Of a stretch of 64,000 nucleotides of DNA, positions 1-64,000 are shown piece by piece (the stretch's first letter is position 1; each line of letters starts with the position of its first letter). The notes under the pieces are model-generated. The model did not search any database and was not told the origin of the DNA. It was given only the letters and a program-made list of their open reading frames with translations. Position numbers and translations under genes: made by a program. The stretch comes from Candidatus Poribacteria bacterium (GTDB lineage Bacteria > Poribacteria > WGA-4E > WGA-3G): NCBI GenBank assembly GCA_028821605.1, contig JAPPFM010000018.1, positions 1-64,000 on the forward strand, written 5' to 3'.

Positions 1-1182
1 GGACAACAACAACTCGTAGAAATCGCGAAGGCTTTAGGGCGCAGCTTGCAAGCCCATATTGAGAAACGGCGCAGCTTGCAAGCCCATATAGAAAAGCGAC
101 GTAGCCTGCAGTCTGGCAATGCGCTGTTACTTGTATTGGACGAACCGACAGCGGCTTTGACTGAAAGTGAAGTGGAGATCCTTCGTCAAATTCTGATTCA
201 ACTCCGAGAGAAAGGTGTGGCTTGCATCTATATCACTCATAAACTCAAGGAGATCTTTCAAATTGCTGACCGAGTGACGGTGCTACGAGATGGTAAAACG
301 GTCGCGACACAATCCATTGAATCACCTGAATGTACTGAAGAAGCACTCATCTCTCAAATGGTCGGGCGAGAGTTAACAGCACTCTTTCCGAAACGAAGAG
401 CAAAACCTATTACTGAAAACGGAGCAAGCCAAGAAGAGATAGCACTCCAAGTGAAAAACTTAAGCACCTATCCGTCAGAACCACCGCACCTTCAAGACAT
501 CAGTTTCGAGGTGCGACGAGGTGAAATCCTCGGCATCGCAGGCTTGATGGGTGCTGGAAGAACAGAATTAATAAGCACTATCTTCGGTGCTCATGACAGC
601 AAATGGAACGGAGAAATCGTTATAGATGGAAGTGCTGTTCAGATTCACTCCCCGTGGGAGGCAATACAGCACGGGATGGCACTCGTCAGTGAGGACCGGA
701 AACGCTACGGGTTACTCTTAGACGTGGATGTCGTCCGCAACATGACGCTTGCGAGTCTCGGTTTAGCATCAGATATTACATCTTATGGGTTAATTGACCA
801 AAACACCGCACTTCAAAAAAGCGAACACTATGTGGATTCCCTTCAGATTAAGACGACTTCACTGAATGTCCCCGTGAACCACCTCAGCGGTGGAAATCAG
901 CAGAAAGTCGTATTAGGTAAATGGTTGATGACACACCCGAAAGTGCTTTTTCTTGACGAACCGACCCGCGGCATCGATGTGGGTGCGAAAGCAGAAATCC
1001 ACGCATTGATGGCAGCACTCGCGGAAGAAGGTGTCGCCATCGTGTTTGTATCCTCTGAACTTCCAGAAATCCTGGGCATGAGCGACAGGGTTTTGGTGCT
1101 ACATGAAGGCAAAATTACAGGCGAATTTCTCAACGACAATCTGACACAAGAGGACATTTTAAGGTGTGCAGCTGGCGCGTGA
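1..1182 (+). CDS. Sugar ABC transporter ATP-binding protein (RbsA/MglA type), 5' truncated
   Basis: The frame is open from base 1, so the N-terminus (about 130 residues, with the first Walker A) lies outside the window. The visible part begins in the C-signature of the first ATPase domain (GQQQLVEIAKAL), then Walker B (LLLVLDEPTAAL). The second domain has the degenerate Walker A typical of this family (GLMGAGRTE), signature SGGNQQKVVLGKW and Walker B VLFLDEPTRGID. Two fused ATPase domains of this kind energise import of monosaccharides such as ribose, galactose or xylose; the substrate cannot be told here. No permease or binding-protein gene follows; they may lie upstream. Odd: about 20 extra residues, built from a 10-residue repeat (RSLQAHIEKR), lie between the first signature and Walker B, where relatives have a short linker. 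Confidence 0.88.
   Translation, partial: GQQQLVEIAKALGRSLQAHIEKRRSLQAHIEKRRSLQSGNALLLVLDEPTAALTESEVEILRQILIQLREKGVACIYITHKLKEIFQIADRVTVLRDGKTVATQSIESPECTEEALISQMVGRELTALFPKRRAKPITENGASQEEIALQVKNLSTYPSEPPHLQDISFEVRRGEILGIAGLMGAGRTELISTIFGAHDSKWNGEIVIDGSAVQIHSPWEAIQHGMALVSEDRKRYGLLLDVDVVRNMTLASLGLASDITSYGLIDQNTALQKSEHYVDSLQIKTTSLNVPVNHLSGGNQQKVVLGKWLMTHPKVLFLDEPTRGIDVGAKAEIHALMAALAEEGVAIVFVSSELPEILGMSDRVLVLHEGKITGEFLNDNLTQEDILRCAAGA
40..114 (+). repeat. 30-bp in-frame tandem repeat inside the ABC ATPase
   Basis: Two full 30-bp copies (40-69 and 70-99) and a 15-bp partial third copy (100-114) encode RSLQAHIEKR, RSLQAHIEKR and RSLQ. The two full copies differ at four third-codon positions only (ATT/ATA, GAG/GAA, AAA/AAG, CGG/CGA). 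The reading frame is intact, so the peptide appears to be tolerated or selected. Confidence 0.9.
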
Positions 1183-1254
1183 TTTTTAATTATGGACCCT
1201 GGACTGCTCTCCATTCTATTACGAGCGGGTATTTAGTGAAGTCTCAAAGACATC

Positions 1255-1268
1255 GCGAGGAAACTCGC
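1255..1268. repeat. Short GNRA-capped hairpin between genes
   Basis: GCGAG-GAAA-CTCGC forms a 5-bp stem with a GAAA tetraloop, followed by CTCCTAC. It lies between the ABC ATPase and tsaE. There is no T-tract, so it is not a classical terminator. Confidence 0.5.
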
Positions 1269-1289
1269 TCCTACACGTTAAACCACAAT

Positions 1290-1380
1290 TGTAGCACGTA
1301 ACGAAGTGGAGTGCGGATATACGGAGAGGCACGTCAATATCCAAACCTGCTTCACCGAACCGCAAGGTAAATTACAAAGA
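1290..1380 (+). repeat. Dispersed leader repeat, copy A (upstream of tsaE)
   Basis: A block at 1290-1325 (beginning TGTAGCACGTAACGAAGTGG) closely matches 55879-55915 in front of an unrelated oxidoreductase gene, with about five changes and one indel. A second shared block, ACCGAACCGCAAGG (1354-1367), is identical at 55957-55970 and nearly so at 25639-25651. The AAGG lies 13 nt before the tsaE ATG and is its likely ribosome-binding site. Confidence 0.7.
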
Positions 1381-1881
1381 ATGGAAAACAGAAACGAAAT
1401 TTTTAAAACAGAGAACCCTAAAGAGACACAAGCACTCGGCGAAAAACTCGGTAAGACGCTCAAACAGGGGGATGTCATCGCTCTCATCGGGGACCTCGGC
1501 ACCGGCAAAACCTGCTTGACACAAGGCATTGCGCGTGGCATTGGCATTGCACCGGATGAGGTCGTCAGTAGTCCCTCCTATATTCTGATTAACGAATATA
1601 ACGGGAAGGTGCCAATCTACCACATTGATCTGTATCGCCTCGAAAACAGTGAGGAGATTGCCGAACTCGGACTCAGTGAATATGTGGCGGGCGACGGAAT
1701 CTGTATCATTGAGTGGGCAGAGCGGATGATAGAGGCATTGCCCGATACTTGTATAAAAATCCACATAACGCTTGCAGAAGCAGATGCCTCACAGGATGAT
1801 GATGAAGGCAGCGAACTAACATCACAAAATTTTGAAGATGCAAACATCCGACACATCGAAATCCAACATCCTATACCTTGA
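1381..1881 (+). CDS. tsaE: tRNA threonylcarbamoyladenosine biosynthesis ATPase TsaE
   Basis: TsaE is the P-loop ATPase that works with TsaB and TsaD to make the t6A base next to the anticodon of ANN-decoding tRNAs in the cytoplasm. The 166-residue protein has the family layout: an ETxxLGEKLGKTLKQGDVIALIG start, Walker A GDLGTGKT, then SSPSYILINEY and the IYHIDLYRLE and IIEWAERM blocks. The chosen ATG (1381) begins MENRNEIF and follows the AAGG of the dispersed leader repeat; an upstream in-frame extension to 1306 runs through that repeat and is probably not translated. The last 44 nt overlap the start of the next gene. The C-terminal tail (acidic, ADASQDDDEGSE) is slightly longer than usual. 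Confidence 0.93.
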   Translation: MENRNEIFKTENPKETQALGEKLGKTLKQGDVIALIGDLGTGKTCLTQGIARGIGIAPDEVVSSPSYILINEYNGKVPIYHIDLYRLENSEEIAELGLSEYVAGDGICIIEWAERMIEALPDTCIKIHITLAEADASQDDDEGSELTSQNFEDANIRHIEIQHPIP

Positions 1882-3031
1882 TAGCGGTTCGGGCATTGGC
1901 GGTGGACAACGGAGCCTCCTACTCCTGCTAAACTTACTTGACAAGGAGCGTTTTACACCTTTTGTTGGGTGCCTTGGGGATAGTCCGTTTGCAGCGGAAG
2001 TCGAAAAGACAGAGGCGAGTGTTGTCCCACTGTCTCTCCCTGCCGCCCACAATAAAACCGATAAGGTGAAACGGTTTACCCTGGGCGACCTGCTTGAAGA
2101 TTTCCGTCAACTTCGGGTTATTCGTCAACTCCATCGGACAGTAAAACGGCACGCGATTGACCTCATCCATGCGAATTCCTTGTCGGTAGCACTGCTTGGC
2201 GGCATTGTCGCAAGAATAAACCGCATCCCGATCCTGATGCACAAACGTTATGCGACCTCCTACGGTATTCTGGACCGACTGTGTGAAAGACTTCTGCATC
2301 GGGTGATTCTGGTATCGGAAGCGACGCGGTGGAACTTTGCCCCCGAGGCAAAGCAGACCTTAATCTACAATGGTGTCGATTTAGACGCATTTCAGGCATC
2401 ACCGAAAGAGGTAGAAACTCTCCGAGCAGAACTCTTTAGCGATGTCTCTGACGCGTCATTACTCGCGGGTGTTGTGACTCGTATTACACCGGAAAAAGGG
2501 ATCCACTTTTTAATCCATGCGATGGCAGAACTCAACGGACTTTCCTCAATGACTGAGACACCCATCAAACTGCTAATTGTTGGCGGTCCTTACTTTGAAA
2601 AAGATGTCGATTATATGAAGGAGCTAAAACAGGAAGTCGCAGATTTAGGCGTTGAAGACTCCGTTATCTTCACTGGATTTTTGTCGGATACGCGGGTTGT
2701 AACAAGTCTACTTGACATCATGTTGGTCCCTTCTATTATTCCAGAGGCTTGTCCGCGCACCATTATTGAAGCACTGGCAGTCGGTAAACCCGTTATTGCT
2801 ACGCCATTAGGGGGTAGCAAAGAACTCGTCACACCCGAAACAGGGATTTTAGTGCCACCCGAAGATGCATCGGCAATTGCTGACGCTATTGCAACTCTCG
2901 CCGCCGATCAAGAACGATTGACTGCCATGGGAAAAGCCGCCCGCGATCGCGCAGTGCAGCTATTTAGCAGTGAAAAAAATACCGCTTTGACGGAGGCTGT
3001 TTACACCGAATTGTTAACAGCATCAGGATAA
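1838..3031 (+). CDS. Glycosyltransferase family 4 (GT-B fold)
   Basis: This is a retaining GT4-type transferase that moves a sugar from a nucleotide-sugar donor to a cell-surface or other acceptor. The N-terminus has the GGGQRSLLLLLNLL acceptor-domain motif. The C-terminal half has GVVTRITPEKGIHFLI, and PSIIPEACPRTIIEALAVGKP with the E-x7-E donor-binding region. The ATG at 1838 is preferred over the TTG two codons earlier. The gene begins inside the 3' end of tsaE, so the two are probably co-transcribed. Donor and acceptor are unknown. Confidence 0.88.
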   Translation: MQTSDTSKSNILYLDSGSGIGGGQRSLLLLLNLLDKERFTPFVGCLGDSPFAAEVEKTEASVVPLSLPAAHNKTDKVKRFTLGDLLEDFRQLRVIRQLHRTVKRHAIDLIHANSLSVALLGGIVARINRIPILMHKRYATSYGILDRLCERLLHRVILVSEATRWNFAPEAKQTLIYNGVDLDAFQASPKEVETLRAELFSDVSDASLLAGVVTRITPEKGIHFLIHAMAELNGLSSMTETPIKLLIVGGPYFEKDVDYMKELKQEVADLGVEDSVIFTGFLSDTRVVTSLLDIMLVPSIIPEACPRTIIEALAVGKPVIATPLGGSKELVTPETGILVPPEDASAIADAIATLAADQERLTAMGKAARDRAVQLFSSEKNTALTEAVYTELLTASG

Positions 3032-3059
3032 ACGCACAAAATGAATATTGAGTGATAAA

Positions 3060-3126
3060 AGGATGGAAGAAAGGGAAGGATGGAAGGACGTTCCCACGCT
3101 TCCAATCTTCCAGTCTTCCAATTCGG
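3060..3126. repeat. GGAAGGATGGAAG-type imperfect inverted repeat
   Basis: A purine-rich arm (GGAAGGATGGAAGG) is followed by a pyrimidine-rich arm (CTTCCAATCTTCCAGTCTTCC spans 3099-3119 approximately) that can pair with it. Related purine-rich copies occur at about 46165-46200 and 60668-60700. It lies between the glycosyltransferase and the next gene. Confidence 0.6.
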
Positions 3127-3198
3127 CAAGCAAGTGAATGGATTTGGCGTAAATCCTAAACGTATTAAGAGATTCCTTCACAGCCCAAAGGAGTTATT

Positions 3199-4209
3199 AT
3201 GAGAGAAAAAACAGTTAGTCCGCCGCAGGGTGCCCAAGCAAGTCAGGGGCAAGTCCGACAGGTATCCCAACTATTCGGTGAATCTATCGGTGATACCAAC
3301 GAATGGGTAGAAATCCACCGCACCAGTGATCAATGGGAAGCGCAGCTGGTTCAGACCACCTTGAACGCGCAACAAATTCGGTGCCGACCCATCGAACTGA
3401 AAGAAGAACGCCAAACAGTGCTCCTCGTGGCACCAGAACATGAGGTAGAAGCCATGGAACTGGTAAGCCGTATCGGTGTCGCCGTCACGGATAATGAAAT
3501 GGCGATGCGATCTGAAGAGAGGGCAGAGGCACTCAAGCAACGGGATATGGCTGTCGTCCAGGACGATACAAACCAACAGACTACGCCAGAGGACTCGTCA
3601 GAACTCATAATGGCAGAACGTGAAGGTATCGGCAGTGTTGTCTATGTCGCTGGACAGGGATATGAGCTCCGCGCTGGTCCTGAACCTTACGTCACCGTGC
3701 CAGAGAAAGATTGGGAAGAGTTCACAGACTTTAGCGCACAACGTCAAGAGTTTGTGATCCTTCTACGCCACGAATATCCTGATCTTTTCGAGTGGATTCA
3801 AGAGGGAAAATTACTCGCAGAATTTATCCGTCTCATTGAGATGACGTATCAAGAAGGCGCGCCGACTCCCGTTCCATACCGATCCAGCGATGCTGAAGAA
3901 TTCGATGCGACACCTTATCATCCGCTTGCCCAATTGAGTCTCACTGTCGCTGTGGTTTCAGTGATCGCTGTGCTTTTTCAGGTCCCGTGGACGGTAAATC
4001 TCGGGCTGGCGGTTATTACTGTGGCATCGGCGGTTGTCGCGAAATATCAGATTGATGCGAGCGAGGGAAAATCAACAGGTATTCCGATGGCACTGGGTGC
4101 GATTGTGCTTGCGTGTCTGGTTGTTATCTTTGCATGGTGGTTGGACCAGCGTCCTGAACCGATAGAGCCAGCGAATCCATCTGTCCGTGAGATGATTGAG
4201 GATCGGTAG
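3199..4209 (+). CDS. Membrane protein with N-terminal DUF2007-like domain
   Basis: The protein has 336 residues. Residues about 34-100 (WVEIHRTSDQWEAQLVQTTL... to SRIGV) resemble the DUF2007 'putative signal transducing' fold, a small domain found alone or fused to membrane proteins. The middle is acidic and unassigned. The C-terminal third has three hydrophobic segments (LSLTVAVVSVIAVLF, VNLGLAVITVASAVV, ALGAIVLACLVVIFAWW), so it is probably anchored in the inner membrane. AAAGGAG lies 7 nt before the ATG. Function unknown; the DUF2007 call is from residue pattern only. Confidence 0.7.
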   Translation: MREKTVSPPQGAQASQGQVRQVSQLFGESIGDTNEWVEIHRTSDQWEAQLVQTTLNAQQIRCRPIELKEERQTVLLVAPEHEVEAMELVSRIGVAVTDNEMAMRSEERAEALKQRDMAVVQDDTNQQTTPEDSSELIMAEREGIGSVVYVAGQGYELRAGPEPYVTVPEKDWEEFTDFSAQRQEFVILLRHEYPDLFEWIQEGKLLAEFIRLIEMTYQEGAPTPVPYRSSDAEEFDATPYHPLAQLSLTVAVVSVIAVLFQVPWTVNLGLAVITVASAVVAKYQIDASEGKSTGIPMALGAIVLACLVVIFAWWLDQRPEPIEPANPSVREMIEDR

Positions 4210-4332
4210 GTATTCTCTTGAAGCATTAATCCGTCTTCCCATAGGCGCAAAGGGAAAGGTGGCTTTCTCTCCCAAATGTAGTACACTTTTCACAATTCCG
4301 CCAGAAGTAGTGTTTGTGCGTGGAAGGCAGCC

Positions 4333-6261
4333 ATGTCAGAAAAAGGACATCAACCTCAAATTGGTACTGAAACGACTTCGCTCCTTCTCCCGCTTGCCAT
4401 CGGTGTAGTGCTGATTCTGCTCAACGCGTATTGGATTGCATTGGTCAGCGGTATCCACCACTCCTTGAATCCTGCTTATGCCTCGCTGTTTATCACTCCG
4501 ATTGTTAACCTTTTTTTCGGGGTACTACTCAATACATTGCTAAAGCGATTCCGCCCACAACTCGCTTTGAGCCGCGCCCAACTCCTTTTAGTCTATCAGA
4601 TGTTGGTAATACTCTGTGTCGTCTCTGGACACAACCCGATGGACTTTATCTTGGGGATCCTCGCGCATCCGTTCTGGTTCGCCACCTTTGAAAACGAATA
4701 CGCGGCACTTTTTCATCGGTATATTCCGCCCTGGTTCACAACCCAAGACAAAAGCGTGCTCACCGGCTTTTTTGAAGGCAATTCGAGTTTATACACATCA
4801 AAACACTTGTCAGCATGGATCGGTCCCATTCTGCTTTGGTCGTTTGTTACGTTTGTTCTCTTCTTCATTCTGATGTGCTTCAACGGCATTCAGCGTTTGC
4901 AATGGAGTGAACGGGAACGGTTAAGTTATCCGATCGCCCAACTCCCGATAGAGATGACCACGCCGCGCTTTTTCTCGAGGAGATTGTTGTGGCTTGGATT
5001 CGGCATCTGCGCGACGGTAGAATTGTTCAATGGATTACACTATCTGTATCCTTTTGTGCCCGGCGTGCCACTCAAAATTCCCGACTTCGGCGCGAAAATC
5101 TTTACGACGAAACCGTGGAGCGCGATTGGTTGGCTTCCGCTCTTCTTCTATCCGTGGGTCATCGGCTTGACCTTCTTTGTCCCGCTCGAACTTTCGTTTT
5201 CGGTCTGGTTCTTTTTCCTATTCACAAAATTTCAGTTGATTATAGGGAGCATCGGTGGTTGGAAATCGCTACCGGGGTTCCCCTATTACAATCAGCAGGG
5301 GATTGGGGCATGGTTGACGCTTGGGATCCTCATCCTATGGGTAAGCCGTCCGCATCTCAAGACGGTGTTTACGATGGCTTTGAAGCCTGCCACCCCAACA
5401 AACGAACCATTTCAATACCGTACTGCCCTGCTCGGTATCTTGATAGGTACGACGGTTCTCGTCTTTATTTTTCAGCAGGCAGGTATGTCCATTGGGATTC
5501 TCCTCGCTTTTCTCTGTCTCTACTTTCTGATGTCCATCGCCATAACTTATGCGCGTGCAGCAGTCGGTGTACCGTATCATGAAGTCATTTGGACGCATCC
5601 ACAACTGATGCTCGTCTCAGTTTTGGGCGTCCGACGGATCGGCGCGGCGAACTTGACACTTTTATCCTTTTTATATCCGTACGTTCGGGATAACGTCTCA
5701 CACCCGATGCCGAGTCAGTTAGAAGGGTTTAAAATCGCGGAACGCGCGCCGGTTTCACAGAAAAAGATGGCGATTGCCATGATTGTCGCTCTGTTGGTTG
5801 CTATCCCCGCTTCGTTCTGGGCGTACTTGCATCTCATATATCAACACGGTGCGGTTCGGACAGAGGGATACATTATCGGTATCGGCTTTGAAACCTTTGA
5901 ACGGATGCTTCTGCCGTGGTTGCAACAGCCACACGCCACGGATAGCACAGGATTAAGCTTCACGGCATTTGCCTCGTTGTTTACGTTGGGACTAATGTTT
6001 CTGAGAAGACAGTTTATTTGGTTTCCTTTTCATCCAGCGGGCTACGCGCTCGGTTTATCGGCGGGAATGGTTTGGGTTTGGAGTGCGGTATGCGTCGGTT
6101 GGATTATCAAGGCGGTTCTACTCAAATTCGGTGGACTGCGCATCTATCGGAAGGCAGCCCCATTTTTCGTTGGCGTGATTTTGGGTGACTTTCTGACAGG
6201 AACGTTTTGGAGTTTAGTGGGTGCGGTTTTTGAGATACCTGTGTACCGGGTTTGGTATTAA
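4333..6261 (+). CDS. Large polytopic membrane protein, DUF6785/DUF6784-like
   Basis: The 642-residue protein has about a dozen hydrophobic segments spread along its length (for example LLLPLAIGVVLILLNAYW, ASLFITPIVNLFFGVLL, ILLWSFVTFVLFFILM). It has no signal peptide and no ATPase or transporter motif that I recognise. Layout and length fit a family I recall as DUF6785/DUF6784, seen in planctomycete-like and poribacterial genomes. GGAAGG lies 6 nt before the ATG. It follows the DUF2007-like protein by 123 nt and may share its transcript. A role in envelope transport is possible but not supported by any residue. Confidence 0.65.
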   Translation: MSEKGHQPQIGTETTSLLLPLAIGVVLILLNAYWIALVSGIHHSLNPAYASLFITPIVNLFFGVLLNTLLKRFRPQLALSRAQLLLVYQMLVILCVVSGHNPMDFILGILAHPFWFATFENEYAALFHRYIPPWFTTQDKSVLTGFFEGNSSLYTSKHLSAWIGPILLWSFVTFVLFFILMCFNGIQRLQWSERERLSYPIAQLPIEMTTPRFFSRRLLWLGFGICATVELFNGLHYLYPFVPGVPLKIPDFGAKIFTTKPWSAIGWLPLFFYPWVIGLTFFVPLELSFSVWFFFLFTKFQLIIGSIGGWKSLPGFPYYNQQGIGAWLTLGILILWVSRPHLKTVFTMALKPATPTNEPFQYRTALLGILIGTTVLVFIFQQAGMSIGILLAFLCLYFLMSIAITYARAAVGVPYHEVIWTHPQLMLVSVLGVRRIGAANLTLLSFLYPYVRDNVSHPMPSQLEGFKIAERAPVSQKKMAIAMIVALLVAIPASFWAYLHLIYQHGAVRTEGYIIGIGFETFERMLLPWLQQPHATDSTGLSFTAFASLFTLGLMFLRRQFIWFPFHPAGYALGLSAGMVWVWSAVCVGWIIKAVLLKFGGLRIYRKAAPFFVGVILGDFLTGTFWSLVGAVFEIPVYRVWY

Positions 6262-6388
6262 CACGATAATAGAGATAGAGCGACTTCTTTAACCTATCCG
6301 GCTCCACATTATCGTATCCTGTTCTTTGAGCGGACCAATATTTTTAAGTTGATACTGCAACAGGTATGTGGTAAAGTTAAAAATCGTA

Positions 6389-6655
6389 ATGAATATACGC
6401 TTAAACAAAAAACATCAAAGAACATTAGAGGACATTTTTAGTAAACAAGTCCCCGCTACGTTGCAATGGCGGCGAGTTGAAACCCTTTTCATAGCACTGG
6501 GTGCAATAAAAAAAGAAAGAAAGGGATCTGGTATAGTCTTTCATCTGAATGGAAAAAGGGTTACGTTTCACATCCCTCATCCTCAAAAAGAAGTACACCG
6601 TTACCAAATTAGACGTGCGCGAAATTTCTTAGAAGAAGTAGGAATAACACCATGA
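6389..6655 (+). CDS. hicA: HicA-family toxin (mRNA interferase), divergent subfamily
   Basis: HicA toxins cleave mRNA and are neutralised by HicB. This 88-residue protein begins MNIRLNKKHQRTLEDIFSKQ, has the W(R)xxExLxxALGA stretch, and ends with RKGSGIVFHLNGKRVTFHIPHP and RRARNFLEEVGI. That matches the HicA subfamily with a GS(x)nFxLNG...FHxPHP core rather than the classic GSHH core. The ATG at 6389 is chosen over the GTG at 6368 because the homologous region begins there. The stop overlaps the hicB ATG (ATGA), so the pair is translationally coupled. Toxin-first order is usual for hicAB. Confidence 0.8.
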   Translation: MNIRLNKKHQRTLEDIFSKQVPATLQWRRVETLFIALGAIKKERKGSGIVFHLNGKRVTFHIPHPQKEVHRYQIRRARNFLEEVGITP

Positions 6656-6903
6656 AAACAATGACGTATAAAGGCTACACCGCTGAAATCTACTATAGCG
6701 ACGAAGATGGTTTTTTCGTCGGTGATGTTGTCGGTATTGATGATATCATTTCTTTCCACGGAAACACAGACGAAGAACTACGCGTTGCCTTTGAAGGCGT
6801 AGTGGATCTCTATATTGAGGCACTGGAGCAACCAGAGAACCCGCCGCAAAAACACTTCGCGGGGAGATTGCTATCGCGTCTACGTCAAGCACTCCATCTG
6901 TAG
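6652..6903 (+). CDS. hicB: HicB-family antitoxin, C-terminally truncated
   Basis: HicB binds HicA through a partial RNase H-like N-domain, and usually represses its own operon through a C-terminal ribbon-helix-helix or HTH domain. This 83-residue copy has the N-domain (YKGYTAEIYYSDEDGFFVGD, IDDIISFHGNTDEELRVAFEG, VDLYIEALEQ). It stops at FAGRLLSRLRQALHL, the point where relatives read about SGKLxLRxPPxxH and continue for 30-50 residues. Two bases into the TAG stop, another frame continues E-A-A and then ends after about 11 codons, as expected after a small frameshift. Toxin binding may survive; DNA binding is probably lost. Confidence 0.78.
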   Translation: MKTMTYKGYTAEIYYSDEDGFFVGDVVGIDDIISFHGNTDEELRVAFEGVVDLYIEALEQPENPPQKHFAGRLLSRLRQALHL

Positions 6904-6948
6904 AAGCAGCGTGTCTATTCTGCCCATTATTAGAATAAAACCGCAAGA

Positions 6949-7653
6949 ATGAGGAATTTACTGGTGAAGACCTGCGTTATTGTTTTCGCTAAGAATCCGG
7001 TGCCGAACCAAGTCAAGACGCGGCTCGTCCCGTCTATTTCGGCGGAACAAGCGGCAGCATTATACACAGCGTTTCTCACAGATTGGTGCAAGACACTCGG
7101 TAAACTCGCCGAGGTGGACCTTGTTATCACGTATACACCCCCAGAGGCACAAGCGGATTTACAAGCGTTAATTGGACATGGTGCTATCTATATACCGCAG
7201 ATCGGAACAGATCTTGGGGAACGACTTACTTCAGCAACACAGTGGGCAGAAGAACACGGATATACGAAAATCCTACTCGTCGGGTCTGATAGTCCGACGC
7301 TACCAATTTCATATATCTCACAAGCACTTACACTGCTTGACTCGCGAGACATCACTATCGGACCGAGTACAGATGGCGGTTATTACCTGATCGGCTTTTC
7401 TGCAGTGAACGTGGCAATGACAGTGCCATCCGTATTTGAAGACATCGTATGGAGCACAGCGAACGTTTTTCGACAAACACTGGCGCGTATCCGTTCGCTA
7501 AAGGCAACGGTGGGACTCCTACCGCCATGGTATGACATAGATACGGCTGAAGATTTGGCGTTTTTGTATGCACACATATCGGCGATGCGACTGGCTGGTG
7601 GAACGGTGCAAGCAGTTAGAACAGAATCCCTATTAACAGAAATGTTTTCATAA
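6949..7653 (+). CDS. TIGR04282-type (DUF2064) arsenosugar/selenodomain-associated glycosyltransferase
   Basis: The 234-residue protein has the fold and motifs of GT-A transferases of the TIGR04282 family: VIVFAKNPVPNQVKTRL at the N-terminus, LLVGSDSPTLP (the DxD-like site), and GPSTDGGYYLIG. Members sit in nucleotide-sugar-related and radical-SAM clusters; exact substrates are not established. The gene stands 18 nt ahead of an SDR gene and probably shares its transcript. No radical SAM partner is in the window. Confidence 0.85.
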   Translation: MRNLLVKTCVIVFAKNPVPNQVKTRLVPSISAEQAAALYTAFLTDWCKTLGKLAEVDLVITYTPPEAQADLQALIGHGAIYIPQIGTDLGERLTSATQWAEEHGYTKILLVGSDSPTLPISYISQALTLLDSRDITIGPSTDGGYYLIGFSAVNVAMTVPSVFEDIVWSTANVFRQTLARIRSLKATVGLLPPWYDIDTAEDLAFLYAHISAMRLAGGTVQAVRTESLLTEMFS

Positions 7654-7671
7654 AAATAAGGAGAATCGATA

Positions 7672-8403
7672 ATGGGACAATTAGATGGAAAATTTGCAAT
7701 TGTAACGGGTGGGAACCGCGGTATCGGTAAAGGAATTGCGAGAGGACTTGCCGCTGAAGGCGCGAGTCTGACGATCGCCGCAAGGAACGCCGAACTCCTT
7801 GAGCAGACGGCGAACGAATTACGTGCAAACGGCACAAAAGTGTTGGCTGTTCCGACCGATGTAACTGACGAAGCACAGATTAAAGCACTCTTTGAAAAAT
7901 CAATGGATGAGTACGGTCGTTTGGATATCCTCGTAAACAATGCCGGGGCGTTCAATGCCGGTCCTATAGATGAACTCGCAACGGAGGATTGGGATTGGGT
8001 CGTCGGTGTGAATCTCCGCGCACCGTTTATTTGCACGCGCGAGGCATTCGCAATTATGAAGGCACAAGGTGAAGGTGGCCGTATCATCAACGTCGGTAGT
8101 ATCTCTTCACATCGAGTGCGTCCTCGGACAGCACCTTACAGTGCCACTAAATTCGGGATTTGGGGATTGACGCAGGTAACAGCACTCGAAGGTAGACCGC
8201 ACGGCATTACAGCGAGTTGCTTGAAACCCGGTAATACCTACGTAGAACGCCATCATAATCAGTCGCAGCCACCGATGGAACCGATGATGGATGTTGATGA
8301 GCTCGCACAAGCCGCCGTTCTGATGGCGACGCTCCCACCGCATATCAATATGTTAGATGCGACAGTCCTGCCGGTCGGTCAACTCTATGTCGGACGTGGG
8401 TAA
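7672..8403 (+). CDS. SDR-family NAD(P)-dependent oxidoreductase
   Basis: The 243-residue protein is a classical short-chain dehydrogenase/reductase. It has the cofactor-binding TGGNRGIG (residues 12-19), NNAG (89-92), a catalytic Ser in VGSIS near 143-145, and Y156/K160 in YSATK. AAGGAG lies 8 nt before the ATG. It sits between the TIGR04282 gene and a PhyH dioxygenase, in a run of five plus-strand genes, which suggests oxidation of a sugar or small alcohol. The substrate is unknown. Confidence 0.92.
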   Translation: MGQLDGKFAIVTGGNRGIGKGIARGLAAEGASLTIAARNAELLEQTANELRANGTKVLAVPTDVTDEAQIKALFEKSMDEYGRLDILVNNAGAFNAGPIDELATEDWDWVVGVNLRAPFICTREAFAIMKAQGEGGRIINVGSISSHRVRPRTAPYSATKFGIWGLTQVTALEGRPHGITASCLKPGNTYVERHHNQSQPPMEPMMDVDELAQAAVLMATLPPHINMLDATVLPVGQLYVGRG

Positions 8404-8438
8404 CGTATGCGCTCATAAATGCGCAGTCGGAGGCAATC

Positions 8439-9659
8439 ATGCAAGTCAACCTGACTCAATTCATGGAAGAAGGCTACCTCGTTTTCCGTGAGGTAATTCC
8501 ACCTGAAGAACTGAACACGCTTCGGGAAAGTTATGAACTGCTGGTATCACGTCAGCGAGAAATCTGGGCAAGAGAACGCTCGCCACAAGATCCTCCCGGT
8601 GGCGTATGGGAGACTTCACCACAACCCCGCCTACTCCTCGGACGTGAGCCACTCGCAGGGCTTGTAGATGAAAAGACAGCGAGTGCTGTTGAGATTTGGG
8701 CACATGAAAACATGCAAGGGGTTAGCAGTGAACTGCTCGGAGAGGAGGACGCAGGTGTCACCGAGATGATGCTCATGTGTAGTCCAGTCAAAGACTGCGG
8801 ACCCGCCACTTGGCACCGAGATCATCACCCTATTGATACCGCTCCACTACAAGGTTATATTGATGACATCGTGGAAACGGGACCGCGCTATGTGCAATGG
8901 AATCTCTCACTCTACGACGATAGGGTGTTGTGGGTCCTCCCCGGCAGCCATCTACGCGTCAATACTGAAGCGGAAAATGAACAATTGCTGGCGGATCCGA
9001 AGGTGCCGTTACCCGGTGCGGTCCAGACACACCTGAACGCAGGTGACGGCGTCGTTTACATTCTACCGATTTTGCACTGGGGAAGCAACTATAGCCGCAA
9101 GATGCGGCGCACGATTCACGGTGGATTTTCAAACTTCACGCACTATCCATCACTTGATTACGTAGATTATGTTTCACCGTCCGTACAAGAAAAGTTTGAT
9201 CGTTGGAACGAACGCAGCAATCGAATGCAAGTGAGTACCGAAAAGGCACTGCAGGCTGCCATCGAAAAGAGTGCCGATGCCTACCACGCTGCACTTGAAC
9301 AACTGCATCCAGATAGAGGCGAAAAAGGGAAGATGCTCTCAACCGTCTTTTTGTGCAAAGCTGCCTGTTTTGTCGCCCTAACGCACGGTTGCGAACTCAC
9401 AGACATCCCCGATGACCTCCAGAATCGTGGCAAAGGTTTCCACGCTATCACCCTTAATTGGGGACCCCCCTTCGCTGAACGGTTTACTAAGGAGGAAGCA
9501 GCCACCCTATGGGAACGTTTTAAGCCACTCGATGCACTTCTCAAAACCGACGAAGAACTGTATCTACCGGGTTTCCAATCTGGTCCGATGCATTACTATT
9601 TCAATGAAATGCCTGCCAATTTCGGTGTTGCCGATTTCATTAAAACGTGGGAACTATAG
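8439..9659 (+). CDS. Phytanoyl-CoA dioxygenase (PhyH) family protein
   Basis: PhyH proteins are Fe(II)/2-oxoglutarate oxygenases that hydroxylate unactivated carbons. The iron-binding triad is visible: H126 and D128 in WHRDHHPID, and the distal His near 213 (ILHWGSNYSRKM) with Arg residues after it for 2-oxoglutarate. The 406-residue length exceeds the usual 250-300; the extra C-terminal 170 residues are unassigned. It follows the SDR by 35 nt. Its 3' end overlaps the convergent isomerase gene by 6 nt. Substrate unknown; many bacterial members act on small molecules rather than phytanoyl-CoA. Confidence 0.88.
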   Translation: MQVNLTQFMEEGYLVFREVIPPEELNTLRESYELLVSRQREIWARERSPQDPPGGVWETSPQPRLLLGREPLAGLVDEKTASAVEIWAHENMQGVSSELLGEEDAGVTEMMLMCSPVKDCGPATWHRDHHPIDTAPLQGYIDDIVETGPRYVQWNLSLYDDRVLWVLPGSHLRVNTEAENEQLLADPKVPLPGAVQTHLNAGDGVVYILPILHWGSNYSRKMRRTIHGGFSNFTHYPSLDYVDYVSPSVQEKFDRWNERSNRMQVSTEKALQAAIEKSADAYHAALEQLHPDRGEKGKMLSTVFLCKAACFVALTHGCELTDIPDDLQNRGKGFHAITLNWGPPFAERFTKEEAATLWERFKPLDALLKTDEELYLPGFQSGPMHYYFNEMPANFGVADFIKTWEL

Positions 9660-10448
9660 CGGTAAACCGAGCATTCCGCTGAGGTAGAAATACGCTTCCT
9701 CAGTATAGCGCGGCAGATTTTCTGGATCTTCGACTTCCAATTCTAATGTCAGGTCGCCTTGGTAGCCGACCTCTTGGAGCGTTTCGATAATCTGTTTGAG
9801 CCTAAGCTCGCCACGTCCAATGCCGACAGATACGGTGCCGAGGTGGTCCTTGAGATGTATCGCATAGATACGGGAACCGAATTGACGAATCGCGGCAAGT
9901 GTGTCCACGCCGGACGAATGGAAATGCCCTGTATCTATGCAGACCCCCACCCGTTCGTCAGGAATAACATCTAACACTGTTTGGAAATCCTCCGCTTGCT
10001 CAAGTACATTCCCGTGGTGTGGCTCAAGCGTCAACTTAATTTGACTCTCTGCTGGCATACGCTGCAACACCTCGCGGACGCAGGCCGTAACCCTGTCCAA
10101 TGCCCCGGGTTCTGTTCTCTGCTGCGCACCGCTTGTTGTTAGATGTGTCGCGCCGAGTCCCTCAGCGACTTCGACACACCTTGCGATTGCCTCGGCGCGT
10201 ACATCAACATCAGCATTGTCTTGTCCACCCCATCCGGGTGGGTAGAGTCCAGCACACTTCATGCCGGATGCGTCAATCTTCGCCTTCATAGCGTCTATGT
10301 CAAACGCGTGTGCAGCTTCCACGCTCCATATAAGCGGTCCATGAATTTCCATGAGTCGATAGCCGATCTGTGGTGCGTATTCCAATGTTGCGGCGACCTC
10401 ATCTTCGGCATAGCCTCGATAACAAATAGAAGCACAGATAATGTCCAT
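9654..10448 (-). CDS. Sugar phosphate isomerase/epimerase (xylose isomerase-like TIM barrel)
   Basis: The 264-residue protein has the AP-endonuclease-2/xylose isomerase-like barrel pattern. Visible are LMEIHGP, KCAGLYPPG, LTLEPHHGNVLE (metal Glu/His), GVCIDTGHFHSSG (Asp/His), IYAIHLKDHLG and LTLELEVEDPENL (final Glu). Such enzymes isomerise or epimerise keto-sugars or inosose-type compounds with a divalent metal. It is convergent with the PhyH gene. The AAGGAG box lies just before the ATG. The substrate cannot be told. Confidence 0.87.
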   Translation of the reverse strand: MDIICASICYRGYAEDEVAATLEYAPQIGYRLMEIHGPLIWSVEAAHAFDIDAMKAKIDASGMKCAGLYPPGWGGQDNADVDVRAEAIARCVEVAEGLGATHLTTSGAQQRTEPGALDRVTACVREVLQRMPAESQIKLTLEPHHGNVLEQAEDFQTVLDVIPDERVGVCIDTGHFHSSGVDTLAAIRQFGSRIYAIHLKDHLGTVSVGIGRGELRLKQIIETLQEVGYQGDLTLELEVEDPENLPRYTEEAYFYLSGMLGLPL

Positions 10449-10463
10449 AAAAACTCCTTATAT

Positions 10464-10505
10464 CAGCAGTCAGCGGTCAGCGATCAGCGATCAGCAAAAT
10501 GGCCA
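10464..10505. repeat. Heptad (TCAGCRR)n intergenic repeat
   Basis: TCAGCAG TCAGCGG TCAGCGA TCAGCGA TCAGCAA is a 7-bp-period array just upstream of the isomerase start. Similar heptads (TCAGTTA/TCAGTTG and TCAGCGG variants) bound inverted-repeat elements elsewhere in the window, at 27347-27420, 45273-45418, 49032-49198, 56985-57090 and 61664-61785. Confidence 0.75.
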
Positions 10506-10525
10506 TTGGTCTCAATCAGTCAGCA

Positions 10526-10759
10526 CTGTAGGTTGGGTTGAACGGAAACTTACTGAAAACTCTATAAAGAATATGACTTTTAAGCCCATCAAGAAACCTG
10601 AAATCACCAAAATGCAAGTGAAACCCAACACATCTTCATACCAATAGCATTTGGATGTTGGGTTTCGCTATTTCTATCTACACGGACGGTTCATCGAAAA
10701 TTGGGATACTCCGTATAAACGAGGGGCTAGGTCTTTCACTGCTCAACCCAACCTACGGT
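10526..10759. mobile_element. MITE-like element with 16/17-bp terminal inverted repeats
   Basis: ACTGTAGGTTGGGTTGA (10526-10542 approximately) and TCAACCCAACCTACGGT (10743-10759) are inverted copies with one mismatch, 234 bp end to end. No protein is encoded inside. An internal hairpin pairs GAAACCCAACA (10620-10630) with TGTTGGGTTTC (10656-10666). It occupies most of the 392-bp gap between the isomerase and yjbQ genes. No target-site duplication is obvious. Confidence 0.6.
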
Positions 10760-10789
10760 ATTAAAATTGACTATTAGGTCTTCCACAAA

Positions 10790-10801
10790 TTGTGTTATAA
10801 T
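10790..10801 (+). promoter_or_regulatory. Candidate promoter (-10) for yjbQ
   Basis: TATAAT at 10796-10801 lies 39 nt before the GTG start of yjbQ. It is preceded by the near-palindrome CACAA-A-TTGTG. No -35 box sits at the correct spacing (TTGACT at 10767 is 23 nt away), so the call is weak. Confidence 0.4.
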
Positions 10802-10840
10802 ACATCCAGATTAATCAGTAAACTTGGAGTACATTAAAAA

Positions 10841-11251
10841 GTGATTCAACAAATCGAAATAACCTTACCCGAATACCCGCGCGGTTTTCATCTCGTCACA
10901 GATGAGATTATGAAATCACTCGGTGAATTGCCGAAAGAAGGTATCCTGCATCTTTTCATTAAACACACGTCCGCAGGATTGACCATCAACGAAAACGACG
11001 ATCCGACGGTCCGCGAAGATTTTGCCAATAGTTTCGATCGGCTCGTCAAGGAACGCGAACCGTTTTATAAACACACAATAGAAGGCGATGACGATATGCC
11101 AGCACATATCAAAGCGTCGCTCGTCGGCTTTACCGTCTCCGTCCCGATTACCGACCATCGTCTCAATTTAGGTATATGGCAAGGCATCTATCTCTGCGAA
11201 TTTAGAAATCATGGCGGTAGGCGAAATTTAACGGCAACGCTCTATTCCTAA
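10841..11251 (+). CDS. yjbQ: YjbQ family protein (UPF0047, secondary thiamine-phosphate synthase)
   Basis: The 136-residue protein shows the UPF0047/YjbQ signature: GILHLFIKHTSAGLTINENDDPTVREDF, HTIEGDDDMPAHIKASLVG, RLNLGIWQGIYLCEFRNHGG. YjbQ enzymes can make thiamine phosphate in a side reaction, though the main cellular role is unsettled. The start is GTG. The gene stands alone between the MITE-like element and a convergent isomerase gene. The conserved His and Glu residues of the active-site cluster are present. Confidence 0.92.
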   Translation: MIQQIEITLPEYPRGFHLVTDEIMKSLGELPKEGILHLFIKHTSAGLTINENDDPTVREDFANSFDRLVKEREPFYKHTIEGDDDMPAHIKASLVGFTVSVPITDHRLNLGIWQGIYLCEFRNHGGRRNLTATLYS

Positions 11252-11285
11252 TCACCAGATCAGAAGCCTGTCTGCCAGAGATCGT

Positions 11286-12044
11286 TTATAACGCGTTATA
11301 GAGTTCTATATGCCGCTGCAATACCGCATCGGAATCCGGTGGGTTGATAACCTCTATGGAGATAAATCCGTTATATCCGTCTTCAGCAAGTAGCGTGAGC
11401 GAATCTCTTTCTGTATCGGGTAGTGGTCCGTCGTCCCCGAAGTTGACATGTGCATGCCGGACTTTGCCACGCAGATGGACATAAGCCACATTGACGGGTT
11501 CCCCATGTCGAACATGGTGTGCAGCGTGCCAATTCACAAAAGTGTTTTGCGCTTCAGCGCGATGCAGGGTCTCTGCAACGTAACTGCCGATGAGATTGCC
11601 GTGTGTCTCTAAACAGAGTGCAACGCCTGCGTCCCCTGCTAACCCATCGCATTCACGAATGCCATCCGCTTCCCAATCCAAAGTTTGGGATACTTCAACT
11701 GGAGTCTCTGGTACTCTATCCCCGAAGATACGGATATTCGCAGCACCCATGGTCTCGGCGAGATCGATGTAACGCTTGAGAAGTTCGACCTGTTCGGCAC
11801 GTTTGCCCGCGTCTGGATCAATGAACCGGACACCCGTTGCGATACAGGAGAGATCAATCCCGCTATCAACAAATTGGGCGCGCGCGTCGCTGAGTTGTTG
11901 TGGTGTAGAATCCAGTTCGACACCGTGTCCGTGATCCCACTCGACGCGAAGTTCCAAGTGTTTATAGTCATACTTTTTCGCTTTGTCAATGAGTTCCGCC
12001 AGTGTTAGTGGCGGACAGACAGACGACATAAAACCAAATCGCAT
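11286..12044 (-). CDS. Sugar phosphate isomerase/epimerase (TIM barrel)
   Basis: This is another xylose isomerase-like barrel, 252 residues: KHLELRVEWDHGHGVELDS, GAANIRIFGDRVPET, ALCLETHGNLIGS, FVNWHAAHHVRHGEP, VAYVHLRGKVRHAHVNFGD, GYNGFISIEVINP. Metal-binding Glu/His residues recur in the expected strands. It is the third gene after sbcD and sbcC on the minus strand, 23 nt beyond sbcC, so it is probably transcribed with them although the function is unrelated. Substrate unknown. Confidence 0.85.
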   Translation of the reverse strand: MRFGFMSSVCPPLTLAELIDKAKKYDYKHLELRVEWDHGHGVELDSTPQQLSDARAQFVDSGIDLSCIATGVRFIDPDAGKRAEQVELLKRYIDLAETMGAANIRIFGDRVPETPVEVSQTLDWEADGIRECDGLAGDAGVALCLETHGNLIGSYVAETLHRAEAQNTFVNWHAAHHVRHGEPVNVAYVHLRGKVRHAHVNFGDDGPLPDTERDSLTLLAEDGYNGFISIEVINPPDSDAVLQRHIELYNAL

Positions 12045-12067
12045 GTAAAGCCTCCAGTTTTGTTCGG

Positions 12068-15000
12068 TTAACCTTGAATTTTAACAGATGAACTGCCGTT
12101 TCCTTTTTTATTAACTTGAATTTTGACAGGTAAACGTCTTGTTAACTCCTGAATATGGCTGATGAGGAAGATGTTCCGTCCCTGCATGCGGAGTCCTTCA
12201 AGTGCAGCGATAGCAATGTCGAGCGTCTCAGTATCAAGCGTGCCGAATCCCTCGTCGAGGAACAACGAATTGAGTTGCGCACGCCCACGACTGAGTTCGG
12301 AGAGCGCGAGTGCCAAGGCGAGACTTGTCAGGAACGATTCTCCACCAGAGAGTGTCTCAACGGGTCGTTTTTCATTCGCATTCCACCGATCAACAACAGA
12401 TAAGTCACCGATAGTTTCGACTTCAAGTTGGTACCGCTCTGAGGTGAGATATTTCAGTTGTTCATTTGCTAAATTACCCATCTGTTTGAACATAATCTCC
12501 AATGCGAAATCGCGTAAGGCATTGGCGGGAATTGTCTCCTGTAAGTGCTGCCAACGCTCCAATTCCTGTTTCGCTTCATGTAATTCGTCTCCGAGAGCCT
12601 CACGTTCTTTGAGTGCCTTTTTTAATCCCTTGATTCTCTCCTCTTGTGCGCCAACTTCTTTCTGCTTTGCTTGGAGCTGAGCCTCAATTTCCTCAACTTG
12701 TGCTGTAAGTTGTCCTAATGCTTCTGGATCAAACGGAGTTTCATCAAACCGGGTTCGTAACTCGGTAATTTCTAATACAAGCTGCTGGCTTTCGTTCTTA
12801 TGAGCATCGATTTGATCGGTTAGTTTTTGCAGCTGAGTTTCATCTCGAAAAGCCTTGTTGTGTGCTTCCAGTGAGTCAAATCCAGCGTCCCATAATTTAT
12901 GGGTGTAAGCTTTGTAAGCGTTATCAAATTTTTCACCGGATTCCTCACGCTGCTTCTCAGAAATCTCGTGAGCAGTCTCCTTTTGAGTGAACAAACTTCG
13001 GCTGTCCTGCAATCGTTGTTCGGCTTGATCGCGTTCGGTTTCTTTTGCTTGTACTTCCGCTTCTAACTTGTCAAGAGCCTTATCAATCTCAGCTTCTGTC
13101 TCCAACTCACCCGTTTTCTCGCGAACGGTGTTTAAAAATGCTTCCCCATCGTATCGATACTGATCTATTTCAGTTTGCAATTGCTTGTGATCCTTCTGTA
13201 ACCTCTCAAGATTTTGCTGGTCTACCCCGATATTAGTCTTAAGCAGCTTAAGTTGATTTTGGGTAGTAGTGAGTCGATCCTTGCACATTGCAACTTCCTC
13301 AATCTTATCGCTGAATTGATCTTTAGCGTCTTCGGGAGAAACACCGTGAAAGGTGTCAGGGACTAGCTCCCAAAAATGATCCTCTGTAGTTGCGATGTCG
13401 GCTTTCAAGTCCTCAAGCGCATCCGTGCTATTCTGCAACTCTTCCTTAGTTTTTTCCAAGGCATCTTTCTCACGGGCGATGTCGTTATCATAAGTTTTGA
13501 GTTGTTGTGCTGCTGTTTGAGAAGTGTATAATGCGTCCGTATGTGCTTGCTCGGCTTCTCTAAGGCTATCCATAGCAGTATCCGCATTCGTAATCTGTTC
13601 GGCTGCCCAATCAGATAAAATATCTGTATTCGGATAAATTTCCTGCCACCCTGTGAGAAGTTTTGCTATTTCGCTTCGGAGTCTTTCTATTTTCGCATCA
13701 CAATCTTTAATTTGTTCAATAATGTTCTGTCTATTCTGTTCAGTTTGAGTCCGCTTTGTGGTCAAAGCCTGCAGCCGGTCCTGCGCGGCTTGCGCGTCGG
13801 TTTTCGCATCTACGAACGCGGTTTCAGCGTCTTGTAGCAATTCTTCATTTTCAGGTTCCACAACATCGGCATACGGATGCTCTGTCGCACCACACACTAA
13901 ACAGGGTTCTCCCGCGTGAAGATGGTGTCGAAGTTGATTGATTGGATTCGCCAAAAGCGCGGCTTCTCTCGCTGCCTCACAGTGTTGCACTGCTTCTACT
14001 GTGCGCTGACATATCCCCTCTTGTTCTGCCAATTTTTCTCCAACCTCCTCAAGTTCCGCATCCAGTCTCGTTTCAGTTTCCATCAATCCACTCAACTGGT
14101 TTTCAGAATCTGCCAAGTCATTTTCCACTGCTTCATATTTCTGGGAAATAGGTTGTGCTTTGACAGCTTGCTGTTTTCGGATATTCCATTCGCTCAAGGT
14201 GCCAGTTGTCAGCAAAGTGTTCAACACATCTGAAGCATCTTTTAATATAAGCGATGCCGCTGCTTTTTCTGCAAGTTGTTCTTCGCGAGTTTTAGACAAT
14301 TCTTCAATTTTACGCTTTAATGACGACGCTTTCTTTTTCTGCTGCGATTTGCTCGCTGATGCTGTCTCCAACTGCTTCTGGTATGTTGTCAATTCTACCT
14401 GCAAACCGGTTGCATCGTTAAGACGTTGCGGGCTATTCGTGGGCAGGTGATTTGCATCTAAAAAGGTTTGTGCTTCGTCGATCTGTTCCTGAAATTGGGT
14501 TTGCTCAGTCTGTTTTTCGGTTAATTCGCTTTCCAATGCATCAATCTGTTTGTCTAAATTCGCTAAATCTGGATCCCGTTTCTTCGCCTCTGCAAATCGC
14601 TCTTCTGCGCGTTGGACATTTAATTTCGCAGCAGTATAGACTTCCACTTTCCGATCACGTTCAGCGGATGCGCCTTGGTAGACGGTCTCTTTTGCATCAA
14701 AATCAACTTGATCGACTTCAACCTGTTTTTGTGCCGCCGTTTTCTCGGCTGTTGCTACACGGAAGACTTCGTCTGCACTTTCGAGTTCCGATGTTGCGGT
14801 ATCAAATGCTTGTTTTTCAGGGAGAAGACGCTGGGCACGGTTCGCGTTTTCGAGTTCTGCTTGAAATACATTGATTTCTGGCTGCTGATCTGTAAGTTCT
14901 TCTTGCCGTTTCTTTGAAGATTGGAGCTTCTCAAAGTCATCTGTGCGTTTTGTTTCCCGATCTTTTTCTTGCTGAATTTGCTGACTTTCGGCACCTAAAG

Positions 15001-15712
15001 CGTTGTTTTCAGTTTGTAATCTGTCAAGTTCTGCTTCAGCATCAACGAGTTGTTCATGAGAAGCTTCTGGAATTTTATTTAATTTATCGTAGACTCCGGC
15101 GTTCGCAGCCTCAACCTCGCTAACCTTGTCATTTAATGTCTGCTTCAGTACATCGTAGATACTAACCCCCGCGGTCGCTTCCAAAATTGTGCGTCTATCC
15201 TCGTTGCTCGCTTTTAAGAACGCTGCAAATTCTCCTTGTGCTAACATAACTGACCGTCTGAAAGCATCAAAATCGAGCCCTAAAATGGACTCTACCTCTT
15301 CACTGACCGTGTTTTGGCTCGAACCAAGAGATTTGCCACGCGTTGATAGTTTATCGCTAATCAATTTGCCATCATCGGCGTAAAATAACTGTACCTTCGG
15401 GGTACCTTTCTGCCTAATAGACCAAGTCGCGAGATAACGGGTGCCGTTCGCCATAAAAAGCACTTCGGCGAAAGCTTCTTTTTCACCATGACTAATGAGA
15501 TGATTCGGATTTTGGCTCCCGGTTCCACTCAATCGCGGGGTTCTCCCGTAGAGTGCGACGCAGATCGCATCCAACAGCGTCGTTTTTCCTGAACCTGTTG
15601 GCCCGGTAATCGCTACAAGAGACGCGTCATCCAATAGAGGCTTTTCAAAATCAATTTCAACTGGGTCGCGAAAACTATTTAGATTTTTAAGTTTCAATTT
15701 GCATATTTTCAT
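12068..15712 (-). CDS. sbcC: Exonuclease SbcCD subunit C (Rad50-like ATPase)
   Basis: SbcC is the SMC-like ATPase of the SbcCD nuclease, which opens hairpins and processes double-strand ends. The 1214-residue protein has Walker A GPTGSGKT (residues 37-44), long coiled coils, the zinc hook CLVC near residue 600, a second coiled-coil arm, the signature LSGGESFLTSLALALALSE, and Walker B SLFLDEGFGTLD near the C-terminus. Its ATG overlaps the sbcD stop (ATGA), the usual translational coupling. Length fits Rad50/SbcC proteins. Zinc-hook cysteines and both ATPase motifs are intact. Confidence 0.96.
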   Translation of the reverse strand: MKICKLKLKNLNSFRDPVEIDFEKPLLDDASLVAITGPTGSGKTTLLDAICVALYGRTPRLSGTGSQNPNHLISHGEKEAFAEVLFMANGTRYLATWSIRQKGTPKVQLFYADDGKLISDKLSTRGKSLGSSQNTVSEEVESILGLDFDAFRRSVMLAQGEFAAFLKASNEDRRTILEATAGVSIYDVLKQTLNDKVSEVEAANAGVYDKLNKIPEASHEQLVDAEAELDRLQTENNALGAESQQIQQEKDRETKRTDDFEKLQSSKKRQEELTDQQPEINVFQAELENANRAQRLLPEKQAFDTATSELESADEVFRVATAEKTAAQKQVEVDQVDFDAKETVYQGASAERDRKVEVYTAAKLNVQRAEERFAEAKKRDPDLANLDKQIDALESELTEKQTEQTQFQEQIDEAQTFLDANHLPTNSPQRLNDATGLQVELTTYQKQLETASASKSQQKKKASSLKRKIEELSKTREEQLAEKAAASLILKDASDVLNTLLTTGTLSEWNIRKQQAVKAQPISQKYEAVENDLADSENQLSGLMETETRLDAELEEVGEKLAEQEGICQRTVEAVQHCEAAREAALLANPINQLRHHLHAGEPCLVCGATEHPYADVVEPENEELLQDAETAFVDAKTDAQAAQDRLQALTTKRTQTEQNRQNIIEQIKDCDAKIERLRSEIAKLLTGWQEIYPNTDILSDWAAEQITNADTAMDSLREAEQAHTDALYTSQTAAQQLKTYDNDIAREKDALEKTKEELQNSTDALEDLKADIATTEDHFWELVPDTFHGVSPEDAKDQFSDKIEEVAMCKDRLTTTQNQLKLLKTNIGVDQQNLERLQKDHKQLQTEIDQYRYDGEAFLNTVREKTGELETEAEIDKALDKLEAEVQAKETERDQAEQRLQDSRSLFTQKETAHEISEKQREESGEKFDNAYKAYTHKLWDAGFDSLEAHNKAFRDETQLQKLTDQIDAHKNESQQLVLEITELRTRFDETPFDPEALGQLTAQVEEIEAQLQAKQKEVGAQEERIKGLKKALKEREALGDELHEAKQELERWQHLQETIPANALRDFALEIMFKQMGNLANEQLKYLTSERYQLEVETIGDLSVVDRWNANEKRPVETLSGGESFLTSLALALALSELSRGRAQLNSLFLDEGFGTLDTETLDIAIAALEGLRMQGRNIFLISHIQELTRRLPVKIQVNKKGNGSSSVKIQG

Positions 15713-16881
15713 TCAAATTCCTCAACAAGTTGGACTAATTCACTGAATGTTTGCGCCAAGGTCTCATCCGGTGGTTCACCGTCGAATTTTGTTCTGTGAA
15801 ACTGTTCAAAGATTTCTTCTGGACGTTTCATGTCTTCAACGGGGATCGTCGGTCCTTGCGCCATTTCTGGCAGTTCAAGTTCAACGCTCAAAACCTCACC
15901 GCCACGGTCTCCGAATTGCTTCCGAATTTCATCGCTGATACCGACTCTTGGGGTATCTAATTTCAGTTTGACCTGTATATACTTTCCATTCCACTCGCCC
16001 GTCATTGCTTGTGGCAAAACCGAAACTTCATCACCTTCAACAATACACAATTCCTTGAAGATAGGAATCTCAATTTCTTCGTCTTGTATCAGGGTCCCAT
16101 CGTCAGATAACTCCAGCAGATACACCTTTTTGCGATAACCCGTTTCGTTGAACCTTAGCGGAATTGGCGAGCCTGAATACCGGATTGGATAATCGGTGCC
16201 GTTGATCGTCTGTGGTCTATGGAGGTGCCCTAAAGCGACATAACTCACATTCTCAGGGAAATCGCTTGCGTGGGTAGCGGTCGCGCCTCCAATCTGGACA
16301 TTCCGTTCGGAATTACCTATTTTTCCACCTTGAACGAAGAGATGTCCCATTAAAATTTTCGGGAGTTCCACTGGCATGGCAGCAACACAATCCGCATAAA
16401 ATGCCTTAAGCCATTCCCGATACCGTTCGTTCCTATCCGCCTCCGCTTCATACGAAAGGTGTCGGAGATCGCTTTCGGAAAGATATGGAACAGCCGCAAT
16501 AGCAATCCGAGGATTGTCAGGCGGAAGGGTAACGACGCAATCAGCAACCTCATTTGCGAGACCGACGACGTGGATTCTACCCATTTTGAGAAATTCGCGT
16601 GGAGCTTCCAAGTGCCGAGCGGAGTCGTGATTGCCAGCGGTAATCACTGTATAAGCATCCGTTTCATTAAAAAGGCGGTACAGAAACCCGTAATAGAGGT
16701 TTGTTGCTTCTGCTGACGGAAGGGAGGTGTCAAAAATATCGCCTGAAACGAGGAGGAGCTCAACGTTATACTCTTGGATTGTGTTAAGAAGCCAGTCGAG
16801 GAATTGCTCGTGTTCATCAAGTCGGGAACGTTCGTGGAGCCGTTGTCCGATGTGCCAATCAGCGGTGTGCAGAATTCTCAT
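15709..16881 (-). CDS. sbcD: Exonuclease SbcCD subunit D (Mre11-like nuclease)
   Basis: SbcD is the metallophosphoesterase nuclease partner of SbcC. The 390-residue protein has all phosphoesterase motifs in order: DWH (residues 8-10), GDIFD near 50, GNHD near 98, GHLFVQGG, and ALGHLHRPQ. The C-terminal third is the capping domain. It is the first gene of the sbcD-sbcC-isomerase minus-strand run. A sigma70-like promoter is visible upstream at 16936-16964. Confidence 0.95.
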   Translation of the reverse strand: MRILHTADWHIGQRLHERSRLDEHEQFLDWLLNTIQEYNVELLLVSGDIFDTSLPSAEATNLYYGFLYRLFNETDAYTVITAGNHDSARHLEAPREFLKMGRIHVVGLANEVADCVVTLPPDNPRIAIAAVPYLSESDLRHLSYEAEADRNERYREWLKAFYADCVAAMPVELPKILMGHLFVQGGKIGNSERNVQIGGATATHASDFPENVSYVALGHLHRPQTINGTDYPIRYSGSPIPLRFNETGYRKKVYLLELSDDGTLIQDEEIEIPIFKELCIVEGDEVSVLPQAMTGEWNGKYIQVKLKLDTPRVGISDEIRKQFGDRGGEVLSVELELPEMAQGPTIPVEDMKRPEEIFEQFHRTKFDGEPPDETLAQTFSELVQLVEEFE

Positions 16882-16935
16882 ATTTTGTGTAAGGTTACCA
16901 CCTATTGAAGGTTATTTGGGGATTTGATACATACT

Positions 16936-16964
16936 ATCATAACAAACCTTGAGTCTTTTTTCAA
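16936..16964 (-). promoter_or_regulatory. Candidate sigma70 promoter for sbcDC
   Basis: On the minus strand TTGAAA (16959-16964) and TATGAT (16936-16941) are separated by 17 bp. The -10 lies about 55 nt upstream of the sbcD ATG. Confidence 0.6.
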
Positions 16965-17037
16965 ACAAATTAATCGTTGTCCAAAAAAGCGGCGTGTGCT
17001 AAATTAAAACCTACTCTAAACTCGATTGTTCTCATGC

Positions 17038-17053
17038 TCGTTGTCTACAACGA
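17038..17053. promoter_or_regulatory. Palindrome upstream of PhyH-oxidoreductase cassette (possible operator)
   Basis: TCGTTGT-CT-ACAACGA is a 7-bp perfect inverted repeat with a 2-bp centre, 72 nt upstream of the PhyH start in the 243-bp gap after sbcD. The short symmetrical arms look more like a protein-binding site than a terminator. Confidence 0.4.
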
Positions 17054-17124
17054 AATCCAATATTTTTCGGATAAGAACATAGATTTCCCAATGATACCAT
17101 CGCGGGAAACAAGGAGTTAGCCTC

Positions 17125-18318
17125 ATGAAAGACAACAAACGAATCTTAACCCCAGAACTCGAAGAGATGGAAGTCTACGGCGAAACACGGGTCGGATGGG
17201 ATGAGCACACACCCGTCAATGAAACCGTTGATGCCAACGGAAACCCACCGCCCAGTAACAGAGGCTTCGGTGTGGCGGATCCCAACTCGCCGAAGCGTCG
17301 GGTCTATGATGACCCTGAAGTTGAGGCACTTCGCGGAAAACTGCGCGAACATAACGGCATTCGCGGACTTGAAATTTGCGAACCTCACGAAACCAAGAAA
17401 ATCGCTCGAATCTTCCACCGCGATGGCTTCGCTGTCGTCAAAGACCTTCTCAATGCCGAGCAGCTCGCGCGCTGGAGAGAAGGGTGTGCTGAAGCACTGC
17501 GCGATATTCTCTCCATACCGGGACCCGGGAACAGAAAATACACAGCCGAAACCGGACGGCTGCCACACCGCTATAGTTACGGCACCTCTTCCGCTTCAAG
17601 GCAGATGCTGCACCACTCTGCTTGGGCAAGCATGATTGACTTGCCGACGACCACGCCAATCGTCGCAGAAATTTTCGGCTCTTCAGATTATCGGGTCTGG
17701 GGTTCAGGTGGCGACCTCTGCCTCCCTGGTGCGATTGAGTACCAACACCTGCATGCCGATGGTAGAGATCCACAACACCTTTCTGAAGCACGTACTGCCC
17801 AAGCGGAACGACTCGGTGCTCAACTCCACAGAGACGACAACGGGAACCTTAACGTCCCGTCACAAAAACTGATTATGGAGATGACTCCACCGATGGTCAC
17901 CATTAATTTCATCATGTGCGATCTCACTTGGGAAAATGGACCGATCCGCCAGATTCCGGGGTCACACACTTTAGAACAAAACCCGCCGTCTCCGGCTGAC
18001 GAACCGGATTGGATGAAACACTCAACGCTCGTCGGTGCAACAGCGGGTTCTGGTGTGTTCCGAGATAATCGGGCATGGCACGGCGCAACCCCGAACCTCT
18101 CAAAAGAAATTCGTGCCCTACCAAACGTCGAGTACGCTGCGCCGTGGCGCACACAACACGGTTTCAGTAGGATTATGCCCCACGAAATCTGGGAGACCTT
18201 GACACCGTACGCCCAGAAATTGTGTGACTGGATTAAGGCGGATCCAGGTGTTTGGCCCCCCGGTGCCGGTATCATGCACCCGCTATCAAGTAAGCGTGCA
18301 GAAGCAGCAAAGGGATAG
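17125..18318 (+). CDS. PhyH-family dioxygenase
   Basis: This Fe(II)/2-oxoglutarate oxygenase has 397 residues. Residues 1-90 form a polar leader (GYG-like, SPKRRVYDDPE) unlike the usual start. The PhyH core begins at IFHRDGFAVVKDLLNAEQLARW. The proximal iron ligands are H210 and D212 (QHLHADG), and the distal His is in FRDNRAWHGATPNLS. It starts a four-gene plus-strand run in which PhyH and Gfo/Idh genes alternate. AAGGAG precedes the ATG by about 10 nt. Substrate unknown. Confidence 0.86.
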   Translation: MKDNKRILTPELEEMEVYGETRVGWDEHTPVNETVDANGNPPPSNRGFGVADPNSPKRRVYDDPEVEALRGKLREHNGIRGLEICEPHETKKIARIFHRDGFAVVKDLLNAEQLARWREGCAEALRDILSIPGPGNRKYTAETGRLPHRYSYGTSSASRQMLHHSAWASMIDLPTTTPIVAEIFGSSDYRVWGSGGDLCLPGAIEYQHLHADGRDPQHLSEARTAQAERLGAQLHRDDNGNLNVPSQKLIMEMTPPMVTINFIMCDLTWENGPIRQIPGSHTLEQNPPSPADEPDWMKHSTLVGATAGSGVFRDNRAWHGATPNLSKEIRALPNVEYAAPWRTQHGFSRIMPHEIWETLTPYAQKLCDWIKADPGVWPPGAGIMHPLSSKRAEAAKG

Positions 18319-18346
18319 GACAATCAAGTTAGGAGGAGATAACATA

Positions 18347-19387
18347 ATGTTAAATTGGGGCGTTATGGGCGCAGGCGGTATCGCTTATGTTTTTTGTAAT
18401 GGAATGCGTTTCACAGACAGCGGACAGATCCTTGCTGTTGCGAGTCGCACCCAATCTCGCATAGACAGACTCGTCAACGATTTCGGTATTCCGCGCCAAT
18501 ACAACGATTACGCTGATCTGTTGACGGATGATGATATTGATGCTGTCTACATTGCAACGATTCATCCACTTCACGCGGAGTGGGCGATAAAGTGCGCGGA
18601 AGCAGGAAAACATCTTCTCGTCGAGAAACCGATCAGCATGAATCACGCCGAAGCAGCGGCTATGGTAGACGCAGCACGCGAAAATGACGTGTTTCTCATG
18701 GAAGCCTTTATGTCCCGGTGCCACCCGCAGATCGCTAAAATGGTTGAACTGATACAAAATGGCACCATCGGCGAGGTCCAAGTCATTCGAGCGACGTTCG
18801 GTTACCGCTCAGGTTTCAATCCACAGAGTCGTATCTATAACCGTGAAATGGGGGGCGGCGGTATTCTCGACATTGGGTGTTATACTGCCTCAATGGCACG
18901 TAAAGTTGCAGGTGCAGCGGCAAACAAACTGTTTCTGAATCCTATTTCTGTAAAAGGGAACGGAAAAATCGGTCCCACAGGTGTTGACCAGATCGCAGCA
19001 GCGACCCTGAAATTTGAGAACGATATTATCGCTGAGATCATTTGCGCCGTTGAATGCAACTATGGCAGTAACGTCACCATCTACGGTACAGAGGGGACAC
19101 TAACAATCCCGAACCCGTGGCTACCATCATCGCCTTGCCGCGGTGCGCGGGAACCGCTACCGCTCGATACAACCTTTCCCGCAACGCAGCTGATCGTTCA
19201 ATCGGCCCAAAGTCGGGAAACGACTGAAGTGACGATACCCGTTGATAGGGATCTGTTTACTTATGAAGCCGATACCGTCGCCGCGCACATTCCGGACCGA
19301 CAGGCACCGGCGATGTCTTGGGACGACACGCTCGGTAACATGCAGCTGCTGGACGCTTGGTTGGCAGAGGTCGGTGTTGTTCATTGA
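18347..19387 (+). CDS. Gfo/Idh/MocA family oxidoreductase
   Basis: The NAD(P)-dependent dehydrogenase has an N-terminal Rossmann fold (GVMGAGGIAYVF) and the family motif EKPISM near residue 94. The C-terminal domain carries GGGGILDIGCYTASMARKVAG. Such enzymes oxidise cyclic sugars, inositols or sugar-like imines. The ATG at 18347 follows GGAGGAG by 8 nt; the longer frame from 18224 overlaps the previous gene and is rejected. It follows the PhyH gene by 28 nt, so the two are probably co-transcribed. Confidence 0.9.
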   Translation: MLNWGVMGAGGIAYVFCNGMRFTDSGQILAVASRTQSRIDRLVNDFGIPRQYNDYADLLTDDDIDAVYIATIHPLHAEWAIKCAEAGKHLLVEKPISMNHAEAAAMVDAARENDVFLMEAFMSRCHPQIAKMVELIQNGTIGEVQVIRATFGYRSGFNPQSRIYNREMGGGGILDIGCYTASMARKVAGAAANKLFLNPISVKGNGKIGPTGVDQIAAATLKFENDIIAEIICAVECNYGSNVTIYGTEGTLTIPNPWLPSSPCRGAREPLPLDTTFPATQLIVQSAQSRETTEVTIPVDRDLFTYEADTVAAHIPDRQAPAMSWDDTLGNMQLLDAWLAEVGVVH

Positions 19388-19434
19388 TATACACGCCAAT
19401 GTAGGATTGCACAATCATTCAGGAGTCAACACTG

Positions 19435-20646
19435 ATGGTCAAAGACGAACTTTTTCAGGAACGCGTCGTCCGGGTTGAAAAGCCGTCGGCGCATTTTACT
19501 CTGCTTCGCAACCCTAACGGAGAATTCCTTGGTGTTTCTGATACGAATGCACCGGCAGTCTTCGATTATGTAGACGACAAGGCAATATGGGAACAGGTCA
19601 AAGGTGCCAAAACTTATCGCCATGTCGTCTCTGGCATCCAACTTGAAGTGGAACCCGCCGATGCTGATGACGGCTGCTACTTGCGTCATAACGGAACGCC
19701 ACTTGAGAGTGATGGAAGTGGATCAAATGAAGGTGCGGTGTTTTATGCTGGACACGGTCCTGCACATCTACCGTCTGAGTCCCTGGAATCATTCAGACAG
19801 AATGGATGGGCTTGCTTGCCGTCCATCATCGCCCCTGATATTGTTGAAGAGTTAGAACGTGTGAGCTGCACCGGTCGCTGGGAAGAGGGAATTTATGATC
19901 GCAGTATTTCGCCTCTGAACCAAACTGCTGCGGTAGCAAAAATTGCAACGGAACCCGTCTCCTTGTGGTTGATGCGCCAATACATGGAAACCCAAGAAAT
20001 CCGTCTCGGACACTCCCCCAGTTTCGCTATACTCCCCAAAGATGACGGCAAACGAAACGTTCAAGGTTGGCACTCAGACTTCCCCTACCTCTGGGATATT
20101 GCTGGCAGTGAAGTCGTCAACCGAATCCCCGTTCACAAGGTCGATGGTTTGGTTATGGGGGTACAGCGTAACCTCTGCGTCTCGGAATTCCGTAAGGAGA
20201 ACGGAGCGACCTGTTTTAAACTCGGATCGCACGTCCGAGGCGAAGGTCCACCGGTAGAGTGGGGAAATGGAAATACCACAAGGCAAGAAGGGTACCGCGA
20301 AACCAGAGGATTGCCATACACTGGACCAGAAGCAGATGTCGTTGAAGCACCACCGGGCAGCTACATCGTTTACGACTCTCGAATTTGGCACCGCGCCGGT
20401 GTAAACCGCACACCCCATAAACGCGCAGCGATGTTGCAGGCGGTGATCCCGATGTACATTATGCCGTTCATGGATACAAGTCGTCCGTACAAGGATTTCA
20501 TCCACAGTGACTTCGTGGACGAACTGACACCACTTGAACAGAGGGAACTTGAGGCAATCATGGTAAATAAGATGGTCGGTCCAGCCGGACATCTGGCGAT
20601 TACCGTTGATGAGGAATTGACCGAGAAAATTCGTGGGACCCAGTAG
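19435..20646 (+). CDS. PhyH-family dioxygenase with N-terminal trefoil-like extension
   Basis: The PhyH core occupies residues 115-403, with iron ligands H213 and D215 (GWHSDFPYLW) and distal H319 (YDSRIWHRAGVNRT), followed by Arg residues for 2-oxoglutarate. The first 110 residues are unusual. The pattern HFTLLRNPNGEFLGVSD...AIWEQVKG...GIQLEVEP...CYLRHNG resembles a beta-trefoil or fascin-like strand pattern that could bind a ligand. The gene lies 47 nt after one Gfo/Idh gene and 24 nt before another. The extension may position the substrate; that is inference. Confidence 0.84.
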   Translation: MVKDELFQERVVRVEKPSAHFTLLRNPNGEFLGVSDTNAPAVFDYVDDKAIWEQVKGAKTYRHVVSGIQLEVEPADADDGCYLRHNGTPLESDGSGSNEGAVFYAGHGPAHLPSESLESFRQNGWACLPSIIAPDIVEELERVSCTGRWEEGIYDRSISPLNQTAAVAKIATEPVSLWLMRQYMETQEIRLGHSPSFAILPKDDGKRNVQGWHSDFPYLWDIAGSEVVNRIPVHKVDGLVMGVQRNLCVSEFRKENGATCFKLGSHVRGEGPPVEWGNGNTTRQEGYRETRGLPYTGPEADVVEAPPGSYIVYDSRIWHRAGVNRTPHKRAAMLQAVIPMYIMPFMDTSRPYKDFIHSDFVDELTPLEQRELEAIMVNKMVGPAGHLAITVDEELTEKIRGTQ

Positions 20647-20670
20647 GATCCGTGCGAAGGAGATAGATGA

Positions 20671-21885
20671 ATGCGGAAAGCCAAGATCGCGTCGGTAGGT
20701 TGTGGTTGGGTTGCAAAACGTTGGCACCTCCCCACAATCGCCGAATTGGCAAAAAGAGGGGATTTGGATTACGTCGCTGTTTGCGATGCAGATGCGGACA
20801 TCGCTCGCGAAGCCGGTGAGACGTACGGTCTACCCTATTATACAGATGTTGAGCAGATGTTGGAAAAGCACAGCGACATTGACGTTGTAGACATCAGCAC
20901 CGGCGACTATACACACCATCCGATCGCGAAGATGGTCGCTGAACACAAGATGCACCCCATCGTTGAAAAACCGATGGCACCGACCCTCGCGTGTTGTGAT
21001 GTGATAATAGATAGCTGCAGAAAAAACGGTGTGCACTTTGAAGTCGCCGAGAATTACTTTCGGATGCCGGGGGACAGAATCATCATAAAACTGATTCAGG
21101 AAGGTGTGCTTGGCGATATTATGCGAGTTCACTTTATCGAACCCTTTGGACGTAGGGAGTTCGTGCACGGTGCAGGAAAACCGCGAGGTATAGCGTCGCC
21201 CATCTCAACATTTACTTCGCATTCCGGTGTTTGCATTGACATGGGCGTTCACCGGATGTCCCAGATTCGATTTTATGCCCAAAGCGAGCCGAAAAGAATC
21301 ACTGGAATCACCAAGCAGTTCGTTCCCGGTCCCGACAGGGTTTACGAAGATTGGGGTCACGCGCTTATTGAATTTGAAAGCGGTGCCGTTGGTGTTTATG
21401 AGACCTCTCAGGTTGGCGAAGAAACGATTAAGTACAGACAGATTATGGGAACGAAAGGCGTAATAACAGACGTTGATTTCTGGACAGCCGATTTTCCGCT
21501 GCGTGCCCTCGTCAACGGTGAAATGAAAGACATTCCCATTGAAACGGAACGACACAAAGTTGACGGGGTTGATGTCCTTTCCAAAATCGTCGTGCATACC
21601 GATCCACAGATTGTTTATAAAAATCCTTTCAGAAATTATGCAATAGACGATTGGAATGTCGGAACTGCTGAGGAGATTATGACCATCGCAAGGGCGGCAC
21701 TCACAGGAGAGCCACCGGAGTACGGCATCGGGGGTCGGAAAGACGTGGAGATGTGCGTCGCGTTATACGAATCCTCACGGACGGGAATGATGCCCATCGA
21801 CCTTCCGATAACGAAAACGACCGGCTATGAGCAGATGGTTCACGATGAATTTCGCCAAAAATTTGGGCATGCCATTGACGAATAG
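20671..21885 (+). CDS. Gfo/Idh/MocA family oxidoreductase
   Basis: The 404-residue dehydrogenase has the Rossmann motif VGCGWVAKRWH, IVEKPMAPTL (EKP) near residue 100, and a C-terminal domain ending with substrate-loop residues (SHSGVCIDMGVHRMSQIRF). It is longer than the usual 330-380 residues. It follows the second PhyH gene by 24 nt with a GGAGATAG-like ribosome site and ends the cassette. The reaction is probably oxidation of a product of the PhyH step, but that is inference. Confidence 0.89.
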   Translation: MRKAKIASVGCGWVAKRWHLPTIAELAKRGDLDYVAVCDADADIAREAGETYGLPYYTDVEQMLEKHSDIDVVDISTGDYTHHPIAKMVAEHKMHPIVEKPMAPTLACCDVIIDSCRKNGVHFEVAENYFRMPGDRIIIKLIQEGVLGDIMRVHFIEPFGRREFVHGAGKPRGIASPISTFTSHSGVCIDMGVHRMSQIRFYAQSEPKRITGITKQFVPGPDRVYEDWGHALIEFESGAVGVYETSQVGEETIKYRQIMGTKGVITDVDFWTADFPLRALVNGEMKDIPIETERHKVDGVDVLSKIVVHTDPQIVYKNPFRNYAIDDWNVGTAEEIMTIARAALTGEPPEYGIGGRKDVEMCVALYESSRTGMMPIDLPITKTTGYEQMVHDEFRQKFGHAIDE

Positions 21886-22032
21886 AATCTATCCACAGCG
21901 TCAATTTCCCACAATCTAAGGTAGGATAATCCCCAACCACTGCAACATCGCTGCGAAATTACTTCCATGCTATTTGGTTAGTATCCAGACGCATCGTTTT
22001 ACTTGTCCTTCAGAGAAGATGAGAGGAAAACA

Positions 22033-22329
22033 ATGGAGATTAGCCTTGTTGTTATGATGATTTGGTGCGCTGCACTGCTTTGGTGCAGTCTCAAAGAGAC
22101 AGCGCGACACTTACAATTCGTTTTTACAGTGGTGTGCCTTTCCGGCGGTATTCTCTATTTCGTGTGGTATGATTTCGCAGGTGAATTCTTTTCCTTTAGA
22201 TTCTGGAGATTTAAATGGCACAGCTATGGAGAACACTTCCGTATCCTTTCCAGTCTCATCATATTTCTAACGATTGTTTATGGCGCACGCGTCTTTGGCA
22301 CTCGGATCGACAAAAGCGGAAAAAAATGA
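22033..22329 (+). CDS. Small membrane protein of unknown function
   Basis: The 98-residue product has three hydrophobic segments (LVVMMIWCAALLWCSLK, LQFVFTVVCLSGGILYFVWY, FRILSSLIIFLTIVYGARVFG) and a basic tail (GTRIDKSGKK), so it is likely an inner-membrane protein. The ATG at 22033 follows GAGAGGAAAACA; the earlier TTG at 22003 has no ribosome site. It follows the oxidoreductase cassette and precedes aroQ. No family is recognised. Confidence 0.6.
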   Translation: MEISLVVMMIWCAALLWCSLKETARHLQFVFTVVCLSGGILYFVWYDFAGEFFSFRFWRFKWHSYGEHFRILSSLIIFLTIVYGARVFGTRIDKSGKK

Positions 22330-22391
22330 ATGAACAGTAGATCGATCCATTCGATAAAACCTCAATCGGTCCGGTGGCACTATAAAAAGCC

Positions 22392-22420
22392 TTGCGAGTT
22401 TTTCTAATTGATTATATACT
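22392..22420 (+). promoter_or_regulatory. Candidate sigma70 promoter for aroQ
   Basis: TTGCGA (22392-22397) and TATACT (22415-22420) are separated by exactly 17 bp. The -10 lies 46 nt upstream of the aroQ ATG. Confidence 0.65.
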
Positions 22421-22465
22421 GCTTATGGTGATAAGGTAATACATCACGAAAAAGGAACCATACGC

Positions 22466-22918
22466 ATGAACATCCTCGTCCTACACGGACCAAATCTACA
22501 TCTGTTGGGAAAACGCCAGCCGGAGATTTACGGACACCAAACGTTATCCGACATCAACGCTACACTTGACCGGTACGCAGCGGCATCACCGCACGCGATT
22601 GTTCTCAAAATCTTCCAATCTAACCACGAAGGCGAACTCGTATCCATCATCGGGGACCATATCGACTGGGCAGATGGCATTCTGATTAACCCTGCTGCCT
22701 ATACACACACGAGCGTTGCCATCCGAGACGCGCTTTCTACTGTCGCACGACCCGTCATCGAGATCCACCTCTCTAACATTTACGCCCGCGAAGACTTTCG
22801 GCATCACTCTTATATATCAGCGGTTGCTGTTGGTGTCATCGGTGGCTTTGGAACGCATAGTTATACGCTCGCTCTTGAAGCAATGATCCAGATTTTGCAA
22901 GAAAATGTCACGGCATAA
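22466..22918 (+). CDS. aroQ: Type II 3-dehydroquinate dehydratase
   Basis: AroQ makes 3-dehydroshikimate from 3-dehydroquinate in the shikimate pathway. The 150-residue protein has the classical start MNILVLHGPNLHLLGKRQPEIYG with the catalytic Tyr, INPAAYTHTSVAIRDAL with the Asn/His pair, and EIHLSNIYAREDFRHHSYIS with the second His. It is followed by the aminotransferase gene after a 6-34 nt gap, depending on the start chosen. Dodecameric cytoplasmic enzyme in the family. Confidence 0.96.
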   Translation: MNILVLHGPNLHLLGKRQPEIYGHQTLSDINATLDRYAAASPHAIVLKIFQSNHEGELVSIIGDHIDWADGILINPAAYTHTSVAIRDALSTVARPVIEIHLSNIYAREDFRHHSYISAVAVGVIGGFGTHSYTLALEAMIQILQENVTA

Positions 22919-22951
22919 CAGAGTATGTCTACTACCTTAAGGAACACGTCT

Positions 22952-24097
22952 ATGGCACAAAACCCATTCATCCCTTTCAGTCGTCCTTGGATTGATGATA
23001 CCGAAATCGAAGCCGTTAGCCAAGTGCTCGCCTCCAAGTGGATTAGCACAGGCAACAGAGTGCGCGAATTTGAACGCGCCTTTGCTGAATACTTAGGTGT
23101 CAAGCACGCTATCGCCGTGAGTTCCTGCACCCACGCGCTGCATCTAAGTCTTGTTATAGCCGGTATCGGTAACGGCGACGAAGTCATCACAACGCCTTAT
23201 ACCTTCACTGCGACTGCTGAAGCAATCCGATACGTCGGTGCGAAGCCTGTGTTTGTGGACATCCATCCTGACACATTGAATATCGACACGAATAAAATCG
23301 AGCAGGCGATAACCCCGCGCACCAAGGCGATACTCCCCGTCCACATCGCAGGTATCGCATGCGATATGGATGCGCTACAAGACCTCTGTCAAAACCATAA
23401 CCTCGTTCTTATCGATGACGCAGCCCACGCGATTCCAACCGAGTACAAGGGGCAATCCATCGGCAACATCGGCGATCTGTCCGCTTTTAGTTTTTATGCG
23501 AATAAAAATCTAACGACAGGCGAAGGGGGTATGATTACCACCAATAGCGACGCATTCGCCGAACCGCTCCGGACAATGCGGCTCCACGGCATCAACAAAG
23601 ACGCTTGGGCACGCCAATCACAGCGCGATATCTGGCGGTACGACATTACCACTGAAGGTTATAAATACAACATGACCGACATCCAAGCGGCGATGGGGTT
23701 GTGTCAACTGATGAAACTCAACAAACAACATGAACGCCGCCGAAATTTCGCGCAGATTTACCAAACGGAACTGGCGAAGTTTCCACAAATAAGCACGCCT
23801 ATGGTCCCGGATAATCCTCGTGAGCATTCGTGGCACCTCTATATTATTCAACTCCAGAACGGCAACCGCGACAAATTTGTGGCATCCTTAAGCGAAGCGA
23901 ACATTGAATGCAGCGTCCACTATATTCCGTTACACCTCTTCGAGTTTTATCAGGAAAAATATGGCTACCGGGTCGGCGATTTCCCGTGTGCTGAGGCTGC
24001 ATTTGAACGCGTCGTGAGTTTGCCTCTCCATCCGGGATTGACCGATGGAGATATCCACACCGTGGTTGAGGCAGTAGGAAAGACTTTGGACGCATAA
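22952..24097 (+). CDS. DegT/DnrJ/EryC1/StrS family aminotransferase
   Basis: The PLP enzyme transaminates keto-sugars of nucleotide sugars or related compounds. Seen are FIPFSRPWIDDTEIEAV, VSSCTHALHLSL, TPYTFTATAEAI, DDAAHAI, the PLP-binding Lys in SFYANKNLTTGEGGMI (near residue 185 from this start), and HSWHLYII. The ATG at 22952 is preferred because AAGGAA lies 8 nt before it; an in-frame ATG at 22925 would add nine residues. The product could feed surface-sugar synthesis. The substrate cannot be told. Confidence 0.92.
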   Translation: MAQNPFIPFSRPWIDDTEIEAVSQVLASKWISTGNRVREFERAFAEYLGVKHAIAVSSCTHALHLSLVIAGIGNGDEVITTPYTFTATAEAIRYVGAKPVFVDIHPDTLNIDTNKIEQAITPRTKAILPVHIAGIACDMDALQDLCQNHNLVLIDDAAHAIPTEYKGQSIGNIGDLSAFSFYANKNLTTGEGGMITTNSDAFAEPLRTMRLHGINKDAWARQSQRDIWRYDITTEGYKYNMTDIQAAMGLCQLMKLNKQHERRRNFAQIYQTELAKFPQISTPMVPDNPREHSWHLYIIQLQNGNRDKFVASLSEANIECSVHYIPLHLFEFYQEKYGYRVGDFPCAEAAFERVVSLPLHPGLTDGDIHTVVEAVGKTLDA

Positions 24098-24128
24098 TCA
24101 GCCTTGGAACCTTATATTTATCGTACAG

Positions 24129-24698
24129 ATGAGAGAGACATCCAGTGCAGCAAACGCCAAACTTTATCAAATCATCCCCAGCGAGGTCTGTTTCTCCTGT
24201 GATGTCTGCTGCCGATTCTTGGAAGCAGACAGTCCCCTCGCACCCATCTTCACTAAAGCCGAGACGGAAAAAGTTATAGCGCACGGTGCCGATCCTACGC
24301 TGTTCCGCCCACAAGTAGATGGAAAAAGTGCACAGATTCGCCTAAAACCCCACAAAGATTTCTACATCTGCCCTTTTTTTGAGCCAGAGACAAGTCACTG
24401 TACCATCTATCCGATTCGGCCACTTGACTGCCAACTCTATCCGTTCGCCCTCATGTTCAGCGAGGATGGGAACGAAGTTGTGCTCGGTGTGGATACCCTT
24501 TGCCCGTTCGGTGAAGCACATCTCGAAACGGAAGCCTTCCAGCAACATATCCGTCACGTTATTGATTATGTCGAGTCCGAAGCGATTAGGGCAGAGATCA
24601 CCGCCAACTGGAGCCTCATCGGCGATTATCAAGACACTGTGAAAATTGTCCATACGTTAGCACAATTGACAGATGCGACTTCAACTGCTCACACTTAA
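24129..24698 (+). CDS. YkgJ-family cysteine-cluster (Fe-S) protein
   Basis: The 189-residue protein has the YkgJ cysteine pattern: CFSCDVCCRFLE, FYICPFFEPETSHCTIYPIRPLDCQLYPF and VDTLCPFGE. The spacing fits a metal- or Fe-S-binding site. The family is widespread and its biochemical role is not settled. Its last 26 nt overlap the start of the next gene, which argues for coupling with a DUF2156 protein. The start is ATG at 24129. Confidence 0.86.
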   Translation: MRETSSAANAKLYQIIPSEVCFSCDVCCRFLEADSPLAPIFTKAETEKVIAHGADPTLFRPQVDGKSAQIRLKPHKDFYICPFFEPETSHCTIYPIRPLDCQLYPFALMFSEDGNEVVLGVDTLCPFGEAHLETEAFQQHIRHVIDYVESEAIRAEITANWSLIGDYQDTVKIVHTLAQLTDATSTAHT

Positions 24699-25578
24699 CG
24701 AGAAACCAATTTTCGACGCATACGCACATCGGACATGCACACGCCTTTCAAGTTACGCCTTTACGCCGCTCTACGTATGGCGGGAGCATTTTCAGTTTTA
24801 CTGGACACTGCTAACGGACTATCTGTGCATTTTCGCAAAGCAGGGTGACGATTATTTCATGCCGATTCTGCCGATGCCGTATAAAATCGGAAACCGAGAC
24901 TACCTAAACGTCATCCATGAAGTGTATCAGTTCATGTTAGCATCGAATCGAAATCCACACATCGCTCGAATTGAAAACGTTCCAGAACAGATGCTCACTT
25001 TTTTTGAAAAGAACAGATTTCGTGGCACCTTGAAGGAAACCGAATACCTATATGAAACAGCAACGCTCAGTGAGTTAAGCGGGAATCGCTTCAAGAGCAA
25101 GCGGAATGCCTATAATGCTTTTATCGAGCGGTGTCCGTCGGCGACATTTAGTTCCTATCGCACCGCCGACAGTAATGCGTGCCTCGCACTTTATGACGCG
25201 TGGCACACCGCACGCATAGCAAAATGTGAAGACGAAGTCTATCGCGCGATGCTTGAGGATTCTCAATCAGCACACCGAATCGCGCTCACGCATGCAGAGG
25301 TGCTTGGACTTTTGGGTAGGGTTGTTCGTATTGATGGGGAAATGAAAGGCTATACCTTCGGATATCCACTCAACTCGGATACGTTCTGTGTCCTATTTGA
25401 GATCACGGACTTGAAAATAAAAGGGTTGGCGCAGTTTATCTATCGCGAATTCTGTAAGGAATTGATGGGTTCTTACAAGTGGATTAACGCTATGGACGAT
25501 TCAGGGTTAGAGAACCTAAAGCGTGTCAAACGTTCCTATCACCCTTGCCAACTGATTCGGTCATACAATATTGCCTGA
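24673..25578 (+). CDS. DUF2156 protein (PG lysyltransferase C-domain-like)
   Basis: The 301-residue protein resembles the cytoplasmic GNAT-like domain of phosphatidylglycerol lysyltransferases (DUF2156). The pattern includes SSYAFTPLYVWREHFQFYW, YLYETATLSELSGNRFKSKRNAYNAFIE, GYTFGYPL, FEITDLKIKGLAQFIYREF and YKWINAMDDSGLENLKRVKRSY. No transmembrane region is present, so it is the free-standing form. It overlaps the YkgJ gene by 26 nt. It may acylate a tRNA- or lipid-linked substrate; that is from the family, not seen here. Confidence 0.82.
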   Translation: MRLQLLTLNEKPIFDAYAHRTCTRLSSYAFTPLYVWREHFQFYWTLLTDYLCIFAKQGDDYFMPILPMPYKIGNRDYLNVIHEVYQFMLASNRNPHIARIENVPEQMLTFFEKNRFRGTLKETEYLYETATLSELSGNRFKSKRNAYNAFIERCPSATFSSYRTADSNACLALYDAWHTARIAKCEDEVYRAMLEDSQSAHRIALTHAEVLGLLGRVVRIDGEMKGYTFGYPLNSDTFCVLFEITDLKIKGLAQFIYREFCKELMGSYKWINAMDDSGLENLKRVKRSYHPCQLIRSYNIA

Positions 25579-25638
25579 CGGAAAGTAAGCGGGTCCACGA
25601 AAAGGAACATCAAGTACCTTGAGGAAACACCTACCTCA

Positions 25639-25661
25639 CTGAACCGCAAGGAAATTCAAAA
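25639..25661 (+). repeat. Dispersed leader repeat, copy B (ribosome-binding part)
   Basis: CTGAACCGCAAGG (25639-25651) repeats the tail of the leaders in front of tsaE and the gene at 55983. The AAGG lies 10 nt before the next ATG. The upstream block shared by the other two copies is not obvious here. Confidence 0.5.
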
Positions 25662-26375
25662 ATGAAACCAGCACTTATTTTCCTTAACGGCTACTACGAC
25701 AAACGGCATTTCGATTTTTACCGCCAAGAAATTGAAAAGGCAATAGAAAGCCATTCTCCGCTTATTTGTGCTGATGGAGGTATTAGAATATTCGACGAAC
25801 TAAATCAACGGGGAGATACATTGCTCATACCGGATGTTCTCATTGGTGATATGGACTCGGCTGAAGAGGTGGAAACAAAAGCAAAACATACCGTTCAGGA
25901 TTGGATTGGACAGACAGACAAAGATTACACCGATGGACAACTCGCTGTGGCTTACGCGCTGGAACAATCCAACTGCCGACACATCATTATTTACGGAGGT
26001 TTACCTCGTCCAGAAGCATACGAGACAGATCAGTTTCTTGGCAATCTAAAACTGATGCGCTTTGGACATTATCGAGTGTCCACAGGTGAGCCTTACGGTG
26101 CTGAAATGCGGGACCCGAAACAAACAATCCACTATGTCCTATCAGCAGTGCGTTTAACCCGAAAAAATAGGAACCTACAACGCGTCTCGCTCATCGCCGA
26201 AGCCAACAACGTTATCGTGGAAAGCAGCGAGAATTTACGATGGGATCTTGCGTCGCTACACATCCACCCCGACCTGACAAACGCACTTCGCAACGAATTT
26301 GTAGAAGGGGCGGAATGGGCAACGATCCAACTGGCAGATGGTTCTGATCCGGTCTACGTAATTCACAATTGGTAG
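25662..26375 (+). CDS. Thiamine pyrophosphokinase-like protein
   Basis: The 237-residue protein has the TPK motifs: CADGGI (residues 36-41), IGDMDS (61-66) and TDKDYTDGQLA (85-95), with IIIYGGLPRPEAYETDQFLGN after them. TPK transfers pyrophosphate from ATP to thiamine. The leader carries the dispersed GAACCGCAAGG box. The gene is convergent with the threonine dehydratase gene, and their 3' ends overlap by 13 nt. The N-domain motifs are strong; the C-domain substrate loop is less certain. Confidence 0.87.
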   Translation: MKPALIFLNGYYDKRHFDFYRQEIEKAIESHSPLICADGGIRIFDELNQRGDTLLIPDVLIGDMDSAEEVETKAKHTVQDWIGQTDKDYTDGQLAVAYALEQSNCRHIIIYGGLPRPEAYETDQFLGNLKLMRFGHYRVSTGEPYGAEMRDPKQTIHYVLSAVRLTRKNRNLQRVSLIAEANNVIVESSENLRWDLASLHIHPDLTNALRNEFVEGAEWATIQLADGSDPVYVIHNW

Positions 26376-27328
26376 CCAAGCACTTTTTTGAGTGTTTCGG
26401 TGTCCAGATTCCCACCACTCATCACCATCACAACATGTTTCCCTGCCAATGTATGGGTGAGTTTATGCGCAGCTGCTATTGGCGACGCGCCTGCTCCTTC
26501 TGCAAGGTTGTGCGTCCATCGCAATGCCAAACGGATGCCTTCCTTAAGTTCGTCCTCGCTGAGCAATACCATATCGTGAATGCCCTTTTTAATAATGGAA
26601 AACGGCAACGAGAACGGCACACGGGTCGCGAGACCGTCCGCAATCGTATCGCAAGAATCGGTTTCTACGCACTGTCCGGTCTTCCAAGAGCGGTAGATAG
26701 CAGGGGCGTTTTCGGCTTGCACACCGATGACCTTGACCTTCGGATTAATCGCTTTCGCAACGGTGATAGCCCCGCAGCAACCGCTTCCACCACCGATGGG
26801 TACAATGATAGCATCCACATTCGGAAGGTTTTCAAAAATCTCAAGCGAATAGGTGCCGACACCGTGGAAGAGTCCCGGCTCCATACACGGATGAACGTAA
26901 TAAAGCCCGCGTTCCGCTTGGAGTGTTTCGCATAGGGCAAGTGCCTCGTCAAAATCGTTACCGTGCTCAATGAGTTCAGCACCAAACGCCCGCATTGCAC
27001 TATTCTTTTCGGGGTTATTTCCGTGTGGCACAACAACGGTAGCGTTAACACCAAATTGCGTCGCCGCATAAGCGATCGACTGTCCATGATTGCCACGGGT
27101 TGCCGTAAGCACGCCCTTTTCACGCTGTGCTTGTGGTAGGTGGTGCATGAAATTCAACCCGCCGCGCACCTTAAAACTCCCCGTTGGATGATGATTTTCG
27201 TGTTTGATGTATGCCTGAAATCCGAGTCGTTCGGATAATTCTGGATAATGAATTAAGGGTGTCTGTTTTAAAAACCGCGCCACGACCTTCCTCGCGGCAA
27301 TGATGTCTTGAAATTTAAGAGTTCTCAC
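26363..27328 (-). CDS. Threonine dehydratase-like PLP enzyme (fold type II)
   Basis: The 321-residue protein has the threonine/serine dehydratase pattern: KQTPLIHYPELSERLG, the PLP Lys K53 in TGSFKVRGG, RGNHGQSIAYAA, VVPHGNNPEKN, and the glycine loop PIGGGSGCCG near 180. There is no C-terminal ACT domain, so it is the catabolic or racemase-like type rather than biosynthetic IlvA. It could be threonine ammonia-lyase, serine racemase or a diaminopropionate-type enzyme; the sequence alone does not decide. Confidence 0.88.
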   Translation of the reverse strand: MRTLKFQDIIAARKVVARFLKQTPLIHYPELSERLGFQAYIKHENHHPTGSFKVRGGLNFMHHLPQAQREKGVLTATRGNHGQSIAYAATQFGVNATVVVPHGNNPEKNSAMRAFGAELIEHGNDFDEALALCETLQAERGLYYVHPCMEPGLFHGVGTYSLEIFENLPNVDAIIVPIGGGSGCCGAITVAKAINPKVKVIGVQAENAPAIYRSWKTGQCVETDSCDTIADGLATRVPFSLPFSIIKKGIHDMVLLSEDELKEGIRLALRWTHNLAEGAGASPIAAAHKLTHTLAGKHVVMVMSGGNLDTETLKKVLGYQL

Positions 27329-27346
27329 TTTTATTCCTTTAGTATA

Positions 27347-27420
27347 GTTGTCAGTTATCAGTTGTCAGAAAAGCATCTACTTACCCAGCCGAGAACTGAC
27401 AACCAAAAACTAATGACTCT
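27347..27420. repeat. Heptad inverted-repeat element
   Basis: TTGTCAGTTATCAGTTGTCAG on the left and GAGAACTGACAACC on the right are imperfect inverted copies of a 7-bp-period motif. The element lies just upstream of the dehydratase start and ends before the next promoter. Confidence 0.65.
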
Positions 27421-27433
27421 AAAAAATAGCATC

Positions 27434-27462
27434 TTGTAAACCTAAAAAATCTATGCTAATAT
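27434..27462 (+). promoter_or_regulatory. Candidate promoter for the 27517 gene
   Basis: TTGTAA (27434-27439) and TAATAT (27457-27462) are 17 bp apart. The -10 is 55 nt upstream of the ATG. Both boxes deviate from consensus. Confidence 0.4.
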
Positions 27463-27516
27463 GATAACATATCTTAACGCGCATATCAAAACGAATCGCA
27501 GCGAAAGGAAACGCAC

Positions 27517-28458
27517 ATGGCACAAGAATGGCACTCCACACAACTTGAAATTGACGAAACTGATGACCTCATCGAAGTCTGCTATGAAAATGGATGGACA
27601 GATGGACTCCCCGTCGTTCCACCGACCTCTGAGCGCGTTGAACGGATGCTCAGTGCGACAGATCGGGATCCAGATGAACTCATTGCAGCAGTCCCACCCA
27701 AATGGGGCAGAGCCACAGTTGAGAAAGTTGCAATCAACGCTGTTATGGCAGGATGCAAACCTGCGTATCTGCCGCTTATTCTCACCGCAGTAGAAGCGAT
27801 GACATCCGAACAGTTCAATCTCCACGGGGTCCAAGTCACGACTTCACATGTTGGACCGATGCTCCTTGTGAACGGACCTATTCGGAAAAAATTAGAAATC
27901 AACGATGGATTCAATCTCTTTGGGCAAGGGTGGCGTGCAAATGCAACCATCGGTCGCACGCTGAGACTTGTTTGCACCAATATCGGCGGGGCATTGCCCG
28001 GTGAACTCGACCGCGCCGCATTCGGGCACGCCGGAAAATACACGTGTTGTATCGCTGAAAAAGAGGAAGCGAGTCCTTGGGAACCCTTGCATACCGAACG
28101 CGGGTTTCAAGCGGACGACAGTACTATCACCGTTTTCGCCGCCGCCGGTCCTCAAACCGTCAACGATCACGGTAATAACACCGCAGAAGGCATCCTCAAC
28201 ACAATCGCCCAGAATATTGCCGCTCCGGGGAACAGCAGCGGAGAGACTCTTCTCGTCATAGGCGTTGAGCATGCAAAAACAATCTCAGAAGATGGATTCA
28301 GTAGAGCTGACATCCGGCAGTACGTCGCTGACACGACAAAACAATATTCGGAAGGAGACCTACTGCTCATAGTAGCTGGCGGCCCGGCAGGTAGGTGGAC
28401 CATCGTTGTTCCGGGTTGGGGTTCACCGACTTCGCGTGCTGTTACATTGACGGTGTAG
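27517..28458 (+). CDS. Conserved protein of unknown function (DGLPVVPPT family)
   Basis: The 313-residue protein has no domain I can name. It carries the string NGWTDGLPVVPPTSERV, then VEKVAINAVMAGCKPAYLP, FNLHGVQVTTSHVGP, GINDG/GQGWRANATIGRTLRL, ALPGELDRAAFGHAGK and ASPWEPLHTERGF. From memory, such proteins occur in many soil and marine genomes, sometimes near UGSC-motif selenoproteins; no such gene is visible here. AAAGGAAA lies 6 nt before the ATG. A conserved Cys pair (CC in YTCCIAEKE) and many Gly/Asn residues suggest an enzyme. It stands alone between the dehydratase and the CBS genes. Confidence 0.7.
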   Translation: MAQEWHSTQLEIDETDDLIEVCYENGWTDGLPVVPPTSERVERMLSATDRDPDELIAAVPPKWGRATVEKVAINAVMAGCKPAYLPLILTAVEAMTSEQFNLHGVQVTTSHVGPMLLVNGPIRKKLEINDGFNLFGQGWRANATIGRTLRLVCTNIGGALPGELDRAAFGHAGKYTCCIAEKEEASPWEPLHTERGFQADDSTITVFAAAGPQTVNDHGNNTAEGILNTIAQNIAAPGNSSGETLLVIGVEHAKTISEDGFSRADIRQYVADTTKQYSEGDLLLIVAGGPAGRWTIVVPGWGSPTSRAVTLTV

Positions 28459-28520
28459 ACGCTGGGTAAACCGAGATTGAAGTTACAAAATTCAGGTGGA
28501 ATTTTTTCCTGAAAATATTT

Positions 28521-28549
28521 TTGCAAATCGTCAAAAAATGTGGTATCCT
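28521..28549 (+). promoter_or_regulatory. Candidate sigma70 promoter for the CBS genes
   Basis: TTGCAA (28521-28526) and TATCCT (28544-28549) are 17 bp apart, 66 nt upstream of the first CBS gene's ATG. Confidence 0.55.
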
Positions 28550-28614
28550 TTTTAAGCAAAGAGAATAAGAAACTGAAATCTATTTTCTAACGTTATACTA
28601 AAGGAATAGATGCG

Positions 28615-29043
28615 ATGGACGCGAGAACGCTGTCTTTACCTATCAGCACTTTAGATTACAAACAACCTGCCACTGTGCAAGTCGGTTCCCCTGTTTCCGT
28701 TGTCATTGATATGATGCAAGAGGAAGGGCGAGGGTGCGTGCTTGTCGTTGATGAGGATGAACAGTTAGCTGGAATTATCACAGAACGAGATCTGCTCCAA
28801 CATGTGAGCGGTCAGCGCGCCGCACCGACGGAATTTAAGGTTGAACAGGTAATGACACCGGATCCTGAAACACTACGCGCCAGTGATCCGATTGCCTTCG
28901 CATTAAACTTGATGCACCTCGGGCACTTTCGGCATGTCCCCCTCTGCGTCTGGGATGACCAAGAAGAAGCTTATCCCATCGGCATAATTTCAACCCGCGA
29001 TATTCTCGAACATATCGCTATATTCATAGAAAATCAGGAATAG
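28615..29043 (+). CDS. CBS-domain pair protein
   Basis: The 142-residue protein is essentially one Bateman module: CBS1 (VGSPVSVVIDMMQEEGRGCVLVVDE...GIITERDLLQHV) and CBS2 (TPDPETLRASDPIAFALNLMHLGHFRHVPL...GIISTRDILEHI). Such stand-alone pairs sense adenine nucleotides or related ligands and act on partner proteins. It is followed after 11 nt by a second CBS pair and then by a 2-oxoacid:ferredoxin oxidoreductase, so the partner may be metabolic. Confidence 0.9.
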   Translation: MDARTLSLPISTLDYKQPATVQVGSPVSVVIDMMQEEGRGCVLVVDEDEQLAGIITERDLLQHVSGQRAAPTEFKVEQVMTPDPETLRASDPIAFALNLMHLGHFRHVPLCVWDDQEEAYPIGIISTRDILEHIAIFIENQE

Positions 29044-29054
29044 GAGGCGTAACC

Positions 29055-29588
29055 GTGCTGTACGACTTGGCAATTGATGAAGAATTAGAGCAGATGGACG
29101 AAGATGCTGCGTTAAAGGCATGGAGCGCGCAAGAAATTCAGATTTTGCTTAAAGATCTGATGCGTCCTATTGTCACCATTGATATCAACTGTAGCACAAA
29201 CGAAGCAATTGACCTGCTCTTAGCACACAAAATCGGTGCAGCACCTGTTGTGGAGAACGGCAGGCTCCGTGGGATTTTTAGTGAACGAGACGTGTTAAAC
29301 AAAATTCTCAACAAGCAAGTTGGAGACTTAGACCACATCGGCGTTGAAGAATTCATGATAGCAGATCCACAGACAGCACAACCAGAAGACTCACTGAATA
29401 CCGCCATTCTCTATATGGCGCGCGGTGGCTATCGCCACGTTCCTATTGTTGATACCGAGAATCGTCCCCTCGGCATGGTATCCATTCGTGACGCGATCTC
29501 CTATCTCGTAGAAGAATTTCCGCAAGAGGTCTTAACGCTACCTCCGAAACCCGTTCGAGATGCCTTTAAAGCCCGTGAGGGAGCGTAG
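29055..29588 (+). CDS. CBS-domain pair protein
   Basis: The 177-residue protein begins at GTG after AGGAGGCGTAACC and has a short acidic helix before two CBS repeats (LMRPIVTIDINCSTNEAIDLLLAHKIGAAPVVE...GIFSERDVLNKIL and FMIADPQTAQPEDSLNTAILYMARGGYRHVPIVD...GMVSIRDAISYLV). It is transcribed with the shorter CBS protein 11 nt upstream. Two ligand-binding pairs in tandem suggest a heteromeric sensor; that is inference. Confidence 0.9.
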   Translation: MLYDLAIDEELEQMDEDAALKAWSAQEIQILLKDLMRPIVTIDINCSTNEAIDLLLAHKIGAAPVVENGRLRGIFSERDVLNKILNKQVGDLDHIGVEEFMIADPQTAQPEDSLNTAILYMARGGYRHVPIVDTENRPLGMVSIRDAISYLVEEFPQEVLTLPPKPVRDAFKAREGA

Positions 29589-29708
29589 ATGTTTTTTAAA
29601 ATTTTATATTTTTCAGGTGCAGTTTCCGAGCGCGAACCCTATGTTTGAATATCCTGAAGGCGCGCCTCTCAAGCGGACACCTATCATAGAAAAAAGGAAA
29701 CGATTGTA

Positions 29709-31562
29709 ATGCGTAAGCCAGTAGAGCAAATTGAGGAAGCGACAATTCTATTTGCTGGCGACTCCGGCGATGGGTCACAGACCATTGGCACGCAAATGAC
29801 AGAAACCACCGCCCTCATTGGTAACGATGTCGCTACACTCCCCGATTACCCCGCCGAGATTCGCGCACCTGCAGGATCGTTAGCAGGGGTGTCCGGGTTC
29901 CAACTTCACTTCTCAAGCGAACAGATTCACACCCCTGGAGATCTTTGCGATGTCCTCGTCGCAATGAACCCCGCTGCCTTAAAGGTTCACCTCAATAAAC
30001 TTAAACCCAACGGTATCCTCATTGTAAATGTCGATAATTTTGCAGACCGTAATCTACGCCTCGCGGGGTATGAAAGTAATCCACTTGAAGACGATGCCCT
30101 TACAAAATATCAAGTTTTCAAAGTCGAACTCACGCAGCTCACCCGAAAAGCACTCGAAACAACGAACTTGACAACAGGAGAAATTGATCGGTGTAAAAAC
30201 TTTTTCGCACTCGGTATGATCCTTTGGTTCTACAATCGTCCGATGGAATACACGATGAAGTGGATCAAGGTGAAGTTCGCTAAAAAACCTGAGTACATTG
30301 AATCAAACATCCTTGCACTCCGCGCAGGAAATACCTATTGCGAAGCCACTGAACAGTTTGCTGTCTCCTATGATGTCAAGCCAGCTGTTTTTGAACCCGG
30401 CACTTACCGAAATATTGAGGGCAATATGGCAACAGTGCTGGGACTTGTCGCAGCTTCACATCAATCCGGTTTACCGCTTGTGTACGGCAGTTACCCGATA
30501 ACGCCCGCCAGTGATATTCTCCACGGGCTCGCCCAGTACCGAAATTTCGGGGTCGTCACAATGCAGATGGAAGATGAAATCGCCGCCGTTGGGGTTGCAA
30601 TCGGTGCTGCCTTTAGTGGTGCGCTCGGCGTTACCGGTAGTAGTGGCCCGGGTCTCGCACTCAAATCGGAGGCGATTAATCTCGCCATGATTGCCGAACT
30701 CCCAATCGTGATATGTAACATTCAGCGTGCAGGTCCTTCAACGGGAATGCCAACAAAAACAGAACAATCGGACTTGTTGCAAATGTTTTATGGCAGGAAC
30801 GGCGAATCGCCCGTTCCGATCATTGCCTCGTCTCGTCCTTATGACTGTTTTGAGGCGGTCTATGAAGCCTGCCGTATCGCCGTGAAATATAGGACACCGG
30901 TGATCTTTCTCTCCGATCTCTACATCGGGATGGGAGCTGAGCCGTGGAAAATCCCTCAACTCTCCGAATTACCAGAAATTAGAGCAAACTTTGCAGTGAG
31001 TGCAGATACCAATAATGGATTTGAACCTTATCTACGCGATCCGAAGACTTTGGCGCGTCCGTGGGCAAAACCCGGCACCTCCGGCTTAGAGCACCGCATC
31101 GGCGGTTTAGAGAAATCAGATGTGACGGGACACGTCAGTTACGATGCCGAAAACCACGAGAAAATGGTGGAAATCCGAGCAGAAAAGGTTGCTCGCATCG
31201 CGGATGACATTCCACCTACCGAGATATTTGGAGCACAGGAAGGCGAAATTCTCCTGCTGGGTTGGGGTGGCACCTACGGCGCAATCCGAACCGTAGTGGA
31301 AAACTGCGTTGCTGAAGGACTCCCGATAGGACACGTGCATCTCCGGCATCTCAATCCTTTCCCAAATGACTTAGACGACATTCTACAGAGATTCAAAAAG
31401 ATTTTAATTCCCGAACTCAACAGCGGTCAGCTCCTCCAACTCATTCGTAGCACCTATCTCATCAATGCAGTCGGACTTAACAAGGTGCAAGGACAACCCT
31501 TCCACGTTTTTGAGTTGCATGCCAAAATTGACGAAATACTTAAAGAAATAGGACATCTTTAG
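29709..31562 (+). CDS. korA: 2-oxoacid:ferredoxin oxidoreductase, fused gamma-alpha subunit
   Basis: The enzyme oxidatively decarboxylates 2-oxoglutarate (or another 2-oxoacid) to acyl-CoA, reducing ferredoxin. The 617-residue subunit has the N-terminal gamma domain (LFAGDSGDGSQTIGTQMTETTALIG, DYPAEIRAPAG) fused to the alpha domain (YPITPASDILHGLAQYRNFGVVTMQMEDEIAAVGVAIGAAFSGALGVTGSSGPG, IQRAGPSTGMPTKTEQSDL is spread over 240-360). The alpha-plus-beta arrangement matches KorAB types; substrate is assigned by length and layout only. It precedes the beta subunit by 27 nt. Confidence 0.9.
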   Translation: MRKPVEQIEEATILFAGDSGDGSQTIGTQMTETTALIGNDVATLPDYPAEIRAPAGSLAGVSGFQLHFSSEQIHTPGDLCDVLVAMNPAALKVHLNKLKPNGILIVNVDNFADRNLRLAGYESNPLEDDALTKYQVFKVELTQLTRKALETTNLTTGEIDRCKNFFALGMILWFYNRPMEYTMKWIKVKFAKKPEYIESNILALRAGNTYCEATEQFAVSYDVKPAVFEPGTYRNIEGNMATVLGLVAASHQSGLPLVYGSYPITPASDILHGLAQYRNFGVVTMQMEDEIAAVGVAIGAAFSGALGVTGSSGPGLALKSEAINLAMIAELPIVICNIQRAGPSTGMPTKTEQSDLLQMFYGRNGESPVPIIASSRPYDCFEAVYEACRIAVKYRTPVIFLSDLYIGMGAEPWKIPQLSELPEIRANFAVSADTNNGFEPYLRDPKTLARPWAKPGTSGLEHRIGGLEKSDVTGHVSYDAENHEKMVEIRAEKVARIADDIPPTEIFGAQEGEILLLGWGGTYGAIRTVVENCVAEGLPIGHVHLRHLNPFPNDLDDILQRFKKILIPELNSGQLLQLIRSTYLINAVGLNKVQGQPFHVFELHAKIDEILKEIGHL

Positions 31563-31589
31563 TCTCAAACGCCAAAGGGGTAACACACT

Positions 31590-32639
31590 ATGAAAAGGAA
31601 AAGAACTTCTCGCATCCCCGCCGGGGCACCGACTCTCACAAGAGCGGATTTTAAATCCGATCAAGACACACGCTGGTGCCCGGGTTGCGGCGACTATTCA
31701 ATTCTTACCCAGACACAACACATCATGCCTGAACTCGGCATCCCAAAGGAAAACATCGTCTTTATTTCTGGCATCGGGTGTTCAAGCCGATTCCCATACT
31801 ACATGAACACCTACGGTTTTCACACCATTCATGGTAGAGCACCTACCATCGCCTCTGGCGTGAAAATGGCGAACCCTGACCTCTCTGTATGGGTTATCAC
31901 GGGTGACGGCGATGCACTTTCAATCGGGGGCAACCACTTCATCCACTTGATGCGCCGGAATTTTGACATCAACGTGCTGCTGTTCAACAACCGTGTCTAC
32001 GGGCTCACAAAGGGACAATATTCACCGACATCTGAACGAGGCCACCAAATGTATCAGTCCAATCCACTCGGCTCATTGGACACCCCTTTTAATCCTATCA
32101 GTCTTGCACTGGCTTCGGGTGCTACGTTCGTGGCACGTTCTGTTGACATAGATTCAGGACACCTGCGTCCCATGCTTAAGGCCGCCTTTGAACATAAAGG
32201 CACCTCTTTCATCGAAATCTATCAAAACTGCCACATCTATAACGACGATACCTTCAAACTATACAGAGAAAAAGAGCTTAAAGCCGACAATACGGTGCGT
32301 CTGGAACACGGCGAACCTCTCGTTTTCGGTGCGGAAAGTGATAAGGGTATCCGACTTAACGGTTTCCAGCCTGAAGTCGTTGACCTCACAGACGGCGAGC
32401 ACACCATTGATGACCTCATCGTCCACGACCAATACGCCGAGGATACTACCTTAGCAAACTTCCTCTCGGGGATGAGCGACACACCTGACATGCCACATCC
32501 GATGGGTATCTTTCGCAGTGTTCGTCACCCCTGCTACGAGGATCTGATGACAAACCAAGTCCGCACTGCCAAAGAACGCATGGGCGACGGTGACCTTGAG
32601 GCACTCCTCAACGATGGCGAAACATGGACCGTGTCATAG
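31590..32639 (+). CDS. korB: 2-oxoacid:ferredoxin oxidoreductase, beta subunit
   Basis: The 349-residue thiamine-pyrophosphate-binding subunit has WCPGCGDYSIL (first Cys pair of the [4Fe-4S] site), SGIGCSSRFPYYMN (next Cys), the TPP motif GDGDALSIGGNHFIHLMRRN with NNRVYGLTKGQYSPTS, and TIHGRAPTIASGVK. No C-terminal ferredoxin domain is present. Together with korA it forms the catalytic pair. It follows the CBS pair genes, which could regulate the enzyme or its expression. Gene symbol by analogy. Confidence 0.92.
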   Translation: MKRKRTSRIPAGAPTLTRADFKSDQDTRWCPGCGDYSILTQTQHIMPELGIPKENIVFISGIGCSSRFPYYMNTYGFHTIHGRAPTIASGVKMANPDLSVWVITGDGDALSIGGNHFIHLMRRNFDINVLLFNNRVYGLTKGQYSPTSERGHQMYQSNPLGSLDTPFNPISLALASGATFVARSVDIDSGHLRPMLKAAFEHKGTSFIEIYQNCHIYNDDTFKLYREKELKADNTVRLEHGEPLVFGAESDKGIRLNGFQPEVVDLTDGEHTIDDLIVHDQYAEDTTLANFLSGMSDTPDMPHPMGIFRSVRHPCYEDLMTNQVRTAKERMGDGDLEALLNDGETWTVS

Positions 32640-32797
32640 GACTGATTTACACCCTGACGCGTTGTAGGACAGACAGTGCTAACAAACGTCTTCAATCCGT
32701 GAATATGTTCCTTCGGTTCGTTCAACGACTCAAGTGGCAGTCTGAAGTCGCAACTTCTCAAAGCTGATTGGCTGCCTAATTTGGGAGGACCCCGACC

Positions 32798-33571
32798 ATG
32801 AAGATTTACATTCTAACCGACTTAGAAGGTGTCGCGATGGTATCCCGCTTCAGTCAAACCCGTGAAGAGGGTCCCCAGAAACAGACAGCCATGAAATTGC
32901 TGACACAAGAGGTAAATGCTGCTGTTGATGGCATTCTTGATGTGGATTCGGACGCAGAAATCGTCGTCTGGGATGGACACGGGACTGGCGGGATTGATGT
33001 AGCCGAATTTCATCCCAAGGCGAAACTAATTGCGCGGGGTCCCATTCGTCCCCCTTACTATCTTGACGCAACCTATGACGTACTCTTCTTCTTAGGACAG
33101 CACGCCATGGCAGGCACGCCAAACGCCCCGTTGAGCCATACATATTCCTCGTTATCAATTGAATACTACAAACTCAACGGTGAAATGATCGGAGAATTCG
33201 GATGCCGTGCAGCACTCGCAGGCACTTTCGATGTTCCAACGGTTTTCATCTCTGGCGACGATAAAGCAGTTGCGGAAGCGAAGCAGCTTATCCCCGGCAT
33301 TTATGGTGTTGAAACCAAACAGGGACTCGGACAGGAACTTGCGTTACATCTATCGCCGCAACGGTCGCGAGAATTGATTCGAGAAACTGCTGCGGATGCC
33401 TGCCGAAATATCTCTGAGATTGCTCCATTGAAAATCGATCCGCCTTACGAGTTTGAAGTCCGAGTCCTTGAAGGTAAATCAATTGACGGGTATCTGAAAC
33501 GGGGTGCGATGAAGATTGATGATCGCACCGTTCGCTGGCATAGCGATGACCTGTGCGCCCTGTCTATTTAA
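32798..33571 (+). CDS. M55-family D-aminopeptidase (DppA-like)
   Basis: The 257-residue protein matches the M55 zinc peptidase fold: MKIYILTDLEGVAMV with the metal-binding Asp and Glu, WDGHGTGGIDVAEFHPKAKLI, LGQHAMAGTPNAPLSHTYSS and GEFGCRAALAGTFDVPTVFISGDD. These enzymes hydrolyse D-amino-acid dipeptides and related compounds. GGGAGG lies about 10 nt before the ATG. It stands alone between the kor and LamG genes. Confidence 0.92.
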   Translation: MKIYILTDLEGVAMVSRFSQTREEGPQKQTAMKLLTQEVNAAVDGILDVDSDAEIVVWDGHGTGGIDVAEFHPKAKLIARGPIRPPYYLDATYDVLFFLGQHAMAGTPNAPLSHTYSSLSIEYYKLNGEMIGEFGCRAALAGTFDVPTVFISGDDKAVAEAKQLIPGIYGVETKQGLGQELALHLSPQRSRELIRETAADACRNISEIAPLKIDPPYEFEVRVLEGKSIDGYLKRGAMKIDDRTVRWHSDDLCALSI

Positions 33572-33747
33572 CATACCAAATTAGAACACACCTCTCCAAT
33601 TCAGTATCCTAAACAACCTCTGTTCATTCCCCGCATGTGTTACCATACGTCCGGCGGTGGGTCCTTGTTCACTGACGAACTGTCCACATATTTTCGGATT
33701 TTACTATAATGACTTAACCGATACACTTGCTTTCCCGTAAAATAATA
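33572..33747. other. Intergenic region, 5' part
   Basis: I see no coding frame, repeat or structured element here. The promoter and palindrome of the downstream LamG gene begin at 33748. Confidence 0.5.
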
Positions 33748-33776
33748 TTGACAAATTCACCTATAGTTCATACAAT
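33748..33776 (+). promoter_or_regulatory. Candidate sigma70 promoter for the LamG gene
   Basis: TTGACA (33748-33753) matches the -35 consensus and TACAAT (33771-33776) differs from TATAAT by one base; the spacer is 17 bp. It gives a leader of about 180 nt before the ATG. Confidence 0.7.
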
Positions 33777-33814
33777 TTGGCAAACTTTAGGACTTACGCA
33801 AATTCGCTTTCATC

Positions 33815-33880
33815 GCAGGTGAAGTTTGCAACCACATCTTCTATGAGGGTAGCAACACTCGGTTAGGACCTCTCACCTGC
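33815..33880. promoter_or_regulatory. Inverted repeat in the LamG leader
   Basis: GCAGGTGA (33815-33822) and TCACCTGC (33873-33880) are perfect inverted copies 50 bp apart inside the predicted leader. They could form a long-range stem or a split operator. Nearby TAGGACTTACGCA resembles a motif at 54120. Confidence 0.4.
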
Positions 33881-33962
33881 AATCGCATGGTATGCGTAAT
33901 TACTTGTGTTTTGGAACAGTAGCGTTTTGAAAATACACGCTTGCATAGTAAGGAGAACACTA

Positions 33963-34802
33963 ATGAAAACTTCTTTTATGTTCAGATTTTTGATGTTAGG
34001 TTTAATGTTGACAGGAGTGACACTGACAAGCTACGCACAGAGCGTTAGTGACGCAGATCTCATTATTTACTATAGTTTCAACGAGGACACCCAGGATGGG
34101 GATGATGTCCTTGATGGATCCGGCAACGGGAATCATGGTTTCCTCCACGGCGATGATTTACAGATTGTATCAGGCAAAGTGGGAGGGGCTATGGAGCTCC
34201 CGGGGAATGCCTCCCAATACATTTCGGTGCGGGAGCACATGTACGCAGAACCCTTCGCGGAAATAACCCTCGCTGTTTGGGTTAAGACGAGCGTAAGAGG
34301 GATGGTCGCTTCGTGGGATCGAAGTGAATTCTTCCGTTTCGCTGTAGGCGATGATGTCGGCGGAAACAACGGAACAACTTTCGTGGCTTTCGACACTTGT
34401 TGCCCGTGTTGCCATGACTGGTTCGGGAAAACAGATGTCGCCGACGATCAGTGGCACCATATAGCCGCAACCTTTGATGGTCAAATGAAACGTATCTATG
34501 TTGATGGGAAGTTAGATGACCAAATTGAGGCACCGGCAGAAGTCATCGGTGCTGGCGCTGCACGGTTCGGGTTCATCGGGATCGGTTCGGAGGCAGGTGC
34601 GTTTGATGCTAATGTCGGACCTACATGGGCATACAATGGGCTTTTGGACGAGTTCCTACTGTTCCATCGACCACTCAGTGAAGATGAGATTGCACATCTC
34701 GCCACTGCACCTGAAGACCCGTTTGTCGATGCAACAACCAGCGTTGACCCCACTGACAAAGTGAGTACAACATGGGGTAGCTTGAAGTCTGCGTATAAGT
34801 AA
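33963..34802 (+). CDS. Secreted LamG (concanavalin A-like) domain protein
   Basis: The 279-residue protein has a signal peptide (MKTSFMFRFLMLGLMLTGVTLTSYAQS; cleavage after AQS or nearby). It is followed by a LamG/concanavalin A-like lectin fold: LIIYYSFNEDTQDGDDVLDGSGNGNHG, ITLAVWVKTSVRGMVAS, WHHIAATFDGQMKRIYVDGKL and WAYNGLLDEFLLFHRPLSEDEI. Such secreted or surface proteins bind glycans. The ATG at 33963 follows AAGGAGAA by 6 nt; the longer frame from 33906 is rejected because it precedes the signal peptide. The last 25 residues lie beyond the fold and are polar. Confidence 0.86.
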   Translation: MKTSFMFRFLMLGLMLTGVTLTSYAQSVSDADLIIYYSFNEDTQDGDDVLDGSGNGNHGFLHGDDLQIVSGKVGGAMELPGNASQYISVREHMYAEPFAEITLAVWVKTSVRGMVASWDRSEFFRFAVGDDVGGNNGTTFVAFDTCCPCCHDWFGKTDVADDQWHHIAATFDGQMKRIYVDGKLDDQIEAPAEVIGAGAARFGFIGIGSEAGAFDANVGPTWAYNGLLDEFLLFHRPLSEDEIAHLATAPEDPFVDATTSVDPTDKVSTTWGSLKSAYK

Positions 34803-34840
34803 ATCAGGCGTTTTTGTGAACTAAAGATTCATCATTAATA

Positions 34841-34974
34841 GAGGGTGGTCCATAACTGTTCAGTGTAGTTTTCCGCTCGTAGTCGCGCGGGATCGTTTTC
34901 TGGTCTTCAGAGGCTGATTACTCTTTCACGCGCTCCTTACATTCGGAAACTGCTCTGATTTATGAACCACCCTC
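34841..34974. mobile_element. MITE-like inverted-repeat element (134 bp)
   Basis: GAGGGTGGTCCATAAC (34841-34856) and TTATGAACCACCCTC (ending 34974) are imperfect inverted copies (14/16) that bound 134 bp without a gene. A second set of weakly inverted motifs follows (ACGGATT and AATCCGT at about 35010-35060). The element lies between the LamG gene and the TPR remnant. Confidence 0.5.
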
Positions 34975-35079
34975 AATAAATTTCTGAATTGCAGATTCAC
35001 AGATTTTACGGATTTTTAAGCTCGCGTCATCCCTGTAATTCCAGACAATCCGTGATTCAGATTTCCTTCTAAATTGAGA

Positions 35080-35108
35080 TTGACAAACTCATTTGTCAGT
35101 TGTATAAT
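35080..35108 (+). promoter_or_regulatory. Consensus sigma70 promoter with internal palindrome
   Basis: TTGACA (35080-35085) and TATAAT (35103-35108) match consensus exactly with a 17-bp spacer. The spacer region contains TGACAAA-CTCA-TTTGTCA (35081-35098), a perfect 7-bp inverted repeat that overlaps the -35 and would block polymerase if bound. Confidence 0.75.
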
Positions 35109-35348
35109 AAACTGAAGTGCCAACACTTATTAGGGCCAAAATTTACCGAAGTCTACGCGACTCGTGGCATAATTTGGTTACATATAGAAGAGTGGGAAAA
35201 TGCTAAATTGGACCTAAGTTTTGCCATAAATTTAAGGGTAGATATCATTGACATATTTCATAAGATGTACGAAAGCGTTGAAGACTTTGAGCAGAAGAAT
35301 GATATTAAGCTGCCGGAAGACATCGCGGCGATGTTGCGGCGGCAGTAA
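35100..35348 (+). pseudogene. Remnant of a TPR-family gene
   Basis: The 82-codon frame matches only the C-terminal part of a tetratricopeptide family: KFTEVYATRGIIWLHIEEWENAKLDLSFAI, then YESVEDFEQKNDIKLPEDIAAMLRRQ, a tail I recall from short TPR proteins in related genomes. There is no proper ATG; the frame opens at TTG inside the promoter and most TPR units are missing. The remnant sits directly under a perfect promoter, so it may have lost its 5' part by deletion. It ends 65 nt before the isomerase gene. Confidence 0.55.
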
Positions 35349-35413
35349 ACCGAAGTCTTGATACACAATTCTGGAATAGTCTGTTTTTTATTAGAAGGGT
35401 ATAAATTAACCCA

Positions 35414-36307
35414 ATGAAAATAGCGAATGCCCCGTGTTCGTGGGGTGTGCTTGAGTTTGAGTTGGACGGTGAAGCACCCAGTTATGCGCAGGTATTAGAC
35501 GAAATGCACGCCATCGGTTACCTCGGCACCGAGTTAGGGGATTGGGGGTTTATGCCGACGGATGCAGAACGCCTTCGTGCCGAACTTGCAACACGTGGGT
35601 TGACAATGCTGGGAGCGTTTGTGGGTGTCGCGCTCGCTGATGAAGAAACACATGCTGCGGGTGAAACATCCGCCCTGCGTCACGCACGCTTGTTAGCGGA
35701 TACCGCCGGAGACACACCGTTCATCGTGCTTTCAGACGACAACGCCACCACGGAAGTACGTACCCGCTATGCTGGACGTGTTCAACCTGAGCACGGCTTA
35801 ACACCAACACAGTGGGACACTTTTGTGAACGGTGTACACCGTATCGCTCAATCCGTCCGAGACGAAACGGGACTTCGCACCGTTGTTCATCCACATTGCG
35901 CAGGGTATATAGAGACACCAGCAGAAGTGGACACATTGATGGCACATACGGATCCGAATCTCATTGGACTGTGTTTCGATACAGGGCATTATCGGTTCGG
36001 TGGTGGTGATCCGATTGAGGCGTTTATCCGTCATGCCGAGCGAGTCTGGCACGTTCATTTCAAGGATTGTCATCCTGATATCGCCGCCCGTTCTTGCAAA
36101 AATGAGTGGGATTATTTTGCGTCTGTGGAGAACGGCGTTTTCTGTGAGTTAGGCAAAGGAGATGTTGACTTTCCCGCGTTCCTCGCGGAATTGCGGAAGC
36201 GGAACTACGACGGTTGGATCGTGGTAGAGCAGGATGTCTTGCCGGGGATGGGCAGTCCTTATGAGAGCGCGGAACGGAATCTTCGGTACCTGAATGCAAT
36301 CTTATAG
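35414..36307 (+). CDS. IolE-like TIM-barrel (inosose dehydratase family)
   Basis: The 297-residue barrel has the start seen in inosose dehydratases (ANAPCSWGVLEFEL), then GYLGTELGDWGFMP, a His/Glu-rich core (VVHPHCAGYIETP, GLCFDTGHYRFGGGDP, VWHVHFKDCHPDI) and the end GWIVVEQDVLPG. IolE dehydrates 2-keto-myo-inositol. It is followed 141 nt later by an IolG-like dehydrogenase on the same strand, which supports an inositol or inosose pathway. No iolB, C, D or J gene is in the window. Confidence 0.78.
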   Translation: MKIANAPCSWGVLEFELDGEAPSYAQVLDEMHAIGYLGTELGDWGFMPTDAERLRAELATRGLTMLGAFVGVALADEETHAAGETSALRHARLLADTAGDTPFIVLSDDNATTEVRTRYAGRVQPEHGLTPTQWDTFVNGVHRIAQSVRDETGLRTVVHPHCAGYIETPAEVDTLMAHTDPNLIGLCFDTGHYRFGGGDPIEAFIRHAERVWHVHFKDCHPDIAARSCKNEWDYFASVENGVFCELGKGDVDFPAFLAELRKRNYDGWIVVEQDVLPGMGSPYESAERNLRYLNAIL

Positions 36308-36331
36308 CGGTAAAGATTAACATTATTGGAA

Positions 36332-36352
36332 GGCGAGGATACAATCCTCGCC
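36332..36352. repeat. Perfect 9-bp hairpin between iolE- and iolG-like genes
   Basis: GGCGAGGAT-ACA-ATCCTCGCC forms a perfect 9-bp stem with a 3-nt loop 25 nt after the isomerase stop. There is no T-run, so it may be a dispersed hairpin or a weak attenuator. Confidence 0.6.
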
Positions 36353-36448
36353 AGCATTGGTGAGCGTTGCTTTCCTAAAAACCTGTCTGCATGTTTCGAT
36401 CTTTACTATAAATTGTCCAAACTTTAGTACTTTTAATAAAGGTCTCTG

Positions 36449-37468
36449 ATGAACAATTCCTCAAAAATAGGTGTTGGTGTTATCGGCGCAGGACGTATCG
36501 GTAAACTGCATATTGAACATCTCGCCCAGAATGTACCCGAAGCCGAACTGATCGCGATTTGCAGCTTGGACCCCGCCGGTGTTGAAACTCTTGCAAAGCA
36601 GTTTAATGTCCCAAAGGTAACCAGCGATTATACAACGCTTTTGGCTAACCCACAGATTGAAGCAGTGTTGGTAGCATCCGCTACTGATACGCATGTGGAG
36701 ATCAGTCAAGCCGCCGCGAAGGCAGGGAAACACATCTTTTGTGAGAAACCGATCTCCTTGGATTTGGAACAGATTGATGAAACCTTAGCAATTGTGGAAA
36801 AAGCGGGAGTTAAGTTTCAGGTCGGTTTCAATCGTCGGTTTGATGCAAGTTTCGCACGAGTGCGGGAAGCAGTCGCTTCTGGGGAGATTGGCGAGCCGCA
36901 CATCATGCGGATTACGAGCCGGGATCCGGCACCCCCACCGATTGAGTACGTCAAGGTCTCTGGCGGGATTTTTCTTGACATGACGATCCACGATTTCGAT
37001 ATGGCGCGCTACCTCATCGGAGACGAGGTTGTTGAGGTCTACACTGTTGGTGGGGTACGCGTTGATCCACAAATCGGCGAGGTGGGTGACATTGACACCA
37101 CGGTTATCACCTTACAATTCCAGAATGGGGCTATCGCAACGATTGATAACAGCAGAGAGGCTGTCTACGGTTACGACCAACGCGTTGAAGTTTTCGGCTC
37201 AAAGGGGATGATTGCGGCAGCGAATCCACTGACAGATACTGTCACCTTTAGCGGTAGTGAAGGTACCCGCGCTGCGTCGCCGCCATATTTCTTTGTGGAA
37301 CGTTACAAGCCTGCCTTTCTCGCGGAGTTGCAAGCGTTCTTTGCGTGCATTCAGGAGGGGACATCGCCACCGGTTACGGGTGCGGATGGGCGAGCCCCTG
37401 TTGTGATAGGCTTCGCTGCGTTGAAATCGCTTCGTGAAAATCGTCCCGTTCTTTTGTCGGAAATTTAG
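36449..37468 (+). CDS. Inositol 2-dehydrogenase-like Gfo/Idh/MocA protein
   Basis: The 339-residue dehydrogenase has VGVIGAGRIGKLHIEHLAQ (Rossmann), IFCEKPISLDLEQ (EKP near 97), FNRRFDASFARVREAV, and GGIFLDMTIHDFDMARYL with the Asp/His pair of the active site. IolG converts myo-inositol to 2-keto-myo-inositol with NAD; the neighbouring IolE-like gene makes this assignment likely. Its stop overlaps the convergent ABC ATPase stop by 4 nt. Other 3-position sugar dehydrogenases have the same fold. Confidence 0.85.
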   Translation: MNNSSKIGVGVIGAGRIGKLHIEHLAQNVPEAELIAICSLDPAGVETLAKQFNVPKVTSDYTTLLANPQIEAVLVASATDTHVEISQAAAKAGKHIFCEKPISLDLEQIDETLAIVEKAGVKFQVGFNRRFDASFARVREAVASGEIGEPHIMRITSRDPAPPPIEYVKVSGGIFLDMTIHDFDMARYLIGDEVVEVYTVGGVRVDPQIGEVGDIDTTVITLQFQNGAIATIDNSREAVYGYDQRVEVFGSKGMIAAANPLTDTVTFSGSEGTRAASPPYFFVERYKPAFLAELQAFFACIQEGTSPPVTGADGRAPVVIGFAALKSLRENRPVLLSEI

Positions 37469-38220
37469 TCGTGTGCACCCGCGTCGCCGTCATGCTCACC
37501 ACCGACATCACCGACTTCGATTTCAATCTCGTCTCGATTTCTGACACGTTCCACGAGCCCGTCACGGATGTCCACAATCCGGTCAGAAACATCGAGCATC
37601 TTCAGGTCGTGTGTTGCAGAAATGACAGTGACACCCTGTTCCTCATTCAAGCGTTTAATCAGGTCAATAATTTCGCGCCCTGTGATGGTATCAAGGTTTG
37701 CTGTCGGTTCATCAGCAAGGATGATGCTCGGATCGTTGGCGAGTGCTCTGGCGATAGCGACGCGCTGACATTGACCACCTGATAGTTCATCGGGAAGGTG
37801 ATACATCCGATCCCCTAAACCCACCATGTCCAGCAGCTTCTCCGCTCTTTCATTACGTTGCTTCTCTGGCATGCCAGCAAAAATCAGCGGTAGTGTTACA
37901 TTTCCGTGCGCACTCCGCACAGGCAGCAGGTTGTAACTCTGGAAAATGTAGCCTACACGGTGGCACCGAAATGCCGCAATCTGCCTTTGCGTGAGTTGTG
38001 ACATGTTTTGCCCATCAATGTAAACCTGCCCCTCTGTCGGCTGATCGAGTGCGCCGATCATATTAAAGAGTGTGGATTTCCCCGAACCGGAGGGACCCAT
38101 TAGCGAGATGTACTCCCCGCGTTCAATCTCAATGTTGATGCCATCCAAAGCGCGAAGGATATTTGAACCCATACGATATTCTTTGACAACATCTTCTGTT
38201 TTCACAACGATATCCGGCAT
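37465..38220 (-). CDS. ABC transporter ATP-binding protein (LolD/MacB type)
   Basis: The 251-residue ATPase has Walker A GPSGSGKST, SGGQCQRVAIARAL (signature), Walker B IILADEPTANLD and the H-loop SATHD. The LolD/MacB family works with FtsX-like permeases. The C-terminal 25 residues (RDEIEIEVGDVGGEHDGDAGAHD) are acidic and His/Asp-rich, beyond the family core. It lies 15 nt after the permease gene on the same strand. Confidence 0.93.
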   Translation of the reverse strand: MPDIVVKTEDVVKEYRMGSNILRALDGINIEIERGEYISLMGPSGSGKSTLFNMIGALDQPTEGQVYIDGQNMSQLTQRQIAAFRCHRVGYIFQSYNLLPVRSAHGNVTLPLIFAGMPEKQRNERAEKLLDMVGLGDRMYHLPDELSGGQCQRVAIARALANDPSIILADEPTANLDTITGREIIDLIKRLNEEQGVTVISATHDLKMLDVSDRIVDIRDGLVERVRNRDEIEIEVGDVGGEHDGDAGAHD

Positions 38221-38235
38221 AATTTTCCTCCGTGC

Positions 38236-38913
38236 TTATACCTCGGTACGCATTGCTTCGGCAGGCGGGAGTTTCGCCGCGCGCCATGCGGGGAACGATG
38301 ACCCGATGACTGCCAAAATCATACCCAGAATGCATCCAAGTAGAATGATGACGATAACACCGAGTCGCATTGCTCCGTCTTCCGGCTGCGCGGGTAACAG
38401 GGGGAAGTAGAAGAATAGGTCTAACCCATAGTCTTTAAGCCCTAAAAGCACAGCACCGAGTGTGCCGATAAGCGCGCCAATAAGTGCCCCTGAAAACCCT
38501 TGAAACCCTGATTCGAGCAGGAACAGTCGAACCACGAACCCATCTAACGCTCCGAGACATTTCATCGTCCCGATCTCGCGAAAGCGTTCTGTGACTGCCA
38601 TCAGCATTGCATTCGCGATACCGACGACACAGACAATCAGAGACATGATAATCAACCAAATGTCTTTTGTGGAAATGCCTGTTTCCGTTGTCTCTTCAAA
38701 GGTATTAATTGTTGATTGTCGTCCGCTCTCCTGTAGTGCGAGGCCGATTTCGTTGTTTGTCCACACTGAGACAAGGAAAGCAATGCCGAGTGTAATACCC
38801 GCTGTCGTAATAATTGAACGTCCAAAGCGAATTTTCAAACTCTGAAAACTAATCCGTAGCGATTCTACGAAAGGGAGATCAATTTGTTCTTCAATTGGTG
38901 CTCTTTGCTGCAA
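38236..38913 (-). CDS. ABC transporter permease (FtsX-like), compact form without periplasmic domain
   Basis: The 225-residue protein has the MacB/FtsX layout: a TM near residue 35-52 (ITTAGITLGIAFLVSVW), then three C-terminal TMs (IWLIIMSLIVCVVGIANAMLMAVTERFREIGTMKCLGA is the coupling region; FQGFSGALIGALIGTLGAVLLG; LGVIVIILLGCILGMILAVIGS). MacB-type permeases carry about 200 periplasmic residues between TM1 and TM2; here only about 30 separate them. With the ATPase it makes a small inner-membrane exporter or mechanotransmitter whose client is unknown. It is the first gene of the pair; a promoter lies upstream. Confidence 0.85.
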   Translation of the reverse strand: MQQRAPIEEQIDLPFVESLRISFQSLKIRFGRSIITTAGITLGIAFLVSVWTNNEIGLALQESGRQSTINTFEETTETGISTKDIWLIIMSLIVCVVGIANAMLMAVTERFREIGTMKCLGALDGFVVRLFLLESGFQGFSGALIGALIGTLGAVLLGLKDYGLDLFFYFPLLPAQPEDGAMRLGVIVIILLGCILGMILAVIGSSFPAWRAAKLPPAEAMRTEV

Positions 38914-38958
38914 ATGTCTGTCTCCTTATTTTTAATTTTGTATTTATTCTTAACATTT

Positions 38959-38987
38959 ATTTTACCAAATTTACAATTTTAGGTCAA
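38959..38987 (-). promoter_or_regulatory. Candidate sigma70 promoter for the compact ABC genes
   Basis: On the minus strand TTGACC (38982-38987) and TAAAAT (38959-38964) are 17 bp apart, 46 nt upstream of the permease start. It is back-to-back with the next promoter on the plus strand. Confidence 0.6.
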
Positions 38988-39017
38988 GTTTTTCGTGAAT
39001 TTGTTCGGCACACAAGA

Positions 39018-39046
39018 TTGACTTTTCAGTTTTTGGTTGTTATACT
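39018..39046 (+). promoter_or_regulatory. Candidate sigma70 promoter for the 39071 gene
   Basis: TTGACT (39018-39023) and TATACT (39041-39046) are separated by 17 bp, 25 nt upstream of the ATG. Confidence 0.7.
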
Positions 39047-39070
39047 AAGGATGGAGGCAGGTACAAATTG

Positions 39071-39676
39071 ATGCTCCGAAGATTTTTCGCTTATTCGTTT
39101 CTTTTGTTATCCGTTGGTATGTTGTGCTGGAGTCCACTGGTTTTGGCACACGATACTTTCTATCCGCATCATCGCGAGGATTTTGAAAACATGACGCGTC
39201 GTCGCGAGTTGCGAAGCACTGTCCTCCTGAGCACCACTGTTTTTCTTTGCGTTCTTGGAACGGTGGTCTACCTGGCGTTGCGAAAAAACAAAAATACTGA
39301 CAAGACAGATGAGAACGATACAAAAACAGTTCAAGAGCGTTTGGAATCCGCTGCGAACAGCGCGGCGGGTACTGCGAAACGGGTCCTCAACGCCGGAAGA
39401 AACGTCTCGGAGGCTGCCGAAGCAGCACTCACGACCTATGCTGAAGCGTCCGGTGTGACGCTGCGACCGCGTTCTGATGGGAAGAGTCGTGCCGAATCCG
39501 TGCCGTACCGAATTCGATGTAAAATTGGATCTGATGTCGTTACCCTTAGCATTGATGCAGAAGTTATCCAATTAAAGGCGGAACACGACTTTTCTAAAAC
39601 GGGCTTCAGTTCGCGAGGTACCGTGGGAAGTGCAAGGACGGCTGTTGTGTTAAGAATAGGAGATAAGGAGCAGTAG
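39071..39676 (+). CDS. Secreted/membrane protein of unknown function
   Basis: The 201-residue protein has a signal-like N-terminus (MLRRFFAYSFLLLSVGMLCWSPLVLA) and a TM near residues 50-70 (STVLLSTTVFLCVLGTVVYLAL). A charged, Ala-rich helical stretch follows (VQERLESAANSAAGTAKRVLNAG), then a C-terminal part with IRCKIGSDVVTLSIDAEVIQL. The start ATG (39071) is supported by GGAGGCAG 8 nt before it; the TTG one codon earlier is not needed. No family recognised. It may be periplasmic and membrane anchored. Confidence 0.7.
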   Translation: MLRRFFAYSFLLLSVGMLCWSPLVLAHDTFYPHHREDFENMTRRRELRSTVLLSTTVFLCVLGTVVYLALRKNKNTDKTDENDTKTVQERLESAANSAAGTAKRVLNAGRNVSEAAEAALTTYAEASGVTLRPRSDGKSRAESVPYRIRCKIGSDVVTLSIDAEVIQLKAEHDFSKTGFSSRGTVGSARTAVVLRIGDKEQ

Positions 39677-39688
39677 CGGGTAGAATAC

Positions 39689-40441
39689 TTACGACTTGAG
39701 TTGGTTGATGAGTGACGCACTATAACCAGCACCGAAACCGTTATCGATGTTCACGACGGTGACACCGGAAGCGCAACTATTTAGCATCCCTAACAGGGCA
39801 GCGAGTCCACCAAAACTGGCACCGTAGCCGATACTCGTCGGGACTGCGATGACGGGACAGTCTACCAAACCGCCGACAACACTCGGCAACGCGCCTTCCA
39901 TGCCTGCAACAACGATAATAACACGGGCATTCAGGAGTTTCTCGTGGTTGCTCATTAACCGGTGTAGTCCTGCCACGCCGACATCGTAAAGGCGTTCTGG
40001 TTGGTTTCCCATCATCAGTGCCGTTTCAACGGCTTCCTCAGCGACTGGCAGGTCGGACGTGCCAGCAGAAACAACAAGTATCCCTGGAATGCCTTCGTCT
40101 TCCTCAGATCGCTTGACGGCGATGGTTCGTCCAAGCGCGTTATAACGTGCTGTGGGTTGAACTTCTTTTACCGCCTCATACATATCAGGGGTGGCACGGG
40201 TTGCAAGGAGCGGATGCCCTGCTGCGAGGATACGTTCGCTAATCTGCCTGACATGCTCAATCGTCTTGCCTTCACAGAAAATGACTTCAGGGAATCCTGT
40301 GCGAAGTTGACGATGGTGATCAATTTTTGAAAACCCTAAGTCTTCAAAAGGAAGTGTACGGAGAGATTGAAGCGCGTCGTGCACTGCAACCTCTCCGCCT
40401 TTAACCTGTTCAAGCAGGATTCTTAACTTTTCAATTTCCAT
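39689..40441 (-). CDS. larB: Nickel-pincer cofactor biosynthesis protein LarB (PurE-like)
   Basis: LarB carboxylates nicotinic acid adenine dinucleotide in the first step of the nickel-pincer cofactor of lactate racemase-type enzymes. The 250-residue protein has the PurE/AIR carboxylase-like C-domain: [82 protein letters not shown]. No larC or larE is in the window. It is the last gene of the minus-strand run from recX; gaps of about 100 nt leave co-transcription open. Confidence 0.92.
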
Positions 40442-40540
40442 TCGTTTACTATGGTCGGACGTCCACTGTTTGCAGCACTTGTAAGGAGGGATCCTACTAC
40501 CTGCTGCCTTTTATTTCGGTCCACACGCTATGAAAAACGC

Positions 40541-40948
40541 TTAGGCTTCCTCAGGAGCTTCTTCGTCAGTTTCGTCGCCACCAACACCTGGAATTGACCC
40601 TGCGATTTTGGTGCGGACATCTGCGGAGACTTTACGTCCTGTTTCTACTGCACTCTTCACCTGTTCGGTTGCTTGCTGGAGCCGTTCTTTTCCGCTGTCT
40701 ACCATATCGTGAACGCTCTCTTTGCCCTGTTCCACGATGGTGTGTACGCCTTGCCGTGCGCTATCGGAGGCTTGGCTCGCGAACTCAATCGTCCGATTTT
40801 TCGCTTCGACTGAGGTATCACGAATCTTCTTGCGGGTTTCCTTGCCAGAACTCGGGGCGTAGAGCAGACTGATAACCGCGCCTGCCATAAAACCAGTAAA
40901 AAAGGCAAAGATCATTGCGAGTCCGTTGTTCTGTCCATTGTTACTCAT
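40541..40948 (-). CDS. YtxH domain-containing protein
   Basis: The 135-residue protein begins with a hydrophobic segment (LAMIFAFFTGFMAGAVISLLYAPSSGKETRKKI), the YtxH signature, followed by a long amphipathic helix region rich in Ala, Lys, Glu and Gln, and an acidic tail (DETDEEAPEEA). Such proteins are membrane-anchored with a cytoplasmic coiled or helical part; functions range from stress response to gas-vesicle-like packing. The 198-nt gap upstream holds an inverted repeat. Confidence 0.88.
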   Translation of the reverse strand: MSNNGQNNGLAMIFAFFTGFMAGAVISLLYAPSSGKETRKKIRDTSVEAKNRTIEFASQASDSARQGVHTIVEQGKESVHDMVDSGKERLQQATEQVKSAVETGRKVSADVRTKIAGSIPGVGGDETDEEAPEEA

Positions 40949-41022
40949 TTTTTTGTCCTTTCTATTAAGTTAAGTTCGTTTTGGGAAAGCATAACGATTT
41001 CCAAAACTTGATGTTAGAATTT

Positions 41023-41055
41023 ACGAGAATCGTTGTAAAAAGTTTCAATTCTCGT
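41023..41055. promoter_or_regulatory. Inverted repeat upstream of the YtxH gene
   Basis: ACGAGAAT (41023-41030) and ATTCTCGT (41048-41055) are perfect 8-bp inverted copies separated by 17 bp. They may form an operator or a stem in the YtxH leader; no promoter with good spacing is obvious nearby. Confidence 0.4.
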
Positions 41056-41146
41056 GTTTATCTCTTGATGCAATTGTTTTTTATTCTGCTGCTATAGTGA
41101 TACAAATGCTGTGCTGCTTTAATATCGGAGATCTTTAAATTTCACG

Positions 41147-41713
41147 CTATTCGGTTCGTCCAGCCGGTGTATCAACTATCGGTTCGTCCTCTTCCGGTTC
41201 ATGTGGTTGCGTGGAGGTGAAACTATCCCATCCGGCTTTGATGCCCTGCCATAAGCTTACAATATCGGAAAGTGAGACTGCCAGTTGATTCCGAAAAAAC
41301 GTCGCTTGCTCAAGTGTTTGTCCGGAAAAGTTACTCACTTTTTGGACCAAGTCATCAAGTTCTTGAATGCTTTGATTCAGAGCACCGCTCATTTCTTGGA
41401 TATTGTGTACGGTCGGTTGAATTTCGGACTCGCTAATTCCTTGTAGGGAAGCTGTCAACCCGTTTAGGTTTTGTAGCAGCTGCGGCAACTCCTTATTCAC
41501 CTCTTTCACCGTCTTATCCACGTCGGCGATTAGCTCACCGATTTCCTGATTAACGATACTTTCTGTGGAATTCAGCGTATTTCGGATGCTATTTAGAGAG
41601 TCTCTAAGGCTACCCATAGCGGCGCACATATATGCTGCCAGAGCTGTAAGCGCAAGTAGGAGGATACCTAAGCTGAATTTCCAAAAAAGTGAAGCAATCA
41701 AACCCCAATCCAT
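41147..41713 (-). CDS. DUF948-like membrane-anchored coiled-coil protein
   Basis: The 188-residue protein has an N-terminal TM (LIASLFWKFSLGILLLALTALAAYMCAAMG). Long helical stretches with heptad-like patterns follow (SLRDSLNSIRNTLNSTESI, ELIADVDKTVKEVNKELPQLLQNL, ELDDLVQKVSNFSG), then an acidic tail. This resembles DUF948/YoxC-type proteins. The role is unknown but such proteins often sit at the cell envelope near YtxH proteins, as here. It precedes YtxH in the minus-strand run. Confidence 0.75.
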   Translation of the reverse strand: MDWGLIASLFWKFSLGILLLALTALAAYMCAAMGSLRDSLNSIRNTLNSTESIVNQEIGELIADVDKTVKEVNKELPQLLQNLNGLTASLQGISESEIQPTVHNIQEMSGALNQSIQELDDLVQKVSNFSGQTLEQATFFRNQLAVSLSDIVSLWQGIKAGWDSFTSTQPHEPEEDEPIVDTPAGRTE

Positions 41714-41801
41714 GACGTCTCCTTTATGTATGATTAAAATACTATTTCCGATAGACGGCTTTTCAAGCGCGTCTACCTTATGAAAAGTGATATTTGTGAA
41801 T

Positions 41802-44459
41802 TCAAGTTTTCAATTGTTGTCGGACGATTTCACTGGCTGTTGCAATTGCTGGCTCCACTTTGCTCGGATCTTTACCGCCGCCTTGGGCGAGTTCAGGGCG
41901 ACCTCCACCACGACCATCTGCCAACTGGGTTAATTCGGAGACGATTTTACCCGCATTCAAACCGCGGTCCTTCACGAGGTCTGCGGTTACGCCGACCACA
42001 AAAGCCACCTCGTTCCCCGTTACAGCGGCAAGGGCGACGACACCAGATTCTAAACGGGTTTTGAGTTCATCAACAAGCCGCCGCAATCCGTTCCTATCCG
42101 TATCTGCTACGAGCGATGCCACGACCCGTACATCTTCAACAAGCGTCGCACCTTCAACGAGGGTGCTGACGTTGGCGAGCGCGTGCTGGCTTTTGAGTTG
42201 TTGGAGCTGCTGTTCCAATTCTCGTTGTTCCTGAAGCAATCGTTCGATCCGTTCGGACAAAGCTGCTTTGGGCGTTTTCAGCAGATTCGCCACGTTGGCG
42301 AGTAACGCAGTATCCTTTTGGACGGTTGTTACGGCTGTGGTACCGGTCAGTGCCTCGACTCGTCGGACACCTGCAGCGATACTGCTTTCGCTCATCAGTT
42401 TCACAAAGCCGAGTTCGCCAGTTGCCTGAACGTGGGTCCCTCCACAGAGTTCAACGCTATATTCACCAGCCTGCACGACACGCACAATATCCCCATATTT
42501 GTCTCCGAAGAAGGCTAAGGCACCTTTCTCTTTTGCCGCATCCAACGACATTTCACTGATAGACAGCGCGTCATTTTCACGAATTTTTTCGTTGACGAAT
42601 TCTTCAATGTCCTGCATCTGTTCCGGTGAAACAGCTTCATAGTGTGAGAAGTCAAACCGCAGTCTACCGGCTTCAACGAGTGAACCTGCTTGTCCAACGT
42701 GTGTTCCAAGAACGTGCCGCAATCCGCTGTGCAGAAGGTGTGTCGCTGTGTGGCTCACTGCAACGGCACTTCGGTGCGAAGTGTCAATTTTTGCTTGCAC
42801 TGTAGTATAGGGTGTGATTTCACCTTCAATCACCTGACACTTATGGGCAACCAGGTCCGCGGAAGGTTTGAGTGTGTCTTGGACAGCCAACTTCGCGTCT
42901 TGACTTTCAATTGTGCCGATATCACCGACCTGTCCACCCGATTCGCCGTAGAAAGGCGTTCGATTAAGGAGCACAAACACCTCGTCTCCCTGCTGTGCAC
43001 TGCCTATCGACTCAGCATCCGCAATTAAAGCGACGATTTCTGCTTCAATGTTGTTTTGTGTGTAGCCGACAAATTCCGTCTTACCGTGCTCTTTAAGGAC
43101 TTCGGCGTAAATAGAAATCTCTTCGTCTTTGGTGCCACCTCTCGCCTCCCATGCTGCTCGCCCACGCGAGCGTTGCGCCTCCATACTCTGTTCAAACCCA
43201 GCATCGTCAACGGTGAATCCACGTTCCCGGGCGAGCATCTCTGTCAGGTCAAGGGGGAAACCGAAGGTATCATATAACTCAAATGCCCGTTTTCCATCGA
43301 GTTGTGTGCTCTTTTTTTCTGTGAGTGTTTCAAATGATTGATCAAGCAGTTCGAGTCCGCGTTCGATTGTTTGATGAAAGCGGTGTTCTTCGCCCTGAAT
43401 CGTGCGGGTAATAAACTCGCGACGCGGTAAGACATCGGGAAATACATCGCCGAGCAGGTCGATAACGTTGTCAACGAGCCGATAGATGAAGGCTTCGTTC
43501 ATCTGTAATTTCTTACCGTAAAGCACGGCACGTCGTAAGATTCGGCGGATAACGTAGCCTCGCCCCTCATTGGACGGCATAACACCGTCGCCGATAGCGA
43601 AAGTTAAACATCGGATATGATCGGCGATAACTCGGTGTGGTAGACCGCGTTCATCATCAAAATAGGCGGTGTCTGTTATGTCGGCAATTGTCGTCAGAAG
43701 CGGTGTAAACAGGTCTGTTTTGTAGTTTGAATCGACACCTTGCAATATAGAGGTAATCCGCTCAAAGCCCATACCTGTATCTACGTGTGTCGCTGGCAGC
43801 GGTTCAAGCGCACCGCTTTCGTTCCGATTGTATTGAATAAACACCAGATTCCAGATTTCTCGGAACCGATCGCTGATGTTCGGACCGGTGTTCGGGTCGT
43901 TCGCGGTTTCAGGATAGGCTTCAACACCCATATCAACAAAAAGTTCGCTGCAGGGTCCGCAAGGGCCCGTCTCTCCCATTTCCCAAAAATTGTCCTTATC
44001 GCAGCGACTGATACGCGAGAGCGGGATATCTGTCTCTTGGAGCCAAAGTTTCTCTGCTTCGTCATCTTCAAGATAGACTGTTGCCCAGAGACGTTCCTTT
44101 GGAATCTGCCAAAGTTCGGTCACCAATTCCCAGGCAAAGGCGATGGCTTCCTGTTTGTAATAGTCGCCGAACGACCAGTTTCCGAGCATCTCGAAGAAGG
44201 TATGATGGCTTGGGGAATGACCGACCTCTTCAAGATCGTTGTGTTTACCGCTGACCCGCAGACATTTTTGTGTGTCAACGGCACGCGTATACTCCCGCTG
44301 TCCGATGCCGAGAAATACATCTTTGAATTGGTTCATCCCCGCGTTGGTGAATAACAGCGTCGGGTCATCTGCTGGTATCAAGGATGCACTCGGTACGACT
44401 GCGTGTCCGTTTTTACGGAAGTATTCTAAAAAACTGGCTCTGATTTCATCTGATGTCAT
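41802..44459 (-). CDS. alaS: Alanine-tRNA ligase
   Basis: AlaRS charges tRNA-Ala and edits mischarged Ser or Gly. The 885-residue protein has the catalytic core (RASFLEYFRKNGHAVVPSASLIPADDPTLLFTNAGMNQFKDVFLG is broken into motif pieces at residues 9-50), HTATHLLHSGLRHVLGTHVGQAGS (editing-domain HxxxH), CGGTHVQATGELG (C/H of the editing site) and the C-Ala domain. Length fits the family (about 870-880). It follows recX by 115 nt; a clear promoter lies in that gap. Confidence 0.97.
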   Translation of the reverse strand: MTSDEIRASFLEYFRKNGHAVVPSASLIPADDPTLLFTNAGMNQFKDVFLGIGQREYTRAVDTQKCLRVSGKHNDLEEVGHSPSHHTFFEMLGNWSFGDYYKQEAIAFAWELVTELWQIPKERLWATVYLEDDEAEKLWLQETDIPLSRISRCDKDNFWEMGETGPCGPCSELFVDMGVEAYPETANDPNTGPNISDRFREIWNLVFIQYNRNESGALEPLPATHVDTGMGFERITSILQGVDSNYKTDLFTPLLTTIADITDTAYFDDERGLPHRVIADHIRCLTFAIGDGVMPSNEGRGYVIRRILRRAVLYGKKLQMNEAFIYRLVDNVIDLLGDVFPDVLPRREFITRTIQGEEHRFHQTIERGLELLDQSFETLTEKKSTQLDGKRAFELYDTFGFPLDLTEMLARERGFTVDDAGFEQSMEAQRSRGRAAWEARGGTKDEEISIYAEVLKEHGKTEFVGYTQNNIEAEIVALIADAESIGSAQQGDEVFVLLNRTPFYGESGGQVGDIGTIESQDAKLAVQDTLKPSADLVAHKCQVIEGEITPYTTVQAKIDTSHRSAVAVSHTATHLLHSGLRHVLGTHVGQAGSLVEAGRLRFDFSHYEAVSPEQMQDIEEFVNEKIRENDALSISEMSLDAAKEKGALAFFGDKYGDIVRVVQAGEYSVELCGGTHVQATGELGFVKLMSESSIAAGVRRVEALTGTTAVTTVQKDTALLANVANLLKTPKAALSERIERLLQEQRELEQQLQQLKSQHALANVSTLVEGATLVEDVRVVASLVADTDRNGLRRLVDELKTRLESGVVALAAVTGNEVAFVVGVTADLVKDRGLNAGKIVSELTQLADGRGGGRPELAQGGGKDPSKVEPAIATASEIVRQQLKT

Positions 44460-44491
44460 TATGTGGATCCTCTCCTGTTTATCCTGTTCCT

Positions 44492-44520
44492 ATTATAGTG
44501 TATTCTTGCTGAGAAGTCAA
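44492..44520 (-). promoter_or_regulatory. Sigma70 promoter for alaS
   Basis: On the minus strand TTGACT (44515-44520) and TATAAT (44492-44497) are exactly 17 bp apart, 33 nt upstream of the alaS ATG. It is one of the best promoter matches in the window. Confidence 0.75.
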
Positions 44521-44574
44521 GAGAAAATGGCGGACAAAAACTTCAGTGTTTGAGGAATTATATCGACTTCATCT

Positions 44575-45255
44575 TTAAAAAATTTGCTCAAGTACTTGTC
44601 GAACGGTTTCTGATTTGAACCCGCGTCGTGCCAAAAACCCGTGTAATCGACGTTTGGCAACATGAACCGGTAGCCGCTGATACTGCTTCATCCGTTTTTG
44701 GGCGATTTCAAGTGCGACTTTCGTTTCGTCTTCGGTTTCTACTTTCGCTACAACTTGCTCTGCTGTTTCTCGGTCGATGCCTTTGTCAATGAGTTCATGC
44801 TTAAGCAGCGTTTTTCCGCGCGGATTCGATTTTTGCCTGCGAGTTATCCAATTCTCTGCGTATTTCCTGTCGCGAATATGTCCTGAACGAATCAACTCTT
44901 CAATGGATGTCGCAATTGCTTTGGTTGAGAAGCCTTCTCGTTGAAGCCGTTGTTCCATCTCATTTTTGGTGTAAATTTTTGACTTTGCTGCGGGACGAGA
45001 ATGCTCTGATTCATCTGCTGTGGCATTGTCTTTTTCTTCACGAATTAACCTGAGCGCGTAGTTTTTCGCACGCATTACTTCATCCGCTGCAATTAACTTT
45101 TCGATAGTCTCGGCTTCAATTTCTAAGCCGATGCGTAAGCCAAATTTTTCAATTAAGGATGCGTGAACTACAACAAACGGAGAGCCGTTCAGAAAGAGTT
45201 GTTGATGTGATGGCAATTCGGGTGCTGCCTGAATATTGGTGATTTTCTGTTTCAT
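44575..45255 (-). CDS. recX: RecX regulatory protein
   Basis: RecX binds RecA filaments and inhibits their extension. The 226-residue protein has the RecX triple-helix repeat pattern: ALRLIREEKDN, TKNEMEQRLQREGFSTKAIATSIEELIRSGHIRDRKYAENWI, KSNPRGKTLLKHELIDKGIDRETAEQVV and VAKRRLHGFLARRGFKSETVRQVL. A longer N-terminal part (about 60 residues) precedes the repeats. recA itself is not in the window, although recX-alaS adjacency is common near recA. A heptad repeat element lies upstream (45273-45418). Confidence 0.87.
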   Translation of the reverse strand: MKQKITNIQAAPELPSHQQLFLNGSPFVVVHASLIEKFGLRIGLEIEAETIEKLIAADEVMRAKNYALRLIREEKDNATADESEHSRPAAKSKIYTKNEMEQRLQREGFSTKAIATSIEELIRSGHIRDRKYAENWITRRQKSNPRGKTLLKHELIDKGIDRETAEQVVAKVETEDETKVALEIAQKRMKQYQRLPVHVAKRRLHGFLARRGFKSETVRQVLEQIF

Positions 45256-45272
45256 AGTGGCTCTCGACTTTC

Positions 45273-45418
45273 GGAAACTATCAGCCGTCAGCGGTCAGAA
45301 ACCTGAACGACGCTGAATGCCTATACGGCTCAACGAATAGGGGCTGTGGCGGTTAACATTTCTGCTACTGCCACAGGTTCCCTCTTTGCCGAAAGCCGAC
45401 TGCTTACGGCTATTCGTC
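45273..45418. repeat. Heptad inverted-repeat element
   Basis: TATCAGCCGTCAGCGGTCAG near the left end and GAAAGCCGACTGCTTACGG near the right end are imperfect inverted copies of the 7-bp motif family. The element fills the gap between recX and the ThuA gene. Confidence 0.55.
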
Positions 45419-46050
45419 TATTCGCCGCCGTTGCTACCTGCCCAGAGGGCACCGCGTTCTAAGAGCGTTCCGAACATCTCATGCTGGCACGCCGAAGGAT
45501 CATGGCCGAGCGCGAGGTAGAAAACTTTACCTTCGCCCCAGTTCTTTGTCCATGCCACTGGTGCCGCAGCACCTTTCCATAATGCTGATGCAAGTATATG
45601 GTTTCGGGGATCATAATCAAGGATATACTGTTCATCTGTTACGACGAACTCGTCAAGTCCTTGTGTAATTTCGTGCTCACTGTCGACAATACTGACTTGA
45701 TAGTCGCGGTAGCGTGGGTGTGTAACGAAATAGCCACCTACCATTGAGCGATACTCGGGACACCCGCGAAACGAATCTGCTGCAGAGTGCACACCAACAT
45801 ATCCCTTCCCTGAAGCGACATGGTTGAGTAAGCCGTTCTTCTGTGCGTCCGAAATCTCACCGACCGTGTAATAGAAAACGATGAGATCATACGGATCTAA
45901 ATTTGGTGAGACAAGGGCATCCAAGTCTTCCTCGACTCTGGTAATCTCAAATTCATCTCGCTGTGAGAGCACATTCACGATTTCGTCACTGCAGCCTTTC
46001 CAATCGTGGATCGCTCCACCTGCGAAAACGAGTGTGTTAATTTTTGCCAT
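45418..46050 (-). CDS. ThuA domain-containing protein
   Basis: The 210-residue protein has the ThuA fold pattern: LVFAGGAIHDWKGCSDEIVNVL, DLIVFYYTVGEIS, GKGYVGVHSAADSFRGCPEYRSMVGGYFVTHP, and VFYLALGHDPSACQHEMFGTLLERGALWA. ThuA-family proteins relate to trehalose and sugar utilisation; the exact reaction is not established. GGAGGC lies near the ATG. A TATAAT on the minus strand lies about 35 nt upstream, without a clear -35. Confidence 0.88.
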   Translation of the reverse strand: MAKINTLVFAGGAIHDWKGCSDEIVNVLSQRDEFEITRVEEDLDALVSPNLDPYDLIVFYYTVGEISDAQKNGLLNHVASGKGYVGVHSAADSFRGCPEYRSMVGGYFVTHPRYRDYQVSIVDSEHEITQGLDEFVVTDEQYILDYDPRNHILASALWKGAAAPVAWTKNWGEGKVFYLALGHDPSACQHEMFGTLLERGALWAGSNGGE

Positions 46051-46296
46051 TCGTTAGCCTCCTTCTTATATAGTATCGCTATTATACCACGCGCGCAGAA
46101 ATACGGGTAACTTTTTTCTCGTAAGCTGGAACTGGGCATCCGTAAATATTTTGTCAAAAATTTAGATTGGATGGGTGGAAGGATGGAAGTCTGATGGATG
46201 GATTTGCATAGCAAGGTGTCTTGTGATATAATGATAGCAGATATCAGAACATCTGCTGCGGTAGGTGGATGTGGTCACATTTGTGAAGGGTTTTTT

Positions 46297-48501
46297 ATGA
46301 AGTTTCGGTTCCGGATATTGTCTACTAACAAACGGCGACAACGAGATGTGAGAAATTTCGGTCTGTTGCTACTGCTCATCGGTTTTTGTTTGCATGATCC
46401 AGGTCATAGTTCCCTCAAATATCTTGGCGTTCTTATGTTGCTGTGGAGCGGGATGTCATGGTTGGTACAGAAAGCGTGGTCTGCGGGTTGGTTCCAAGAT
46501 GCTGCTTGGGTTCATCTGATCGCCCTCGTTGTTTTGATTTTCGTAGATGTCCAAGTTGGGCGCATCCTGCGCGTCGCCGAGACTGCTGTTGTCAATTTTT
46601 CAGAGCAGATGCTACAGAAAGGATTGTCTGAGCCACCTGAAAAGCGCGAACCGATTGCAAAGTTTGAGCATGGAGATGCCATTCGTTCGATAGCGTTTTC
46701 ACCTATTGATGCTTCCGTTTTGGTAAGTGCTGGTGGTGATACGATAAAACTCTGGAATCGAGACACGCCCGACACGCCAGAGGTCCTTCGCTTTGAACGT
46801 TACACAGATGGCGTTAGTTCCGTTGCTTTTTCGTCAGATGGTGAACGCCTTGCTGCAGTGGGTGATGAAGGTATAACGTTGTGGAGTGTTCCTGAGAAAC
46901 GCTTTATTGATGTTTTTGGTGATGATACGGCTACCGTTGCCTTTTCACCGGATGGACGGCGAATAGCGGGAGCCGCTTGGGACCTAAATCTGTGGGACAT
47001 CACAGACAGCAGCTTCAGGAAGGTAGGACTCTTCAAGCACCGCACGCATGACGCGTTTGTGCAAGGGATCGCCTTTTCATTGGATGGGAAATGGCTTGTC
47101 TCTGGGGACTCTCAAGGCGAATTAAAGGTCTGGGACGTTCAAAATGAGCGGGCGGCTATTCCACACCTGAAAGGCGGAAAATCATCAATTCGTTCCGTTA
47201 AGTTTTCTCCTGACGAAACTAACCGTATCCTTGCCAGCGCAGGACCTGATGGCGATGTTCTATTGTGGCGCACAGCGGATTGGCAAATCAGTCACAGGAT
47301 TTCAACAGGAACCGTATTGGATCTCGCCTTCTCACCTGATGGAAACACACTCGCCAGCGTAGGCTGGGATACAGTAGACTTCTGGGCGGTAGAAAATGGC
47401 GCGCCTATCATCTCATTGAAAGAAAGAGCAAGATCCATTGCTTTCTCACCGAACGGGAATACGTTTGCCACCGGTGGGACAGATGGTTTTCTACGTATCT
47501 GGGACGTTTCTCAATCCGTGATCCCACAGCAATTAGCGATGCAAGATGCCGTCCGAATTATTTACTTTCTTCCTAAGGGGTCTCGCCCACAGCTGAATAT
47601 ACAGGCAAAAATTGATAAAATAATCAGGAAGGTGCAGCACTTTTACGCAGAGCAGATAGAAGACCACCGATTGGATAGAAGATCCTTTACTTTTGAAACC
47701 GATGAAAGCGGTGAAGCGCGAGTGTATCTGGTAAAGGGTAAATTTACCGCTGCGTACTATTTGGAGAAGACACTCGCAAGAGTTGAGGACGAAATAGAGA
47801 CGCATTTTGATCTTTCGAGAAACGTCCACTTTGTTGTTGTAGAACTCGGCAGCAAAAGAATTGAAGAGAATGTCTGCGGTCAAGGTCGAGTCAATTTGAT
47901 TTGGGGTGGTGGAGAATTATGGCAGGCAAAGTCGGGATTGGCGTGTATCCCCACCTTTAAAAATTGCTTTGATTGGCAGACCGCTGCACACGAACTTGGA
48001 CACGCTTTTGGCTTAGATCACGATTTTCGGAATGATAATTATCTTATGTCTTATGGTAGAGGGTCAAAACGGCTGTCTCAATGTGCTGCACACTGGCTGT
48101 CTCAAACGCGTTTTTTTAAATCCAACCAACGGTTCTTTGATAAGCCCGCCACAATTGAGATGGAACACGCTCCGCCGGATGCTCAATTTGAAATTACCGA
48201 TGCCGACGGCATCCATCAAATCCAACTGCTTGTTGCCCCAACAAGTGAAGTGCCTCCTGCGGGTTACGAAGTGAGTGCGGATGAGGAGAAGAACAAGGAC
48301 AACTGGAAGAAGTATAAAGAAGACAAGGGACTCATGTTACACAGCCACTATAGGTTGGATGGAGAAGAGCAGAAAGTTGTTGGGTTACCAGATGTCCAAA
48401 CCGAGAAAGTCGAAATTCAGATGATTGATGTGCATGGCAATATCACTTGGCGGAGATTCGACCTCGACGAAAATTCAGAGCAGCCACCCGAAAACCCTTA
48501 G
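46297..48501 (+). CDS. Membrane-anchored WD40 propeller fused to a metzincin-like zinc protease
   Basis: The 734-residue protein has two N-terminal TMs (FGLLLLLIGFCLH and WVHLIALVVLIFVDV within residues 15-90). A WD40 propeller of about seven blades follows (IRSIAFSPIDASVLVSAGGDTIKLW, VKFSPDETNRILASAGPDGDVLLW, IAFSPNGNTFATGGTDGFLRIWDVS). Then comes a zincin domain with TAAHELGHAFGLDHD near residues 565-576, and a Met-turn (NYLMSYG) about 10 residues after it. The HExxHxxGxxHD pattern is that of metzincins. GAAGGG lies before the ATG at 46297; the longer frame from 46198 is rejected. It may cleave proteins recruited by the propeller; that is inference. Confidence 0.8.
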   Translation: MKFRFRILSTNKRRQRDVRNFGLLLLLIGFCLHDPGHSSLKYLGVLMLLWSGMSWLVQKAWSAGWFQDAAWVHLIALVVLIFVDVQVGRILRVAETAVVNFSEQMLQKGLSEPPEKREPIAKFEHGDAIRSIAFSPIDASVLVSAGGDTIKLWNRDTPDTPEVLRFERYTDGVSSVAFSSDGERLAAVGDEGITLWSVPEKRFIDVFGDDTATVAFSPDGRRIAGAAWDLNLWDITDSSFRKVGLFKHRTHDAFVQGIAFSLDGKWLVSGDSQGELKVWDVQNERAAIPHLKGGKSSIRSVKFSPDETNRILASAGPDGDVLLWRTADWQISHRISTGTVLDLAFSPDGNTLASVGWDTVDFWAVENGAPIISLKERARSIAFSPNGNTFATGGTDGFLRIWDVSQSVIPQQLAMQDAVRIIYFLPKGSRPQLNIQAKIDKIIRKVQHFYAEQIEDHRLDRRSFTFETDESGEARVYLVKGKFTAAYYLEKTLARVEDEIETHFDLSRNVHFVVVELGSKRIEENVCGQGRVNLIWGGGELWQAKSGLACIPTFKNCFDWQTAAHELGHAFGLDHDFRNDNYLMSYGRGSKRLSQCAAHWLSQTRFFKSNQRFFDKPATIEMEHAPPDAQFEITDADGIHQIQLLVAPTSEVPPAGYEVSADEEKNKDNWKKYKEDKGLMLHSHYRLDGEEQKVVGLPDVQTEKVEIQMIDVHGNITWRRFDLDENSEQPPENP

Positions 48502-48522
48502 TTTTCACGGAAAAGGAACCAC

Positions 48523-49035
48523 ATGTCAAAAAAAATCGCTATTTTTCCCGCGAGTTTTGACCCAGTCACCAATGGGCATGTTGACCTCATTAATCGGATT
48601 TGCAACCTTGATATTTTCGATGAACTCGTTGTTGCCATCGGTGTTAATCCTGCCAAACCGGCGCGTTTCACACTTGAGGAACGCATTGAGATGCTTGAAA
48701 TTGTCATTGGTCCGTATCCGCAAGCCACGATTGATCGTTATACCGGATTGACAGTGGATTACGCGCAGAAACGCGGCGCGTGCGCAATCGTCCGTGGGCT
48801 ACGCGAAGTCTCCGATTTTGAATGGGAATTCAAGATGGCACGAATGAATCAGCAGATCGCGCCGGATATTGATACGTTCTTTATGATGGCAAATACAAAG
48901 TACGCGCATATCAGTTCAACCCTCGTGATGGAGGTCGTGGAGATGGCGCAGCGAAAGTTAAGCGAAGAGAAATTGAAAGAGATGGTGCCGGAAATCGTCG
49001 TCGAATTTATTAAAAAGAAATTTGAGGTGTTGTAA
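48523..49035 (+). CDS. coaD: Phosphopantetheine adenylyltransferase
   Basis: CoaD makes dephospho-CoA from 4'-phosphopantetheine and ATP, the fourth step of CoA synthesis. The 170-residue protein has the adenylyltransferase start AIFPASFDPVTNGHVDLINR (TxGH), GVNPAKPARFTLEER, GLREVSDFEWEFKMARMN and the ISST loop (YAHISSTLVMEVVEM). It follows the WD40-zincin gene by 21 nt, so it may share its transcript. A heptad repeat element lies downstream. Confidence 0.96.
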   Translation: MSKKIAIFPASFDPVTNGHVDLINRICNLDIFDELVVAIGVNPAKPARFTLEERIEMLEIVIGPYPQATIDRYTGLTVDYAQKRGACAIVRGLREVSDFEWEFKMARMNQQIAPDIDTFFMMANTKYAHISSTLVMEVVEMAQRKLSEEKLKEMVPEIVVEFIKKKFEVL

Positions 49036-49198
49036 ATGGTTGTCAGTCATCATGCTTCGCAGTGAGAATAGTTTTCAGTTAAGAGGTTACCTTAAAAATA
49101 GGGACAATTATCTTGAACTTGGTGTACTCCAAGAGCACTTAAATTGTTACCAAAAATCTCTTAACCGATAACTGATGACCGATAACTGACAACTATTA
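49032..49198. repeat. Long heptad inverted-repeat hairpin element
   Basis: Left arm GGTTGTCAGTCATC and right arm GATGACCGATAACTGACAAC (ending near 49195) pair imperfectly, and inner arms TTAAGAGG and CCTCTTAA-like (TCTCTTAACC) also pair. The element fills the gap between coaD and the convergent TonB receptor gene and could form a long cruciform or terminator-like stem. Confidence 0.65.
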
Positions 49199-51562
49199 AA
49201 ACCGATTGTCCAGGGTTAGGCTCACATTGAAACCTGGGGCGTTTACACCAGTACCGTGTGGTCGATACCGCTGGTCGAGCAGGTTTTCAAGTGATAATGT
49301 CATACGTGTATAGTCGAAGAGTTTGACCCCGCCGCGGACGTTGAGTGTCCACCATCCGGGTGTTCCAGCATCTACTGCATAGCCGTTGGAATCAAATTCA
49401 ACTTCCGCCGGATCGCGCGTTTTTCCCTGCATCCGCGGGTCGCGGATATCGCTCCGGTTCAACCGCCTCTGTTCCGCTGCACCGCGCACATAGAGTGTCA
49501 CCCAAAACTGTGTATCCAAGGGTTCCCATTGAACTCCAACGATTCCGTTCAACGGAGGTTCTCTACGAACGCGTGCTTCCCAAGGTTTCTCAGGATCCGG
49601 TGCTTTGCCATTAATCTTGAGGACTTCCCCACGTATCAATGCAGCATTCCCAAAGACTGACCAAGCCGGAAGAACTGGGATGAGTCCGGCTACTTCAACC
49701 CCTTGATATTGTGCTTCATCAACGTTATCAAACACGAGTACATCAATACTCTCGTATTCTTTAATCAGGTCTTGGTGGAGTTGCGGTAGTGTTTCACCGG
49801 CGTAAGCCTCTTGGACGGGTCTACGTGCAACTAAACCGCTGACTCGGCTGTGGAATAGTATTAAGTCACCACGGAAATAGGAGTGTTTCGCCTTGAGTCC
49901 GCCCTCAACCGTCCACGAAGTCTCCGGTCTAAGATCGGGACTCGGTGCTGTGACACCTTCATTGGTGACCTCCACTGCGGTTGTGTCATTTAAAGACGGG
50001 GCACGAAACGCTGTTCCAAAACTGCTTACAAAGTTCAGGGAGTCTGTCAAACCGACTACCACTCCGGCACTTCCTGTCAAACTGCTGTCGAATTTGTTGA
50101 ATTCGTCGAAACTCTTATCTCGGATGGAGAGGTCCGCATTGGTTTGATAAAAAGTTGCACGACCACCGAGTGTCAATTCAACACGCTCGTGTAGTGTAAT
50201 TTCATCTTGTAAATATAGACTCGCGTCCCAGAACTGAGAGCCATTAATGAAACGCCCAAGGTTCTCGTCAACCGTTTCTTTTCCTTTATCATCTGTTTTG
50301 ACGGTACGACTCTGTATCATATCCAAGTAGAATTCAGCACCGCCGAGCAAACGTTGCCGAGGAAGGATTGAGCTGACCGCTTGTGCGCTCAAGCCTATGG
50401 TGTTAACAGTATCGTATCGCTGCCGTCGAGACGTTGCGCCGCGTACTACCTCGTTTCGTCCCTCTTTTTGGCGGTGATAGGAGGCTGTCAGACGAAACGT
50501 GTCAACGCTTCCTTCTACTGGGGTTACTAAGTAATTAGCATAAATGAGATCACGGTTTTGCGGTTCAAAAAAGAATTCATCGAACTCCTGCGGTGCGATC
50601 TTATCATACCGCGGCGTTTGGGGCTGTCGCCACATCTGATAAGCAACATTAAGAGTGCTGTTGTTGTTGAATTGATATGCAATTTTCGCGTCGGCATCAT
50701 AAGCACTCCAACCCAGCGGTCCTTCATTGTCAATGAGCCATCTCCCAGGGATGTTATCTTTTGACAATTTACGAATCTCATCATAGTCATAGAACTTCAC
50801 ACCTTTTGGTATTTCATCTACTATTTCAAACTTCCGATTTTTGTAGTGGAGATCATACCCGCTGCCAGGGTTCATATCCCCATAGAATCGCACGCCACCA
50901 CCAGCGACGAATCCGAACCGTCCTTTGTTGCCTGTTACCTCTAACTTGGCGAGTCGTTCCTGTGTGGCAGTCGTATAGCGAGCAAGGAGTCGTGGGTGTA
51001 TATCCCAGGTCTGCTGCGCTGGGTTGAGCGGTACGGCTTTCGTGAAGAAACTGATAACGCCCCCCATCGCGCCGCTGCCATATAGCATAGAACTTGAACC
51101 GAGTAAAACCTCGGCGCGCTCCAACATGTCTGGTGCGATGGTTGCTGTGTACTGATTTGGCCCCGAGCGAAATGTCGAATTGTTGAGACGAACCCAGTCG
51201 ACCTGTATCAACGTTTGGTAGCCAGTTAGACCCCGGAGTAACGGGGAGCCTTGTCCAACTGTCGTCTGCTGTGCGCTAACGCCGACCGAATCACGAAGCA
51301 AATTGGACGCGATATCTGCGTTGTTCCGTTCCAACTGTTTTAGATTGAGAACTGTAATAGCGTTAGGTGTCTTGAACGGATCTTTCACAGCACGTGTGGC
51401 AGTCACAGTCACCTCTGGCACCTCCACAACTTTCTCCTCCACAACTTTTTTATTGGCTTTTTCGTCAGAATCTTTTTTCGCGTTCGTACTTGGAATCCAG
51501 CTCACTAACAAACCGAAACTTATAAGGAATATAAGAAAAAAAAGATAAAGCGATTTTTTCAT
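49196..51562 (-). CDS. TonB-dependent outer-membrane receptor
   Basis: The 788-residue protein has a signal peptide (MKKSLYLFFLIFLISFGLLVSWIPSTNA). A TonB-box-like region and plug follow (VPEVTVTATRAVKDPF, LLRDSVGVSAQQTTVGQGSPLLRG, LLGSSSMLYGSGAMGGVISFFTK). A 22-strand beta-barrel pattern runs to a terminal aromatic (FNVSLTLDNRF). It imports iron chelates, cobalamin, sugars or other large nutrients across the outer membrane using TonB energy. A sigma54-like element lies upstream. The next gene is divergent. Confidence 0.94.
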   Translation of the reverse strand: MKKSLYLFFLIFLISFGLLVSWIPSTNAKKDSDEKANKKVVEEKVVEVPEVTVTATRAVKDPFKTPNAITVLNLKQLERNNADIASNLLRDSVGVSAQQTTVGQGSPLLRGLTGYQTLIQVDWVRLNNSTFRSGPNQYTATIAPDMLERAEVLLGSSSMLYGSGAMGGVISFFTKAVPLNPAQQTWDIHPRLLARYTTATQERLAKLEVTGNKGRFGFVAGGGVRFYGDMNPGSGYDLHYKNRKFEIVDEIPKGVKFYDYDEIRKLSKDNIPGRWLIDNEGPLGWSAYDADAKIAYQFNNNSTLNVAYQMWRQPQTPRYDKIAPQEFDEFFFEPQNRDLIYANYLVTPVEGSVDTFRLTASYHRQKEGRNEVVRGATSRRQRYDTVNTIGLSAQAVSSILPRQRLLGGAEFYLDMIQSRTVKTDDKGKETVDENLGRFINGSQFWDASLYLQDEITLHERVELTLGGRATFYQTNADLSIRDKSFDEFNKFDSSLTGSAGVVVGLTDSLNFVSSFGTAFRAPSLNDTTAVEVTNEGVTAPSPDLRPETSWTVEGGLKAKHSYFRGDLILFHSRVSGLVARRPVQEAYAGETLPQLHQDLIKEYESIDVLVFDNVDEAQYQGVEVAGLIPVLPAWSVFGNAALIRGEVLKINGKAPDPEKPWEARVRREPPLNGIVGVQWEPLDTQFWVTLYVRGAAEQRRLNRSDIRDPRMQGKTRDPAEVEFDSNGYAVDAGTPGWWTLNVRGGVKLFDYTRMTLSLENLLDQRYRPHGTGVNAPGFNVSLTLDNRF

Positions 51563-51642
51563 GATGGTATGCTCCTTTGAATTTCACTTTTGTAGGTTTC
51601 ATGCAGGCATTCTATACCATCTGTAACCTATGAAGTGTATCT

Positions 51643-51659
51643 ATGCAAATTGTATGCCA
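51643..51659 (-). promoter_or_regulatory. Candidate sigma54 (-24/-12) promoter for the TonB receptor
   Basis: On the minus strand TGGCATACAATTTGCAT matches TGGCAC-N5-TTGCW, with GG and GC separated by 10 bp. It lies about 80 nt upstream of the receptor ATG. No activator gene is nearby. Confidence 0.5.
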
Positions 51660-51720
51660 CTTGCAAATTGGCATGAAATCGGTAAGTTTCAATCTATTTT
51701 GGACACAATTTATGCTATGG

Positions 51721-51737
51721 TGTTCATTTATTGAACA
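51721..51737. promoter_or_regulatory. TGTTCA-TTTAT-TGAACA palindrome
   Basis: A perfect 6-bp inverted repeat with 5-bp centre lies in the 314-bp gap between two divergent genes, so it could serve either as operator. The rest of this gap shows only the sigma54-like element at 51643. Confidence 0.4.
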
Positions 51738-51876
51738 ATTTCACGTTTCATTGAGATGCCTTATGGCGACATCTGTATAACATTGTTCATCTTCTGTATC
51801 CGAAATTAAACCTTGCATTTTGTTGCGGGTTGTGATAAGTTACGTTCGGAACTTTATCCAAGAGGAGAATGAGGCA

Positions 51877-52935
51877 GTGGCACGTTTCAGGTTGACTTTT
51901 GTTTTGATTGTATGTGTACTATTGGTCAATGGGACCGCCGTTGCACAAGAACAGGACATTGCAGAAGGTGGCACAATCCACGGGTACATTATAGATACAA
52001 CTCCGGCACAGCTTCCTATTGTTGGTGTGCGTGTTCAGATTGACAACGGAAAAGGGCATATTTTTAAAACAACATCTGCCGAAACAGGTGAGTTCGTATA
52101 CAGAGATATACCCGCAGGTGATTACCTGGTTAATATCCGAAAATTTGGATATCAGAGCCGAATTGGGAAACCCGTGTCGGTCACGAGTGGCGGCGTTCAT
52201 TATGTGCCGCTTACAATGAACAAAGAGGAAAATATATTCACTGTATTCCAAGATTTGTTCATATCCAAGGAACCGCAAGAAGGCACGCTTCAATTGCGGA
52301 TTACAACGCCATCTCCGCAATCTGTTCCAATTGAAAACGCTGAAGTTAAAATTCAGCAACCGCGTAGTGGCAAAGGCAGCTCCGCAAATAAAGTCGTCGA
52401 AATCACTGGAACATCTGACGCGGATGGCCAGTATCGGCGCGACAATTTACTATCGGGACGCTACTTCGTTACCGTTCGTAAGGACGGTTATCATACGATG
52501 ATTTCAATGACTGTTCGAGAAAATCGGATTACGACTGCCGCTGTAAAATTTCCCATTTCTTATGGAACTGCGGACACCGACATTTTACCCTCACAGGAAA
52601 CAGACACAAAATGGGTTATTCGTGGTAAAATTTTTGATACCAACTTTCAACAAACCCCGGTAAGTCGTGTTAAAGTCCGGATTAGCGGTAGAAACTTGAA
52701 ACACTCTAAAATTGCTTACTCCAATGCGGATGGTGAGTATGAGTTTGCTGTACTTCCAGGACACTACAGCATTTTTCTTTATAAATATAAAGATGGGTAT
52801 GAGGATGCAACTGCCCTTGCCGCGCTAACTGTTAAGAGTAGGCAAAACAGTGTCACTGTAATTAAAGAAGGTATGTTCGTTGTTTACGAGGCGGTTGCGA
52901 AGGGGAATGTGCTTGCGCTTAAACACGGCATATAG
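51877..52935 (+). CDS. Secreted protein with three carboxypeptidase-regulatory-like domains
   Basis: The 352-residue product has a signal peptide (MARFRLTFVLIVCVLLVNGTAVAQEQ) when started at the GTG 51877, which follows AGAGGAG. It contains three Ig-like repeats: GTIHGYIIDTTPAQLPIVGVRVQ, a second around residue 125 (GTLQLRITTPSPQSVPIENAEVK), and a third near 250 (WVIRGKIFDTNFQQTPVSRVKVR), each with a GEF/GQY/GEY turn and a Gxxxxxxxxxx-GY strand. Such domains usually sit outside the outer membrane. It is divergent from the TonB receptor. The longer TTG frame at 51820 is not preferred. Confidence 0.78.
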   Translation: MARFRLTFVLIVCVLLVNGTAVAQEQDIAEGGTIHGYIIDTTPAQLPIVGVRVQIDNGKGHIFKTTSAETGEFVYRDIPAGDYLVNIRKFGYQSRIGKPVSVTSGGVHYVPLTMNKEENIFTVFQDLFISKEPQEGTLQLRITTPSPQSVPIENAEVKIQQPRSGKGSSANKVVEITGTSDADGQYRRDNLLSGRYFVTVRKDGYHTMISMTVRENRITTAAVKFPISYGTADTDILPSQETDTKWVIRGKIFDTNFQQTPVSRVKVRISGRNLKHSKIAYSNADGEYEFAVLPGHYSIFLYKYKDGYEDATALAALTVKSRQNSVTVIKEGMFVVYEAVAKGNVLALKHGI

Positions 52936-53025
52936 AAAAGAAGTTTTTCCGAGAGACATAGGGAACGGATTCGGGACGCGCTTCTCTCCGTAATCTTTAG
53001 CTTCATCTGCGGTATATTGGGCGTT

Positions 53026-53093
53026 TTCGTTTCAAGGTTCTTAAACAAGCCTCAACGAATTCGTTTCAAGGTTCTTAGATAAGCGTCAATGAA
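53026..53093. repeat. 34-bp tandem repeat (two copies)
   Basis: Copies 53026-53059 and 53060-53093 are 30/34 identical; each begins TTCGTTTCAAGGTTCTTA. The second copy contains ATGAA where the first has CGAA, which creates the spurious upstream ATG at 53089 of the next gene. Confidence 0.85.
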
Positions 53094-53112
53094 AACACAG
53101 TCAGGAGTAAAT

Positions 53113-54114
53113 ATGTCAAAACAGAAATTAAACTTTGCATTCATCGGGTGTGGTGGCAATGCACGTGGGCATGGACGCAGCGTCTCAAGCGTCGAGGACG
53201 TGGAGATTGTTGCCCTCGCGGATCCGAGTGAAGGTTCTCTTAATGCATTCAAAGAGACTGTCGATTTAGATGATTCACTGCCTACCTACGCCGACCATGT
53301 TGAGATGTTAGCCGCTGCCAAACCGGATGCTGTCGTTATTAGTTCACCACATGGACTTCATTTTCAGCATATCATGGACGCGCTTGATGCAGGGTGCCAC
53401 GTGCATACCGAAAAACCGATGGTTTGCACGGTGGATCATGCGAAACAGGTAATTGCGAAGGTGGAAGAGACCGGTTTACACCTGATGATTGGATACCAGC
53501 GGCATCTGAGTCCTACCTATCAATACTGTCGCAACGTCGTCCAGAGCGGTGAGTTGGGACGTGTTAACTTCGTTTCCGCACATCAATCGCAGAATTGGTA
53601 TCGGAATCAGCAGGGAAAATGGCGACAAGATCCGTTCCTCGGCGGTGGTGGACAACTGAACGACTCCGGGAGTCACCTTATTGACATTCTGCTCTGGGTG
53701 TTGGAAGCGAGTCCGGACACCGTTTTCGCAATGATAGACAACTTAGACATTGAAGTGGACGTTCTCACGGCGATGTCAATCAAGTTTGATACGGGTGCCC
53801 TGTGCAATATCAGCATCGTTGGACACGCTTACGGTGGGGTGCGGGAGGCTTTTTCCGTCTGGTTGGAGGAAGGCGCGCTTCATCTCCGTGAAGGGACACT
53901 CTATCGTCAAGAACGCGATGGTCAGTCGGAACCCGTTGATACATCTGAAATGCCAGCGCAAGGCAATAAAGATGTCGCTTTTATTGAGCTTATCCGCGGT
54001 GAACGGACGGAGAATCCGATCGGTGTCGAGAACGGCTTGCGCGTCATTCAATTGACCGAAGCTGCATGGCAATCCGCCGAACTCGGTAGACCGGTCAAAG
54101 TCGATCTAAGTTAG
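53113..54114 (+). CDS. Gfo/Idh/MocA family oxidoreductase
   Basis: The 333-residue dehydrogenase has FAFIGCGGNARGHGRSV (Rossmann), HTEKPMVCTVDHAKQVI (EKP), GYQRHLSPTYQYCRN and FLGGGGQLNDSGSHLIDILLW. The ATG at 53113 follows AGGAGTAAAT; the alternative ATG at 53089 lies inside the tandem repeat. The next gene is an ABC ATPase. The substrate is not known. Confidence 0.88.
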   Translation: MSKQKLNFAFIGCGGNARGHGRSVSSVEDVEIVALADPSEGSLNAFKETVDLDDSLPTYADHVEMLAAAKPDAVVISSPHGLHFQHIMDALDAGCHVHTEKPMVCTVDHAKQVIAKVEETGLHLMIGYQRHLSPTYQYCRNVVQSGELGRVNFVSAHQSQNWYRNQQGKWRQDPFLGGGGQLNDSGSHLIDILLWVLEASPDTVFAMIDNLDIEVDVLTAMSIKFDTGALCNISIVGHAYGGVREAFSVWLEEGALHLREGTLYRQERDGQSEPVDTSEMPAQGNKDVAFIELIRGERTENPIGVENGLRVIQLTEAAWQSAELGRPVKVDLS

Positions 54115-54180
54115 TGGAATAGGATTTACGCACAAAACAGATAGTGAAGGCTGAAAGGATAAGAGAGCGAATCATGGAGT

Positions 54181-54951
54181 GTGGAAGTGTTAGATGTCCA
54201 GAACCTATGTAAATCTTTTGACAAAAAGCCGTTTCTCACGGAACTCACATTTCAGGTGGGGGACGGAGAATGCCTCATTTTACTCGGTAGAAACGGCACA
54301 GGCAAAACACTCCTGCTCAATATCTTGGCAACTTTAGTGGAACCGACGTCAGGTCGCGTTTCTATTGACGGTGTTGATGCGTTTGCAAACACAAAACAGG
54401 TGCGTCCCTCTATTGGGTATATCCCTGTCGCATTTGAGGGGTACCCTGAGCTGTCCGTCGCCGCATACCTCAATTTTTTTGCTGCTGCATATAAATTAGA
54501 GAAGCGAAGTCGGGCGGACGCAATTGAGGCAGTAATTGAGCTAATGGACATCCAGCACCTGCATAACATCGAAATTGGGACTTTGTCAACGGGTGAACGA
54601 CAACGGCTCTTGCTCGCCAAAACCTTTCTACATGAACCGCAATTGTGGCTACTCGATGAACCTTTCGCCCCACTTGATCCAAGCGGACAGATCGAGATGG
54701 CGGCACTACTTGCGGAACTCCAAGCGATGCAGAAAACCGTCGTAATAGCCACCAATCGCCTTGACGATGTCTCTAAGTTATACAATACCGATTCGCGTCG
54801 TGAAAATTTTGTCGGGATTCTGTACAACGGACGCTTTGCTGTTTTCGACAGGTTTAGTGAGTTGAAGCGAGGGGGTGCGGAAGCCGATAGTACAGAGGGT
54901 CCCTCCCCAAATTGGTTTAATGAACTCTTTCTGGAGGTTACAAAAACATAA
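54181..54951 (+). CDS. ABC transporter ATP-binding protein
   Basis: The 256-residue ATPase has Walker A GRNGTGKT, signature LSTGERQRLLLAKTFL and Walker B LWLLDEPFAPLDPSG. The family fits ABC-2-type exporters such as drug or heme-related ATPases. The start is GTG with GGAGT nearby. No permease gene is near. The stop shares a base with the next gene's ATG (TAATG), so it is coupled to a PhyH gene, which is not a usual partner. Whether the pair acts together is unknown. Confidence 0.88.
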   Translation: MEVLDVQNLCKSFDKKPFLTELTFQVGDGECLILLGRNGTGKTLLLNILATLVEPTSGRVSIDGVDAFANTKQVRPSIGYIPVAFEGYPELSVAAYLNFFAAAYKLEKRSRADAIEAVIELMDIQHLHNIEIGTLSTGERQRLLLAKTFLHEPQLWLLDEPFAPLDPSGQIEMAALLAELQAMQKTVVIATNRLDDVSKLYNTDSRRENFVGILYNGRFAVFDRFSELKRGGAEADSTEGPSPNWFNELFLEVTKT

Positions 54952-55724
54952 TGTCGGATATCGGAAAATTCTTTCACGAAAACGGATACTATTTCGCCAA
55001 AGGTGTTTATTCACCTGACGAGATTAAGGCGATGGAAAGCGACTTTGATCGGGTAGTAGATCAGCTCCTCAAAAGTGATGAAAACGTTAATGCGCGTTGG
55101 GGTGGCAGATTGATGGATGCCCTTGATGGCGGTGAATCCGTCATCATCCATACCCACAATATCCAGAGCTTTTCTGGCGTGTGGATGCAAGCATTCTTGC
55201 AAGAGAAGTTTCTTGATGTTACCGAAGCCATCCTCGGACCGGATATTATGCTTCACCATTCCAAGCTGTTCTGCAAACCACCTGAGACAGGTTCGCCTTT
55301 CCCGATGCATCAAGATTGGCAGTACTTCCCCTCTGTCAAAGATACGATGATAGCGGCTATTATCTACGTCTCAGAAGCTACCGATGAAATGGGGTGTGTC
55401 CGCGTCTATCCGGGTTCCCATAAGGAGCTTGGACGCATGGATGGTATGATGGGTAGTGGAAAAAACGCTGAAGTTACTGACCGATACCCGATTGAGAACG
55501 CGACCGTTTTGGAAGCAGAACCCGGAGATGTGCTTTTCTTCAGTTACTTCACACTGCACGGTTCAATGCCGAACCATTCAAATAAGACGCGGAAAAGCGT
55601 TCTCGTTCAGATGCTCGCTGGTGACGATGAGATTGAAGGCGAGAATCGCCACACCAATGTCAAACTGGTGCTCCGTGGCTGGAATCATCTCGCAACCCGT
55701 TCTTCCGTCGGAAGAATTATATAA
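54951..55724 (+). CDS. PhyH-family dioxygenase
   Basis: The 257-residue Fe(II)/2-oxoglutarate oxygenase is of standard length. It has FFHENGYYFAKGVYSPDEIKAME, iron ligands H120 and D122 in PMHQDWQYF, distal H203 in TLHGSMPNHSNKTRKS, and R214 for 2-oxoglutarate. It is translated immediately after the ABC ATPase. Substrate unknown. Confidence 0.9.
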   Translation: MSDIGKFFHENGYYFAKGVYSPDEIKAMESDFDRVVDQLLKSDENVNARWGGRLMDALDGGESVIIHTHNIQSFSGVWMQAFLQEKFLDVTEAILGPDIMLHHSKLFCKPPETGSPFPMHQDWQYFPSVKDTMIAAIIYVSEATDEMGCVRVYPGSHKELGRMDGMMGSGKNAEVTDRYPIENATVLEAEPGDVLFFSYFTLHGSMPNHSNKTRKSVLVQMLAGDDEIEGENRHTNVKLVLRGWNHLATRSSVGRII

Positions 55725-55878
55725 ATCAAAGGGGACTTTTGCCTACTTGGTTATTGGGTTAGTCTAACTGTTTTTAGGGCTTTAACCATTGACGCGTCTT
55801 CCATATTTTTTAAGGAAACCCGTGTTGATAGTTAAGCAAGATTATGGGATTGTATAAGTCCTATTAGAAAATCGAAAC

Positions 55879-55970
55879 TGTAGCCCGTAATGAAATGGAG
55901 GAGCGGATCTACGGACTCTCGCTGCGAGGCAAACTTCAAGTTCCAAATCCACTCTGACCGAACCGCAAGG
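55879..55970 (+). repeat. Dispersed leader repeat, copy C
   Basis: The block at 55879-55915 and the box ACCGAACCGCAAGG (55957-55970) repeat those at 1290-1367. The AAGG is 12 nt before the ATG at 55983 and serves as the ribosome-binding site. Confidence 0.7.
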
Positions 55971-55982
55971 AAAATTAAAAAT

Positions 55983-56978
55983 ATGATTAGAGTCGCAAAG
56001 ATTAGTATGGCGCATGTCCACGCTGGTGGCTACGCACGAAGAATTCACGAAAACCCTGAAACTGAACTCGTCGCTGTCTGGGACGAAGAGGAATACGGTG
56101 GCAGAGGTGCCGCAGAGCAATACGAAGTCCCTTTCTACGAGGATCTTGATGAGATGCTCAGCCGGGACGACGTGGACGCAGTCGCTGTTGATGCTATCAC
56201 ATCCGACCATCCACGCGTAATGATTGCCGCCGCTGAAGCGGGGAAACATATCTTCACCGAAAAGGCACTCGCGATTACCGTCGCGGAATGCGATCCGATT
56301 ATTGAAGCCGTTGAAAAAGCGGGCGTGAAGTTCATGATTTCACTGCCTTCCCGTGCGAACCCCGAAATCCTGTTTGCGAAAAAGGCAATAGATGACGGAC
56401 TTCTCGGCGACATCACATTCGGTAGAGGGCGGATAGCACACTCCGCTGCACTGGATAGCTGGTTCAGCGGAACGAGCGCGTGGTTCGCGGATCCGGTACG
56501 CGCAGGAGGTGGTGCGCTCTTCGATTTAGGGTGCCACCGTGTTGATGTTATCCGATGGTTGATGGGTGAGCCGAAAAGTGCTATCGCCAAGATTAACAAC
56601 TTTACTGGTAATTTCCCGATTGACGATAATAGCGTTTCTGTCGTTGAATTCGCGAACAAGGCACTCGGTGTGATTGATGTCGCGTGGACGCACCGCTCCG
56701 GTCCAAATATGCTTGAGATTTACGGCACAGAAGGTTCGTTTGCTGCGGGACAAGGCGAGATGCATTTTGAAACCCGCAAACTCTCCGACGAAGAGAAAGC
56801 AGTATACATCGCCAACGCACCGGCTGCACCCCCTGAACCGATACAGCAGTGGATTAACGCTATCCTTCGCGATGAACCGATGACGATTACGATTCAAGAT
56901 GGACGTAACCTCACAGAATTGATGCAAGCGTTCTATATGTCCTCTGAACAGGGTCAGTCAATAGAATTTCCGCTCTAA
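55983..56978 (+). CDS. Gfo/Idh/MocA family oxidoreductase
   Basis: The 331-residue dehydrogenase has MIRVAKISMAHVHAGGYARRI at its start, HIFTEKALAITVAECDPI (an EKA in place of the usual EKP), GGGALFDLGCHRVDVIRWLMGEP, and DVAWTHRSGPNMLEIYGTEGS. The chosen ATG follows the repeat leader. The EKA variant replaces the motif Pro, so cofactor contact may differ. Next gene: CehA-like, 125 nt downstream. Substrate unknown. Confidence 0.88.
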   Translation: MIRVAKISMAHVHAGGYARRIHENPETELVAVWDEEEYGGRGAAEQYEVPFYEDLDEMLSRDDVDAVAVDAITSDHPRVMIAAAEAGKHIFTEKALAITVAECDPIIEAVEKAGVKFMISLPSRANPEILFAKKAIDDGLLGDITFGRGRIAHSAALDSWFSGTSAWFADPVRAGGGALFDLGCHRVDVIRWLMGEPKSAIAKINNFTGNFPIDDNSVSVVEFANKALGVIDVAWTHRSGPNMLEIYGTEGSFAAGQGEMHFETRKLSDEEKAVYIANAPAAPPEPIQQWINAILRDEPMTITIQDGRNLTELMQAFYMSSEQGQSIEFPL

Positions 56979-56984
56979 ATAGAC

Positions 56985-57090
56985 GTTAGCCATCGGCTAT
57001 CGGCTTTCAGCAGGGCGTATTGTGGGCTATCGTTTTGTCTGCTACAAACGGTTCTTGTTGGCAGTCGATGGCTGACTGCCGATAGCCAAA
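56985..57090. repeat. Heptad inverted-repeat element
   Basis: GCCATCGGCTATCGGCTTTCAGC on the left and GGCTGACTGCCGATAGCC on the right are imperfect inverted copies with the same 7-bp period. The element lies between the oxidoreductase and the CehA-like gene. Confidence 0.6.
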
Positions 57091-57103
57091 ATTGAGGTGT
57101 ATT

Positions 57104-59599
57104 ATGCAAGATTATCAACCTATTTCACTTTCCGCTTTGTGTAATGTCGGGACAGAAGTTATCGGTGAGAAGGCAACACCGAGCGTCGGTTCGCAGGCGT
57201 TCCACGGGCTACCTTTTGAAATCGCTGAAGGTGCAACCTGTTTCTTAGGCTTCGGCGAAGGTGTTAACTCCGATTCTATCCCAGTTCCCATCGGTGCAAG
57301 CCCGAAGCGGGTTATCTTTGTGCATCGTCTGCTTGAGTCGCGCATCCCTGAAGGCGAACCGATCGGTAGGCTGATTGCCAATTATGTTTTCCGTTATACC
57401 GATGGTGAAACGGAAAGCGTGCCAATCCGCGAGCGCTTTGAGATTGGCAGTGTGCCACAGGGATGGGGACAACAGACATTCCTTGCGATACCTGACCGGC
57501 AGGAAAGTTTGGCATCGCGGCACGAGGGACCTTGGGGGTCCGCGGGTAACCGACAAACAGAGGTGAGCCAAGGGACACCGCGCGACTACTATTTGTGGAC
57601 CTGGAAAAATCCGAGGGACGGCGTTGAGGTCGCCTCAATTGAAATCCAACCGCAGGAACGGCGTTTTATTGTTGCAGCAATCACACTTGGTTACCTCGAC
57701 GAGGACCCGATACCACGTCGTCCGCGCCGCGAAGTCAAAATCACGCTGCCGCAATCTGAGGATGCAGATAAACCCTTTGATATGGAAGTCAATGTTGATC
57801 GTGGCGTTGCGACCTACCCTTACCCGTTACCGGAGAACACTCCTGATGCCTTTATCAATGACGATTTCAAAGGCTGGGGCGAATCCCAAAACAACAAGAG
57901 CAGTCCGGCGTACGTTGAAGTGTCCGCGACACCCTCCGCAAGTGTTGAAGTCAAAAACCAAGGTGAGACGCTTGGCACTGTCAATTGGGGGGAAGTTGAA
58001 GAAAAAGGAACTGTTCAACCCAACGAGCGCGTCAAGGTAGAGGTCATCGACTCTGGCAGGAACTGGGTACATACCATTGTGATTGATGAAGACACAGGCA
58101 AACCGGTACCGTGTCGTATCCATTTCCGTTCGCCACACGGCGTGCCTTACGCACCACACGGACACCACGCACACGTCAACTCAAATATGGGCACGTGGCA
58201 CGTAGATGTCGGTGGTGATGTGCGACTCGGACAGATTAGTTACGCCTACATTGACGGCACATGTCAGGGGTGGCTGCCTCGTGGAGATGTTATCGTTGAT
58301 GTCGCCCGTGGCTTTGAGTATACACCTTTGCGAACCACCGTTAACATAAAGCCCGGACAACGCGAGTTGACACTCCGGTTGAAGCGGTGGTGCGATATGA
58401 ACGCTGAACGCTATTTCAGCGGCGACACACACGTCCATTTCCTCTCGACACAAGGCGCGCATACCGAGGCACAAGGTGAAGACCTCGGCGTTGTCAACCT
58501 TCTCCTCTCGCAGTGGGGGCATCTCTTCACGAATACAGAGGAGTTTATCGGAAGACCGACGACCTCTGCCGATGGACGCAGCATTGTCTATGCGACGCAA
58601 GAGAACCGCCAGCACCTTCTCGGTCATCTTACACTGCTCGGTTTAAAGGAGCAGGTCGCGCCGTGGTGTTCCGATGGTCCGGGGGAAGCAGAACTCGGTG
58701 GAAATATGGAGGTCACACTTTCGCATTGGGCGGACGCGTGTCATGCCCAGGGTGGCACCGTGGTTTTACCACATATCCCGAACCCAAATTGTGAACCGGC
58801 GACGCTCATTGCTACTGGACGTGTAGATGCTGTCGAGTATCTCACCAACGCGATGTATGGTCATCTTGAGTACTACCGTTATCTTAACTGTGGCTATAAA
58901 CTGCCACTCGTCGGTGGGACGGATAAAATGAGTAGCGATGTGCCAGTAGGCGTTTATCGCACCTACGTTCACATTCCCGACAACGAGGAATTCAATTACG
59001 ATAATTGGTGCAAATACATGAGTGCTGGTAACACGTTCCTCAGCGGCGGTCCAATGATTCGACTCTCCGTCGATGGGCAACCGATCGGTAGCACGGTCAA
59101 CCTACCCGGTAACGGTGGCACTGTTGAGGTTGAAGCCTCTGCTGATTCCATCTTCCCGATTCATACGCTGCAGATTCTTCAGGCGGGACAGGTTGTCGCT
59201 TCGACTGAGGAGAAAGATGGCGCGGCACATTTACATCTGAAAGCCAATCTGAAGGTGGACAAACATTCATGGATTGCGGCGCGGTGTGGTGGACCTAATT
59301 ACGCACAAGCGGTTCCACATTACGACGGATGGGGACGCGGTATCATTGCGCATACCTCTCCGGTCTATATTGCTGTTGGTGGTGAATGGTGGATGTTTGA
59401 TCCCGAAACGGCGAACTATATGCTGACTTTGATTGAGGGTGGGTTGTCCTATATTCAGCAGACAGCGCGCCATCATGAACACGGTACTGTGACACACCAT
59501 CACGGTGAGGATGATCATCTGGAATTCCTTTCTCGTCCGTTCCAAGAGGCACGGGAGGCGATTCACCGTCGAATGCATCAACTGGGGATTCTGCATTAA
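57104..59599 (+). CDS. CehA/McbA family metallohydrolase (PHP-like)
   Basis: The 831-residue protein has a long N-terminal beta-rich part (residues 1-430, Gly/Val/Pro-rich; GVATYPYP, DGRSIVY). The metal-binding core follows: YFSGDTHVHFLSTQGAHTEAQGEDLG (HxH), LPHIPNPNCEP and KLPLVGGTDKMSSDVPVG. CehA and McbA hydrolyse carbamates such as carbaryl; the family is broader and the actual substrate is unknown. GAGGTG lies 7 nt before the ATG at 57104; the upstream in-frame ATG at 57092 is rejected. An unusual His-rich tail (HHEHGTVTHHHGEDDH) could bind metal. Confidence 0.85.
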   Translation: MQDYQPISLSALCNVGTEVIGEKATPSVGSQAFHGLPFEIAEGATCFLGFGEGVNSDSIPVPIGASPKRVIFVHRLLESRIPEGEPIGRLIANYVFRYTDGETESVPIRERFEIGSVPQGWGQQTFLAIPDRQESLASRHEGPWGSAGNRQTEVSQGTPRDYYLWTWKNPRDGVEVASIEIQPQERRFIVAAITLGYLDEDPIPRRPRREVKITLPQSEDADKPFDMEVNVDRGVATYPYPLPENTPDAFINDDFKGWGESQNNKSSPAYVEVSATPSASVEVKNQGETLGTVNWGEVEEKGTVQPNERVKVEVIDSGRNWVHTIVIDEDTGKPVPCRIHFRSPHGVPYAPHGHHAHVNSNMGTWHVDVGGDVRLGQISYAYIDGTCQGWLPRGDVIVDVARGFEYTPLRTTVNIKPGQRELTLRLKRWCDMNAERYFSGDTHVHFLSTQGAHTEAQGEDLGVVNLLLSQWGHLFTNTEEFIGRPTTSADGRSIVYATQENRQHLLGHLTLLGLKEQVAPWCSDGPGEAELGGNMEVTLSHWADACHAQGGTVVLPHIPNPNCEPATLIATGRVDAVEYLTNAMYGHLEYYRYLNCGYKLPLVGGTDKMSSDVPVGVYRTYVHIPDNEEFNYDNWCKYMSAGNTFLSGGPMIRLSVDGQPIGSTVNLPGNGGTVEVEASADSIFPIHTLQILQAGQVVASTEEKDGAAHLHLKANLKVDKHSWIAARCGGPNYAQAVPHYDGWGRGIIAHTSPVYIAVGGEWWMFDPETANYMLTLIEGGLSYIQQTARHHEHGTVTHHHGEDDHLEFLSRPFQEAREAIHRRMHQLGILH

Positions 59600-59606
59600 A
59601 GTAGTA

Positions 59607-59623
59607 GGCACACTCCGTGTGCC
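59607..59623. repeat. 7-bp perfect hairpin between genes
   Basis: GGCACAC-TCC-GTGTGCC lies 7 nt after the CehA stop and 25 nt before the next ATG. It may be a weak attenuator or a dispersed hairpin; there is no T-run. Confidence 0.55.
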
Positions 59624-59647
59624 GTTAGACACTTGAAGGAGAAAAAG

Positions 59648-60622
59648 ATGCCAAGGGAATTAGTCGCAGTTGCCCCTCGGCAACCCGTCTTAAGAGAGTA
59701 CGAAGATGGGCCCGTCCCCGTGGATAGCGTCCGGGTTCAAGTCGAATTTGGCGCGCCCAAGCGTGGTACGGAACTGACAGCATACTACGGATACAACAGC
59801 GCAAATTTTCCGATGGGACTTGGGAATATGTGCGTCGGGAAAGTCATTGAAATCGGGGAAGAAGTCGAGGGTTTCGAGATTGGGGAACGCATCACCAGTC
59901 ACGGGCACCTCAAGGAGACGCACACATGGCGCGCTGGTAGCGTCCTCAAGATGCCCGACCAGATGACGTGGAAAGAGGCGGTCTGCTATGATCCATTACA
60001 CTTCGCAATGTCCGCAATTCGTGATGGAAAGGTCCGCGTTGGTGAGCGGGTGGCTGTCTTTGGATTGGGTGCCATTGGGTTGATGACGGTGCAGATGGCA
60101 CGGATCGCGGGGGCTGACTTTGTCGCTGCTGTAGACCCGCTTGAAAGACGGCGAAAAGTTGCTGAAAAGACGGGGGCGGAGCTTGTTATCAATCCCACTG
60201 CCTCCAATACCGGCGAGGTGCTCAAAGAAGCGACCGGCGGTCTTGGTGTTGATGTGGCTGTAGAAACCAGTGCGATCTACGAAGCCCTTGATGATGCACT
60301 TCGGAGCGTCACTTTTGAGGGAACAATCGTCTACGCTGGACGCGCGAAAGCGTGTACGGGTGGACTCGACCTCGGTGCTGTCGCGCATGTCAACATTCCG
60401 AACATCATCTTTGCGCGCGCTAACAGTGATCCGAACCGCGATCATCCGCGCTGGGATTTTCGGCGTATTGTTGATACCTGCTGGAAATGGCTCGAAGAAG
60501 GGCGATTTGACTGTGAAGATGTCGTTGATCCAGTTGTGCCGTTTGAAGATTCAGTCGAGGCTTACATAGAGATGGACAATCATCCTGAACGGAGCGTCAA
60601 ATTGGGGGTGTCCTTTGGGTAG
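59648..60622 (+). CDS. Zinc-binding-like medium-chain dehydrogenase (MDR)
   Basis: The 324-residue protein has the MDR cofactor fold (VFGLGAIGLMTVQMARIAGA) and an upstream catalytic domain (MGLGNMCVGKVIEIGEEVEGFEIGERI). The usual zinc ligands C, H and C of the catalytic site are not all visible, so it may be a zinc-free or altered member. The ATG at 59648 follows GAAGGAGAAA; the TTG at 59633 adds no motif. It probably shares a transcript with the CehA-like gene. Substrate unknown. Confidence 0.85.
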   Translation: MPRELVAVAPRQPVLREYEDGPVPVDSVRVQVEFGAPKRGTELTAYYGYNSANFPMGLGNMCVGKVIEIGEEVEGFEIGERITSHGHLKETHTWRAGSVLKMPDQMTWKEAVCYDPLHFAMSAIRDGKVRVGERVAVFGLGAIGLMTVQMARIAGADFVAAVDPLERRRKVAEKTGAELVINPTASNTGEVLKEATGGLGVDVAVETSAIYEALDDALRSVTFEGTIVYAGRAKACTGGLDLGAVAHVNIPNIIFARANSDPNRDHPRWDFRRIVDTCWKWLEEGRFDCEDVVDPVVPFEDSVEAYIEMDNHPERSVKLGVSFG

Positions 60623-60667
60623 TCCTTTGTCCGTTAGTCTCTACGTAAAATCGCTCCTATTGTTGAT

Positions 60668-60705
60668 ATGATCGGAAGATTGGAAGGATGGAAGCGGAGT
60701 GGAAA
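60668..60705. repeat. GGAAGGATGGAAG-type repeat
   Basis: GGAAGATTGGAAGGATGGAAG resembles the repeats at 3060 and 46165. It lies between the MDR gene and the 3' end of the transporter gene. Confidence 0.55.
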
Positions 60706-60730
60706 ACACCGTCATCCGCCTTTCTTTAGC

Positions 60731-61621
60731 CTATTGTTTTGTTATCAAGAAAATGCCCAATACCATTATCACTGCAGCGATCAAGCGACGTGTTGTATAG
60801 GTTTCTTTCAATGCATATCCGCCGAGCAGAACAACGAAAATGACGGAACACTGCCGAACCGCGGTTACGTAGCTGACCTTTTCTGTCATCAAAACGTAGA
60901 GGATGAGTGAATAGGAGATCAATGAAAGGATAACAATGGCGAGTGCTCGCTTCCATTCCGTTCGTCCAATCTCGACAATCTGTTGATGTGGGAACCGGAC
61001 GAGGCAGGACAACCCGTAAAGGACTTGCGAGATACTGTTCTCCATTAAATAGTAGGTCACGGCTCGCCACAAGGGAACCTCTGTCGAATGGCGATGAAAT
61101 TCGGACATCCCTTGCTTGTCTATCAGCGAGTATCCAATGACGCTGGCGAGGGTGGCATAAGCCCAGAGAGCGTCGGGTTTGCCAAGGTAACTAAAGAACG
61201 TCTTGAACTGGATGCGCGCCTCACGTTGTTGATAGAGTACTATGGAAGTCATCACACATAAGATACCTACCAGGCCTTGCACGGAAATTCGCTCATTTAG
61301 AAAAAGAAAGGCAAAGAGTGGTAGGAAGGCTGGTGCAGAGCGTGTAATTGGATAGATGAATGAAATCTCGCCAACAGTATAAGCATGCGTCAAAGACAAC
61401 TTGTATAACAGATGAACAAAGGCGGAACTAAGAATATAGACCCATACCAGTTTTGGAATTATTGGTTGCTTGATACCAAAGGCAATGAACGCTATTCCTA
61501 AGGTGTAAAATCCACACCAGAAAAAGAGGATTCGTGTGTCTCTGCTGGATTTGCTGTAGAAATTCCATAAAGCATGGCAAAATGCTGACAGCAGAATTAA
61601 GGCAATTGAAGTAAGTGCCAT
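60731..61621 (-). CDS. EamA/DMT-family transporter
   Basis: The 296-residue protein has ten hydrophobic segments and the two EamA repeats (VHLLYKLSLTHAYTVGEISFIYPITRSAPAFLPLFAFLFLNERIS and VTAVRQCSVIFVVLLGGYALKETYTTRRLIAAVIMVLGIFLI). Drug/metabolite exporters of this kind move small metabolites or amino acids across the inner membrane. It is convergent with the MDR gene. Substrate unknown. Confidence 0.9.
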   Translation of the reverse strand: MALTSIALILLSAFCHALWNFYSKSSRDTRILFFWCGFYTLGIAFIAFGIKQPIIPKLVWVYILSSAFVHLLYKLSLTHAYTVGEISFIYPITRSAPAFLPLFAFLFLNERISVQGLVGILCVMTSIVLYQQREARIQFKTFFSYLGKPDALWAYATLASVIGYSLIDKQGMSEFHRHSTEVPLWRAVTYYLMENSISQVLYGLSCLVRFPHQQIVEIGRTEWKRALAIVILSLISYSLILYVLMTEKVSYVTAVRQCSVIFVVLLGGYALKETYTTRRLIAAVIMVLGIFLITKQ

Positions 61622-61663
61622 AGGACCTTTCGTCTTTGTAGGTACAGGGTCTGTATCTGTTCG

Positions 61664-61785
61664 TTAATAACTGTCAGCAACCAGTAATCAGTTAAGAGGA
61701 GTTCGTTTAGTCTTAATCTCTTGAAACTGACTGCTGAAAGGATTTTTGAAAAAAAATCCGACCTGATTGCTGACTACCATTTCAG
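61664..61785. repeat. Heptad inverted-repeat element
   Basis: AACTGTCAGCAACCAGTAATCAG on the left and CTGACTGCTGAAAGG or GATTGCTGACTACC on the right are imperfect inverted copies. It fills most of the gap between the transporter and the cyclase gene. Confidence 0.55.
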
Positions 61786-61794
61786 GAGGTAATT

Positions 61795-62751
61795 ATGTTC
61801 AAAAAGTCGAAAAAATACCAGTCTTTTATTCTGTTTGGGCTTGTCTTTGGCATACTTGCCCTCACAGCAACTGTTACTCTCACACAAGAATCGTGGTTTC
61901 CTTCCGAATGGGGTGCTGATGATCGGCGCGGTGCCGTCAACCGCCTAACGCCAGAGAAAGTATTGCAAGCCGCGAGTTTGATTAAAACGGGTGAAGTCTT
62001 TCAACTCGGCAGAGTCTATGAAAGTGGTATCCCTGTTTTCGGAACCCGACATTACAGCCTGCGGATTCCGGCGATGTCAGGTCCACTCGGTGAGAACAAA
62101 ACGACGTGGTTCGAGGAGATCTTCAGCGGTGAGATCGGTCAGATTGGCACGCAGTTTGATGGACTCGGTCACATCGGTATCGGTGATCTCTACTACAATG
62201 GATTGGATCAGCACGATTTCGCCAAAGCCGAAGGACTCACAGAACTCGGTGTCGAGAACGTGGGACCCATCGTAACGCGCGGTGTGCTGATTGATGTCGC
62301 TGGCTATAAAGGCGTTGAACACCTCGGCGATAGTTACGAAATTACGCGCGCTGATCTGGAGGGTGCCCTGAAAAAGCAAGGGGTCGAGATTACCCCCGGC
62401 GATGTCGTTATCATTCACACCGGCTGGGGTAAATTCTGGATGACGGACAATGATCGCTACGGCACCACAGAACCCGGTATTGGCTTGGAAGCGGGGCAAT
62501 ACCTCGTTGATCAGAAAATCGTGATGCTGTGTGCCGATAACTGGGGCATTGAGGTTGTCCCGAATCCCGATGAAACCCTTGCATTTCCGGTGCATCAGTT
62601 GTTTATTGTCAAACACGGGATTTACAACCTTGAGAACATTATTACAGAGGAGTTAGCGGCGGCGAAAGTTTATGAATTCGCTTTCAGTTTCGCACCGCTG
62701 CGTCTCAAAGGTGCGACGGGTTCCCCCGGCAATCCGATCGCTATTCGATAG
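61795..62751 (+). CDS. Cyclase-family protein (secreted; kynurenine formamidase-like fold)
   Basis: The 318-residue protein has an N-terminal hydrophobic segment (FILFGLVFGILALTATVTL) that could be a signal or membrane anchor. The cyclase core follows: WGADDRRGAVNRL, GTQFDGLGHIGIGD (metal-binding variant of the GTHxDxPxH motif), ITRADLEGALKKQGVEITPGDVVIIHTGWG, and VPNPDETLAFPVHQL. Such enzymes hydrolyse amides or lactones. GGAGG lies 8 nt before the ATG. Substrate unknown; the second motif His is present. Confidence 0.87.
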   Translation: MFKKSKKYQSFILFGLVFGILALTATVTLTQESWFPSEWGADDRRGAVNRLTPEKVLQAASLIKTGEVFQLGRVYESGIPVFGTRHYSLRIPAMSGPLGENKTTWFEEIFSGEIGQIGTQFDGLGHIGIGDLYYNGLDQHDFAKAEGLTELGVENVGPIVTRGVLIDVAGYKGVEHLGDSYEITRADLEGALKKQGVEITPGDVVIIHTGWGKFWMTDNDRYGTTEPGIGLEAGQYLVDQKIVMLCADNWGIEVVPNPDETLAFPVHQLFIVKHGIYNLENIITEELAAAKVYEFAFSFAPLRLKGATGSPGNPIAIR

Positions 62752-62761
62752 TTTCTTATAG

Positions 62762-62785
62762 TGGGACAGCAGCACTGCTGTCCCA
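62762..62785. repeat. Near-perfect palindrome after the cyclase gene
   Basis: TGGGACAGCAG-CA-CTGCTGTCCCA forms an 11-bp stem with a 2-bp centre, 10 nt past the cyclase stop. The small centre favours cruciform or operator structure over a terminator. Confidence 0.6.
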
Positions 62786-63172
62786 TAATCCTTCCTCTTT
62801 TCCTATCTGCGTCTGCACAAATTCGTGCAGTCATCCTCCCGTTTGCCCCGTTTCGTGCAGTCTGTACACACGCCAAACCCACTAAATCCGCTATATCTCC
62901 CCTTCTTTCCCTTATTTTGAATTGGCACGGAAATTGCTATTTACCTGACATGAAGAGCGGCATTGGGAGATATACAACCGTAAAAAGTATCTCTTTGATG
63001 TCGAAGTTGCCCCTGGCGACATGCATCGACTCTATATAGGAAGCGAACTCCCGATAGCAGTTCAACAGGCGTTCAATCACCAAGCATCATAGACAAAAAA
63101 CGCTTTTTGTAAAAAAGTGGATCGTCAATTGATTTATGTGTGCCTAAACCCGTTCATGAAGAGGAGATAAAA
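62786..63172. other. Intergenic region before the PD40 gene
   Basis: Apart from a sigma54-like element at 62923-62938, I see no clear gene here. A 48-codon open frame at 62949-63092 (DVEVAPGDMHRLYIGSE) has no start codon at its beginning and no recognisable family. Confidence 0.5.
62923..62938 (+). promoter_or_regulatory. Candidate sigma54 (-24/-12) promoter for the PD40 gene
   Basis: TGGCACGGAAATTGCT matches the consensus TGGCAC-N5-TTGCW, with GG and GC separated by 10 bp. It gives a leader of about 220 nt before the ATG. An activator is not visible. Confidence 0.6.
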
Positions 63173-64000
63173 ATGAAACGACAACTGACTTATGTCATGT
63201 TTGGAACGACAATAATATTGGGGTGCTTCCTGTTTGCTGTAAACTTTTATGTCTATGCATCCGATGTTCCGTATATTGCCTTTAGTTCTAAGCGAAATGG
63301 AAATTATGACATCTACATGATGGATATAAACGGCAAGAATCTCCAGCAGCTGACAGACCACTTAGCTCATGAGACTTATCCTACGTTTTCGCCGGACGGA
63401 CAGCAGATGGCTTACGTTTTCTCTCCGGATGGTAATGAGGACATTTATGTTATGGATCTCAAGACGAAGGTATCTAAGCGACTGACGAACCATCCGGCAC
63501 GCGACCTTAATCCCGCGTGGTCTCCAGACGGACGATGGATTGCGTTTGCCTCCGAGAGAGCAGGGACGCTGGACATCTACAAAATCAAACCCAGTGGTGC
63601 GAATCTCCAACAGTTGACGCGCGGAGATGAGAAGAATAACACTCCGGTTTGGTCGCCTGATAGCCAATTCATCGCTTTTCGTGCTTTCAGAGATCCGGCT
63701 GGTATCTATATTATGGATGCGGATGGCGGAAATCAGAGCAGGCTCAAAAACCAACCCGAACCGGGATGGACACCCGCGTGGTCTCCGGATGGGAAACGAA
63801 TTGCTTTTACTGTGGTTTTAGGAGGAAATTATGACATCTACACCTTAAACGTTGACGGGAGAGATCTCAGGCGGATTACACTTCATCTGGAATTTGATGG
63901 CTCGCCAGTCTGGTCCCCTGATGGACACACGATTGTTTTCATGTCCCTATGGGCGGGAAATTATGACATCTATCGCATAAATGTCAATGGTGCCGAAGAG
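63173..64000 (+). CDS. PD40/TolB-like beta-propeller protein, 3' end outside window
   Basis: The frame runs to the window end (276 codons seen). It begins with a signal-like hydrophobic segment (LTYVMFGTTIILGCFLFAVNFYVYA). PD40 blades follow: YIAFSSKRNGNYDIYMMDINGKN, YPTFSPDGQQMAYVFS, NPAWSPDGRWIAFASERAG, TPVWSPDSQFIAFRAF, TPAWSPDGKRIAFTVV, SPVWSPDGHTIVFMS. It could be TolB-like or a surface propeller; no other Tol genes are here. GAGGAG precedes the ATG by 9 nt. Confidence 0.85.
   Translation, partial: MKRQLTYVMFGTTIILGCFLFAVNFYVYASDVPYIAFSSKRNGNYDIYMMDINGKNLQQLTDHLAHETYPTFSPDGQQMAYVFSPDGNEDIYVMDLKTKVSKRLTNHPARDLNPAWSPDGRWIAFASERAGTLDIYKIKPSGANLQQLTRGDEKNNTPVWSPDSQFIAFRAFRDPAGIYIMDADGGNQSRLKNQPEPGWTPAWSPDGKRIAFTVVLGGNYDIYTLNVDGRDLRRITLHLEFDGSPVWSPDGHTIVFMSLWAGNYDIYRINVNGAEE

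Follow-up and report, generated by a model that had tools for sequence, protein, structure and literature searches.

A WD40 propeller joined to an OgpA-like metzincin behind a three-helix membrane anchor in Candidatus Poribacteria

The closest described systems are two metzincins of one group, OgpA (Amuc_1119 of Akkermansia muciniphila, PDB 6z2d/6z2o/6z2p/6z2q) and the Tn-antigen O-glycopeptidase Amuc_1438 (PDB 8dek/8df2). Both cut mucin-type proteins on the N-terminal side of O-glycosylated Ser/Thr and have been put forward as founders of a new family of peptidases (PMC7518263, PMC9513282). OgpA has an aromatic O-glycan pocket made of Y116, F166, W199 and Y236, with N235 (PMC7518263). The solved OgpA has neither a WD40 propeller nor a membrane anchor, and Amuc_1438 has an NPCBM/CBM51-like module in place of the propeller, with no anchor described in the accessible part of its report (PMC9513282). 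Poribacteria, in turn, are known for abundant WD40 proteins, many of them with TIGR04183 tails; the 2014 paper describing them, in which the words protease and peptidase are absent, reported Por-type tails without any structural genes (PMC3909097).

Here, we analysed a window of 64,000 nucleotides from Candidatus Poribacteria (assembly GCA_028821605.1, contig JAPPFM010000018.1, positions 1 to 64,000), which encodes a protein that joins these two themes. The initial annotation, made from the sequence alone, had noticed TM segments, about seven WD40 blades and a metzincin with a Met-turn in one chain. This was borne out by an intact gene for a 734-aa protein with three TM segments and seven blades, while the Ig-like beta-sandwich at the C-terminus and the relationship to OgpA had been missed. 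The features of the protein, all on the plus strand, are as follows.

46297..48501 (+), coding sequence of 734 aa with three TM segments, WD40 propeller, OgpA-like metzincin and Ig-like domain (dN/dS 0.14)
46297..46329 (+), positively charged and presumably cytoplasmic N-terminus, with eight K/R in the first 19 residues (sequence)
46330..46392 (+), TM1, residues 12-32 (AlphaFold model)
46417..46482 (+), TM2, residues 41-62 (AlphaFold model)
46501..46623 (+), TM3, extending into a long helical stalk, residues 69-109 (AlphaFold model)
46657..47505 (+), seven-bladed WD40 propeller, residues 121-403 (Pfam, model, Foldseek)
47551..48105 (+), OgpA/Amuc_1438-like metzincin catalytic domain, residues 419-603 (profile against PDB, Foldseek)
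47875..47877 (+), Cys527, one half of a co-varying cysteine pair (co-variation in 84 sequences)
47965..47967 (+), Cys557, the other half (co-variation in 84 sequences)
47989..48024 (+), zinc site HELGHAFGLDHD, residues 565-576, containing HELGHAFGLDH (sequence, relatives)
48046..48048 (+), Met-turn methionine Met584, in YLMSYG (sequence, relatives)
48151..48462 (+), Ig-like beta-sandwich, residues 619-722, aligning with the C-terminal sandwich of OgpA (model, profile)

The protein lies within a single open frame (46198-48501, +) that contains no internal stop. The ATG at 46297 is the likely start, since in the closest relatives only a few codons separate the matching MKFRF from a stop that precedes it; for the same reason, a start at 46198 was rejected. 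A three-TM form with the same domain order occurs in nine genomes of the genus (46-95% identity), some of whose assemblies consist of one to three contigs. Because all nine keep both the domain order and the zinc motif, the WD40-metzincin chain is far beyond chance occurrence.

Structure prediction, which had been suggested as a check, resolved the three TM segments, the propeller, the metzincin and the beta-sandwich within the residue limits listed above (full 734-aa chain modelled with AlphaFold from 44 aligned sequences, mean pLDDT 82.5). Pfam WD40 matched the window protein at 1.8e-37 (126.6 bits against a cut-off of 27) in six stretches. The modelled propeller has about 28 strands, and its best Foldseek matches are seven-bladed (5yzv/7big, TM-score 0.87-0.89). 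As the top hits of the full chain were propellers only, a model and a fold search of their own were made for the peptidase domain.

The separate model of the peptidase and Ig-like part reached a pLDDT of 92.0. Its nine top Foldseek hits were all OgpA or Amuc_1438 (1.1e-16 to 9.5e-14), and the next metzincins followed only at about 1e-4. Consistent with this, a profile built from nine copies of the window's own genome found Amuc_1438 at 1.4e-13 and OgpA at 1.7e-13 in the PDB, and a profile from 84 copies found them at 1.1e-17 and 1.5e-17 (range 1.1e-17 to 1.6e-17, hmmsearch), with the OgpA alignment continuing through the C-terminal sandwich. OgpA is thus the best profile and fold match and shares with the window protein the catalytic fold, HExxHxxxxxH, the Met-turn Met and the beta-sandwich that follows, at about 15% identity; Amuc_1438 has an equal profile score and a PF12044 fragment match. 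Matrixins, ADAM/reprolysins and astacins (MEROPS M10, M12) also have the metzincin zinc site, but their fold match is 12 orders of magnitude weaker than that of OgpA. Membership in these families was rejected, given the Foldseek values of about 1e-4 and the partial single-sequence Pfam matches, which were fragments around the zinc site (Reprolysin_5 at 5e-7 over 29 residues, just above the cut-off).

The zinc site is present in 84/84 and the Met-turn Met in 73/84 aligned copies from loci mostly sampled by motif. The first locus set had been found with HEL[GLA]H[AC]FGL and is biased to intact sites, so that its motif conservation was left unused; among loci sampled without the motif, 26 of 28 have an intact site. 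For the glycan pocket, the profile alignment shows no clear equivalents of F166, W199, N235 and Y236; most of the 84 copies have a polar residue where W199 aligns, and the loops are too divergent for a firm assignment. Dependence on O-glycans may therefore be absent. Judged from alignment and model, the window peptidase is a distant member of the OgpA/Amuc_1438 group, and since counterparts of the pocket are unclear, this assignment covers the fold and the catalytic core and does not extend to O-glycan specificity.

Several observations bear on the orientation of the chain. Periplasmic exposure of propeller, peptidase and Ig-like domain is suggested by the very positive N-terminus, by the odd number of TM segments (three here, one in sister lineages; relatives were counted by hydropathy and inspection rather than with a trained topology predictor), by the signal peptides of the secreted clade and by the co-varying cysteines. 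Among 84 sequences, 55 have both Cys527 and Cys557, 28 neither and only 1 a single one, and nearly all of six independent contrasts agreed in direction, which makes a disulfide probable. Since several anchored relatives lack the pair, it speaks for an external position of the family as a whole more than of any single member.

Residues 1-116 resemble small stand-alone membrane proteins of the genus (about 90-130 aa), and the three-TM anchor was therefore probably acquired by fusion. Such stand-alone proteins were seen in L184 (1948-2208 and 2389-2760), L186 (2813-3112) and L187 (2647-3027). Loci L184-L186 also hold a gene judged by eye to be sigma-factor-like and encode a small Cys-containing protein that looks secreted, and L187, from the window's genome, has a repeat-rich stretch at 117-2542 whose translations resemble a CRISPR-type array.

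To place the protein among its relatives, we searched for the same domain order, as the initial annotation had advised. Of 85 poribacterial genomes, 64 had a WD40-metzincin match at 1e-60. The supposition that no named family has the order TM-WD40-metzincin holds for Pfam, NCBIfam and the open-access literature searched, yet the WD40-metzincin order is common in Poribacteria and therefore represents a family rather than a one-off. Named records of relatives are almost all from Candidatus Poribacteria, the nearest being 88% identical over the peptidase part. The window's genome alone encodes nine full-length metzincin proteins of the OgpA-like kind, combined with WD40, leucine-rich, YWTD, dockerin and FlgD/Por-like modules (some recognised by eye). 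The reverse order, metzincin then WD40, was found in Latescibacterota and one Gemmatimonadaceae bin, so the pairing recurs. No description of WD40-metzincin fusions or poribacterial metalloproteases was found in the open-access literature, and the anchored architecture, its genomic island and its pseudo-enzymes look undescribed.

Most WD40-metzincins are secreted, with a signal peptide and a C-terminal tail of the type IX-like sorting kind. All four secreted paralogues tested matched TIGR04183 (24.9-38.1 bits against a cut-off of 23), the highest score belonging to the paralogue on C8. Those on C8 and C27 are WD40 proteins with Por/T9SS-type tails as described before (PMC3909097); unlike these, the window protein is membrane-anchored, and a profile search found no TIGR04183-type tail in it. 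Two own-genome paralogues (L013 6017-7000 on C27 and L016 5904-6890 on C41) keep HExxHxxGxxH and have no Met at the usual place of the Met-turn. Separately, a 2252-aa ORF of G000 (C2:104280-108197, -) resembles SprA in four pieces that are collinear with it (best 1.1e-18), and three ORFs are PorU-like (7e-87 to 1e-72), all below NCBIfam cut-offs; by these similarities, they may represent a divergent type IX secretion system. The PorU-like ORFs of G000 are located as follows.

C2:72676-74586 (-), PorU-like ORF
C59:423490-425334 (-), PorU-like ORF
C41:248022-249776 (+), PorU-like ORF

In a tree of 69 WD40-peptidases, secreted and anchored proteins are split (SH-aLRT 99), and the three-TM proteins, all active enzymes, form one branch with support 100. 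The anchored clade shares an ancestor with the secreted WD40-metzincins that carry the type IX-like tail. Most of the related genomes are metagenome assemblies. Among close relatives, the window protein is under purifying selection (dN/dS 0.14-0.15 overall), with the anchor as its most constrained part (0.07-0.08), followed by the peptidase (0.09-0.12) and the propeller (0.15-0.23).

The gene occupies an island between conserved flanks, listed here for the window.

41802..44459 (-), alaS, conserved left flank (sequence, synteny)
44575..45255 (-), recX, conserved left flank (Pfam RecX, synteny)
45418..46050 (-), thuA-like gene, divergent, left border of the island (Pfam ThuA, synteny)
48523..49035 (+), coaD (phosphopantetheine adenylyltransferase), 21 bp downstream of the gene (Pfam CTP_transf_like)
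49196..51562 (-), TonB-dependent receptor, convergent, conserved right flank (Pfam, synteny)

The same order is found throughout the genus and, on the coaD side, is kept in the sister genus as well; the last island gene ends 21-26 nt ahead of coaD in most genomes (median 22, 25 loci). Islands of relatives hold one to five anchored WD40 genes, some active, many full-length with the zinc ligands lost, others propeller-only. The window genome's island has a single active copy and neither a pseudo-peptidase nor a propeller-only partner. Zinc sites were lost at least twice on the tree, in one-TM sister lineages. Loss of the metal motif in relatives, which the initial annotation had regarded as decisive, is therefore real for these sisters, but the three-TM clade shows none of it (9/9 keep the site). 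One pseudo-peptidase lineage has a dN/dS of 0.11-0.14 also in the dead domain, and in the other the dead domain is relaxed (0.35-0.54) and the propeller is under tighter constraint (0.22-0.25). Every propeller-only gene that stands directly ahead of a pseudo-peptidase gene or another propeller-only gene overlaps it by exactly 11 nt (L141-L148, L152-L154, L156 and L157, in two genera), often behind a Shine-Dalgarno-like stretch. Such an exact overlap is a strong sign of translational coupling, and the products are therefore probably physically partnered.

Taken as a whole, we favour the view that the window protein is an inner-membrane-tethered periplasmic (glyco)peptidase with a docking propeller, to which we give an even chance. 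Its N-terminus would lie in the cytoplasm and its three helices would cross the inner membrane, with propeller, peptidase and Ig-like domain outside. Given the intact site and the fold, the catalytic domain would cut peptide bonds via a zinc-activated water with Glu566 as the base, and the propeller may act as a docking surface that brings either a substrate, protein or glycoprotein, or else a partner subunit to the active site. Held at the inner membrane, the anchored form could act, for instance, on (glyco)peptides that arrive in the periplasm or on envelope proteins of the cell itself. In the sister lineages, pseudo-peptidases and propeller-only proteins from the same island point to propeller assemblies of several subunits, only some of which would cut. 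The earlier suggestion of a cell-envelope protease is thus supported by the topology, the signal peptides of the secreted sisters, the zinc site and the selection; its idea that the propeller selects substrates is no more than plausible and fits the propeller-only and pseudo-peptidase siblings, which keep the propeller intact. Against a tethered peptidase, catalysis disappeared at least twice in the sisters, which means that cutting is not essential in every case, and the conserved place next to coaD offers no evident connection with proteolysis.

It is conceivable, if unlikely, that the protein is primarily a sensor or scaffold, whose propeller assembles an envelope complex while proteolysis is secondary or regulatory and dispensable in many relatives. 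The retention of full-length pseudo-peptidases in the sisters, one lineage with its dead domain at 0.11-0.14, the apparent coupling of propeller-only proteins to them and the strong constraint on the anchor all fit such a role, but the zinc site is complete in nine of nine three-TM proteins and the window clade's island consists of one active copy without either kind of partner.

Nutritional use seems less probable still. Here, the enzyme would trim mucin-like glycopeptides of a sponge host for import via TonB-type receptors, as might be expected from solved relatives that are mucin O-glycopeptidases (PMC7518263, PMC9513282), from secreted paralogues with sorting tails in the same genome and from the TonB-dependent receptor in the conserved flank. 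That receptor gene is convergent, though, with coaD in between, and hence forms no operon with the window gene, beside which no glycosidase genes were identified; nor are the glycan-pocket residues evidently conserved.

An effector of a defence or conflict system, joining a WD40 propeller to a protease, is very improbable: accounts of conflict systems in multicellular bacteria mention propellers and metzincins (PMC7159879, PMC8195603), but the gene lies in stable housekeeping synteny (thuA, recX, alaS, coaD and the TonB receptor) with no NTPase or defence neighbours, the PADLOC match is confined to the WD40 region and the predicted topology is periplasmic. A frameshift or assembly artefact fusing a propeller gene to a peptidase gene, which the initial annotation had singled out as fatal, is rejected, with the same order in nine genomes of varied identity, the uninterrupted frame and purifying selection throughout.

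More speculatively, and at odds we consider low, the island may encode a new envelope complex whose anchored propellers come as active glycopeptidase, conserved pseudo-peptidase and propeller-only forms, co-translated into hetero-oligomers; their dead subunits would present substrates to the active one or gate them. It would be equally tentative to regard the window genome as keeping the minimal, single active form of such a complex, fused to a three-TM module that also exists alone.

In a tethered and propeller-joined form, the protein extends to Poribacteria a recently recognised peptidase group that has so far been characterised in a gut mucin degrader. It is a concrete candidate for glycoprotein processing by sponge-associated bacteria. 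Within a single locus, the island presents active, dead and propeller-only versions as a natural series, which makes it testable what a pseudo-protease or docking propeller does after catalysis is lost.

Finally, a second group of three-TM WD40-metzincins was observed at L159-L162, where the genes are non-syntenic with the island and lie near a PQQ-like propeller gene; small lipoprotein-like genes (GCSDxPYTG) stand near the three-TM WD40-metzincins in three of these four loci.
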